45,298 bases of DNA from Bacillota bacterium. GTDB lineage: Bacteria; Bacillota; Sulfobacillia; Sulfobacillales; JAIMBI01. The notes under the pieces were generated by a model. The model was not told where the DNA came from, ran no database searches, and worked only from the letters and a program-made list of their open reading frames with translations. The translations under genes were made by a program, and so were the position numbers. The stretch covers positions 1 to 45,298 of the forward strand of contig JAJZWV010000028.1 in assembly GCA_021846505.1 (NCBI GenBank), in the 5' to 3' direction. Shown here in pieces: positions 1-45,298 of this stretch (within the stretch, counting starts at the first letter, position 1; each line of letters opens with the position of its first letter).

Positions 1-16
1 ACGCCGGCTGGGGACT

Positions 17-118
17 CTAGACCGGGACGCGCCACCCCGGCGCCGTCTCCACCACCGCCGCCACCGGTTCGTGCGCCAATCCCCGCGCCGTCGTCCACTC
101 TGCGGTACCCTCCTCCAT
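17..118 (-). CDS. possible 33-residue small protein
   Basis: A short open frame starts with ATG and is preceded by a strong Shine-Dalgarno (AAGGAGGG on the minus strand, plus-strand 130-137) at about 11 nt. The product is acidic at the N-terminus, has no membrane segment and matches no family I recognise. It could equally be the surviving 5' end of a gene broken by an early TAG. The ribosome-binding site is the only real support. Confidence 0.3.
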   Translation of the reverse strand: MEEGTAEWTTARGLAHEPVAAVVETAPGWRVPV

Positions 119-265
119 AGCGGGAGCACCCTCCTTCGTCGATGTCGCGATCAACGAATGGGACGTGCTGCCGCTTCTCTCCTGCTTGCCCATCCCACAG
201 GTTTCAGCATAGAGCCCTGGGCGCCTTGACCCTGCCCGCGGAAGATCGCTGCGGCACCATCGCGA

Positions 266-271
266 TACAAT
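266..271 (+). promoter_or_regulatory. possible -10 box for the LON-domain gene
   Basis: TACAAT lies about 80 nt before the chosen ATG of the LON-domain gene. No convincing -35 box sits 17 nt upstream (the nearest TTGACC is too far away), so this is only a weak candidate. Confidence 0.2.
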
Positions 272-353
272 AGGGAGGAGCCGCCGCGCCGGGAGGCTAA
301 AGAGAAATACCCCTCCCGTGTCGCGAGGCATGGGACAAGAACGGAGGAACCAG

Positions 354-974
354 ATGGCACACAGCCGAGACTCCATGGCGCTGCCGCTCCTGCCGGCCAC
401 CGCCGTCGTGTACCCCGGAATGAAGGTGTCGCTGCATGTTCGGGAGGAGCGCTTCCGCCGGGTCGTCGCGGAGTGCTTGCACCACGATGTGCCCCTGGGC
501 GTGGTGTGGAAGCGCGAGGAAGTTCCTCCCGGGGACCCCTTGGTGCTCGCCTCCGTGGGCACGGTGGCACGCGTTTTGAAAACCCAGCGCCTGCTGGATG
601 GCCGCCTGTCGGTGACGCTGGCGGGTGTCGCTCGCTTTCAGCTCATCAGCTGGCGGCAGGGCGCGCGGCTCGTGGCGGGGCAGGTCCGCCTGCTGCCTGA
701 CTTGGACGACCGGCCGGGCCGCGCTTTGGCGGATGAGGCGTACGCCGTGGCGTCGGAATGCCAGGCGCTTGCCATGGAGCCCGGGGAGGCGCCCTATCTT
801 CCCCAAGACCCGGAAGCGCTGTCCTATTGGATTGCGCATCGGCTGCCACTGCCGGTGGCCGACCAGCAGGCGCTGCTTGAGCAGCCTAGCTTATCGGAGC
901 GTCTCAGCTACGAAGTCACCCTCCTGCGCCGCATGATTGACGAGGCCCGGCTTCCGCCCCGCCGCTCCAGCTGA
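354..974 (+). CDS. LON substrate-binding-domain protein
   Basis: A 206-residue protein made of a single LON N-terminal (substrate-binding) domain without the AAA+ or protease parts of Lon. The N-terminus reads LPLLPATAVVYPGM followed by HVREERFRRVV, matching the LPL(F)P..VLFPGM and F..RY.. pattern of the PF02190 family. Such stand-alone proteins are common, but their role is mostly unknown; binding of unfolded clients is an inference from Lon. The ATG at 354 was preferred over the ATG at 318 because GGAGG (343-347) stands 6 nt before it. The gene is alone: it is followed by a decayed regulator fragment and then an FAD oxidase on the same strand. Confidence 0.8.
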   Translation: MAHSRDSMALPLLPATAVVYPGMKVSLHVREERFRRVVAECLHHDVPLGVVWKREEVPPGDPLVLASVGTVARVLKTQRLLDGRLSVTLAGVARFQLISWRQGARLVAGQVRLLPDLDDRPGRALADEAYAVASECQALAMEPGEAPYLPQDPEALSYWIAHRLPLPVADQQALLEQPSLSERLSYEVTLLRRMIDEARLPPRRSS

Positions 975-994
975 GGGGCCAAGAAGCCGGTTGA

Positions 995-1303
995 GCAGAA
1001 GGCAAGCAAGCTATCGCGGGATCCAGTGCACCGCCGAGGGGTGCTCGGGACACCCCCACCCGTTGGGTGGATGCCGCGGATCGCGACCTGCTGCAGACCA
1101 TCATGGACAGCGCCCGCATTCCCACAGCCGTGCTGGCATCGCCGCTGGGGCTCCCCGAGGAAGACGTGGAGCGCCACCTCGCGCGGATGGAGGCGGCCGA
1201 CATCATCCAGACGCATCGGACCGTGGTGGACCCGTAGGTCTATTCCCTGTACTTTATCGAGCACGGGCCTGTGGGAGCTGCGGCTCCAGAGCTCCGCGCC
1301 TGA
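995..1303 (+). pseudogene. AsnC/Lrp-type helix-turn-helix remnant
   Basis: In the frame that contains GTG 1067 the translation reads VDAADRDLLQTIMDSARIP, then LGLPEEDVERHLARMEAADII and VVDP, followed by TAG at 1235. This is the usual winged-helix DNA-binding half of AsnC/Lrp regulators (LD..DR.IL..L..DARI...LA..LGL....V..R...LE..GII). The roughly 80-residue effector (RAM) domain is missing: beyond the stop only a short continuation (VYSLYFIEHG) remains in frame up to a TGA near 1303. No good start codon or Shine-Dalgarno is visible. It is best read as a decayed gene; a short HTH-only protein is a less likely alternative. Confidence 0.5.
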
Positions 1304-1400
1304 CTCGGCCGCACCCGGCCGGTCATGTGGCGAGGCTCGCCCGGGCATAATGAGTGCAGCCGGCGATCGAGGCCGCTGGCCGCCGCAGGAGGACTCTAGC

Positions 1401-2603
1401 ATGGCAGATGTTGTTTACTGGCAGTCCGCCCGCCGGTGGACGCCCCCTCCGCTGGCGACCTTGCCGCGGCGCGTCGATGCGGCCGTGCTGGGCGCCGGCC
1501 TGACCGGGCTGGCGGCGGCGCTCTACATGAGCACCGCCGGCCTCAGCGTGGTGGTCCTCGAGCGTGGCCGCGTGGGCGACGGGGCCAGCGGCCGCAGTGG
1601 GGGACAGGTGCTGACCGGCTTAAGCCCTTCCTATGGCGACCTGGCCGCCGCGTGGGGCGCCGACGCTCGATCCCTGTGGGCGGAGGGCGCTGCGGCGGTG
1701 GAGGACGTCGCGAAGCTGGTGGAGCATCACCACATTGAGTGCGACTGGCACCGGGGCGGCCACTTGGCGGTGGCCGCAGGTGCCACCCAGTGGCGCGCGC
1801 TGGCCGCGGACGCAGAGCGGCTCGCGGCGGACGGGATGGGCGTCGAGGTGCTGGACGCGAGCGAGACGGCCCACCGGCTGGGATGGGCCAGCTACCTCGG
1901 CTCGGTCTTGGATCCGCGGTCCGCGACCGTCAATCCCTACCGGCTCACGACGGGCTTGGCCCAGGTAGCGGTGCGTGCCGGGGCGGCCATCGTAGAGCAG
2001 GCCCCCGGCGCGGTGGAAAGATCCCCCGGAGGATTCCGGGTGCGGGCCGGCGGCGTGGCGATCGCCGCCGAGCAAGTGGTGGTGGCCACCAATGCCTATT
2101 TGCCCACGACGCTGCCCCATCTTCGGGGCCGGGTCCAGCGGGTTACCAGCCACATGCTGGCTACGGCGCCGCTGCCGCCGGCCGTAGCAGATCGGCTGCT
2201 GCGGGGTCGGCCGGCCCTGTACGAGGAGTCAGCGCGCGCGGCGCACCTTCAGAAGACTCCCGACGGCCGCCTCGTGTTCGGCAGCCGGCTGCCCGCAGCT
2301 GCCGCGCACCTGGGAAGCGGCCCAGCGCTGGCAGCGGTACTGCACGACCTCATTCCCGACCCCCTCGTGAACAGCCTTCCGATCGACAGTGCTTGGAGTG
2401 GCCCCATCGGCCACACCCAGGCTGGCCTGCCCACGCTAGGCCAGACCCCGTCCGGCATACGCTGGGTGGGTGCGTACAACGGCCACGGGGTGGCGCTCGC
2501 CGTTCGCCTTGGCACCGCCATGGGACGCTGGGTGGCCACCGGCGAGCGGCCCGTGTGGCCGCCCGGTCACATCGGCGCGGCGGCCTCCGCCCCCTCCCCC
2601 TGA
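1401..2603 (+). CDS. FAD-dependent amine/amino-acid oxidase (DadA/PuuB type)
   Basis: A 400-residue flavoprotein. The dinucleotide-binding motif GAGLTG is at residues 31-36 with the acidic strand end VVVLERG about 20 residues later. It is followed by GASGRSGGQV (residues 61-70), the GASGRNGGQ-like signature of gamma-glutamylputrescine oxidase/OrdL-type enzymes in the DAO family. The C-terminus carries the second FAD contact (WVGAYNGHGVALAVRLG). It should oxidise a primary or secondary amine or amino acid to the imine with release of H2O2 or electron transfer; the substrate is not evident. The ATG at 1401 has AGGAGG about 9 nt upstream. The decayed AsnC-type regulator just upstream may once have controlled it. 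Confidence 0.85.
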   Translation: MADVVYWQSARRWTPPPLATLPRRVDAAVLGAGLTGLAAALYMSTAGLSVVVLERGRVGDGASGRSGGQVLTGLSPSYGDLAAAWGADARSLWAEGAAAVEDVAKLVEHHHIECDWHRGGHLAVAAGATQWRALAADAERLAADGMGVEVLDASETAHRLGWASYLGSVLDPRSATVNPYRLTTGLAQVAVRAGAAIVEQAPGAVERSPGGFRVRAGGVAIAAEQVVVATNAYLPTTLPHLRGRVQRVTSHMLATAPLPPAVADRLLRGRPALYEESARAAHLQKTPDGRLVFGSRLPAAAAHLGSGPALAAVLHDLIPDPLVNSLPIDSAWSGPIGHTQAGLPTLGQTPSGIRWVGAYNGHGVALAVRLGTAMGRWVATGERPVWPPGHIGAAASAPSP

Positions 2604-2616
2604 GGCGCGCTGCAAG

Positions 2617-2629
2617 ATGGGCTAAGCCC
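2617..2629. repeat. short palindrome between convergent genes
   Basis: TGGGCTAAGCCCA lies just past the end of the FAD oxidase, in the gap before the convergent peptidase pseudogene. It could act as a weak transcript end, but there is no U-tract and the stem is only five to six pairs. Confidence 0.2.
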
Positions 2630-2641
2630 AATACCGTTTAC

Positions 2642-4704
2642 TTAGGGACGATCAGGGGATCTTGCCAAGCCGGGAGTTGAGGCCGCCCGCGTTTTCGAGG
2701 CCCGTGATGCGGCGAAGGCGGTCGCGGGCCCGAAGGGCCGCCACCGCCTTCCGTGGTGCTCGCCGGGGGTCACTACCAGCTCGGCGGGTACACCCCGCCG
2801 CACGGCGGGCGCGTACAGGTGCTCTGTCTGGGCCACGGGGCAGCGCCAGTCGTACTCGCCGGCCGCAATCAAGAGCGGCGTCGCCAGTGCATCGGCCGAC
2901 GACTGGGGAGACGACGGGCGATAGCCCTCCGGGTGTTGTCAGGGCACGCCCCAGCCATCCTGCCAGTGCTGGTCCGTATCGCCATGGCCCCACCTGCCAT
3001 GCTCGGTCGCGGCTGCCTGAAAGCGATGAGTGTGGCCGACCGCCCAATTGGTCATCACGCCGCCATAGGAAAAGCCGGTGAGATTCGGCCGACCGGGGTC
3101 GGCGATGCCTATGGCCACCACGTAGTCCACGCCCGCCATAAGGTCGGCCTGCTCGCGGGGGCCCCAGCCCCCTCGAATGGCAAATGGCCAGGCCGCCCCG
3201 TAGAATACCGACCCGCGGCAGTTCACCAACCGCACCGCATAGCCCAGGCCCGCCCGATATTGGTGATCGAACCGAAAGGCGAGTGCGTCGGACGCTTGGG
3301 GCCGCCGTGGGGCACAGCAATGAGGGGAAGGCGCCCCGCGGCGCCCGGGGCATGATTAGCACGCCCTCGACCGGCTCGCCCTCGGGGTTGTCAAGTGACA
3401 CCCGGCGATACTGCGGCACCGCGCGGCCGCGAAACGCCTCCTGATTGAACAACGTCAGGCGTGTGAGGGAACCCTGGAGGTCCGTGCGGTGCAGCTCGGC
3501 CGCCCTGTCGAGGCGGTTCAGCACGACGACCGTGGTGCCGCCCGCGTGGGACAGCGCTTCCACCACGCCCACGCGGTCGCGCGGGAGCAGCGTCTCCCAC
3601 CACCCTGTGGTGCTCACCCACACCAGGCTCGTCGGGCCATGGTCTGGCATCAGGGCCAGCAATTGCTGCCCACCCATCCACACCGGGTCATGGATAGGCC
3701 CCGGGGCGCCGGCCGCCAGCACCTGCCAGGTCGTCTGGCCCAGCGCGCGGGGCGCGGTGCGTTCGCTATCGGATCCGCACCCGGAGCCAAGGGCGGCACC
3801 CCCCACCGGCAGACTCAAAGCCTACGCCCAGCTGGGAGAAGTCAGCCATGGGGGTGGCGTGCGCCACGGAAGCCGGCATGAGGCGGCCCGGGGTGTAGCC
3901 CGCATCGGGGTCCAGCAGGCTCACGAACGCCACTTGCGCGCCGCCCGGCGAAAAGGACCCGGCGCCGCACTTGCCCGCCATCCGGGGATACCATCCACAC
4001 ATCCGTGGGCTGATTGAGGCCGGCAGCGCCGGTGGGGTTGGAGCGAAACAGCACCCAGGCTCCGTCGGGCGCCCAGCGCGGGTCGTGCTCGGACCCCGGC
4101 CCATCGGTGAGCCGCTGTGCTGGTCCGGTGGCCACCTCGATTCGGAACAGATGCACCGGTACGCTATCGAGGTAGCCGACCCCGTCCCGCTTGATGCTGG
4201 GCCGGGCCACCACTCACGGCCCGGGCTGCCGAGGCTGCCGAATGGACGCCAGGTAGGCGGCCTGCTGGGCCGACGGGTCGCGCGCAGCGACGGCCAAAAC
4301 TTTTCCGCCGGGCGACCAGGCACAGCTCTCCACACCTTCGGCCCGGTCCGCGAGCGGCCGCGGCTCTCCGCCCCGCTCCAGATCAAACACCAACGCCACG
4401 CGGCGGGTGTCCGGCGACCACTGCGGGCTTTTTGCCCCATCCGCCCTTGCGTGACGCGATGAGGGGCCGCCTGCCCGTCGGCGGGCCCGATCCACAGCGC
4501 CGCGAAGCGGTCATCCTCGCGGTCGCGCGCGGCGTCCACGATGAGAGCGCCCCGCGTGCCCTCCGGAGATACGGCGGGCACCCGGAGTCTTCGCACCTGC
4601 GCGCAGTCCAGGAGTCGCCACCGCCGCGCACCTGGCGCTCGCGCTTGTGGCTCTGCCAGGGCTTGTCTCCTGCCCTTCTGATCCGTTAGCTTCATCCGTC
4701 TCAC
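2642..4704 (-). pseudogene. S9-family (prolyl oligopeptidase/acylaminoacyl-type) peptidase, multiply frameshifted
   Basis: Pieces of one S9 serine peptidase can be followed on the minus strand but switch frame repeatedly. The N-terminal propeller is recognisable as AKSPQWSPDTRRVALVF and DGVGYLDSVPVHLFRI, then HDPRWAPDGAWVLF, in one frame that is interrupted by TGA at 4214-4216. A second frame carries SLDNPEGEPVEGVLIMP. A third carries the nucleophile region NLTGFSYGGVMTNWAVG (about 3050-3100), and a fourth carries the C-terminal LIAAGEYDWRCPV and TPGEHHG with the catalytic His. At least five disruptions are needed to join them, so no functional enzyme can be made. The full-length relative would be about 650-680 residues. 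The neighbours are intact, so this is more likely true decay than poor sequence. Confidence 0.85.
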
Positions 4705-4842
4705 TTCGCCCTCCAGGCGCCGACTCCTCCCCTTCCGCCTCGGTAGCTGGCCCTTGCCGATGGTGGTATCGTGCGCTTAGGGCCATGGCGGGTTCCAGAG
4801 CCGCTGGGGCCCAAGCAGTCAAAGCACAGGGAGGGAGCTGCC

Positions 4843-5157
4843 ACGCCATTTCAACATATCGTCCTCATGAGGTTTCCGAATCCGCTCGGTAAGGAGGACC
4901 TCGACTGGATGGGCCGCATCATCGGCGACTTCCCCGACGCCATTGGCGGCATGGACGGGCTCTCGTGGGGAACCGACGTCAGCGGCCGCGCCCAGGGATA
5001 CCAGTTTGGGCTGGTGGTGCGGTTTCGGGACGCCGCCGCCGCCGAGGCGTATCAAGTTCACCCGCGCCATCAAGACCTGGTGCAGTGGATCCGCGCCCGC
5101 GGCGGCCAGGTGCTGGCTTTCGATTTCCCGACGCCGGACCACGCCGGCCCGCGATAG
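4843..5157 (+). CDS. Dabb (stress-responsive A/B barrel) family protein, probable ACG start
   Basis: The product is about 104 residues of the dimeric alpha/beta-barrel (Dabb, PF07876) type. It starts FQHIVLMRFPN, has a central LSWGTDVSGRAQGYQFGLVVRF and ends with a typical VHPRHQDLV helix. Members are small ferredoxin-fold proteins, often of unknown role and sometimes stress- or ligand-related. The family begins one or two residues before the FQHIV strand. In frame there, the only codon at a proper distance (8 nt) from the strong GGAGG is ACG at 4843. The alternative GTG at 4771 has no Shine-Dalgarno and adds 24 residues unlike the family. It lies 37 nt upstream of the VOC gene, probably in one transcript. 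Confidence 0.7.
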   Translation, partial: TPFQHIVLMRFPNPLGKEDLDWMGRIIGDFPDAIGGMDGLSWGTDVSGRAQGYQFGLVVRFRDAAAAEAYQVHPRHQDLVQWIRARGGQVLAFDFPTPDHAGPR

Positions 5158-5194
5158 CGCCCGGGGAGCGCGGAGGGCCAGAAGGGAGCCTAAC

Positions 5195-5545
5195 ATGGCA
5201 AGTGTCGGTTGGGGCCCGGTCCTGCTGTTTGTCCAGCCGTTCGAGGCGTGCCGCCGGTTTTACGAGGATGGAATCGGGCTGGTGCCGCGTGTCGCCCGCG
5301 CGGGGTATGTGGAATACCCGGTGGGCAGTGCGACGCTGGCACTCCATGCCACCAGCGAGCCGCGGCCCGGCCCGGGCCCCGTGGCGCTGCACCTCTATGT
5401 CGAGAGTGCCGACGCCATGGCGCAGCAGCTGCTCGCGGCGGGGTTTCCGCCGCTGGGGCCAGTCGTTGCCATGCCGTGGGGGCGGGAGCTTTCGGTGGCA
5501 GACCCCGCCGGATGCCCCTGGGATCTTTTAGAGCGGCCGGCATAG
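5195..5545 (+). CDS. VOC (glyoxalase/bleomycin-resistance-fold) protein
   Basis: A 116-residue, single-unit VOC protein. The first beta-alpha-beta-beta-beta half shows VLLFVQPFEACRRFYEDGIGL and VEYPVGSATLALH; the second shows VALHLYVESADAMAQQLLAAGF and the closing ELSVADPAGCPWDLLE, which matches the usual (V)ADPDGN..EL ending. These proteins bind a divalent metal and act as lyases, dioxygenases or drug-binding proteins; the substrate cannot be told. AAGGGAG sits about 8 nt before the ATG. It lies between the Dabb gene and the LigB-like gene, and the three may form a small operon. Confidence 0.8.
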   Translation: MASVGWGPVLLFVQPFEACRRFYEDGIGLVPRVARAGYVEYPVGSATLALHATSEPRPGPGPVALHLYVESADAMAQQLLAAGFPPLGPVVAMPWGRELSVADPAGCPWDLLERPA

Positions 5546-5582
5546 CGGGCCGCCGCACAGAGCCGCAAAGGGGGACAAGAAG

Positions 5583-6407
5583 ATGCCGCTGGTGGCTGGG
5601 GCAATTATGCCCCACGGAGGAGAGGCCATCCCGGAATTGGCCGGGGACCGCCAAGAGCTGTTTCGCCCCACTCGAGAGGGGCTGGAGGCTGCCAGCCGCG
5701 CTGTGCGGGCCGCCGGCCCCGACGTGCTGGTGGTCATCACGCCGCATGGCATACGCGCGGAAGGCAAGCTCGCGGTGTCGTACAGTGAGCGCACGGAAGG
5801 CGTGCTGTCGCTGGGCGACCACCGCGTGACCGCCAACTTCCTCGTGGACCGCGGGCTGGCGCTGGCCCTGGCGAACGCCGCCGAGGCGGCGGAGATTCCC
5901 ACCGCCCTCTTGTCATATGGCGCGTCGTCTGGCCCGCACTCGTGCCTGCCGATGGACTGGGGCGCCCAAGTGCCGCTGCACTTTCTGGCTCCGGCGGGCG
6001 AGCCCGCGCCTCCCGTCGTCACGGTGGTGCCGTCGCGGGCCCTGCCCTTTCACACCTTGGCTCAGTTCGGTGAAATATTGCACGACGTGGTGGCCGCCCG
6101 TGGCCGGCGGGTGGCCCTAATCGCCAGCTCGGACCTCTGCCATGCACACGACCCCAGTGGGCCCTATGGCTACGATCCGGCCGCCGCCGCGCTGGACGCA
6201 CACATCGTGGACCGCGTCCAGGCAGATGACTTAGCGGCGCTGCTGGCCGTCGATCCCACGCTGATTGAGCATGGCAAGCCCGATGGGCTGTGGCAAATCG
6301 CGGTCCTGACCGGTGCGCGGCGCCGCGTGGCGTGGCGGTCGACGTTCCTGCAGTATCAGGTGCCCACGTACTTCGGGATGCTGTCTGCCGTGTACACTCT
6401 CAGCTGA
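5583..6407 (+). CDS. LigB-superfamily class III extradiol dioxygenase-fold protein
   Basis: A 274-residue protein with the LigB/Memo fold pattern. It has an early MPHGGEAI histidine, VVITPHGIRA (second PHG histidine), SYGASSGPHSCLPMDWG, the ASSDLCHAHDPSGPYGYDP segment and a C-terminal GKPDGLWQIAVLTGA stretch. These match proteins annotated as extradiol ring-cleavage dioxygenase class III, including members of AmmeMemoRadiSam clusters. The histidines fit an Fe(II)-binding site, but the real substrate is unknown. The ATG is preceded by AAAGGGGG. It is 37 nt downstream of the VOC gene, and the gap to the convergent prkA contains a long stem-loop. Confidence 0.75.
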   Translation: MPLVAGAIMPHGGEAIPELAGDRQELFRPTREGLEAASRAVRAAGPDVLVVITPHGIRAEGKLAVSYSERTEGVLSLGDHRVTANFLVDRGLALALANAAEAAEIPTALLSYGASSGPHSCLPMDWGAQVPLHFLAPAGEPAPPVVTVVPSRALPFHTLAQFGEILHDVVAARGRRVALIASSDLCHAHDPSGPYGYDPAAAALDAHIVDRVQADDLAALLAVDPTLIEHGKPDGLWQIAVLTGARRRVAWRSTFLQYQVPTYFGMLSAVYTLS

Positions 6408-6412
6408 CGCGC

Positions 6413-6455
6413 GCCAGCCGCAGGGCGGGCGTCTCGGGAGCGCCCCGCGGCTGGC
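6413..6455. terminator. stem-loop between convergent genes (likely bidirectional terminator)
   Basis: GCCAGCCGC (6413-6421) pairs with GCGGCTGGC (6447-6455), and an inner GGGCG/CGCCC extends the stem after one mismatch. It fills the short gap between the LigB-like gene and prkA, which converge here. No U-tract follows on either strand, so intrinsic termination is plausible but not certain. Confidence 0.5.
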
Positions 6456-6463
6456 GGAGTCTG

Positions 6464-8365
6464 TCAGCGGGCCAGCAGCGTCCCCACGTACTGCAAGATG
6501 GCGTTGGCGCACTCCGGGCAGTAGCCGTGCTCGCTCATCAGCCGAGCGGCCACGTCGTTGAGCTTCTTCAGCTGGTCCTGATCTGGGGTTTTCGTCGACG
6601 TCGTAATTTTCACCACGTTCTTCAAGTCGCTGAACAGCTTGTTCTCGATGGCTTCGCGGAGCCCCGCGTGGCAGGTGTAGTCAAAGGACTGGCCGCGCCG
6701 GGCCAGCGACGAAATGCGAATCAGGATCTCTTCGCGGAAGGCGCGCTTGGCGTTTTCGGTGACCCCCACCTGCTCCTCAATGCTGCGCATCAGCTTTTCG
6801 TCCGGCTCGAGTTCTTCCCCGGTCAGCGGGTCAGACAGCTTGGTTTTGTTGATGTACGCCTCGATGTTGTCCAGATAGTTGTTCAACAGCGCGCGGGCCG
6901 ACTCCTCGAACGAGTAGACAAACGCCTTTTGCACTTCAATCTTGGCCATCTCGTCATATTCCCGCCGGGTTTCGTAAATGAGGTTCAGCAGGCGCTCTTT
7001 CTCGTCGTGGGAAAACCCCGTGTGCTGCTCGAGCCCATCTTTAAGCGCCCGCAGCGCATCGATCGGGTTGATGCATCGCACGCCTGGGCGCACCAGCGCC
7101 GTCGACAGGCGGTTGATGATGTACCGCGGCGAAATGCCGGCCATCCCCTCATCCGGATGCTCCTCACGCAGGTCCTTGACATCCTTGGCGGTATAGCCTT
7201 CGACAGCGAGGCCGTCGTAGAGCTTCAGCTTCTTCACCAGCGACAAGCCCTGGCGCTTAGACTCCTTGAGGCGCGACAGCACGGCAAACATGCTGGCCAC
7301 CCGGAGCGTGTGAGGCGCGAGGTGGACGCCTTCCAGCCCCGACTCCCGAATTAGCTTGTCGTGGATGCGCTCCTCATCGCCCACGCGCAGGTTGTACGGC
7401 ACCCGGATGAGAATCATGCGGTCGCGCAGCGCCTCGTTTTTGTCGTTTTCGACGAACCGCTGGTACTCCGCCTCGTTGGTGTGGCTCACAATCACCTCAT
7501 CGGCGTAAATCAGCGAGAAGCGTCCTGTCTTGATGCTTTGCTCCTGACTTAAGGTTAGCAGGCCGTAGAGAAATTTCTCGTCGCTCTTCAGCAGCTCGAT
7601 GAACTCCATCAGGCCGCGGTTCGCAATGTTCAGCTCGCCGTCAAAGCGATAGGCGCGCGGATCCGACTCGCTCCCGTACTCCCCCACCGTCGCCAGATCA
7701 ATGCTGCCGGTGAGCTCTGCGATGTCCTGCGACTTGGGGTCGCTCGGGGCAAACGTGCCAATCCCCACGCGGTGCTTTTCATCCAGCGCCAGCCGCTCCA
7801 CGGGCACCTGGTCGATGTCGCCGCCCCAGTCCGCCTCCAGCCGATGCTGGCACACGGGGCACAAGTCGCCCTCGATGTACACCCCGTACTCCCGCTCTAG
7901 CTCGCTGCGCAGCGGCCCGGGAATCAGGTGCAGCGGCTCTTCGTGCATGGGGCAGCCCACAATCGCGTACATGGCCCCGGCGGGGGTGCGCGAGTACACC
8001 TCCAGCCCGCGCTTCAGCAGGGTGACGAGCGTGGACTTGCCGCCCCCCACCGGCCCCATCAGCAGCAAAATGCGCTTGCGCACTTCCAGCCGCCGTGCCG
8101 CCGAGTGAAAGTAGTCCACGAGCTGGCTCAGGGTGCGCTCCAGCCCAAACAAGTCGCCCGTGAAAAACAGATACCGGGGCCCCTCCGGCCCCTCCTCCAC
8201 GCCTCCGGCCGCAATGAGGTCATACACGCGCGCATGGGAGAGCCGGGCCAGGCCGGGGTCCGCACGCACGCGGTCAAAGTACTCCCAGAAGGTGCCGGTC
8301 CAGCGCAACGCGGCCTCCTGGGCCCGCCACCTTCGCAATCGCTCCTGCAGCGCCGCTGCATCCAT
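6464..8365 (-). CDS. prkA: PrkA serine protein kinase / AAA+ sporulation protein
   Basis: A 633-residue protein, essentially the length of Bacillus subtilis PrkA. The AAA+ core has Walker A GPVGGGKST at residues 104-112, followed by a CPMHEEPLHLIP segment and CPVCQHR. The middle has LLTLSQEQSIKTGRFSLIYADEVIVSHTNEAEY, typical of PrkA/YeaG, and the C-terminus has a CPECANAIL knuckle. In Bacillus it is a mother-cell, sigma-E-dependent sporulation protein; in enterobacteria YeaG works with YeaH and YcgB. The ATG at 8365 is 7 nt from AAGGAGGG; the GTG one codon upstream is too close. Four copies of an 11-bp tandem repeat lie directly upstream. Its usual partners yhbH and spoVR lie 2.1 kb upstream. 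Confidence 0.95.
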   Translation of the reverse strand: MDAAALQERLRRWRAQEAALRWTGTFWEYFDRVRADPGLARLSHARVYDLIAAGGVEEGPEGPRYLFFTGDLFGLERTLSQLVDYFHSAARRLEVRKRILLLMGPVGGGKSTLVTLLKRGLEVYSRTPAGAMYAIVGCPMHEEPLHLIPGPLRSELEREYGVYIEGDLCPVCQHRLEADWGGDIDQVPVERLALDEKHRVGIGTFAPSDPKSQDIAELTGSIDLATVGEYGSESDPRAYRFDGELNIANRGLMEFIELLKSDEKFLYGLLTLSQEQSIKTGRFSLIYADEVIVSHTNEAEYQRFVENDKNEALRDRMILIRVPYNLRVGDEERIHDKLIRESGLEGVHLAPHTLRVASMFAVLSRLKESKRQGLSLVKKLKLYDGLAVEGYTAKDVKDLREEHPDEGMAGISPRYIINRLSTALVRPGVRCINPIDALRALKDGLEQHTGFSHDEKERLLNLIYETRREYDEMAKIEVQKAFVYSFEESARALLNNYLDNIEAYINKTKLSDPLTGEELEPDEKLMRSIEEQVGVTENAKRAFREEILIRISSLARRGQSFDYTCHAGLREAIENKLFSDLKNVVKITTSTKTPDQDQLKKLNDVAARLMSEHGYCPECANAILQYVGTLLAR

Positions 8366-8380
8366 CACGACTCCCTCCTT

Positions 8381-8429
8381 CGGGGCTCTCTCGGGGCTCT
8401 CTCGGGGCTCTCTCGGGGCTCTCTCGGGG
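8381..8429 (-). repeat. 11-bp tandem repeat (about 4.4 copies) before the prkA ribosome-binding site
   Basis: On the plus strand CGGGGCTCTCT is repeated without change at 8381, 8392, 8403 and 8414, followed by a partial CGGGG. On the prkA coding strand this is a run of purine-rich units immediately 5' of AAGGAGGG. Its unit length is close to one helical turn. It lies in the untranslated leader, so copy-number changes would shift promoter-to-gene spacing or leader structure rather than a reading frame. Confidence 0.9.
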
Positions 8430-8478
8430 AACTGTCAGTTGTCGTGTTGCGTGAGGGTGCGCGGTTGGAGTGACAGTT
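8430..8478. repeat. inverted repeat upstream of prkA
   Basis: AACTGTCA (8430-8437) and TGACAGTT (8471-8478) are perfect 8-bp arms separated by 33 bp. They stand just upstream of the tandem repeat in front of prkA and could be two half-sites of a regulator or a large stem-loop. No known operator is matched. Confidence 0.4.
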
Positions 8479-8901
8479 CGGGTGCACGCCCATCCCCCGC
8501 CTTGGCTGACCACCCACTCGGCTCCGCCACTCGACGCCAAAGCGGCCGGCCGGCGCCGGCGCCGCCCGCTGCAGAGTGAGTGTTACAGGGTATGCCTCGC
8601 CTGGCGCTGCGTGCCTCTTTTTGATCGGCGAATGGTGGCAGACACGGATCCCCTCCCCCACGGCTGCCCGCATTCGCCAATAGGGGACAATCCGCGGCGC
8701 GCAGGCCACAGGCCCTGCGTTGATGGCGGGGGTGCTTGCTGGTCATGGCCATCTTTGGCTGCGCGTAACTGCCACCCCATCCGTTGTGTGACGCGGGCCC
8801 GGGTGATACGTTGTCCACAAATTCGACCCGGAAGACACGGGCCTGTGCACAGCGGCATCGGCCGAGCGCACCACCGTGTAAGGAGGCAAGGAGGCAGCAC
8901 G

Positions 8902-9212
8902 ATGCGGTGGTACGCCAACGTCGCTGTTGGGGGGCTTGTCGCCGCCGTGTTGGTCTGGCTGGCCGCGTGGATGTTTTCCCCCTATCCCTGGGCACCGCCC
9001 CGATCCTTTGAGTTCGTGGGAGGCACATACCACGTCACGCGCACCACCGTGCGTGCCGTGGGTCCCCGGGTCAATTGGGCGGCGAGCGGACCTCCGCCCC
9101 GCATTCTCTACGATTTGTGGGCGGTCCCGGGCATCACACCTACCGCGTCCTTGCCTTTAGAACCAAGTGGGCGTACTTCTTGGCCAAAGTGGCCGCACCC
9201 CCAGGAACATAG
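8902..9212 (+). pseudogene. small membrane-anchored protein of unknown function, probably frameshifted
   Basis: ATG at 8902 has an excellent AAGGAGG 7 nt upstream. The N-terminus RWYANVAVGGLVAAVLVWLAAWMF is a single membrane anchor or uncleaved signal, followed by an exported-looking segment up to LYDLWAVPG. In the same frame the rest (to a stop at 9318) becomes Arg/Pro/His-rich and unlike a protein. A one-base shift near 9135 instead gives HHTYRVLAFRTKWAYFLAKVA and a TAG at 9210-9212, which reads far better. I therefore call a frameshifted gene of about 103 residues. No family is recognised. If the frameshift is only a sequencing error, it would be intact. It lies in the insertion between prkA and spoVR, divergent from prkA. 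Confidence 0.5.
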
Positions 9213-9396
9213 CCAACGCCACTGTCCCCGTGCAGGCGAGCCGGCGGTGGAGGCACGGGAGTGTCGTGGTCCTCACCGCTGGGGGCAGGAGCCGCAGGCT
9301 CTGCAGCCCTCCGTGTGATGGGAAGCGTCGGAGGCACCAGAAGAAGCCGCCCCATCGACGCTGCCGCAAGCAGCGCGCGCGCCCAGAAATCCGATC

Positions 9397-9420
9397 CCCC
9401 GGGCGGCTGGCCGCCCGGGG
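9397..9420. repeat. perfect 10-bp inverted repeat (GC-rich hairpin)
   Basis: CCCCGGGCGG and CCGCCCGGGG flank a 4-nt loop. It lies in the 416-bp gene-poor stretch after the small membrane protein, where nothing else coding can be supported. It may be a transcript end for that gene, although no U-tract follows. Confidence 0.45.
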
Positions 9421-9628
9421 CCTGGACATGGGGCCGCTAGCCATGGAGTCACTCGGTGCCCCGCCCCGCCACGTGCCGCTGCATACGCCGCTCCCGAGTT
9501 CGTCCGCTCGCAAGATCTCCCGGGCCCATCAGTGATGGGAGGCCCACCGCACGGTGATGCTGTCGGGCGTGGCGGCCAAGGGCTGCTGCGCCCCCTCGGT
9601 CAGTCGTTCTCCCGCGGCCGCGGGCCGA

Positions 9629-10175
9629 CTACGCCCCCGCCCGGCTCAAGAGACAGGCCCGTCGGACCGCCCGTTCCGCCTCGTGCACGTTGACTGTGAG
9701 GGACACTTCCCCGGCCAGCCACACCTCGCGCGCTTCGTCGCGGGCGCGCACGATCGCATCGAGGCGGCGGATCTCGTTGCCCTCCTCCGCGCCCAACATG
9801 CCGGCGTCGATGGTGTCTTCGACGTTGGAAACCCAGTCCGCCACCGCAAGAACTCGCGGCCGCCTCAACCCGAGCGCGCCGAACTAGGCGGGGGTTCGTG
9901 CCGCAAACTGCTGCTCCAGCACGGCCCCGTCCAGGTGGCAAAATCAATTGTCCGTGTGCCTGTGCGGCAAGGTCATGCAGCCGCCTTGCCAAGCGCTGGT
10001 CGGCAACACGGAGCGCCGCAAACTGCTCATCCGACCACGCCTGGGCTGCGGTGACCTGCGCTGGCAGCGTTAGCAAGTCATCGCTGAGGACTAGCCGACG
10101 CAGTTCCCGCTGCCAGTCCGGACTCCGATCCCGCAGGACAGCCACGTCGTGGAAAGCCTCCACTGTGATGGCCAC
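9629..10175 (-). pseudogene. frameshifted coiled-coil/PD-(D/E)XK-like (DUF3782-type) protein
   Basis: A GTG start at 10175 with GGAGGG 7 nt upstream begins a frame with WQRELRRLVLSDDLL and LPAQVTAAQAWSDEQFAAL, then a heptad-like LARRLHDLAAQAHG. This resembles the leader of coiled-coil proteins in Chloroflexi, Thermus and cyanobacteria whose C-terminus is a nuclease-like domain. The matching end (IRRLDAIVRARDEAREVWLAGEVSLTVN, then EAERAVRRACLLSRAGA) lies in another frame, between 9868 and 9629. The middle is short and lost, so the gene is broken. Function in such proteins is not established. It sits between spoVR and prkA on their strand. Confidence 0.5.
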
Positions 10176-10201
10176 CGGCCATCCCTCCGCCTGTTATGAT
10201 A

Positions 10202-10537
10202 GCACCGTCACACCTCGACAGTGTTCAGAAGACACCGAAGTGTCTGCGTCATTGTTCGCGCGTACAGGCCGCAGACGTGCCGGGGGTGGCGATCTCGCCC
10301 GGCCCTGCTGCGATGCTTTCGCCACCGCTCACCTCTTGAGGACGTGTGCGGTGGCGTTGTGCGGCACCCAGTTCGTGGGGACGCATCACTTAAGGTCATG
10401 CCTTCCCATGGGGAACGGCCTGGCCGAGTCCGGGGCGGGTCCGTGGCTCGCCGGTACAGGCATCCACTATTAGGCTCGCGGCCTTTGACGGTCGGGCGAA
10501 AGTCTGTGGTCCGATGGGGGCCGCCGGCCGGCGACGC
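10202..10537. other. gene-free stretch of 336 bp
   Basis: No supported gene. It holds an inverted repeat AGACAC-CGAA-GTGTCT (10230-10245) near the start of the broken downstream gene, and a 12-bp palindrome CGCCGGCCGGCG just past the spoVR stop. No clear terminator with a U-tract was found. Confidence 0.4.
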
Positions 10538-11866
10538 TCACAGCATGACGTTGCTGTTGGCCTTGCCATCGTAAGAGAGCACCAGCCGGCGGCGCTGGCC
10601 GCTGGGCGCATCCAGGATCCGCGTCTCCAGGTGGACCGGCCGGCCCCAGAGCGCCGCCACATGGTGCAGCGCGCGCTCCGCGTAGGGAATGTCCAGGTCC
10701 TGCCCCTCGTGGCGGTGGATGAGATACAGCTCACGCCGCCGATTAAAGTCACCGTCCTCCACGTGCAGCACAGGGATGCCGCCATGCGTCAGCTCCTGCA
10801 CGAGCTGCTGGCGCACCACCTGCCACGCGGTGGACTGCACCGCCACCTGGTCTTGGCGAACGCCCCAGGTGTAGAGGTCCAGCGCCTCCACCAAGTCCTC
10901 GGTCAAGTAGTTGCGAATGAACGAGACGTCGTCATCCACCTCCCGCGCCAGCCACACCGCGTCTGACCCCGCTTGCGCCTCCAGGTGCTCAAACACCCGG
11001 TAGCCCAGCAGATAGGGGTTGATGCCCAGGTGGCCCGGCTGGAGCACTGACGCGTGCAGGCGGGCAAAGTCCACCGCGTCCGCATCCGACAGGTCCAGCA
11101 CCCGCATCAGGCGGGCATGCCAATACGTGGCCCAGCCCTCGTTCATGATTTTGGTCCGCACCTGCGGCCAGAAGTACTGCATTTCAGCCCGCACCATCGC
11201 CAGCACGTCCCGCTCCCAGTCTTCTAAGTCCGGCGCATGCTCCGCTAAGAACCCCAGCAAATCCGGATTGGCTTCCCGCGGCTTCACACGGTGCGTGTCC
11301 GGGAGGTCTACGGCGGGCCCCAAATCGGTGTAGGTATCGCGCGCCCCGCCGGCCGCCCGCGGGTCCCGCCGGGCCGGCTCGGCCGGCGTCGGCCAATCCA
11401 CATGGTCCGCCAGGGCCAAAGCGGCATCCAGCAGCTTTTCGACGCGCCCGGCCCCGTAGGTGAACTGGTACTGCCGCACCCGCTCTGCATGCCGCGCCAC
11501 CTGCTCCAGCATGTCGGGCGGCGTGACCCGAAAGCACTGGTTTTGGGCAAAGAAGTCCACGTGCCCCATCACGTGGGCCATCACAAACACGTCTTCGAGT
11601 GGTGTATTGGTATCCAGCAGAAACGCATACGCGGGATTGGCGTTGACCACCATCTCGTAAAGCTTCGCCAGACCGTAGTCGTAGCGGGTCTTCATCGCGT
11701 AGAAGGCTTTGCCGTAGCTCCAGTGGTTCATGCGGCCCGGCACCAAATAGGCGGCAAACTCATACAGCACCGAGGCCGGGACCTGCTCAAAGTGCACGGG
11801 CCACGGCTTCAGGCCCAGGCTGCGCGCCGCTTCCCAAATGGTATGGGCATCCGGCAGCCGGATCAT
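10538..11866 (-). CDS. spoVR: SpoVR family protein (stage V sporulation, cortex)
   Basis: A 442-residue SpoVR protein. It has the family's strongly conserved early segment (PVHFEQVPASVLYEFAAY, MNHWSYGKAF, YGLAKLYEMVVN, PAYAFL), then MAHVMGHVDFFAQN, and the central KIMNEGWATYWHARLM with PGHLGINPYLLGYRV. In Bacillus SpoVR is needed for normal spore cortex formation; in other bacteria its homologue YcgB is co-expressed with the YeaG kinase and YeaH. The ATG overlaps the yhbH stop codon by four bases (ATGA), indicating translational coupling. Its stop lies before a gene-free stretch. Confidence 0.95.
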   Translation of the reverse strand: MIRLPDAHTIWEAARSLGLKPWPVHFEQVPASVLYEFAAYLVPGRMNHWSYGKAFYAMKTRYDYGLAKLYEMVVNANPAYAFLLDTNTPLEDVFVMAHVMGHVDFFAQNQCFRVTPPDMLEQVARHAERVRQYQFTYGAGRVEKLLDAALALADHVDWPTPAEPARRDPRAAGGARDTYTDLGPAVDLPDTHRVKPREANPDLLGFLAEHAPDLEDWERDVLAMVRAEMQYFWPQVRTKIMNEGWATYWHARLMRVLDLSDADAVDFARLHASVLQPGHLGINPYLLGYRVFEHLEAQAGSDAVWLAREVDDDVSFIRNYLTEDLVEALDLYTWGVRQDQVAVQSTAWQVVRQQLVQELTHGGIPVLHVEDGDFNRRRELYLIHRHEGQDLDIPYAERALHHVAALWGRPVHLETRILDAPSGQRRRLVLSYDGKANSNVML

Positions 11867-13017
11867 GGCCGCACCCCCGCCGGCGCGTCGCTTTTGAAAA
11901 AGCGCCGCAGGGCGCGCACCACGTCTGGGGCTTCGGCAATGGCCACCGTCCGAAATCGCGGGTGCTCCACTTTGCCGAAAGCCGTCATCAGGGTGGACGC
12001 GTAGCCTCCCTCTCGGATTTCGGCATAGCCAAAGAGATTGACCGCCGGCAGCATCTCTTCCAGCACCTCGATCGTGCGCCGGTTGTCGGCATCCGACCAG
12101 TTGTCGCCATCCGAGAAGTGAAACGGGTAGATATTCCAGGCCGCGGGAGAATAGCGCTCCTGAATCAGGGTCCGGCACAGCTCGTACGCGGACGAAACCT
12201 TGGTGCCCCCACTCTCGCCCAGCTTGAAGAAGCTATCTTCGTCCACCACACGCGCTTGGGTGTGGTGCACGATAAAGACGACGTCCACCTGGCGATAGCG
12301 GCTGCGCAGGAACCGTATCATCCAGAAGTAGAAGGCGCGCGTCATGCGTTTTTTGAAGTCGCCCATCGACCCGGAAACATCCCGCATGGCGATGACCACC
12401 GCCGACCCGGACTCCTGGCGATCCTCGATCCAGGTTTTGAAGCGCAGGTCATCGGGCGTCAGATGGTGAATCCGAGCGCCCCCCGCATCCCGGGCATTGC
12501 GCATCAAGTTGGCCTTCAAGGTGCGGCGCTTATCCAAGTTCCCCAGGAGGCCTACCTTGCGGATGTCCCGAAACACCGGACCCACCTGCTCCAGCGTGCG
12601 GCCGCCGCGGGGCTCCAAATACGGCAAGGCCAAGTCCTCAAACAGCAGTCCGGCCACTTCATCGACCGTGACCTCGACTTCATATACATCGTGGCCGGGA
12701 TCGCCGCCCGCATCGCCCGCCTGGCCCCCGCGGGGCGTGGGCAGGCGCCCCAGCACGTCGCCGGCCTCGGTTCCACCCGCTCCCTGACCCACATGGTCTC
12801 CGCGCCAGGGGTCAAAGCGAAACTTAAATTCCTCCAGGCTCTTCAGCGGCACGCGCACGACCTGGCGCCCGTCGGGCCCGCCTGACCCGATAATGGCCTC
12901 CTCCGTGACCAGGTCGCCCAGGCGCTCGCGCAACGCGGCCTTGATGCGGGCCAGATGCCGCGCTTGGTCCGTCGGCCCCTTGCGCTGCAGCGACCAATCT
13001 TGCCCCATGCGTGCCAC
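11863..13017 (-). CDS. yhbH: YhbH/YeaH sporulation protein (DUF444)
   Basis: A 384-residue DUF444 protein. It contains a von Willebrand A-like core, VVIAMRDVSGSMGDFKKRM (MIDAS DxSxS), with RQVDVVFIVHHTQA and the characteristic GGTKVSSAYELC and YPFHFSDGDNW stretches. Homologues YhbH (Bacillus, sigma-E regulon) and YeaH (enterobacteria) occur with PrkA/YeaG and SpoVR/YcgB. The GTG at 13017 is chosen because GGGGAGG lies 5 nt upstream; ATG at 13008 is an alternative. It is 106 bp downstream of ftsK/spoIIIE on the same strand and overlaps spoVR by four bases. Confidence 0.93.
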   Translation of the reverse strand: MARMGQDWSLQRKGPTDQARHLARIKAALRERLGDLVTEEAIIGSGGPDGRQVVRVPLKSLEEFKFRFDPWRGDHVGQGAGGTEAGDVLGRLPTPRGGQAGDAGGDPGHDVYEVEVTVDEVAGLLFEDLALPYLEPRGGRTLEQVGPVFRDIRKVGLLGNLDKRRTLKANLMRNARDAGGARIHHLTPDDLRFKTWIEDRQESGSAVVIAMRDVSGSMGDFKKRMTRAFYFWMIRFLRSRYRQVDVVFIVHHTQARVVDEDSFFKLGESGGTKVSSAYELCRTLIQERYSPAAWNIYPFHFSDGDNWSDADNRRTIEVLEEMLPAVNLFGYAEIREGGYASTLMTAFGKVEHPRFRTVAIAEAPDVVRALRRFFKSDAPAGVRP

Positions 13018-13123
13018 GCGCACCTCCCCACCGCGGCTGCGATGTGCCCTGGCCCGCGTGATGCGGGCCCGGCTTAGCCTATGCGCGTGCGACGCGGGCT
13101 GTGCCAGTCCCCTGGCTCGTGGC

Positions 13124-15259
13124 TCAGTCGCTGTCGGCGGCGTCTGGGCCGACCCCGGGGGCATCGCCGTAGCGGCGGTGAAACTCCTCGCGGGACAGAC
13201 GCACTTCCCGGCCGCGGGCGCCATCGGCCGCGCTCACATACCCCAGCTCCTCCATCCGGTCCACGAGCCGGGCGGCCCGGGTGTACCCCACCCGCATGCG
13301 CCGCTGCAGCAGCGAGGCGGAAGCCTGGCGGCTTTCCACCACAACTTCCAGGGCCTCCACGAAGCGGGCGTCTTCCTCGCCTCGGGCAGCGGGCGTGTCA
13401 TCGTCGCCGCCGGCAGCCCAGGGCGTGGCTTCAGGCGGCTCCCGGGGGCCCGGGTCCACGGTCTGCATGACGTTTTCAATCTCGGTTTCTTGGACAAACG
13501 CGCCTTGGAGTCGCTGCGGCTTGGCCGCCCCGACGGGGTGAAACAGCATGTCCCCCCGGCCCAGCAGGCGCTCGGCTCCCGCCGTGTCCAAAATGGTGCG
13601 GGAGTCCACCTGGCTCGACACCGCAAACGCGATCCGGCTGGGAATGTTCGCTTTAATGGTACCGGTGATGACGTCCACCGAGGGCCGCTGCGTGGCCACC
13701 ACCAAGTGCAGGCCCGCGGCGCGCGCCATCTGCGCCAAGCGCGCGATGGCCTGCTCCACGTCCACGGGCGCCACCATCATGAGGTCGGCCAGCTCGTCGA
13801 TAATGATGACGTAGTAGGGCAGCGGATTCTCGGCCGCTCGGTTGTACCGCGCGATGTCGCGGGCGCCCGACGCCGCAAACAGGCGGTAGCGCCGCTCCAT
13901 CTCCACCACCGCCCACTTGAGCGCCCGACTGGCGTGCTTGGGGTCGGTGACCACTCCATCCACCAGATGCGGCAGCCGCCCGTAAATCGACAGTTCGACC
14001 ACTTTGGGGTCAATCAGAATCAGGCGCAGCTGGTCCGGCCCGGCCTTGTACACCAAGCTCAAAATCAGGCTGTTGATCAGCACACTTTTGCCTGATCCCG
14101 TGGCCCCGGCCACCAGCAGGTGAGGCATGGCATCCAGCGCCGCCACCACCGGCTGGCCGGCAATGTCCTTGCCCAGCGCGACCGTCAGGGGCGAAGGGCT
14201 GTCGCGGAACGCCCGCGACTCCAGCACCTCCCGAAGCCACACCGTCGCCACTTCTTCGTTCGCAATCTCGATCCCGATGGCGCTTTTGCCCGGGATGGGC
14301 GCCTCGATCCGTACCCCGGTGGCCGCCAGCGACAGCGCGATGTCGTCGGACAGGTTCAGGATTTTGGACACTTTGACCCCGGGGGGCGGCACAATCTCAA
14401 AGCGTGTGACGGCTGGGCCTTGGCTGACATCGGCCAGCCGCACCGCCACGCCAAACTGCCGGAGGGTGTCCACCAGAATCTGCCCACGCTCAACGGCGCT
14501 GCGGCCGCGCGCCGGCCCGCGCACGCTGGGCGCATTCAGCAGGGTCAGCGGCGGCGGGCGATAGGCTCCCGAGGCCCCAGACGCGGCGAGGGGGGCTCCC
14601 GGCGCAACCCGCGGGGCGCGCGGCCGCACGCTTGGTGCCACCGGGCGTTGCGGCTCCTCCGGCTCTGCGGCGGCCGGCGCCGCCGGCACGGTTAAGGGGG
14701 TGGCCGGCACCGGCGTCTCGGGGAGCGGCTCCTCGTCCTCCATTGGGGCCACCCAGTCCCGCAGGCGGCGCGCGTACTCCGCGCTGCCGCGCCCCACGGT
14801 GCCGGCGCCCTGGGCCACCCCTGTCCCACTCGCCCGCACGCCCTCGGCCAAGCTGATCCCGGTCGCTACAGTCAGCGCGCCCAGCAGCAGCGCGGCCAGC
14901 AGCACCGCCGCACCCGCCTTTCCAATGAGGTGCGACAGACCGCGGCCCATGGCGGCGCCCGCTGCGCCCCCTACCCCGGTGCCGAACAAGCCCAGCAGCG
15001 CCAGCAGCAGCACGACGGCCGCCAAACCCGCCAGCTGTCGCCGCGCTCCGCCCCAACCCCATCGGTCAAACAGCAGCAGCACGCCAGCGGCGCCCACGAC
15101 GGCTGGCACAATCCACGCCATCCAGCCGAAGCCGCCCACCAGATTGGCCGCGAGAAAGCGGCCCACCACGCCTCCGGTGGCCCCCGTGAGCGTGAGATAG
15201 GCCACCAGCGCCAGTGCCACCAACAGGATCCCGCCAATTTCGCGACGCGTACCGCGCAC
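13124..15259 (-). CDS. ftsK: FtsK/SpoIIIE DNA translocase
   Basis: A 711-residue DNA pump. The first 150 residues hold about four membrane spans, followed by a Pro/Ala-rich linker (about 170-250). Then comes the alpha/beta motor with Walker A GATGSGKS near residue 385, Walker [15 protein letters not shown], and the [13 protein letters not shown] and [11 protein letters not shown] motifs. The C-terminus is the gamma winged helix ([24 protein letters not shown]) that reads polar DNA sequences. It moves chromosomal DNA across the division or sporulation septum. Its place next to tepA/ylzJ matches spoIIIE of Bacillus. The start is GTG with a weak G-rich Shine-Dalgarno, 37 bp after uppP. Confidence 0.95.
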
Positions 15260-15296
15260 CCCCGCCTGCTTGTTATGCGGCGCAGCGCCAGCAGAC

Positions 15297-16058
15297 TCAT
15301 CCCCGCCACGCTTGCCAGAAAGCCAGCACCGCCATCAGGCCAGTGTACACGGAAAAGGCGCGCCAGTGGTGAAGGGACGCCAGGGCGGCGCGGGCCAGGG
15401 GCAGGGCCACGAGGCCGGTGGCCAGCGCGGCCACCATGCCCGCCCACGGCAGCGGGCCCGCGCGCGGCAGCTCCAGCAAGGCCGCGCCGGCCGTGATCGG
15501 CATGGCCAGCAGAAACGACAGGCGCGCCGCCGCCTGAGGGGCGAGACCTCGCCAGCGCGCGGCCACCATGGTGCTGCCGCTGCGCGAGAGGCCCGGCACC
15601 AGGGCCGCGGCCTGCGCCAGGCCCACGACCACCACGTCCGCCAGCCCGAGGTGCTCCCAGCCGCGCACGCCCGCCCGCACGGGCGGCGTGGTCGCCAGCA
15701 GCAGCGTGGTAGCTAAAAAACCCACCCCCACCACGCCCGGCTGGAACAGCCACCCCGCCCACGCGCCCGCCAGCACCGCGCCCGCGGCCGCGGCGGGCAG
15801 GGTTCCCACCCCCAACAGCCCGGCCAGCCGGCGCGCCGCGGGATCCCCTCGGGCGATGCCGCTCATCAGCGCTGCCACGTCGCCCCGCAGCATCACCCCC
15901 ATCGCCACCAGGGTGCCGAGGTGGAGGGCCACTTCCAGTCCGGCCCCCGGCGCCACGACCCCCAGCCACCACCGCGCCAGCACCAGATGCCCGGAGGAGC
16001 TGATGGGCAGAAACTCGGTGGCCCCCTGTACGATGCCCAGCCAGACAGCGCCCGGCAT
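15297..16058 (-). CDS. uppP: undecaprenyl-diphosphatase UppP/BacA
   Basis: A 253-residue polytopic membrane protein with the two UppP signature motifs: [11 protein letters not shown] near the N-terminus and PGLSRSGST in the middle, plus about seven hydrophobic segments. It dephosphorylates undecaprenyl diphosphate to recycle the lipid carrier for peptidoglycan synthesis and confers some bacitracin tolerance. The ATG is preceded by AAGGGGGG; both are contained in a long potential hairpin (16052-16090). It is the upstream neighbour of ftsK/spoIIIE, a position not seen in Bacillus. Confidence 0.95.
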
Positions 16059-16090
16059 CCCATCCCCCCTTCACGGGATGGATATGCCGG
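16052..16090 (-). promoter_or_regulatory. hairpin enclosing the uppP start codon and Shine-Dalgarno
   Basis: CCGGCAT (16052-16058) and CCATCCC (16060-16066) pair with ATGCCGG (16084-16090) and GGGATGG (16075-16081), giving 14 pairs with one small bulge and an 8-nt loop. In the minus-strand mRNA the uppP initiation codon lies in the outer stem, and the G-rich ribosome-binding site in the inner stem and loop. It would block initiation unless melted or bound. It also follows ylzJ closely. Confidence 0.6.
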
Positions 16091-16124
16091 CCGTGCACAA
16101 AACCGCCGCGCGGAGCCCGATGCC

Positions 16125-16331
16125 TTAGTCCAGCAGCTGGCCGGGTTGCAGCCGCGGGTCCAAAAAGTCGCGGGGGTCGGTGGACAGCAGGCGCTCCAGG
16201 CGGCGCTGGCCGTCGGCTCCCACGCGCACCAAGCACGTGCGCTGGTGGACGCGCGCCAAAGAATCCCCTCGCCCGTCCGCAGGCACGGCCGCCCACACTT
16301 GCTCCAGCGCCAGCGGCGTGTACAGCACCAT
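16125..16331 (-). CDS. ylzJ: YlzJ-like small protein
   Basis: A 68-residue protein beginning MVLYTPLALEQVWA and ending RLLSTDPRDFLDPRLQPGQ, which matches Bacillus YlzJ (MILYT..P.E.VF and RLLSTNP.DFL.P...PG). Its function is unknown; it is conserved next to tepA in spore formers. The ATG has GAGGAGGGA about 9 nt upstream. It lies 91 bp downstream of tepA and 66 bp before uppP, on the same strand. Confidence 0.85.
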   Translation of the reverse strand: MVLYTPLALEQVWAAVPADGRGDSLARVHQRTCLVRVGADGQRRLERLLSTDPRDFLDPRLQPGQLLD

Positions 16332-16422
16332 GGTGTATGCTCCCTCCTCGTGTCCCAAGTGTCTTTCGGGCGTAGTTTGATCTGCCGCGCTCATCTGGAT
16401 GGCGGCCGCCGGCCGCCCTCGC

Positions 16423-17148
16423 TCAGTGGGGTGCGTGGGCCGCACGGGCATCAGCCATGGCCGACAGCCGGCCCAGCGCCTGGGCCACGCTGCCGACTTC
16501 GTCCACCAGGCCACACGCTACGGCATCCTGACCGACCAGCACAGTGCCGACGTCGCGCGCCAGCTCGCCGGTGCGAAACATCAGCTCGCGAAACTTGCTT
16601 TCGGTCACATGCGAGTGGCTGATCACGAAGTTCACCACCCGGTCCTGCATCTTGTCCAGGTACTCATACGTTTGCGGGACGCCGATGACCAAGCCGTTCA
16701 TGCGAATCGGATGGATGGTCATCGTCGCCGTCGGAGTAATCATGGTGTGCTGCGCTGAGACGGCCACCGGCACGGCAATCGAGTGGCCGCCGCCCAGCAC
16801 TAGAGCCACCGTGGGCTTGGACAGGCCCGCAATCATTTCCGCCAAGGCCAGCCCCGCTTCAACGTCCCCACCCACCGTGTTCAGGAGCACCAGCAGGCCC
16901 TCAATATCGGGGTTTTCCTCAATGGCAATCAGCTGGGGGATCACGTGCTCGTATTTCGTGGTCTTGTTTTGCGATGGCAACTGCAGGTGACCCTCAATTT
17001 GCCCGATGATCACCAGCGTGTGCAGGCGGCTTTTACTGGTCGGCACTTCGGTCGCGCCCAGCGCCTCCACATTCTCCCGGACCTGCCCGCTGCCACGTGG
17101 CGCCTCACGCGAGGGAGCAGAATCGCCGCCTGACTGCGCATGTGCCAA
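16423..17148 (-). CDS. tepA: TepA/YmfB ClpP-like protease
   Basis: A 241-residue ClpP-class protein. After a charged, probably disordered N-terminus comes [10 protein letters not shown], then [41 protein letters not shown], the nucleophile region [14 protein letters not shown], and [13 protein letters not shown]. This is the TepA (translocation-enhancing protein) family found beside spoIIIE in Firmicutes; the Bacillus protein is of nearly the same length. It is a soluble serine protease implicated in processing around secretion and spore germination proteins; the details are unsettled. The TTG start at 17148 has GGAGG 7 nt upstream. Confidence 0.9.
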
Positions 17149-17277
17149 CCTATCGCCTCCGTCCGCTGCGCCGCTTTGCTCGTGTCTGCCGCTCCTTCGG
17201 GTCTGTGCGCTCGGCTGTCCGCCGCCGTTTAGCCGCTCGCGCTTCGGCGCCACACCGCTAGTGTCCAGGGCCCGTCC

Positions 17278-17306
17278 GCAATTTATGCGGGGCTGGCGCA
17301 TACAAC
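17278..17306 (+). promoter_or_regulatory. possible sigma-E-type promoter for ytrH-ytrI
   Basis: CATACAAC (17299-17306) matches the sigma-E -10 pattern CATACANT, and GCAATTTAT lies about 12-13 nt upstream as a loose -35. In Bacillus ytrHI belongs to the sigma-E regulon. The transcript would start only about 11 nt before the GTG, which is very short, so confidence is low. Confidence 0.3.
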
Positions 17307-17322
17307 CGACGGGAGGGAGCAG

Positions 17323-17649
17323 GTGCACTTGGCATGGAAGCTCGCGCGTGGGCTCACGCCGCCCTTTTGCCTGGCGCTGGGCGTCACCTTGGGAGGGGCG
17401 ATACTGGGCGGGCTGGGCCAGTGGCTGGTGGGGCATCCTGCCCCGAACTACGCGCAGCTGGCTTGGCGCATACGGATTTGGGCCGTGGCGGTCGCCATTG
17501 GCGGGGCCATGACCGCACTCGAAAACCTGGAGCGCGAGTTTCTGGTGCGCGGCGGTCTGGGCGTGCTGCGCGACCTGGCCATCGTGGTGGTGGCCTACTT
17601 AGGGGCGCTGTTTGGATATTGGCTGGTGCGGGGGCTGGCCGGTGGATGA
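17323..17649 (+). CDS. ytrH: YtrH sporulation membrane protein
   Basis: A 108-residue protein with three hydrophobic spans. It carries the family's [18 protein letters not shown] stretch and a final [14 protein letters not shown] helix, with the usual YtrH length of about 110. In Bacillus it is a mother-cell membrane protein needed for efficient sporulation. The GTG at 17323 has GGAGG 6 nt upstream. It overlaps ytrI by 8 nt. The pair is inserted, in opposite orientation, between tepA and RNase J, which are on the minus strand. Confidence 0.88.
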
Positions 17650-18118
17650 GCGGCCGGGGCGCGCGCCGTGGCAGTCCGCCGCCGCGGCGGCACTGGTCGG
17701 CCTGCTGGTGGGGGCCGGGCTCACGCAAGTCCAGGACCACCGGTACGCCGGCGCCCTCGCAGAGCACCTGCGCATCTGCCAAGTGGAGCGCGCCCGCCAG
17801 CAGGGGGAAGCGGGTCGGCTGCGCGAGCAAATCCGGGTGCTGAGCCGCCAGCCGCCTGACACCCCGGTCGTCACCCAGGTGCACCTGGACCTCACGGGCC
17901 CGGGGCCCAGCATCGCTGACCTGGAGGCCGCCCTCGAGCCTGTCACATCTGCGCTGCTGGGCGTGCCGGTGTCGCAACTGCAGCCCGACTTAGTGTGGCA
18001 GGCCCTCAATAACCGCCAGGTCACCATCCTGGGCCGGCGCTACCGCATTACGACCCGTGCGCTCCTCATCAGCAGCCGCACGCGAATTTTGGTGCAGGCC
18101 ACGCCTGAGGGCGCCTAG
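17642..18118 (+). CDS. ytrI: YtrI-like sporulation membrane protein
   Basis: A 158-residue protein with one N-terminal membrane span (SAAAAALVGLLVGAGL). This is followed by a coiled-coil-like ICQVERARQQGEAGRLREQI and a C-terminal domain with VHLDLTGPG, IADLEAALEPVTSALLG and RYRITTRALLISSRTRILVQA. This is the architecture of YtrI, which in Bacillus is co-transcribed with ytrH and works in sporulation. The GTG start overlaps the end of ytrH, so translation is coupled. Family assignment rests on layout and neighbour as much as on sequence. Confidence 0.75.
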   Translation: MDERPGRAPWQSAAAAALVGLLVGAGLTQVQDHRYAGALAEHLRICQVERARQQGEAGRLREQIRVLSRQPPDTPVVTQVHLDLTGPGPSIADLEAALEPVTSALLGVPVSQLQPDLVWQALNNRQVTILGRRYRITTRALLISSRTRILVQATPEGA

Positions 18119-18164
18119 CGGCCGCGCCTTCCGCCGGGCCACCGCCGCCCGCCCGCTCGCCGAA

Positions 18165-19847
18165 CTACATCTCCATCACAATCGGCAGCACCATGGGCCG
18201 CCGGCGGGTGCGCTCAAACAGCAACTTGCCCAGCGCATCGCGCACCGACGTTTTGATGGTGCCCCAGTCCGGCCGCCCGCGCGACAAGCCGGACACCACC
18301 TCCCGCACCCGCTGGCGGGCTTCGTCCATCAGGCGCTCCGACTCTCGCACGTACACGAAGCCGCGCGACACCACGTCGGGCCCGGACACCAACTCACCGG
18401 TTTGGCTGTCAATGCCCATCACCACAATCAGCACGCCGTCTTGGGACAGCTGCCGGCGGTCGCGCAGCACAATATGGCCCACGTCGCCGACCCCCACGCC
18501 GTCCACCAGCACCTTGCCCCACGGCACCTGCCCGGCCACGTGGCCCGCGCGTTCGGAAAACTCCAGCACCGTCCCGTTCTCCGCGATGAAGATGTGGTCC
18601 GATTCGACGCCGACCGACCGGGCTAGCTCCGCATGGTGCACCAAGTGGCGGTACTCGCCATGCACCGGCACCATGTAGCGCGGCCGCACCAGGTTCAGCA
18701 TGAGCTTGAGCTCTTCTTGGGCCGCGTGGCCCGAGACGTGAACCCCCATGGGAATGCCGTAAACCACCTTGGCCCCCAGCCGGTACAAGTTGTCAATGGT
18801 GCGCGCCACCAGCTTCTCGTTGCCCGGGATCGGCGATGCCGCGATGATGACCGTATCGCCGGCCAAAATCTCGACGGTCCGGTGGTCGGACGCCGCCATC
18901 CGCGAAAGGGCGGACATGGGCTCCCCCTGGCTGCCTGTGGTGAGAATGAGGACTTTATCCGCGGGCAGCTTGGCAATCTCCTCCTTCTCGGCAAAAGTGC
19001 CCGCCGGAAAGGTGAGGTGCCCCAGTTCCTGCGCCTTCTTGACCACGTTCTCCATGCTCCGGCCCACCACGGCCACCCGGCGTCCATAGCGGGCGGCAAT
19101 GTCCACCGTCGAAGCAATCCGGTGGACGTGGCTCGCAAACGACGACACCAGCACGCGTCCGCGCGCTTCGCGAATGACCCGCTCCAGCGACTGGGCCACC
19201 GTGCGCTCCGACGGCGTAAAGCCGGGCCGCTCCGCATTGGTGCTGTCCGAAAACAGCACCAGCACGCCGTCGTCACCAGCCCGGGCCAGGCGTTCAAACT
19301 CTGCCACACGCGCGTCCACCGGCGTGTGGTCAAACTTGAAGTCACCGGTGTGCACCAGCGTGCCGGCCGCCGTCTTGATAATCAAGCCCATGGCGTCGGG
19401 TATGGAGTGGTTGACCCGATACCACTCCACGGTGATGCGGCTCTTGCCAATCGCGTAGGGCCGGCCGGGCTGAATGACCTCGGAGCCGGGCGGCAGCGGC
19501 AGGCGGTGCTCATCCAGCTTTAGCTGCACCAAACCCATCGTCAGGGTGGACCCGTACACCGGCACTGGCAGGTCACGCAGCACATACGGCAGGGCCCCAA
19601 TGTGGTCCTCATGCCCATGAGTCAGGACAATCCCCGCCACGCGGTCGGCGTGCTCGCGCACAAACTGGATGTCGGGCAGAACCAAGTCCACCCCGGGCAT
19701 TTCCTCGTCGGGAAACGCCAGCCCGCTGTCAATGAGAATGATGTCCTCGCCAATCCACAACACAGATAAATTTTTTCCAATTTCGCCTATGCCACCCAAT
19801 GGAACGAATCGAACCGTTCCGTTTTCCGGTTTCTCCAGAACTTCCAC
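18165..19847 (-). CDS. rnj: ribonuclease J
   Basis: A 560-residue metallo-beta-lactamase/beta-CASP RNase. It has FVPLGGIGEIGKNL at the N-terminus, the metal site THGHEDHIGALPY, HTGDFK, the SDSTNAERPG loop, TTGSQGEPMSAL and the C-terminal HVSGHAAQEE and PVHGEYRHL motifs. It performs 5'-exonucleolytic and endonucleolytic mRNA decay and rRNA maturation, and corresponds to Bacillus ymfA/rnjB by position. GTG at 19847 gives the normal length. A CTG at 19832, 8 nt behind GGAGG, is an equally good candidate by spacing, since the GTG overlaps the ribosome-binding site. A canonical promoter lies 160 bp upstream. Confidence 0.95.
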   Translation of the reverse strand: MEVLEKPENGTVRFVPLGGIGEIGKNLSVLWIGEDIILIDSGLAFPDEEMPGVDLVLPDIQFVREHADRVAGIVLTHGHEDHIGALPYVLRDLPVPVYGSTLTMGLVQLKLDEHRLPLPPGSEVIQPGRPYAIGKSRITVEWYRVNHSIPDAMGLIIKTAAGTLVHTGDFKFDHTPVDARVAEFERLARAGDDGVLVLFSDSTNAERPGFTPSERTVAQSLERVIREARGRVLVSSFASHVHRIASTVDIAARYGRRVAVVGRSMENVVKKAQELGHLTFPAGTFAEKEEIAKLPADKVLILTTGSQGEPMSALSRMAASDHRTVEILAGDTVIIAASPIPGNEKLVARTIDNLYRLGAKVVYGIPMGVHVSGHAAQEELKLMLNLVRPRYMVPVHGEYRHLVHHAELARSVGVESDHIFIAENGTVLEFSERAGHVAGQVPWGKVLVDGVGVGDVGHIVLRDRRQLSQDGVLIVVMGIDSQTGELVSGPDVVSRGFVYVRESERLMDEARQRVREVVSGLSRGRPDWGTIKTSVRDALGKLLFERTRRRPMVLPIVMEM

Positions 19848-20007
19848 CTCCAAGTACCCTCGCGTCGTGGGTTCGGGGCACGAAACAACCCAGCCTTTCA
19901 GCCCGCGCGCTACGCACCAGCCGAAAGACCTGTCCGAAACCGCTCCTGGCTCGCAATCCGGCCAAGCCTGTCCACAGACGGAACCACCGCACGCTTCAGT
20001 CCGGCAT

Positions 20008-20038
20008 ATTATACGGCACGCAGGCAGGCCTGTGTCAA
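20008..20038 (-). promoter_or_regulatory. sigma-A-type promoter for RNase J
   Basis: TTGACA (20033-20038, minus strand) and TATAAT (20008-20013) are both perfect consensus boxes, with a 19-nt spacer. The predicted start near 20001 leaves a leader of about 155 nt before the RNase J start. This makes RNase J independent of the dap genes that precede it. Confidence 0.75.
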
Positions 20039-20150
20039 AGTCCGAGGCCTGGTGCCTTTTGGCCGCCGCGGCCTCGGCGCCGCCCGGCAGACGGTGTGTG
20101 CCGCCTGCGCGCCAGACCATCGGCGCCGGCGCGGGCGGCGTGGGAAAGGG

Positions 20151-21074
20151 TCACTCGGCTTGTGCTAGCCCCGCCTCCTGCAGTGCGCGCGCGAGGCCCG
20201 CCATCTCCGCATCGGTCGCCGGCACCAGCGGCAAGCGGGGCGGCCCCGCCGGCAGGCCGCGCCGGCTTAGGGCCCACTTCAGGGGAATGGGATTCGAGAC
20301 GGCAAAGAGGCCTGCAATCACCGGCGCGAGCCGATCGGTCACCCGGGCCGCCTCGGCCAAGCGACCGGCAGCCGCGTAGGCGATCACCGCGGCAATTTCG
20401 GGACCCGCCACGTGGCTCGCGACACTGACCACACCGTGTGCACCGGCCTGAAGCGACGCCAGCAACAGGGCGTCCTCGCCCGTAAACACCCGCCGCCCGG
20501 GCGGCATCCGGGCCGCCAGCGCCGCCGCGTGCTGAACAGCCCCGGACGCTTCTTTCACCGCCCAGACATTCTCGTGCTGGGCCATGAGCGCCAGACTGGT
20601 TTCCGCGGCAAGGTGCACGCCGGTCCGGCTGGGCACGTTGTACAGCATGAGCGGCAGGCGGGTGGCCGCCGCCACCGCCCCAAAGTGTGCGGCCAGCCCC
20701 GACTGCGGCGGCTTGTTGTAGTAGGGCGTGACCACCATCACCCCATCGGCTCCCCACGCCTCCGCCAGCCGCGTCCACTCCACCGTGGTGGCGGTGCTGT
20801 TGTGGCCCGTGGATAGGAACAGCGGCAGGCCCGGCACCGCCCCCCGGACGGCGTTGAGCAGCTGGCGGCGCTCCTCCACCGACAGCGTCGGACCCTCACC
20901 CGTCGTGCCCGCCAGCACCAGCGCCTCGGTGCCGTGCAGGCTGAGCCAATGCGCCAGGCGGGCCGCCCCGGCCGGATCGAGTGACCCGTCCGAGGCGAAC
21001 GGGGTGGCCATGGCGGTGAATACACGGATCTGCGACAAGTCGCACTGCCTCGTCGGGACTATCTTCGACGCCAT
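20151..21074 (-). CDS. dapA: 4-hydroxy-tetrahydrodipicolinate synthase
   Basis: A 307-residue TIM-barrel enzyme. It has TAMATPF, GTTGEGPTLS, TPYYNKPPQ, the YNVPSRTG segment with the catalytic Tyr, and the Schiff-base lysine in VWAVKEASG. It condenses pyruvate with aspartate semialdehyde, giving the common precursor of diaminopimelate, lysine and dipicolinate. ATG at 21074 has GGAGGAGGG about 7 nt upstream. It lies 93 bp after dapG, with a stem-loop in the gap, at the end of the asd-dapG-dapA run as in Bacillus. Confidence 0.95.
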   Translation of the reverse strand: MASKIVPTRQCDLSQIRVFTAMATPFASDGSLDPAGAARLAHWLSLHGTEALVLAGTTGEGPTLSVEERRQLLNAVRGAVPGLPLFLSTGHNSTATTVEWTRLAEAWGADGVMVVTPYYNKPPQSGLAAHFGAVAAATRLPLMLYNVPSRTGVHLAAETSLALMAQHENVWAVKEASGAVQHAAALAARMPPGRRVFTGEDALLLASLQAGAHGVVSVASHVAGPEIAAVIAYAAAGRLAEAARVTDRLAPVIAGLFAVSNPIPLKWALSRRGLPAGPPRLPLVPATDAEMAGLARALQEAGLAQAE

Positions 21075-21131
21075 TTTTGGCCCTCCTCCGGCACTGCCAC
21101 TACCACCGGCTCCTGCGCCTCTGCCCATGGC

Positions 21132-21174
21132 GCTCTGAGGGCTGCGGCCCCGCCGGGCCGACGGCTCTCAGAGC
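21132..21174 (-). repeat. stem-loop between dapG and dapA
   Basis: GCTCTGAG (21132-21139) pairs with CTCAGAGC (21167-21174), and an inner CGGCCC-CGCC-GGGCCG (21145-21160) forms a second helix. The outer arm includes the dapG stop codon. No U-tract follows, so it may be a partial terminator, an mRNA processing site or a stability element that tunes dapA relative to dapG. Confidence 0.4.
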
Positions 21175-22379
21175 CCGAAGCTGTCGTGCAGGCATCGCAC
21201 TGCGGGCTCCATCGAGGCCCGCTCCACCAAGCACGAAATGGTCGAGTGGCTGTCGGCGGTCTGGAGCACGGCAATGTGAGCCTCGGACAGCGCGCCCAGG
21301 ACGTGCGCCATCACGCCCGGCAAGCCGTGGATCGCCGAGCCCACCACCGACACCTTGGCGCGGTCGGGCTGCACCGCACACGCCAGGTGCTGAGCTGCAG
21401 CCACCTCCTGAGCGCGCGGGCCTAGCTCCATCGGGATGCAGAAGTACGCCGCATCGGGAAATACGTTGATTAAATCCACCGAAATGCCGGCTTCCGCCAG
21501 CGCCTGAAACAGCCGCCAGGCCCAGTTGCCCGGCTCCGCAGGCGAGCCATCCACCCGGCACTGGGCCAGCCCATCTAGGGCGGTCACACCTGTTACCGCC
21601 GAGGCAGGCTCCCGGTGTGCCCACGAGTCGAGGGTGCGCGGCGCCGCCCCCACCATGGTGCCATCGGAATCGGAGAACGTGCTGCGAATCCGGAGCGGCA
21701 CCGCAAACTGGCGCGCAATCTCCACGGCGCGGGGATGCATAACGCGCGCCCCCAGGGTGGCCATCTGCAGCACTTCATCGTAGTCTGCCGCGGGCACGTG
21801 GTGGGCATCGGCCACAATGCGGGGGTCGGCGGTCATCAGCCCCTCGACGTCTGTGAAGATATCCACCACCTCGGCTTTCAGGGCAGCCCCCAGCGCGGCC
21901 GCCGTCGTATCCGATCCGCCCCGCCCCAGCGTCGTCAGCTTGCCGGAGGCCGTCCGGCCTTGAAAGCCTGCCACCACTGGCACGCGCGCGCTAGCCAGCA
22001 GCGCTTCCACCGGGGTGGGATCCACGTCCAAGATGCGTGCGCTGCCATGCTCCCCGTCCGTGACAATGCCCGCTGCCCCGCCGGTGAGGGGCACGGCCGG
22101 GATGCCCCGGCGCACCAAGCACGACGCCACCACGGCAGCGGCTATCACTTCGCCGCAGCCCAGCAGCAAGTCGAGATGCTCGGGCTCAAGCGCTCCGGCA
22201 TCCACCAGCGAGAGCAAGGTATCTGTGGCATAGGGAGCTCCCTGGCGGCCCATGGCCGATACCACCACCACGGGGCGATAGCCCTGCTCCTGGGCCCGCA
22301 CCACCAAATCCACCACGCGGTCGCGGTGGCGCTCACTCTGCACCGAGGTGCCGCCAAACTTCTGCACGATCACTTTCAT
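21168..22379 (-). CDS. dapG: aspartokinase (DapG type)
   Basis: A 403-residue aspartate kinase. The kinase domain starts VIVQKFGGTSV and contains GRGGSDTTAAALGAAL and EVVDIFTDVEGLMTADPRIV. The C-terminal half holds two ACT domains (SVDLINVFPDAAYF and KVSVVGSAIHGLPGV). It phosphorylates aspartate as the entry step to the lysine/threonine/methionine and diaminopimelate routes. Clustering with asd, dapA and the dipicolinate synthase genes matches Bacillus DapG, the diaminopimelate-sensitive isozyme; the feedback ligand here is inferred. The start overlaps the asd stop as ATGA. Confidence 0.95.
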   Translation of the reverse strand: MKVIVQKFGGTSVQSERHRDRVVDLVVRAQEQGYRPVVVVSAMGRQGAPYATDTLLSLVDAGALEPEHLDLLLGCGEVIAAAVVASCLVRRGIPAVPLTGGAAGIVTDGEHGSARILDVDPTPVEALLASARVPVVAGFQGRTASGKLTTLGRGGSDTTAAALGAALKAEVVDIFTDVEGLMTADPRIVADAHHVPAADYDEVLQMATLGARVMHPRAVEIARQFAVPLRIRSTFSDSDGTMVGAAPRTLDSWAHREPASAVTGVTALDGLAQCRVDGSPAEPGNWAWRLFQALAEAGISVDLINVFPDAAYFCIPMELGPRAQEVAAAQHLACAVQPDRAKVSVVGSAIHGLPGVMAHVLGALSEAHIAVLQTADSHSTISCLVERASMEPAVRCLHDSFGL

Positions 22380-23425
22380 GCCGAGATTGCCCCCCGCCGG
22401 ATGGCTTCCGCCAAAATGTGCAGGCCATTCAGGGCCGCGCCCTTGCGCAGGTTGTCGCAGGATAAAAACAAGTGCACCGTATCGGCTGCGTAGGGATCGG
22501 AGCGCACACGGCCCACCCAAACGTCATCGGTGCCCGCAGCCTCCCGGGGCGTCGGGAAAATGCCCTGCGCGGGATCATCGGCCAGTCGGATGCCGGGCGC
22601 GTCTGATAGCCAGGCGCGCACTTCGCCGGCGGCCACCGGGGCGGCACACTGGATCGCCACGGACTCCGAGTGGCCAACCGCCACTGGCACGCGCACCGCC
22701 GTGGCCACCACCGGCACCGGGCTGTCTAGCACCTTCTGCGTCTCCCGCATCAGCTTCCATTCTTCGCCCGTGAAGCCTGCCTCCCCAAACACGTCGCACT
22801 GGGGAAGCACGTTGCCGGCAATGGGGGCGGGGTAAGCGCGCGGGGGCGGCGCCGGGATCCCCGCCCACTCAGCGCGCGCCTGCGCCGCCCATTCCTCCAA
22901 AGCCTCGCGCCCGCTGCCCGAGACCGCTTGGTAAGTGGATACCACGACCCGCACCAGCGCGCGGTGCCGGCGCACAAGGTTTAGCACCATCGCGAGGGGG
23001 ATGGTGGAGCAGTTTGGGGTGGAGACCAGCCGCACCCCGGGCACCAAGTGATGGCCGTTCACTTCCGGCACCACCAAGGGCACCGCCGGGTCCATGCGCC
23101 AGCGGCTGGACTTGTCAATCACCAGTGTGCCCCGCCGGGCGGCCCAGGGCGCCCAATGGGCAGACACCTCGTTCGGCGTAGCCATAAACGCCACGGCCGC
23201 GCGGCCGAGCGTGTCTTCCTGCAAACCTTGCACCGCCAGCTGTTCGCTGCCATAAGCCACCGCGCGCGCCTCTCTCCGCTCGGTGGCGAGCGCCATCACC
23301 GCGCGCGCTGGCACGCCGGCCTCGGCCAGCAGGTCCAGCAGCAGCTCGCCCACCAGTCCGGTAGCCCCCACCACAGCGATGGGGGCCGGCCCTGCCGCCA
23401 ACCCTGCCGCTGTTGCTGCCCCCAC
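22376..23425 (-). CDS. asd: aspartate-semialdehyde dehydrogenase
   Basis: A 349-residue enzyme with the NADP-binding VVGATGLVG motif, the DKSSRWRMD loop, the catalytic cysteine in STPNCSTIPL and the histidine in VPVAVGHSE. It reduces aspartyl phosphate to the semialdehyde used by DapA. The start is GTG with GGAGG upstream. It begins 4 nt after the dpaB stop and overlaps dapG by four bases, so dpaA-dpaB-asd-dapG form a tightly coupled unit. Confidence 0.95.
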   Translation of the reverse strand: MGAATAAGLAAGPAPIAVVGATGLVGELLLDLLAEAGVPARAVMALATERREARAVAYGSEQLAVQGLQEDTLGRAAVAFMATPNEVSAHWAPWAARRGTLVIDKSSRWRMDPAVPLVVPEVNGHHLVPGVRLVSTPNCSTIPLAMVLNLVRRHRALVRVVVSTYQAVSGSGREALEEWAAQARAEWAGIPAPPPRAYPAPIAGNVLPQCDVFGEAGFTGEEWKLMRETQKVLDSPVPVVATAVRVPVAVGHSESVAIQCAAPVAAGEVRAWLSDAPGIRLADDPAQGIFPTPREAAGTDDVWVGRVRSDPYAADTVHLFLSCDNLRKGAALNGLHILAEAIRRGAISA

Positions 23426-23429
23426 CCCG

Positions 23430-24020
23430 CTACCGCCTCCACTCTCGAATCAGGGGCTGCAGCTGCTCGCCCCTCAGCGCCGCCTCAATCGTGTCTTCCA
23501 CCAGCTCCAGGTGGGCATCCACCGACCTGGGCTTCTCCGTCGGATTGTCCTGCCCGAACGGCACAAAGTAAATGCTGCGGCACGCCAAGAGCCGCCCTAA
23601 GTTGGCGGCGTTCATCCCCAGCGCATCATTCGTCGTAATGGCCAGCACCACCGGCCGCGCGTTGCGCAGCTGCGCCTTGACCGCCATCGTCGTTGGGCTG
23701 TCATTAATGGCATTGGCCAACTTGGCCAGTGTGTTTCCGGTGCACGGCATCACCAGCATGACGTCAAACCAGTACTGCGGCCCGCTGGGCTCCACCTCGG
23801 GAATGCTTGCCAACGGCTCGTGGCCCGTCGCCTCCGCCACCTGCCCCCACCAAGCGTCCGGGGTGCCGAAGCGCGTCGCATCGCGCAACAGCGCGCTGGA
23901 CATCACCGCTGTCAACGCGGCGCCTTCGGATCGCAGGCGCTTCATTGTATCGACTGCTCGGTCCATGTTGCAATGTGATCCGCCCACGGCAATGCCAACC
24001 CGGACGTTTGCCAAGCTCAT
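23430..24020 (-). CDS. dpaB: dipicolinate synthase subunit B
   Basis: A 196-residue flavoprotein-like subunit with GIAVGGSHCNMD near the N-terminus, MLVMPCTGNTLAKLANAINDSPTTMA, AITTNDALG and YFVPFGQDNP. These are the characteristic motifs of SpoVFB/DpaB. With DpaA it converts the DapA product to dipicolinic acid for the spore core, in the mother cell. ATG at 24020 is preceded by AAGGAGAT and overlaps the dpaA stop as ATGA. Confidence 0.95.
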   Translation of the reverse strand: MSLANVRVGIAVGGSHCNMDRAVDTMKRLRSEGAALTAVMSSALLRDATRFGTPDAWWGQVAEATGHEPLASIPEVEPSGPQYWFDVMLVMPCTGNTLAKLANAINDSPTTMAVKAQLRNARPVVLAITTNDALGMNAANLGRLLACRSIYFVPFGQDNPTEKPRSVDAHLELVEDTIEAALRGEQLQPLIREWRR

Positions 24021-24889
24021 CGTGCATCTCCTTTCTCGGCGCGGCCCTCGTCGCACCATTCCTGCCAAATTTCCACGACACAGCACTCCAGCACCGCTGC
24101 TGCGGCCGCTGGCGCTACCCGACCCGGCACCGACCGGTCGACGGTCAGACGGGAACCCAGCCAGGCCACCGCCTCCGCAGCAAAGCCGCCCGGTGCGGAC
24201 GCGAGGTCCAGGACGCGGGCTCGCGGCGGCAGCACCCAGACGTCGCTGGCACCGAACACGGGGGCCGGGACGGTATTGAACAGGTAATCAGCACCGGCCA
24301 ATACACCGGGGGAGAACGGCGCCGCGCCGAGGCAGAGCGTCCGAGCGCGCCCCCGCGCTCCCGGATCGCGGTCCACCACCACCACGTCGGCTCCCAGCGC
24401 ACGGGCCCGGACAGCCAGGGCGGTGCCCACGCGGCCCAGCCCCGCCACCAGCAAGCGCGAGCCCCTGACCGTGGTGGTTCCGGTGCCCAGTGCCCAGGCC
24501 AAGGCGCCTTCGGCAGTGGGAATCGCATTGGGCCAGGCAAACTCCGCCCGCTCGCGATAGGCGGCCCAAGGCACGCTGAGCCGCGCCGCCCACGCGGCCG
24601 CCACCGCGCCGGCCACGACCCCCACGCTCGCCGCCAGGTGCGCGGCCGGCAGATACAGCGCACCGGCGGGGCCACGCACGCGGCCCGACGCGTCAATGCC
24701 CGACGGCGGGGCCACCACCAGCGCCCCGGTCAGCAGTGCAGGCGGCGGCGTGCGGCCCTCGGTGGGGTTCTGCCCGAATAAGTGCGCGGAACCGCCCCGC
24801 TGCCGCCAGCGCGCCACCAGCTCCGCCTCGCGGCGGTCCCCACCCAGCACCACGATGCCGGGCAGACTCCTCGGAAAGTATGTGGCCAT
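24017..24889 (-). CDS. dpaA: dipicolinate synthase subunit A
   Basis: A 290-residue SpoVFA/DpaA protein. The N-terminal domain has IVVLGGDRREAELV. The second, Rossmann, domain has LLVAGLGRVGTALAVRARALGADVVVVDRD and the C-terminal VLDLASAPGGF, as in dipicolinate synthase A. It is the dehydrogenase-like partner of DpaB. A TATAGT box (24916-24921) lies upstream without a convincing -35; a mother-cell sigma-K promoter would be expected from Bacillus but is not clearly visible. The neighbour upstream is a DapL-like aminotransferase. Confidence 0.93.
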   Translation of the reverse strand: MATYFPRSLPGIVVLGGDRREAELVARWRQRGGSAHLFGQNPTEGRTPPPALLTGALVVAPPSGIDASGRVRGPAGALYLPAAHLAASVGVVAGAVAAAWAARLSVPWAAYRERAEFAWPNAIPTAEGALAWALGTGTTTVRGSRLLVAGLGRVGTALAVRARALGADVVVVDRDPGARGRARTLCLGAAPFSPGVLAGADYLFNTVPAPVFGASDVWVLPPRARVLDLASAPGGFAAEAVAWLGSRLTVDRSVPGRVAPAAAAAVLECCVVEIWQEWCDEGRAEKGDAR

Positions 24890-24973
24890 CCCGTCCTCCG
24901 ATCCGATGTCCGTTCACTATACGGCCCGGTCCGGAGTGAGGTGCCTGGGGCGGCAGCAATCGCGCAGCGAAGT

Positions 24974-26146
24974 CTAGTGAGCGCGGGCGGCGAGATTCGG
25001 AGCCAGCACGGCCTGCAGCCGCTCAAGGCCGCGCTCCAGAATGGCTTCCGAGTGGGTCAAGCTGATCCGCACATAGCCGCCGCTGGCCGGCCCGAATGCC
25101 GACCCGGGCGCTACCGCCACTCCCGCCTCCAGCGCGGCGCGAGCGACCCGGTCGCCATCGCCTCCGGGCACGGGCACCCAGCAGTACACGGCGCCGGCCG
25201 GGGCCGGAATGCAAATGCCCGCCTCGGCCAGGCGTCCGACCACGAGGTCGCGCCGCGCCCGATATCGGCGGCGCAGCACGTCAGGGTGGTCGTGCCCCAG
25301 TGCTTCCGCAGCCGCGACCTGTATCGGCACGAAAACCCCGGCATTCACATTGGCTTCGACGCGGCCGACCGCTTCGATGAGGTGGGCGCCCCCGACTAAC
25401 GCGCCCACGCGCCAACCCTGCATGCTGTGCCCCTTGGACCATGTCAGGCACTCCAGCACGTACGGCTTCGCGTCCGGCACCTCTAGGGCGCTGTGGGCCC
25501 GCCCTTCATAAACCAGCTCGGCATAAGCCAAGTCGCTCACCAGCACCGCATCACGGCGGCGGCAGAACGCGACCCAGTCGCGGATCGCGGCCAAGGGACT
25601 GACCGCTCCCGTCGGATTGTTGGGATAGTTCACATACAGCACTCGGGCCGCTGCGGCGTCGGCCGTGCTCACCGCCCCTAGGTTCGGCAGAAAGTCGGGC
25701 GCGGGGGACAGCGGCACATCCACTGTCCGCGCCCCGAACAGCGAGCCCGCCATGCGATACGACGGATACCCCGGATCCGGCACCAGCACCACGTCGCCCG
25801 GGTTGACCAGCGCCAGCGTCAAATGAACCAGGGCTTCTTTGGACCCCAAGGTGATCCATACCTCCCGCTCGGGATCCACCGATACCTCAAACTCTTGGCG
25901 GTACCAATCGGCGACCGCTCGCCGCAGGCCCGCCGTGCCCCGATACGGTGGATAGCGGTGGGCGGCAGGACGGGCGGTCGCCGCCGCCAGCGTCGCCACC
26001 AGCGGCGGCGCCGGCGGCAAATCCGGGTCGCTGATGCCCAGATCCACGACATCGGCGCCCCGCGCAGTGAGCTTCGCTTTTTGCCACGCGATCGACTGGA
26101 AGACATACGGCGGGAGCGCCTGCATGCGGTCAGCGAGGCGGGGCAT
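24974..26146 (-). CDS. dapL: class I/II aminotransferase, probably LL-diaminopimelate aminotransferase
   Basis: A 390-residue PLP fold-type I enzyme. It has PPYVFQSIAWQKAKL and VVDLGISDPDLPP, HRYPPYRGTAGLRRAVADW, PGYPSYRMAG, YVNYPNNPTGA, and the PLP lysine in TWSKGHSMQGWRVG, with a C-terminal GYVRISLTHSE arginine. The DLGI.DPDLP start is typical of DapL and related aminotransferases. DapL makes LL-diaminopimelate directly from tetrahydrodipicolinate, and the surrounding dapA, asd and dapG support this. The substrate is inferred, since near relatives act on other amino acids. The ATG is within the end of the upstream small gene, indicating coupling. Confidence 0.78.
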   Translation of the reverse strand: MPRLADRMQALPPYVFQSIAWQKAKLTARGADVVDLGISDPDLPPAPPLVATLAAATARPAAHRYPPYRGTAGLRRAVADWYRQEFEVSVDPEREVWITLGSKEALVHLTLALVNPGDVVLVPDPGYPSYRMAGSLFGARTVDVPLSPAPDFLPNLGAVSTADAAAARVLYVNYPNNPTGAVSPLAAIRDWVAFCRRRDAVLVSDLAYAELVYEGRAHSALEVPDAKPYVLECLTWSKGHSMQGWRVGALVGGAHLIEAVGRVEANVNAGVFVPIQVAAAEALGHDHPDVLRRRYRARRDLVVGRLAEAGICIPAPAGAVYCWVPVPGGDGDRVARAALEAGVAVAPGSAFGPASGGYVRISLTHSEAILERGLERLQAVLAPNLAARAH

Positions 26147-26471
26147 CACTCAGCTCCACCCACCGCGCCTGATGTTGCGACAGCCACCCGAACACCGCAT
26201 CGGGCCGATGAGTGCTGACCGCCAGCTGAAAGCGAGCATCGGCGCGGGACTCGGCGGCGCCTGCGCCGGCAACCGGCTCGGTCGGCGGAATGGGGGCGGC
26301 GACTGGCATAGCGCTGGCCAGCACGTCCGCCCTCGAGGCAGAGCTCGTGGCGTCGGCACCCTCGGCGGGCACCAGATCTTCGCGGTAAATTTGGTCCACC
26401 ATGCTGGTGGGCAGATGCGCGGCCGCTTGGTCGCGCCGCTGACGGGTATCAAAGAACGCCATCACCCACAT
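26130..26471 (-). CDS. hypothetical protein coupled to the aminotransferase
   Basis: A 113-residue protein with no recognised domain. It has a conserved-looking N-terminus (MWVMAFFDTRQRRDQ, then VDQIYREDLVP), an Ala/Pro-rich middle and a C-terminal FGWLSQHQARWVEL. No signal peptide or membrane span is seen. GGTGGGGTG lies just before the ATG. Its last 17 bases overlap the aminotransferase start, so the two are translated together. Function is unknown. Confidence 0.6.
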   Translation of the reverse strand: MWVMAFFDTRQRRDQAAAHLPTSMVDQIYREDLVPAEGADATSSASRADVLASAMPVAAPIPPTEPVAGAGAAESRADARFQLAVSTHRPDAVFGWLSQHQARWVELSDAPPR

Positions 26472-26564
26472 ATTCACCCCACCTTTGCCCATGTCTCATG
26501 CACGACAAGCGCCGTGGCGCTGGGGGTAGTGTGCGACAGGCGAGGCTCTCCTACACAGCGAAAG

Positions 26565-26831
26565 TCAGCCGCGCTTCCAGGGCTTGGGCCAGTCGGCCGG
26601 CGCCAAGTCGACAATCAGCACGTCCGGGCCAATGCGCTGCACCGCCGACCAGGGGATGCTCACCACGCGCCGCCCGCGCCCGACGGCCTTGCGCTCGGGC
26701 ATCACGAGCGCCTGAAGCGCCCCGGCGCCATCCACTTCCAGGTCGCAGTCACCGAGGTGGCCCAGGCGCTCGCCATCCCGCAAGTTGATAATCTCCTTGC
26801 CTGCCAGTCCGGAAAAGCGCACCACCAACAC
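26565..26831 (-). CDS. ymxH: YlmC/YmxH-family PRC-barrel protein
   Basis: An 88-residue single PRC-barrel. It has FSGLAGKEIINLRDGERLGHLGDCDLEVDG, then VSIPWSAVQRIGPDVLIVDL, matching the YlmC/YmxH sporulation family (LSGKEIIN...G..LG...D). Bacillus ymxH lies between mlpA and spoVFA, the same relative position as here. Role unknown; these small barrels usually bind RNA or protein partners. The start is one of several near-adjacent GTG/TTG codons, so the N-terminus is uncertain by a few residues. Confidence 0.82.
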   Translation of the reverse strand: MLVVRFSGLAGKEIINLRDGERLGHLGDCDLEVDGAGALQALVMPERKAVGRGRRVVSIPWSAVQRIGPDVLIVDLAPADWPKPWKRG

Positions 26832-26886
26832 CCCCGGCCACCCTATGATGGCGCGAGGGCCCGTATGTCCCCGCGGCTCGCCGGGC

Positions 26887-27291
26887 TTAGCCCTGATCAG
26901 CCGGCAGGGCGGCGTAGCCGGGCTTGGCCGATTGGCCGGCTTGCCGACGGAAGTTTTCCTGGTTTTTAGCCAGATAGCCCTGGAACAAGTCCTCGGCCGT
27001 CATCCCTGCCGCCAGGCACATGGCGACATAGAAGTGGAGCACGTCCACCAGCTCTTCATGCAGGTGCTGCGGGTCCCACGCCTCGGGGTTCTTCCACCAC
27101 TTGAACTGGGCAGCCTCCAGGACCTCCCCCAGCTCCACGATGAGCGCAAGCGCCTGCTTCTGAATCCAGGTGCGCTGATCGAAATCCAGCCCGCGCCGCT
27201 CCACCAATTCATCCTGAAACCGCTGCTGCCACGCAAAGATGGTTCCCAGGCGATCCTCGCTCCGGGTCTCTCGCTGCCCCTCACTCACCAT
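26887..27291 (-). CDS. dimeric dUTPase-family (all-alpha NTP pyrophosphatase) protein
   Basis: A 134-residue all-alpha NTP pyrophosphatase. It has WQQRFQDELVERRG, then LIVELGEVLEAAQFKWWKN with the metal-binding ELxEV, and HEELVDVLHFYVAMCLAAGM with EExxDxxHF. This fits the dimeric dUTPase family (PF08761), which cleaves dUTP to dUMP. ATG at 27291 has GAAGGGG 8 nt upstream; a GTG three codons earlier overlaps that site. The insertion of this gene between ymxH and the rest of the block is not seen in Bacillus. Confidence 0.8.
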   Translation of the reverse strand: MVSEGQRETRSEDRLGTIFAWQQRFQDELVERRGLDFDQRTWIQKQALALIVELGEVLEAAQFKWWKNPEAWDPQHLHEELVDVLHFYVAMCLAAGMTAEDLFQGYLAKNQENFRRQAGQSAKPGYAALPADQG

Positions 27292-27596
27292 GTATGGCAC
27301 CCCTTCTTGGCAGAAACTGCTGGCGCCGTAGCCGCGCGCCCTTTAGCGGGCCCGCGATCCGAAGCCCCGCCGCATTATGAGACCGGGCAGCGGTTCTGCC
27401 CACGCGCCTCCTCAGCCTCCCACATTCGCGGCGTGGGCGCACCTGGTCGGCGGGCCATTCCGCCGATCACCGATGAGCGCTCCGCGCGAATTGGCTGCAC
27501 ACCCCTTGGTTGTCCCGCTCCCGATTAGACACACAGGATAAAAAAAGACAGCAACCAGATGGGTCCCTGGAGCCTGGGACTAGCGGAGGGGCAGGC

Positions 27597-28528
27597 ATGA
27601 TCGGTGGCGGCGCCAGCATCAGCACTAGAGACCGCATCCCCGTGGCCCGTCTGGTGTGGGGCGCAGCCGCCATCGTTATCGCCCTACGCCTCGGTGCCAT
27701 CGGAATCCATGCGCTGTATGGATTTGACTGGCTAACATCTGTCTATGGCGCCCTCGCGCTGGTCACGACGGCGGGCGACACGCGCATGGTGCCGGGTACG
27801 TCGGGCCAAACGATCTTCGCCTTGGGCATGCTCGCCGTCGGCACCGCAGTGTGGATCTACTGGATCTCCGTAGTGGCGGCCGCGCTCGTGGCGGTCGACC
27901 TGTCGCGAAAGGAGCGGCGCATGGAGCAGCGACTGCGACAGCTGGCGGATCACTATGTGGTCGTCGGCGCGGGGCGGGTCGGATCCGCCGTCATGCGACA
28001 GCTGGTGGACGGCGGCGTGCCGGTCGTCGTAGTGGACACCGAGGCCGATCGGGTGGCCTCGCTGGAGGCCAACAGCCCGCACCCCCTGTTCCTCAAGGTG
28101 AGCGCGTACGACGCGGACCTGTTTCGCCGCCTGCGCCTCGACCGTGCCAGGGGTTTGGCCCTGGCCCTTCCGGACGACGCGCAGAATTCTTTCACCAGCT
28201 GGGTGTGGAGGACGTGGTGCGGCCGGACCTGGCTGGCGGCAACCGCCTGGGCCGCATGCTGCTAAAGCCCCGGGCCCACGAACTCATCATGGCCATGTTG
28301 GACGAAGCGGGGATTGTCGTGCACGAGGTGGAGGTGGCTCCCGGCCATGCCATGGAGGGCCAAGAGGTGCGGCGCGTCCGTCAGGCGTTCGGGAGTCGGC
28401 ACACGCTTCTGGGGTACTGGCGCCGTGGGGCCACCTACGTGGCGCCCGCAGCCGGCGACCGGATTCGGGCCGGCGATGTGCTCATCCTCCTGGAACAGCC
28501 CGAGACTTCGAGCGAGGGGCCTCCCTAG
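27597..28528 (+). pseudogene. K+ channel / TrkA-N (RCK) protein with internal deletion and frameshift
   Basis: ATG at 27597 starts a protein with a membrane span (residues about 17-40), a pore loop (YGALALVTTAGDTRMVP) and a second span. It continues with a Rossmann RCK domain: HYVVVGAGRVGSAVM, VVVVDTEADRV, LALPDDAQN. At about 28190 the frame breaks; the continuation in another frame reads FHQLGVEDVVRPDLAGGNRLGRMLLKP and then a complete RCK-C domain ending at 28528. The joint lacks the roughly 30 residues (VTLTAR...ARA) usual after DDAQN, so a deletion of non-triplet length is the likely cause. The pore has TTAGDT where TVGYGD is usual. Probably non-functional. Confidence 0.75.
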
Positions 28529-28967
28529 GTGCCCTCCGGCGAAGAACGGCCGCCAAGTGAGGCGTCCGCGCTTCCCCTGGAGGGAGAGCCCCCATCGGCC
28601 GCACCGGACTGCCCAGCGGGCCGCAAAGGGGTGCGGGCGGACCGACGTCCTGCCCCCTTAGTCGTGAATCAGCCTGGGCGCCGCGGCGTCGCACCGCGCC
28701 TTAGCGGCCCGGCCAGGCCCGCTCTCTGAATCCCGGGACTCTCGGATTCACAGGTGCCGAGGTCCGCTGCTGCCATCTCAGCGCGCCCGGCCCTCTCCAA
28801 GGGGCCGGGCCGAAGGGCCGCCGAGACTCTTGACAACTTGGCTCCACCAGGCGGTGCTTCCAGGCCATGGCGCCCTGCGCCTGTGCGCCCGGGCGCTGGC
28901 CTCAGGCACAGAGGGGCTAGCGGGGCCGCAGCCGGGCGCCTGCGACGCGATGCCCCGTGAGCCACGC
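28529..28967. other. gene-free stretch of 439 bp between convergent genes
   Basis: No coding sequence can be supported. It holds an imperfect palindrome TGAATCC...GGATTCA (28727-28750) and a strong GC hairpin (28785-28810). It separates the broken K+-channel gene from the large beta-helix/AAA+ gene, which converge on it. Confidence 0.4.
28785..28810. terminator. GC-rich hairpin, possible terminator of converging genes
   Basis: GCCCGGCCC and GGGCCGGGC form a perfect 9-bp stem around an 8-nt loop. It is about 160 bp past the beta-helix/AAA+ stop and 260 bp past the channel pseudogene. No U-tract follows on either strand. Confidence 0.35.
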
Positions 28968-31900
28968 CTACTCGGGAATGGCGGACACGTCGGGCAAATC
29001 GGCTGCGGTGAGCAAGCTATAGGCTTGGGCCGACCGCTCCGCTGCAGAGAGGGCCATGAGCCGCAGTGCCATCTGACCCTGGGCCTTCTCATATACATTG
29101 CGGACAAAGCGGCCGTTCGAAAAGTGATGGGGCCCGGCTGCTAGGCGCAGTCGAAACGCATGGTCAAGCGCATCCACCAGGGCGGGCTCAAGGTCCAGCT
29201 GCGCGCGCGCCGCTAGGTCCCGAAAGATTTGCAGCAACTCGTCGGCGTTGTAGTCCTGGAAGTGCCAGCGGTTCGGGAAGCGGGACGAGAGCCCGGGGTT
29301 CGTGTCCAGAAATGCCTGCATGTCGTCTGGATATCCCGCGCAAATCACCACAAGCGCATCCCGCAAGTCCTCCATCGCTTTCAGCAAAGTTTCGACCGCC
29401 TCCCGGCCAAAGTCATGGCCGCCCTCAACGCTTTTCAGGGCATACGCCTCGTCGATGAACAGCACCCCGCCCACTGCTTCGTCAATCACCCGCTGCGTTT
29501 TCAAGGCAGTTTGGCCAATGTACCCGGCCACAAGCTTTCCTCGATCCACCTCGACCACGTGGCCCCGGTCCAACACGCCCAAACTTTTGAAGATGCGTCC
29601 CATCAAGCGGGCCACGGTTGTCTTCCCAGTGCCGGGGTTGCCCACAAACACCATGTGATAGTTGGTGCGGGACAGCCCCGGCAGTCCCAGGGCCCGGCGC
29701 TGCTGTTGGTACTCAGCCAGTGCCGCTATTTGCCTGACGGCGTCCTTCACCGCCGCCAGACCGATCAGCTGCTCCAACTCCGCCATAATCGCGGTCACCG
29801 GCTCCGCCGCGTGAACGCCGCTGACGTGTCGCACCAGCGGCTTCACATCGTCCAGGGCGACGCGGGTGAGCGCCAGCCGCGTGCGCTCGGCGGTGGGCCA
29901 GCGGGCCAGGCGCCGCGCCTGCTGCACCGCAATCTGCTCTACCCACGTGCGGACCAGGCGTGCATTGGCGAACGTATTGTCTCGGCGCGCGTACAGCGCA
30001 TCGAATTCCTCCGCCACCAGCGCACGGGCGTCGTCATCCACTTCGAGGCCCGCCCGAGCCATGGCTCCGTCAAAAATTTTCATCAACTCGTCCGCGGTAT
30101 AGTCGTCGAAGTGGAATGTGTACCCAAACCGATCCCGCAGTCCGGGGTTGGCGTGCAGGAAGTCCAGCATTTGGTCCGCATATCCCGCCGCAATCACAAC
30201 CAATTCCCTCCGGTGATCCTCCATGGCTTTCAGCAGGGTGTCGATGGCTTCGCGCCCAAAGTCCTGGCCGGCGCTCCCGCTGGGCATCAACGCGTAAGCC
30301 TCGTCCACGAACAGGACCCCTCCCATCGCACGCTGGATGGCGGCTTGCGTCTTCTGAGCGGTTTCTCCGATGTGCGCCCCCACGAGCTGCGACCGATCCA
30401 CTTCCACCACGCGGCCCTCGGGCAAGACCCCCAGGGAGTGGAAGATTCCACCCATGAGCCGGGCGACCGTCGTTTTCCCGGTGCCAGGGCGGCCCAGGAA
30501 CAGCGCGTGCAGGGTCGGGAGCCCCGTCTCCCCCAGATTGAGCTGCTGCCGCTCTGCGCCTACCTTGAGCAAAGCCGCGAGGTCGCGCACCGCCTCCTTC
30601 ACCCTGGCTAGACCGACCAGGTGATCCAGTTCCCCGAGCGCCACGTCGAGCTCGGCGCCGGGCGCCACCGGCCCGCGGGGGGCAGACGGCTGCGCCGTCA
30701 CGATGTTCCCGTCCGCGCGGATAAATGACCCTGCCTGCAGGTTGATCGCCGGCTCCTGGTGAGCGCCGCGGATGATGCAGCGCGAAATCGCACCGACCGA
30801 CTCAGGCTGCGCCAGCACGGCTGAGCCCCTGTTGCCGTCCAGCACACATGCCGTCAGCGTAACCTCGGAGAGGGCTTCGACATAGACCCCGTGGCTCTTC
30901 GAGCCTTGAATCGTCGTTTCGACGGCGGTGGCGAAGGAGCGGCCGGACACCCCTAGGCCCACGTCTCCACTCTGATCAATCATGCACTGCGTCAGCGTGA
31001 CATGGGCGCCGTGATGGGCCGCAACCGCTGGGTGGCCTTCCACGGTGGGGCCCAGCCGGCATCCTTTCAGTGCCGCCGTCCCCCCGTCGGCCAGGACGAT
31101 ATTATGAAATCCGGTGCCTTCCACCCCGCGGGCCGTCACCGTGCCCGATTCGGTGACCGCAATGCCGACGCCATGAGAGCCGGCAATGCGGACGCGGTTC
31201 AAGGCGGCGCTGGCGGTGTCGGTGATGTGGAGGGCGCCTCCCCCGGACGCGAGGGTGAGAGTTCCCCCCTCTATCGTGAGGGCGGCCGCATTCCCTGCGG
31301 TGCAGAAGGACCTGGCCGCCGGGGCCTGCCCGGTGCGTGCCATCCGGCACTCCTCCAGGACGAGGCGGCTGTTGTGGTGCGCGAGAAAGCCCGTGCCTTC
31401 CTCCGCCGTCACGGCAGCCGCCGCTGCGGTCAGGTGAGCGTCCCCAAACACGACGACAAGCGCATCGGGGCCCCCGCGGCCGGACAGGTCTCCGCCAGCC
31501 ACGCGCACAGAAGCCTGGCCGCTAGCCCAGATAGCCGCGCCGCCGGTGGCGGTGATCGTGCTCTCCGCAACCTCGGCCACAGCAGATCCGGCGGCGCTCA
31601 GCACCGGCTGCGCGCGGCTGGCGGACTCGAGCTGGCTCGACCTCACGGTCGCGCGGGCCGCATCAACGAGGGTGAGGACGCTGCCCTCCGGCGAATGGAG
31701 CCGACTATCCGCGATGGTGGCCGCCGTTCCGTCGCGCAGATACAGGGCAGGGAATCCGGCCGACCGCGCTGTGACGGTGCATCCCGTCAGCGTCACCGCC
31801 GTGTTCTGCACGCAGTACAGGGCGTTGGACTGCCCGGAAGTGACCTCACATCCTCTCATCGCGACGGTGGACGACTCGTGCAGCCAAATGGTCGGGGCTT

Positions 31901-32408
31901 GGTCCGCGCTGGTAGCCAGGGTGCAGCTGTCCAGCTCGCAGTGGGACTGCCCGGCTGCTTGGAGGGCATTGCCCGTGGCTCCCTCGATGCGGACGGCGCT
32001 CGCCACGAGGCGCGCACCGTCGGCGACCCACAGCGCGGTCGGCTGCCCCGGGGCTCCTGTCACGGTGCTGTGGTCAATCGTCAGCGCGGCACCGGGCCCG
32101 ATGGCGAGGGCCGCGAAGGCGACTCCCCGAATTGTGCAGCGCTGCACCGTCGCCGCGGTCTGCGGGCTGAGCCTGAGTGTGCCCTGCCACGCCACGTCCA
32201 TGAAGGATGCCGACCCCGACTGCACGTGGAAGTTGGCGGACAGCACCGTGCCCGGCTCGGCCTGAATCACTATCGGGCGGTAAAGGTACAGGTCGCCCTC
32301 GGTGTATGTGCCGGAGGTCAATCGAATGTCGGTCACGTTTGGGCGCAGGAGCGCTTCCTGCAGCGTTTTGACAGGATACCGAATCCCGCGCCCGACTCTG
32401 ATTTGCAC
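28968..32408 (-). CDS. right-handed beta-helix fused to two CbbX/SpoVK-type AAA+ ATPase domains
   Basis: A 1146-residue protein. Residues 1 to about 590 are a parallel beta-helix: after an entry like pectate-lyase proteins ([30 protein letters not shown]) come more than twenty rungs of about 22 residues such as [20 protein letters not shown]. Two AAA+ modules of the CbbX/SpoVK/EccA class follow. The first has Walker [10 protein letters not shown] near residue 639 and Walker [13 protein letters not shown]; the second has GNPGTGKTT near 922 and [12 protein letters not shown]. Each has NPGL..RF with a likely arginine finger, so both look active. There is no signal peptide, so it should be cytosolic. 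GTG at 32408 with AAGGTGG 9 nt upstream was chosen. The client is unknown; CbbX-class proteins remodel enzymes or secretion partners. Confidence 0.9.
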
Positions 32409-32627
32409 GGCGGATTCCCACCTTTCGCCGGCCACTCGGACTGCTGGAGTCTCCGACGTGCCCACCGCCAACCACCGACCCCGTGCGCTCGGCCCCAGCA
32501 CCTCTCATCCCCAGGCCCCCATTCGTCTGCGGCGCGGGATTTTCCTGCCGCCGCCACACATTCGGGGCTCGTGGTTGGCTTCTTTCCCGCCTGCGCACGG
32601 CGCCGGTGCCTTCCAGAGCGACCCCTC

Positions 32628-32660
32628 TTGCACTAATTCGGGACGTATTGGTATAACGTC
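32628..32660 (+). promoter_or_regulatory. promoter for the PH-like gene with an overlapping palindrome
   Basis: TTGCAC (32628-32633) and TATAAC (32652-32657) are spaced by 18 nt. The -10 box is framed by GACGT (32642-32646) and ACGTC (32656-32660), an inverted repeat that could be an operator. It leaves a leader of about 210 nt. It lies in the 467-bp divergent gap, in which no other gene is supported and no clear promoter for the beta-helix/AAA+ gene was found. Confidence 0.55.
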
Positions 32661-32875
32661 ATTGATCCCTGGCGCAGCGAGGAACCTTGCATTTTTGGGG
32701 ATGCCCGGTCTGTCACCCAGGTCCGCTTCGTCCGATCTCTCTTTCTTCGAATCTCCGACGCGTTGCTCGCACTCGAAAGCCCAATCATGAGACCCAGGCG
32801 ACTGTTCCCGGATCCTATCCTGCGGCGCGGCCACACACTCGCAGTGCTTGAATTTACGGAAGGAGAGGACCTGTC

Positions 32876-33280
32876 GTGCCAATGCCTAGCCCGATCACGC
32901 CGGCGGTGATCGGGAACAACGTGGAGATTATGGATGGGCCCAGGTGGTCTCGACAGCGGCTCGGGACGCTCCGGATGACAGAGCGTGGGCTGCACTTTCG
33001 ATCGACCTGGCGAGCCCTGGTGCCCTTTACCTGGTCACTGGCTTGGGAAGACGTGGCTGAGCTTCAGATTGGCGGCGATGTGGCAGAGCGCTGGTCACTC
33101 TGGCTGCCCATGAAAGTGGCTCACCGAGCCACCCACCTTACGATTATGGACCGGCAAGGGCGCTCCCAAGGCTTTGTCGTGCCAAATCGCCCGATCGAGC
33201 GCATCCAAAACCAGCTGCGCCCCACCATGGACCGATGGAATCAGGGGAGGGGAGCCTCTCCCCCAGGTTCAGCTCTGTAG
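32876..33280 (+). CDS. small PH-like-domain protein
   Basis: A 134-residue protein. The pattern LGTLRMTERGLHFRS, then FTWSLAWEDVAELQIGG, THLTIMDRQGRSQGFVVPN and a closing amphipathic helix RPIERIQNQLRPTMDRW fits a bacterial PH/GRAM-like domain (strands with a GL.F turn, an IPW.D-like element, and a C-terminal helix). No membrane span. GTG at 32876 is 7 nt from AAGGAGAGG. It is divergent from the beta-helix/AAA+ gene and has its own promoter and terminator. Such domains often bind membranes or proteins; the role here is unknown. Confidence 0.6.
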   Translation: MPMPSPITPAVIGNNVEIMDGPRWSRQRLGTLRMTERGLHFRSTWRALVPFTWSLAWEDVAELQIGGDVAERWSLWLPMKVAHRATHLTIMDRQGRSQGFVVPNRPIERIQNQLRPTMDRWNQGRGASPPGSAL

Positions 33281-33335
33281 CGAGCACCCCGTGGCCAGTG
33301 GCGGGTGTTGCGAGCGTGAGCCCGGTCACGGCCCG

Positions 33336-33370
33336 ACCGCCGCCGCCAGCACAGTTGGCGGCGGCGGTTT
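33336..33370 (+). terminator. strong stem-loop terminator after the PH-like gene
   Basis: A perfect 13-bp stem (ACCGCCGCCGCCA / TGGCGGCGGCGGT, arms 33336-33348 and 33356-33368) with a 7-nt loop is followed by a short T run. It lies 55 bp past the stop codon of the PH-like gene. Confidence 0.65.
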
Positions 33371-33502
33371 GCCGGACCCAGCGAGCGCGGAGGGTCAGCC
33401 GAGAATTTCGGCGTGCGGCGGACAGCCCTGCGGCCGCCTGCTGCGCCGCGCAAGGGACCGGCGGCCGGGGCTTGAGTGTCTCACCGCTCCGCCGGATTCG
33501 CC

Positions 33503-34852
33503 CTATGGGGCACCGCCGACTGCATCCAGAAAGCGGGCCCGCAGGCCTGCCACCAGCGCCCGCCGGGGGCCCGCTGCAGCCAGTGCCACCTCCGGGAGGC
33601 GCGCTTCATGCAAATCGTCCAGCACCCGCCGAATGTCGGCGGGCCCCACGCGGTCCACTGCGGCCACCAGCTCCTGGGCCGTGGGCACCGCCAGCCCTGC
33701 GGACACCCAGGGTGCCACCCGGTGGAGGCGTCCTTCCGGGCTCTCCTCCTGGAACACGATGCCGATTTTGAGCTGGGTGCGCGCCCGCTCCACCTCGTCG
33801 GGCGTCGGCGGGCGCTCGCGCAAGCCTCGCCACTCGGCAGCCATCTCGGCCACCACCCGCTCCACTTGATCCGGGGCCACTCCAGCCGACAGCGATAGGT
33901 CGCCATGGTCTCGGTGCCCGCTGTATCCCGCCCCCACGTGATACGCCAGCCCTTCCTGCTCGCGGATGCGCTGCCACAGCCGACTGGTGTTCTGGCCCCC
34001 CAGAATCACCCCCAGCAGCCGGTAAATCATGCTGTCGGGGTGATGCCATGGCACGGCCGGCCATCCCATCACCACATACGCCTGCTGACCGGAGACCCGC
34101 GTTAGGCGCTCTGCGCCGAGCGCGGTGGGTGCCGCAAGCGGACCCGACAGGACCGTGTCCGGTGACCAGGCGGCCACCCGATCCAGCAGGCGAGCGCGGG
34201 CCACCTCCGGGGGCACCCCGCCCGGCTGGCCTGCCATTACCACCAGCGTGTGCGCGGGCGTGTAGGCGCGGGCGTGAAAAGCGCGCAACACATCGATGCT
34301 CATGCGCCGCAGGCTGGGCGTTGAGCCCAGCACCTCACGCGAAACCGGGTGGTCTCCCCACAGCGCCTTCAAATACGCCTCTTCGGCCCGGTCCTCCGGA
34401 TCGTTCAGCGCTTCGCGCAGCTCCGCCTCCACCACGCCGCGCTCCCGCTCCAAATCCTCGGCCTCCAGATGCGGCTCGGTGGCCAGCGCCCACACCAAGT
34501 CAAAAGCGTTCTCCCAGTCATCGGCCAGGCAGTGGGCGTGGTAGCACGTCACTTCTCGGGTGGTGTACGCATTGACGTCGCCGCCCAGCCGGTCCATCCG
34601 GTCCGCCAGCTCGACGGTGCTGAGGCGGCCGGCACCCTTGAAGGCCAGATGCTCCAGCAAGTGCGCAGCGCCCCACTCCCGCGGCTGCTCGTCCCGGGAC
34701 CCGGCCGCCACAAACACCGCCACCGCGACCGATCCGGCCGCCTGCGGTGGGGCGAGCTCCATGGCCAAGCGGGCGCCGGTATCCGCCACATCTACCTGAA
34801 CTCCCCCGACCGGCTCCAAACCATCAACACCTTTCGCCCCAGTGTATCGCAC
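33503..34852 (-). CDS. ymxG: M16-family zinc peptidase (MlpA/YmxG type)
   Basis: A 449-residue M16 (insulinase/MPP-like) peptidase. It has the inverted zinc motif HxxEH in AAHLLEHLAFKG, the distal metal glutamate in ERGVVEAEL, GGDVNAYTTREVTCYHAH, and the second-domain QQAYVVMGWPAV and EGLAYHVGAGYSGHRDHG. Position next to ylxY and pnp matches Bacillus mlpA. Homologues degrade peptides. The start is uncertain: the GTG at 34852 has no Shine-Dalgarno, and a TTG at 34819 behind AAAGG would also keep the whole domain. Confidence 0.9.
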   Translation of the reverse strand: MRYTGAKGVDGLEPVGGVQVDVADTGARLAMELAPPQAAGSVAVAVFVAAGSRDEQPREWGAAHLLEHLAFKGAGRLSTVELADRMDRLGGDVNAYTTREVTCYHAHCLADDWENAFDLVWALATEPHLEAEDLERERGVVEAELREALNDPEDRAEEAYLKALWGDHPVSREVLGSTPSLRRMSIDVLRAFHARAYTPAHTLVVMAGQPGGVPPEVARARLLDRVAAWSPDTVLSGPLAAPTALGAERLTRVSGQQAYVVMGWPAVPWHHPDSMIYRLLGVILGGQNTSRLWQRIREQEGLAYHVGAGYSGHRDHGDLSLSAGVAPDQVERVVAEMAAEWRGLRERPPTPDEVERARTQLKIGIVFQEESPEGRLHRVAPWVSAGLAVPTAQELVAAVDRVGPADIRRVLDDLHEARLPEVALAAAGPRRALVAGLRARFLDAVGGAP

Positions 34853-34919
34853 TGCTAGGAGGGCTGCTGCTGGCGGTCAAAGTGGATGCCGTACGACATC
34901 CACATGGCTCCAACGCGCT

Positions 34920-35240
34920 CTAGGGGTCGTGTGCGAATCGGCCCACGTGGTTAACTGCTCCCGCTGCGCGGAGGTAACGGCCAAAGCCGGTGTAGGGTGA
35001 TTCATACGGCCTATTATTACCATAACACAACGTGGCCCCGCCCACTCCCGCAATGGGCCAATGTCGCGTGACTGCACCCGTGAGTGCCAACTGAGTCACC
35101 ACCAATCCCGACGTCCCGCCGCTCGTCAGTGCATACAGGAAGGACCCACACCGCGCCAAAATCGGTGCGTCCCCCACGTTAGACTGACCGGGTCCGCCCG
35201 GCAGGTGACCCAACACTGTGACCCGGCCGCTCTTCAGCAT
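34920..35240 (-). pseudogene. possible fragment of an unknown propeller-like or lipoprotein gene
   Basis: A frame of 106 codons reads GRVTVLGHLPGGPGQSNVGD, then LYALTSGGTSGLVVTQLALTGAV and ATLCYGN, which has the alternating turns of a beta-propeller blade. No Shine-Dalgarno precedes its ATG, and a stop lies just upstream in the frame. I read it as a leftover of a larger gene, but it may be chance. It shares a 695-bp gene-poor stretch between the M16 peptidase and the lipoprotein gene, where nothing else coding is convincing. Confidence 0.25.
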
Positions 35241-35547
35241 GGCGGGGAGCTTCTATTGGAACAAGCCCCCCACGCACCGGAGACGTTCACGAGCACCTTC
35301 AGCGGGTCCAAGACCGGGAGCACTTCCTCGAGTGCCAGTCTGATCGGGGGGCCTATCAGCGCCAGCATTGGCTGTGGCGTGGTCAACACCATCATGCCGG
35401 CCACATCCGACCAGCACAGCGCGAGCGTACGTTCCGGGGATCAGGGGTGGAACGACTACGGGTACGAGCAGAACCAGGGGGTCGGAAGCCATTTCGAATG
35501 GTCCTAAGGGAACTAGACGCGGAGTGCCGTCGACCCAGGAGGGTACG

Positions 35548-36303
35548 ATGCGGCGCCATTGGATAGGTACAGCAGCAATCGGACTCGCGGCAGCTCTGTT
35601 GGGTGGATGCATGGCACATCCGGCATCTTCTGTCGCTGTCCCGGTGCGTCCAAAGGCCGTCCGGGTCGTCGGCATTATTGGAGGGAGCGCCCCGACCGAA
35701 GATAGCCGGGTGCTCAGCACATACGTTGGGCATGCGTACCGATGGGCGCTGTCCAACGGACAGCGCGCCCATCTAGCCTCCGTCCGGTCCGTGTTGTTCA
35801 CTGCGACCGTCGGATCCTATGGAATCGCGGTATTCAGGGTGCCCGGCGGCACCAGCCCGTACGGGCACGGTGCCGTCGTGGCCCAACATGGCTCTCAGAC
35901 ATGGCAGGCCGTCGCCTATGTCGACATGCCCTTAGCCGCGGGCACTCAGAGGAGGTCCCACTCGCTCTTGCCCGTTCGCCAGTTCGTCGCATCCAGCTTT
36001 TCCGCGCCCGGCTTGACGGGATGGATCTATACAGCGAAGTCTCAGGTCCTGGTGGTCATGGGGGCCGCACAACCCGCCCCGCTTGTCGCTCCTCAAGAGT
36101 TTCACTCGTATCACATCGCACCGGGGCGCGAGGGGTGGCGGGCCCAGCAAGGCAGCACATCCCTCATGTCCTACGTGGCGGGATCACAGCTGATTTCCGT
36201 GGCGTCCACGCTTCCGACCGCGAGGGTGCGCTTGATTGTGCGTTCGTTGCCCTCCACGCAAGTGTTCTTGCCTACAGAGCCGGAAGGCCCGCTCGGAGGC
36301 TGA
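35548..36303 (+). CDS. hypothetical lipoprotein
   Basis: A 251-residue protein with a clear lipoprotein signal: RRHW, a hydrophobic stretch (IGTAAIGLAAALLG) and the lipobox LGGC at residues 18-21. The mature part has no known domain; it contains VVGIIGGSAPTEDSRVLS, VGSYGIAVFRVPGGTS, VVAQHGSQTWQAVAYVDMP and VRQFVASSFSA. It should be anchored at the outer face of the membrane. AGGAGGG lies about 5 nt before the ATG. It is a lone plus-strand gene within the minus-strand core block, convergent with ylxY, and probably an acquired insertion. Function unknown. Confidence 0.7.
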   Translation: MRRHWIGTAAIGLAAALLGGCMAHPASSVAVPVRPKAVRVVGIIGGSAPTEDSRVLSTYVGHAYRWALSNGQRAHLASVRSVLFTATVGSYGIAVFRVPGGTSPYGHGAVVAQHGSQTWQAVAYVDMPLAAGTQRRSHSLLPVRQFVASSFSAPGLTGWIYTAKSQVLVVMGAAQPAPLVAPQEFHSYHIAPGREGWRAQQGSTSLMSYVAGSQLISVASTLPTARVRLIVRSLPSTQVFLPTEPEGPLGG

Positions 36304-36413
36304 TGGAATGGCGGAACTCCCGACGCCACGGAGTCGGCCAGCGCCTCGCGTACGCCGGCTTCTGCCGGCCACGGCCACTGCGCCGTGTGCGCGCCGGCCG
36401 GACTGCGCCCTCG

Positions 36414-37160
36414 CTATCCGTCCCCGGTCGGCGTGCCCCGTGCCAGAAGGGCCGGCACCGTGAGCAAGTTATACCCCTCAGCCTTCAAGCCCGCAATCAC
36501 CAAAGGCAGTGCTGCTGCCGTCCTGGCGGTGGGGTGCATCAGGACAATAGCGCCGGGCTGAGCCTTGCTCATCACCCGTGCGACAATGAGCCCCGCATCA
36601 GACGAAGGCCGCCAGTCGATGGTGTCGATGGTCCACATGATGACGCGGTTGTGCAGTGCGGCAGCGGCGGCCAGCACCGTGGCATCACATTCGCCGTACG
36701 GCGGTGCGTACAGGCGGGGCCGCGGAGCGCCGGCCAGCTGAATGGCCCGCGCCGACCTGGCAATCTCATTCAGGTTTTCATCAAAGGACAGCTGATTGGA
36801 GTGCCGGTGCGCGTACCCGTGGTTCTCCACCGCCATTCCCGCGCGCACCAACTCGCGGACCAGCGCTGGATTCGCGGCCGCCCACGCGCCGCCGACAAAA
36901 AACGTGGCGTTCACGTGCGCGGCCGTTAGGATGCGCACGATTTGGGGGACGAACTCGGTTCCCCACACCACGTTGACTGTGAGGGCCATCACTTTTTGGG
37001 TGGTGACGACGCGGTACACCGGCCCGGCCGGTGTTGCCGCCGCGCTGTGGAAGCGGGGGGCCCACCACACAGCCAGGCCCATCATCAAGGCTGCCGCCAC
37101 GCCGCACCAGGTGGTGGCGCGCCGCCGGAGGCGCCGCCACGACCATACCCCGACCCACAT
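36414..37160 (-). CDS. ylxY: YlxY-type polysaccharide deacetylase homologue
   Basis: A 248-residue protein with an N-terminal membrane anchor (TTWCGVAAALMMGLAVWWA) and a NodB fold. Motif 1 reads MALTVNVVWG instead of the usual TFDDG, motif 2 is ENHGYAHRHS, motif 3 RLYAPPYGECD, then MWTIDTIDW and a late GAIVLMHPT. Position directly after pnp, and sequence, match Bacillus YlxY. The first catalytic aspartate is replaced by Asn, so hydrolytic activity is doubtful, although the histidines remain. ATG at 37160 follows AAGGAG at 10 nt or more. It is separated from pnp by a terminator. Confidence 0.85.
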   Translation of the reverse strand: MWVGVWSWRRLRRRATTWCGVAAALMMGLAVWWAPRFHSAAATPAGPVYRVVTTQKVMALTVNVVWGTEFVPQIVRILTAAHVNATFFVGGAWAAANPALVRELVRAGMAVENHGYAHRHSNQLSFDENLNEIARSARAIQLAGAPRPRLYAPPYGECDATVLAAAAALHNRVIMWTIDTIDWRPSSDAGLIVARVMSKAQPGAIVLMHPTARTAAALPLVIAGLKAEGYNLLTVPALLARGTPTGDG

Positions 37161-37256
37161 CGAATGCCCTCGCTCCTTAAGGGGCTCGGAGGCCCTTTTT
37201 GCCACACTATGCTGCCCTCGGAACCTTCATCCATCCGGCGGCTGCCTCCCGCCCGC

Positions 37257-37289
37257 AAAAAAGCGGGCCGCCCGTCTGAGCGGCCCGCT
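37257..37289 (-). terminator. intrinsic terminator of pnp
   Basis: On the minus strand AGCGGGCCGC and GCGGCCCGCT form a perfect 10-bp stem with an 8-nt loop, and the second arm runs straight into a stretch of six T. It stands 12 bp after the pnp stop codon. Confidence 0.9.
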
Positions 37290-37300
37290 GCACAGCGCGC

Positions 37301-39505
37301 CTAGGGGTCTCGGCGCGGCGGCCCGCGGCGCGGCCCGCGGTCGTCGCGGCTGAATGGCCGCGAGGCGCGCGCCGGCTCTTGAGCCGCGCGCGCCTGCTCC
37401 TCAGGCGTCAGGGGCGGGAGCGTCGCACGGTGCGACAGGTTGACCCGGCCCATGTGATCAATTTCCTTCACCTGGACCCGCAGGGGATCGCCGACGCTGA
37501 CCACATCTTCCACGCGCTCAACCCGGCGATGCGCCAGCTCCGAGATGTGGACCAGGCCCTCCTTCCCGGGCAGCACCTCCACAAACGCCCCAAAGCCCAT
37601 AAGACGCGTGACCTTGCCATCGTAAATCTGGCCCGGCTCAATCCGGCGAGTCAAATCTTCGATCATGCGAATCGCGCGCTCGCCCGAATCTTGGTTGACG
37701 GCCGCCACATAGATCGTGCCGTCGTCCTGGATGTCGATGGCGACCTTCTTCTCTCCGATCTTGGTGGCCTCGATGATTTTGTTGATGGTTTTGCCGCCGG
37801 GGCCAATAACCTCGCGAATCTTGTCGGGGTCAATATGCAGCGTGGTGATGCGCGGCGCGAACGCGGACATCACCGGCCGCGGCGCCGACAGCACCGCCAG
37901 CATCTTGTCCAGGATAAACAGGCGGCCCACCCGCGCCTGCTCCACGGCCTCCTCCAAGATGCGCCGCGCCAAGCCATGAATCTTAATGTCCATCTGTATG
38001 GCGGTAATCCCATCGCGAGTGCCCGCGACCTTGAAGTCCATATCGCCCAGTGCGTCTTCGAGCCCTTGAATGTCGGTCAAGACGGCATAGCCGTCGCCCT
38101 CTTTCACCAAGCCCATCGCGACGCCAGCGACAGGCGCCTTGATGGGCACTCCGCCATCCATCAGCGCGAGTGTGCTGCCGCACACCGATGCCATCGAGGT
38201 GGACCCATTAGACTCCAAAATGTCCGAGACTAAGCGGAGCGCGTACGGGAACTCCTCCACGGAGGGAATCACCGGTTCCAGCGCCCGCTCAGCCAGCGCG
38301 CCATGCCCAATCGACCGGCGGCTGGGCCCGCGCAGCGGCGCCGCCTCCCCTACCGAAAACGGCGGAAAGTTGTAGTGGTGGATGTAGCGTTTGCTGTCTT
38401 CCAGGCCAATGCCGTCCAGCATCTGCTGGTCCCGCAGTGTGCCCAGCGTCAGCGCGGTCAGCGCCTGAGTTTGCCCGCGCGTAAACAGCCCCGTGCCGTG
38501 CACCCGGGGCAGCACCCCTACCTCCACGGCAATGGGGCGAATTTCCGTCAATCCGCGCCCGTCCGGGCGGATGTGGTCGTGGATAATCGCGTGCCGCACC
38601 TCGTCCTTCAGTAGGTGCTTCAGCACGCTTTGGATTTCCTTGCCCTGATCCGGGTACTCCGCCAGCACGGCTTGCGTCACAGTGCGGTTAGCCTCGTCGA
38701 TGCCCGCCTCCCGCGCCAGCTTGTCGGTCTCCCGCAGCGCCTGCCGGATGGGCTCCACCGCTCGCGCTTCCACGGCCGCCGTCACGGCAGCGTCGGGCAG
38801 ATACAGCTTGTACGCGCCTTTGGGCTTGCCAACCGCGTCGCGCATGGCGTTCAGGGCCACGACAATGCGTTGAATTTCCTCATGCCCGCGGAAAATGGCA
38901 TCCAGCACCTGGGCCTCCGGCACCTGATCCGCCCCCGCCTCAATCATGAGGACGTTGTCCGCTGTGCCGGCCACCATCAACTTCAAGCGGCTGTCCGCCT
39001 GCTGGGCCACGGTGGGATTCACCACCAGCTCCCCGTCCACCAGCCCCATTTCCACCGCGGCCATGGGGCCCTCAAAAGGAATGTCCGAAATGGTGAGGGC
39101 CGCAGACGCGCCAATCATGCCACACACCTCGGGGCTGTGGTCGTGATCCACCGACATAATCGTCGCCACAATCTGGACGTCGTTGCGAAATCCCTCGGGA
39201 AACAGCGGGCGAATGGGGCGGTCAGTGAGGCGGGCCGCCAAAATGGCCCGCTCCGAGGGGCGGCCTTCCCGCTTGATGAACCCGCCGGGAATTTTCCCGA
39301 CGGCATAGAGCCGTTCTTCGAAGTCGACGGTCAGCGGGAAAAAGTCAATGCCTTCGCGCGGCAGCCGTGAGGCGGTGGCGGTAACAAGCACGGCAGTGTC
39401 TCCGTAGCGCACAAAGACGGCTCCGTTGGCCTGCTTGGCCAGCCGTCCTGTTTCCAAGGTCATGACCCGTCCGCCCACCAGCACTTCGGCTGTGTGGACT
39501 GCCAT
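37301..39505 (-). CDS. pnp: polynucleotide phosphorylase
   Basis: A 734-residue enzyme. It has two RNase PH-like domains ([33 protein letters not shown], and later [17 protein letters not shown]), the [15 protein letters not shown] helix, a KH domain ([14 protein letters not shown]) and an S1 domain ([31 protein letters not shown]) with an Arg-rich tail. It degrades RNA 3' to 5' using phosphate. GAGGGAGGA lies about 9 nt before the ATG. It has its own promoter in the gap after rpsO and an intrinsic terminator. Confidence 0.97.
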
Positions 39506-39553
39506 CAGTTGGATTCCTCCCTCGATATCATGCGATCTGCTGTCGTCGCTTGC

Positions 39554-39582
39554 ATTATGAACCACCTGGCGCCGGGGTGCAA
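39554..39582 (-). promoter_or_regulatory. sigma-A-type promoter for pnp
   Basis: TTGCAC (39577-39582, minus strand) and CATAAT (39554-39559) are spaced by exactly 17 nt, with about 42 nt of leader before the pnp ATG. It lies in the 94-bp gap after rpsO. Confidence 0.65.
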
Positions 39583-39599
39583 AGAAATGGGCTCGCGGC

Positions 39600-39866
39600 T
39601 TACCGCCGGAGCCCTAGGTCTGCGATGAGCTTGCGATAGCGCTCGCTGTCGGACTTCCGCAGATAGTTCAGGAGCGCCCGGCGTTGCCCTACCATCATGA
39701 GCAATCCCCGCCGCGAGTGGTGATCTTTCTTGTGCACCTTGAGATGCTCCGTGAGGTCCAAGATGCGCTGCGTCAAAATCGCCACCTGCACCTCCGGCGA
39801 ACCTGTATCCGTCGGATGCACTCGATGCTCTTCGATAATGGTCTGCTTCTTCTCTGAGGCTAACGT
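39600..39866 (-). CDS. rpsO: ribosomal protein S15, probable ACG start
   Basis: The conserved S15 sequence runs from [29 protein letters not shown] through [25 protein letters not shown] to the C-terminal LIADLGLRR. It binds 16S rRNA in the 30S platform. No ATG, GTG or TTG stands in frame at the expected N-terminus. ACG at 39866 is 8 nt behind AGGAGG and gives 88 residues, the family length. ATT at 39872 is too close to the ribosome-binding site, and an ATG at 39950 would add a 28-residue Ala-rich extension without any Shine-Dalgarno. Downstream is pnp, the classic rpsO-pnp order. Confidence 0.9.
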
Positions 39867-39962
39867 GCCAATCTCCTCCTGTGACGCGAACTGAGCGCGC
39901 GCTGCCGAACTCGCCGTAAAAGCGTGGCCCGCCGCGAGCCCCCGCCCCATCTAGCGTCGGCT

Positions 39963-39971
39963 ATTGTACCA
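39963..39971 (-). promoter_or_regulatory. extended -10 promoter element for rpsO
   Basis: TGGTACAAT on the minus strand (TACAAT at 39963-39968) has the TGN extension, which can compensate for the lack of a recognisable -35. It would give a leader of about 90 nt before the ACG start, and its transcript would also contain the unlikely ATG at 39950. Confidence 0.35.
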
Positions 39972-40015
39972 TGCCGCAGGCCCGCGCGCGCCGGTCGGGC
40001 CGAAATTGGCGGCCA

Positions 40016-40972
40016 CTATGAAAGCGAGCCCGCTGGGGGCGGCAGCGCGCCCGCGTCAGCCAACGCGCGGGCAGACGTGATGTCGCGGCGGATTTGCGCC
40101 GCCAGGGCGTCCACGCCGGCAAAGCGCTGCTCCGGCCTGAGCGCCGCGCCGAAGCTCATGGACAGCCGCACCCCGTACAAGTCGAGCGCCGGCGGGGCAT
40201 CCAGCAGATGCACTTCCAGCCTGAGCCCGCGGCCGTCAAACGTGGGCCGCGATCCAAAGTTGGCCACGGCCAGCCAGCGGCCATTGCCCGCCCACGCCCA
40301 GCCGGCGTAGACGCCGGCCGGAGGCATCAGCTTGGCAGCGGGCAGTGCCAGGTTGGCCGTCGGCACGCCAATCGTGCGGCCGCGCCCGTCGCCCGGCTCC
40401 ACCACCCCGGCCGCGGCATACGGGCGCCCCAGCGCGGCCGCCGCAGCCGCCAAGTCGCCGGCTGCCACCGCGGCCCGAATGCGGGAGCTGGATAGCACCG
40501 CGCCACCCACTTCAACCGGCGGCACCACCCGGACTGCCACCTGGTTCGCGGCGCCCCACGCCTTGAGCGTTTCCAGGTTGCCGCGTCCCCCCGCCCCATA
40601 GGTGAACGTCGGGCCCTCGATGATGCCGGCCGCATGCAACTGCCCTTGGACTACCCGCTCCAAAAACATGTCCCCGGGCCACTTTGCCAGCGCTGGCGTA
40701 AACGGAATGACGGCGACGCCCGGCACACCCCAGCGATCCAGCCACTCCAGCTTTTCCTCCAGCGGGGTGAGGGACCGGGGAGCCGCCTCGCCGCGCAGCA
40801 CCACACTGGGCGGCGGGTCAAACGTGACCACCAGCCAATCCGCCGACTGCTCGCCGGCCCAGGCCGCCGCATGCTCCAGCAGCCGCTGGTGGCCGCGATG
40901 CACCCCATCAAACGTGCCCATGACAATTATCGGGTGCCCTTGGAACTCATCCAGCGGGCCTATCCGCCTCAT
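40016..40972 (-). CDS. ribF: bifunctional riboflavin kinase / FAD synthetase
   Basis: A 318-residue RibF. The N-terminal FAD-synthetase half has VMGTFDGVHRGHQRLL (nucleotidyltransferase GxFDGxHxGH), VVTFDPPPS and LSSSRIRAAVAAGD. The C-terminal flavokinase half has GDGRGRTIGVPTANLAL, GVYAGWA, ANFGSRPTFDG and LEVHLLD. It makes FMN and then FAD from riboflavin. ATG at 40972 follows a weak GGGTGGA. It begins 34 bp after the truB stop codon. Confidence 0.95.
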   Translation of the reverse strand: MRRIGPLDEFQGHPIIVMGTFDGVHRGHQRLLEHAAAWAGEQSADWLVVTFDPPPSVVLRGEAAPRSLTPLEEKLEWLDRWGVPGVAVIPFTPALAKWPGDMFLERVVQGQLHAAGIIEGPTFTYGAGGRGNLETLKAWGAANQVAVRVVPPVEVGGAVLSSSRIRAAVAAGDLAAAAAALGRPYAAAGVVEPGDGRGRTIGVPTANLALPAAKLMPPAGVYAGWAWAGNGRWLAVANFGSRPTFDGRGLRLEVHLLDAPPALDLYGVRLSMSFGAALRPEQRFAGVDALAAQIRRDITSARALADAGALPPPAGSLS

Positions 40973-41006
40973 TCTGCCATCCACCCCGCTCGTCGCTCCG
41001 CCATCC

Positions 41007-41879
41007 TCAAGAAACCGGCCCAGCCCCGGAGGTCCATCCAGGCCCGTCCGAAAACACATGCCGGAACCCGCTGTCATCCACGACTGCCAGCAGTGTGGGA
41101 CCGTCGGCCAGTGCCGTCGGACCCCGCCAGCTCACTCCCACCGGCCGCTGGCCACGCAGAATGCGCTCCCGATCCCCCGGGCTCACGCCCACCACGGGCC
41201 CCGGCCAAACCAACTGCCAGCGGTCGTCCCATCCCGCTCGGGTGGCCTCCCACTCTTCCAGCGTGGCGGCCGCCCCAGCGTGGAAGGGGCCCACCTGCGT
41301 TCGAATCAGCGTCGACAAGTGCGCGGCGTGCCCGAGCAGGAGACCCCAATCTCTCACCAGCGCACGCACGTACACCCCCGAGCCTGTGGTGGCCGAAAAG
41401 GTAGCCACATTGCCCTCCACGGCATGGACCACCAGCGAGTGCACCACCGCGCGCACCGGCTTCAGCCACAGGCGCTCGCCCTCGCGCGCCGCATCATAGG
41501 CCCGACGGCCTCCCACTTGCTTCGCCGACACCTGTGGCGGCACGGACAAGCCGGCGCCCACCAGCCACCGGCTGGCGCGCTCCCAGTCGCATCGCCGGGG
41601 CCAGGGTGGGTCGGACCGGGCCACCCAAGCACCAGCCGCGTCGAGCGAGTCCGTCCCCACGCCGCACACCGCGCGGCCCCAGTACTGCTTGGGCACCAAA
41701 TCCGCCCAGGCCAGCAGGTGGCGGGCCCGCCCCACGGCCAGCACGAGCACCCCGGCTGCATCCGGGTCCAGCGTGCCCGTGTGCCCGACGCGCTCCCCAC
41801 CGAGGCTTCGGCGCACGCGCGCCACCACGTCATGAGCGGTCATGCCCGGGGGCTTGACTACGTTGATAAATCCGTCCAG
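41007..41879 (-). CDS. truB: tRNA pseudouridine-55 synthase, probable CTG start
   Basis: The conserved N-terminus GFINVVKPPGMTAHDVVARVRR leads into GHTGTLDPDAAGVLVL with the catalytic Asp, followed by QVSAKQVGGRRAYDAARE and GVYVRALVRDWG. It forms pseudouridine 55 in the T-loop of tRNA. The usual start lies a few residues before GFINV. In frame there is no ATG, GTG or TTG, but a CTG at 41879 stands about 5-8 nt behind GGGGAGAGG and gives 290 residues. Starting at the ATG at 41843 would remove the conserved KP.G strand. The start overlaps the end of nrnA by 22 nt. Confidence 0.93.
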   Translation of the reverse strand: MDGFINVVKPPGMTAHDVVARVRRSLGGERVGHTGTLDPDAAGVLVLAVGRARHLLAWADLVPKQYWGRAVCGVGTDSLDAAGAWVARSDPPWPRRCDWERASRWLVGAGLSVPPQVSAKQVGGRRAYDAAREGERLWLKPVRAVVHSLVVHAVEGNVATFSATTGSGVYVRALVRDWGLLLGHAAHLSTLIRTQVGPFHAGAAATLEEWEATRAGWDDRWQLVWPGPVVGVSPGDRERILRGQRPVGVSWRGPTALADGPTLLAVVDDSGFRHVFSDGPGWTSGAGPVS

Positions 41880-42865
41880 GCCATCCTCTCCCCATAGGCG
41901 TGCGCCACAGCGTCCCGCACCTGGCGCCCCGCCTGATCCAGCCCGCCGCCGAGCTCCGCCGCGGCGGAGTGGCGGTGCCCCCCGCCGCCCAGCTGTGCCG
42001 CCAGCGCACCCGCGTCAAACGGGGGGCGGCTCCGCAGCGACACCTTGACCCGACCGCTGGCCTCCTCGCGGAAAAGCAGCGCCAGCTGGACCCCCTCAAG
42101 GGCGCGCACACTGCCGACCAGTCCCTCGGCGTGCTCCGCCTGCGCGCCGAGCCGCGCCTGCACCTCCCAGGGAAGGCGCGCCCACGCCACACGCCCGGAT
42201 AGGGTTCGCTCCAAATGGGACAGCACCCACCCCTCCAGTTGGGCCGCCGTCCACGGCCGGGTCTCCCAGAGATGCCGCGAGACGGCGTCGGGGTCAATCC
42301 CCTGCCGGACGAGGCGCGCCCCGAGCTCCAGCAGGTGGCTGTCGTGGCTCCCGAAGCGAAATCCTTCGGTGTCCGAGGCCACCGACACATATAGGCACAG
42401 GGCCGCAGCGGGATTCAGCGGCCAGCCCGCGGCATCACTGAGATCCACCAGCATATCGCCTACCGCCGCCCGCTCAGGCTCGACCCAATTGAGGTCTCCG
42501 AACCGTGGATTGGATCGGTGGTGGTCAATGTTGATCACGACCGGCGCGAGACTCGACAGCAGGACGGGCCCCAGGCAGCGGCCAGGGTCGCCGCAGTCCA
42601 CCGTGACCACCACGTCCGCCGCTGGCCCCCGCAGCGGCAGATCCGCCGGGGTGCGCACGTCAGCGGACCCCGGCAGAAAGCGAAACGCGGGCAGCACCGG
42701 CTCGGGGCTGACCACCGCGACAGATTTCCCCTGTGCCGCCAGGAGGGCCGCCAATCCCAGAGCCGCGCCGGTGGTGTCGCCGTCCGGCAGCACGTGCATC
42801 ACGACCGCCACGCGGTGGGCCTGGGTCAGCGCCTCGGCCACGGCCACCCGCTCGCGATCACTCAT
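41858..42865 (-). CDS. nrnA: DHH/DHHA1 phosphoesterase NrnA (oligoribonuclease/pAp phosphatase)
   Basis: A 335-residue DHH protein. It has the metal motifs HVLPDGDTTGAALG, VVTVDCGDPGR, VINIDHHRSNPRFGD and SVASDTEGFRF, and the C-terminal DHHA1 motif GGGGHRHSAAAEL. NrnA removes 2-5 nt RNAs and dephosphorylates pAp. It commonly sits between rbfA and truB. The ATG lies within the last codons of rbfA (8-nt overlap), so it is translationally coupled. Confidence 0.93.
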   Translation of the reverse strand: MSDRERVAVAEALTQAHRVAVVMHVLPDGDTTGAALGLAALLAAQGKSVAVVSPEPVLPAFRFLPGSADVRTPADLPLRGPAADVVVTVDCGDPGRCLGPVLLSSLAPVVINIDHHRSNPRFGDLNWVEPERAAVGDMLVDLSDAAGWPLNPAAALCLYVSVASDTEGFRFGSHDSHLLELGARLVRQGIDPDAVSRHLWETRPWTAAQLEGWVLSHLERTLSGRVAWARLPWEVQARLGAQAEHAEGLVGSVRALEGVQLALLFREEASGRVKVSLRSRPPFDAGALAAQLGGGGHRHSAAAELGGGLDQAGRQVRDAVAHAYGERMAWTDLST

Positions 42866-43220
42866 CGCGCGCTGGCGGCGGCACCACACCGGCTTCTTTC
42901 AGGAGGGACTGCACGTGCAGGCTTTGCCGAATGCCCCGGTCCACGACAAACACCAGCTGGGGCGCGACCCGCAGCTGAACGCGCCGCGCCACTTCCCCGC
43001 GGAGAAACCGCGCGGCGCTCTTTAAGCCCACCAGGCTTTCTTCCTCGTGGCTTGGATCCAGCACGCTGAAATACACTTTGGCTTGGGCCAAGTCGCGGCT
43101 CACATCGACCCGGGTCAGGCTGACAAAGCCGACCCGCGGGTCCTTCACAGCCGTTTCCAGCAGCTGGGCCAGCTCGGTGCGCATCGCCTCGCCGACGCGC
43201 TCGGCTCGCTCCTGCTTCAC
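42858..43220 (-). CDS. rbfA: 30S ribosome-binding factor RbfA
   Basis: A 120-residue KH-fold protein with ERAERVGEAMRTELAQLL, DPRVGFVSLTRVDVSRDLAQAKVYFSVL and LRGEVARRVQLRVAPQLVFVVDRGI. It assists late 16S rRNA processing and 30S assembly. GTG at 43220 has GGTGAGG 5 nt upstream and gives the family's normal length. It follows infB after 58 bp and overlaps nrnA. Confidence 0.93.
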   Translation of the reverse strand: MKQERAERVGEAMRTELAQLLETAVKDPRVGFVSLTRVDVSRDLAQAKVYFSVLDPSHEEESLVGLKSAARFLRGEVARRVQLRVAPQLVFVVDRGIRQSLHVQSLLKEAGVVPPPARDE

Positions 43221-43278
43221 GCCTGCCTCACCCCTGCCACATCCTGATCCATCCTGCTCCATCCGCCCTCACCCTGCG

Positions 43279-45298
43279 CTAGCCCGCCTGACTCGCAGGG
43301 ACCTCTTCCTGCGCAAACACCTCAAAGTGGTCCCCGACCTTCACGTCGCTGAACCGCTCCAAGCCAATCCCGCACTCGTAGCCGGTCGCCACCTCGCGCA
43401 CGTCGTCCTTGAAGCGGCGGAGCGACCCGATCGGCCCCTCATGCACCACCTTGCCATCGCGCAGCACGCGCACCTGGGCGCCGCGCACCACTTTGCCTTC
43501 TGTGACGTAGGATCCTGCCACCGCGCCAATCTTGGGCACCTTGAACACCTCGCGGACCTCGGCGCGGCCGACGATCACCTCGTGGAACTTCGGAGACAGC
43601 AGCCCGGTCAGCGCCTGCCGCACGTCGTCGATGGCGTCGTAAATCACTCGGTACATCCGAATGTCGACGTGCTCCTGCTCCGCCAGGCGCCGTGCCTTGC
43701 CGTCGGTCCCCACCCCAAAGCCTACGACGATGGCGTGGGACGCCGATGCCAGCATGACGTCCGACTCGGTGACCGCCCCCACCCCCGTGTGCAAAATCCG
43801 CACGCGCGCTTCCTCGTGAGCAATTTTGCCCAGCGACTCCGCCAGCGCCTCGGCGGATCCCTGCACATCCGCTTTGACCACCAAGTTCAGATCGCGCATT
43901 TCGCTGTCCTGCAGCCGCTGGTAAAACTCATCCAGCGATACGCCGTGAGACACCAGCGCGGCCGTCTCCTTGTCTCGCCGGCGCTGCCGCCGCGCCTCCG
44001 CAATATCCCGCGCCTGCCGCTCATCGGCCAGCACAATGTAGTCATCGCCGGCGCCCGGCACTTCGGTGAACCCCAGCACCTCCACCGGCATGGAGGGCCC
44101 CGCCTGGTCCACACGCTCGCCGCGGTCGTTGATGAGCGCGCGCACGCGCCCCCAGACATGGCCCGACACAAACGCGTCGCCGACTTTCAGCGTGCCGCGC
44201 TTGACCAGCACGGTGGCCACCGGGCCCCGGCCGCGGTCCAGCTGCGCCTCGATAATGATGCCCTGGGCCGCGCGATCGGGGTTGGCCGACAGCTCCAACA
44301 CCTCAGCCTGCGCCACGAGGCTGGCCAGCAGCCGGTCCATGCCTTCGCCCGTGCGGGCGGAGACGGGCACCATGATGGTGTCGCCTCCCCACTCCTCCGG
44401 CACCAGCTGGTGCTCCGTCAAACTCTGCTTCACCCGCTCGGGGTTCGCATCCTCGAGGTCAATCTTGTTGATGGCCACCACGACGGGCACGCCCGCAGCC
44501 CGCGCATGGTTGATGGCCTCCACCGTCTGCGGCATCACGCCATCGTTGGCCGCCACCACCAGCACCGCCAAGTCAGTTACCTGCGCGCCCCGCGCACGCA
44601 TGGCGGTGAACGCTTCGTGGCCGGGAGTGTCTAGAAACACCAGCCGGTGCTCATTCCACTTCACGACCGAGGCCCCGATGTGCTGCGTAATCCCACCCGC
44701 CTCTGATGCCGTGACCCGTGTCGAGCGAATGTAGTCCAGCAGCGACGTTTTGCCGTGGTCCACGTGGCCCATCACCGTAATCACGGGGGGGCGCGACTCA
44801 AGGTCTGACTCGGCGTCGTCATCGCCAGCCAGGATAACGCCCTCGCGCTCCTCCTGCGTCGCCCGTTCTTCGACGCGCGCGCCGAATTCCCCCGCTACAA
44901 TAACCGCGGTGTCGCGATCCAGCTCATGATTGAGCGTGGCCATCACGCCCAAGTCCATCAGACGCCGGATCAAGTCACCGCCCTTAACCCCCAGCTGATC
45001 TGCCAAGTCCTTGACTGATACCGGACCCGCTACGACCACCCGCCGGTTGACTGGCGGCATCGTCGACGGCTTGGCACTGGCCTTCGGTCGGCGCATGCGC
45101 CCGCCAAAGTCGTCATCTTGCCACCGGCGGCCGCGCCCGCCACCGGGGCGGCCACCGCGCCGGTCCTTACCGCCTCCCGCCGCGGCGCGGCGGGAGGGCT
45201 GGTCCTTTCCCCGCGCGGCCGGTGCCGCGGGAACCCCCCCGGACCGGCCCGCCCCGGGCCGAGGCCGCCCCCCGGCCCCAGCGCTGGGAGGACCGCTG
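43279..45298 (-). CDS. infB: translation initiation factor IF-2, 5' end cut by the window
   Basis: The visible 672 codons begin in an Arg/Gly/Pro-rich N-terminal linker, then an IF2-N domain ([21 protein letters not shown]). The GTPase has G1 [10 protein letters not shown]3 DTPGHEAF and G4 NKID, followed by domain II and the C-terminal initiator-tRNA-binding part ([18 protein letters not shown]). It delivers fMet-tRNA to the ribosome. The start codon lies beyond the right edge. Downstream rbfA-nrnA-truB-ribF forms the conserved order. Confidence 0.97.

Follow-up and report, generated by a model that had tools for sequence, protein, structure and literature searches.

According to Delerue et al. 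2023 (PMC10659427), the AAA+ ATPases of the SpoVK/CbbX/EccA higher clade act as dedicated chaperones, and their N-termini, which vary, may serve to recruit substrates. Their diagnostic features are a GY sensor-1, an Asn upstream of the first Arg finger, a second Arg (sensor-2), and a helical hairpin before Walker A (PMC10659427). Each chaperone of the clade serves one client, and it is the variable N-terminus that is thought to choose the client. The N-termini of EccA proteins are either TPR or beta-helix, and a beta-helix fusion within the clade is mentioned in the same study (Delerue et al. 2023, PMC10659427), the only relevant paper found in a literature search for beta-helix EccA proteins or beta-helix AAA fusions. 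A concrete case is a Streptomyces plasmid beta-helix protein from a type VII secretion system (T7SS) locus (WP_331748049.1, NZ_CP108842.1). Proteins of this kind are ~1060-1120 aa long and consist of a beta-helix followed by two AAA+ modules of the clade; the gene lies among eccB/eccC/eccD/mycosin genes and has no PH-like neighbour.

The same layout occurs in the DNA analyzed here, a stretch of 45,298 nucleotides from a Bacillota bacterium that is referred to as the window (Table 1). The frame is open throughout 28968-32501 (-), and the placement of the start at 32408 is backed by a conserved start codon and by a conserved N-terminus, (V/L)(Q/E)(I/V)(R/K)VGRG, in four relatives. Pfam recognizes Beta_helix in four stretches of the 1146-aa product, together with AAA and AAA_lid_6 twice each. 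In an AlphaFold2 (AF2) model of the monomer, for which 11 homologues were used and whose mean pLDDT is 86.9, the arm runs unbroken from residue 1 to about 572-575 with pLDDT mostly >90 and displays repeated short strands all along its length. The figure of about 23 rungs is an estimate from arm length at ~24-25 residues per rung and not a count from the model. A poorly ordered linker (residues 568-584) separates the arm from the AAA+ modules. The initial annotation had described a 1146-residue frame with more than twenty beta-helix rungs and had proposed a structure prediction of the full protein; the open frame and Pfam bear this description out, and the prediction gave one continuous beta-helix and then two AAA+ modules. 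A fold search with the full-length model returned AAA chains for all of its best 50 matches and left the beta-helix unplaced, a result that does not speak against a known relative of the arm. The ATPase is most likely cytosolic because no signal peptide or TM-like segment was detected in a hydropathy scan (maximum 19-residue hydropathy 1.65). This location would set it apart from most beta-helix proteins.

Table 1. Features of the ATPase/PH-like locus, in window coordinates.
Feature	Coordinates	Strand	Basis or remark
Beta-helix/tandem AAA+ ATPase gene, 1146 aa	28968..32408	-	GTG start at 32408
Right-handed parallel beta-helix arm, residues 1-575	30684..32408	-	Pfam PF13229 and AF2
AAA+ module 1, residues ~585-857	29838..30656	-	Pfam/NCBIfam and motifs
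AAA+ module 2, residues ~870-1138	28995..29801	-	Pfam/NCBIfam and motifs
Divergent intergenic region	32409..32875		Promoter scan
134-aa basic PH/GRAM-like protein gene, divergent	32876..33280	+	Predicted fold (AF2), dN/dS
13-bp perfect inverted repeat, possible hairpin	33336..33368		Downstream of PH-like gene, no T-tract

Both AAA+ modules are complete. Module 1 carries Walker A at residue 639, a pore-loop-like LVGAHIG at 675, Walker B at 696, and the Arg finger motif NPGLRDRF at 754; the corresponding positions in module 2 are 923, 959 (LVAGYIG), 980, and 1037 (NPGLSSRF). The Walker B DEAY, the GY sensor-1 (as AAGY/CAGY), the NPGLxxRF arginine finger, and the sensor-2 arginine are kept in both modules, and helices 585-596/601-622, which precede Walker A in the model, form the helical hairpin of the clade. 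In other words, the window modules display every feature listed by Delerue et al. for the clade. The initial annotation had likewise read two complete modules, each with an intact Walker A, a DEAYAL Walker B, and a likely arginine finger, and these motifs were found in both. Further evidence comes from NCBIfam, whose SpoVK, CbbX, and EccA models match both modules. The CbbX model (TIGR02880) scores 444 bits, under its cut-off of 459.25, and the EccA model (TIGR03922) scores 427.9 bits, under 466.65. The best solved match of an AAA module (module 1) is CbbX (3syk/3zuh), the red-type Rubisco activase, at ~40% identity. CbbX, however, has one module and no beta-helix and is encoded in a Rubisco operon, whereas no Rubisco gene was seen among the identified neighbours of the ATPase gene. 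After CbbX, the AAA half of the model aligns to the two-ring type II AAA+ proteins Cdc48/p97, DRG1, and Rix7. These also have two tandem modules and align over ~600 columns, but their N-domains are different and the similarity is only at the fold level (15-20% identity). Pfam, NCBIfam, the AF2 model, and the structural matches thus give good support to the initial assignment, in which a beta-helix arm is joined to a tandem AAA+ remodeler of the CbbX/SpoVK/EccA clade.

Could the protein be SpoVK, a chaperone of sporulation, extended by an arm? SpoVK is the closest single-domain NCBIfam model by score (TIGR02881, 513 bits against a cut-off of 422.95), and in three relatives of the same genus (G001-G003) the ATPase gene is found close to spoIIIE/ftsK and PrkA-YhbH-SpoVR. 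The score, however, adds up two modules against a one-module model, and SpoVK has a short N-terminus and one module where the window ATPase has two. The spoVK gene encodes a single AAA module and is located near the miaA/hfq region. Elsewhere in the window genome (G000:C97), a miaA-like gene does have a single-module SpoVK-like gene beside it, and in a tree of 73 AAA modules the product of this SpoVK-like gene falls among other proteins with one module and apart from the window modules. An armed SpoVK is accordingly a very unlikely identity for the window protein.

Where else does the architecture occur? It was found in full in every one of the four genus genomes sampled and in one further genome of the same family (G006). 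Elsewhere in the class it was found only in G484, which, judged by a 1110-residue open frame, is probably the same MAG as L083. More distantly, it is present in a Hyphomicrobiales MAG (L086; 38% along almost the entire length) and in three Sporosarcina, whose examined flanks showed neither a T7SS nor a PH neighbour. In Ligilactobacillus ceti, a protein that has diverged further is of comparable length and has two AAA modules, yet Pfam finds no Beta_helix in it. The architecture is common on Streptomyces plasmids, where it is annotated as 'right-handed parallel beta-helix repeat-containing protein', and the viral contigs that were searched held no relative. Two of the eight Streptomyces plasmid loci examined hold variants. 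In Streptomyces sp. NBC_00055 (L064), the second AAA module of the beta-helix protein is degenerate, suggesting that some members can make do with ATP hydrolysis in the first ring alone. In Streptomyces scopuliridis (L164), the beta-helix protein is shorter, has one AAA module, and is encoded in a T7SS locus between eccD and WXG100/eccC.

The Streptomyces proteins raise the question of whether the window ATPase is also an EccA-type T7SS chaperone. They share its architecture and length, and all eight of the plasmid homologues examined adjoin T7SS genes (eccB/eccC/eccD, mycosin, or WXG100). EccA, although a member of the same higher clade, usually has a TPR N-terminus, one AAA module, and a T7SS locus, none of which applies to the window ATPase, and the EccA model misses its cut-off. 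Moreover, no WXG100 match over the cut-off was found in the genomes of the genus and family, and their matches to EssC are only ordinary FtsK/SpoIIIE. The module tree, whose deep branches are poorly resolved, also separates the two sets of proteins. The first and second window modules (D1 and D2) each cluster with the equivalent module of G001, G003, G006, L083, and the Hyphomicrobiales protein, whereas D1 and D2 of the Streptomyces proteins are each other's sisters and form a clade of their own (99/100). Constraining all D1 modules to group together was rejected by the AU test (p = 0.0002), with the group chosen after the tree had been seen. The missing T7SS largely refutes a T7SS chaperone, which is hardly a tenable reading of this locus. 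Because the AU test rejects a shared D1-D2 origin with the Streptomyces proteins, the tandem beta-helix layout probably arose at least twice.

The initial annotation had not recognized the gene pair as a described system, which is only partly true. The beta-helix plus AAA+ architecture is itself already known, both from the fusion mentioned by Delerue et al. 2023 and from its abundance beside Streptomyces T7SS genes. What appears to be new is a T7SS-free orphan branch, its apparent separate origin, and its PH-fold neighbour, no descriptions of which were found in a literature search of incomplete coverage. With the layout apparently built more than once, with and without a T7SS, the role of the arm becomes testable by comparison.

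The second gene of the locus encodes a small protein in the divergent orientation. It has a clear Shine-Dalgarno sequence, its start region is conserved in three relatives, and its dN/dS is 0.16-0.49; judged by these sequence signals, the ORF is a real gene under purifying selection. The protein is strongly basic (pI 10-11.5, with 11.5 for the copy in the window) and has no Pfam, NCBIfam, or PADLOC match at E<=1. An AF2 model built from 4 sequences (pLDDT 71) shows seven strands and a C-terminal helix (beta7-alpha), an arrangement shared with PH/GRAM domains at Z 10-11: the N-terminal domain of SSRP1 matched with Z 11.1 and the GRAM-PH domains of MTMR6/MTMR2 with about 10.5. Foldseek on its own returned nothing below E 0.001. 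The predicted PH/GRAM fold is thus good at the level of the fold, with moderate confidence in the model, and the divergent 134-residue PH-like protein of the initial annotation is upheld, although unlike SSRP1 and the MTMR proteins it matches no catalogued sequence family. The signals that had been assigned to the gene fared less well. Its supposed own promoter has no counterpart in the scan of the intergenic region, where no sigma-70-like promoter was detected, and the supposed palindrome falls within the coding sequence of the PH-like protein and shows no conservation. As for the 13-bp terminator, the inverted repeat is exact but lacks a T-tract, and terminator-like sites in the scan occur at the level of chance.

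Do the two genes function together? The PH-like gene stands divergently beside the ATPase gene in 4/4 genomes of the genus. In G001, G002, and G003, SpoVR lies upstream of the pair, and two ABC genes and PrkA follow it. In the window, the pair is flanked by a dUTPase gene on one side and an M16 peptidase gene on the other, and a broken TrkA-like gene accompanies it. Collinearity between the window and G001 otherwise extends over 43 kb, so the pair has two different locations while its divergent order stays the same; the empty site is seen in G001, where about 40 bp separate the M16 gene from the dUTPase gene. Misassembly is an unlikely cause of the two sites, as it would need two breakpoints in one contig. 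The TrkA-type gene in the insert (27510-28528, +) is seemingly split by a frameshift, with TrkA_N in 27510-28265 and a TrkA_C-like part in ORF 27851-28528.

Outside the genus, the picture is different. An HMM search of six-frame translations at beta-helix-AAA loci recovered only the three genus copies of the PH-like gene and found none at the G006, Hyphomicrobiales, Sporosarcina, Ligilactobacillus, or Streptomyces loci. The ATPase therefore does not generally need the PH-like protein. Among 398 sampled genomes of the phylum, no PH-like homologue turned up outside the window's own, and none without the ATPase; weak matches in other genomes have E 0.002-0.008, and plasmids gave no match. The initial proposal of a partner protein thus fails its own co-occurrence test at every non-genus locus examined, but a partnership is supported within the genus. 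The joint relocation, the 4/4 pairing, and the lack of solitary copies in the sampled phylum genomes support a functional pair at the genus level, with no general requirement.

An alternative explanation is that the two genes are unrelated neighbours, with the PH-like protein having a job of its own and the pairing being inherited by chance. The restriction of the pair to one genus and the absence of the PH-like gene from other loci are consistent with this explanation, and divergent genes need not cooperate. The relocation, moreover, happened once, in a single lineage, and adjacent genes could be carried along together even if their products did not bind. Against chance stand the finding of the pair at two chromosomal sites where all other neighbours differ and the lack, in the sampled phylum genomes, of any homologue separated from the ATPase. 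Chance pairing is unlikely on this evidence, yet it keeps appreciable weight.

The two proteins have not diverged evenly. Between the window and its relatives, identity is 78-79% in the AAA half, 53-55% in the beta-helix, and 41-42% in the PH-like protein, so the latter two outpace the motor by a factor of two to three. Such fast divergence fits recognition roles, but weak constraint would fit as well. One could also read a fast-evolving arm, together with the relocation and the patchy spread across phyla, as the mark of a mobile defence or conflict gene whose variable beta-helix senses foreign proteins. PADLOC reports a weak similarity to IetA, but at 63 bits against 500+ for SpoVK it reflects general AAA homology and does not identify a defence protein. 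No nuclease, protease, or toxin partner is present, and the neighbours are housekeeping genes. A defence function is correspondingly very improbable.

How, then, might the locus work? The reading favoured here, with moderate confidence, is a two-ring remodelling chaperone for a dedicated client, in which the beta-helix recruits the client and the PH-like protein serves as an adaptor or client in the genus. The supported core of this reading is that the ATPase is a dedicated remodelling chaperone of the clade, most likely cytosolic; its two active modules would probably assemble as hexamers and stack as two rings in a Cdc48-like manner. The rigid, fast-evolving arm may recruit the dedicated client, and the rings would then pull at a terminus or loop of this client to remodel it. 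A filament-reading role for the arm and a membrane-anchoring role for the PH-like protein, as raised in the initial annotation, are speculative. In the genus, the divergent PH/GRAM-fold protein could work with the ATPase through direct contact, either as adaptor or as client. This small neighbour, moving with the ATPase gene, is a concrete first candidate for a partner. A more specific version is doubtful. It envisages a two-ring remodeler of an origin independent of the T7SS type, operating in bacteria without T7SS, in which a beta-helix arm of ~11 nm (about 23 rungs), together with a PH-fold adaptor specific to the genus, would act on a membrane- or anion-associated client.

Related arms and modules also occur in other settings. 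Beta-helix-only paralogues of the arm follow an ABC transporter gene pair in three genomes of the genus (L039, L040, and L041, at G002:C42, G003:C92, and G001:C32, respectively), and in the window genome only a short beta-helix remnant follows the same kind of ABC pair (L046, G000:C49). Another beta-helix-only gene (L038, G004:C38) has in its vicinity a conserved ~125-aa protein that starts with VNP(F/L)(G/E); in the window genome, a decayed beta-helix-only fragment (L042, G000:C30) lies near the same protein. In Ignavibacteria, two single chains of 1391 aa (L116 and L117) carry five Walker A motifs of the clade after a zinc-ribbon-like N-terminus.
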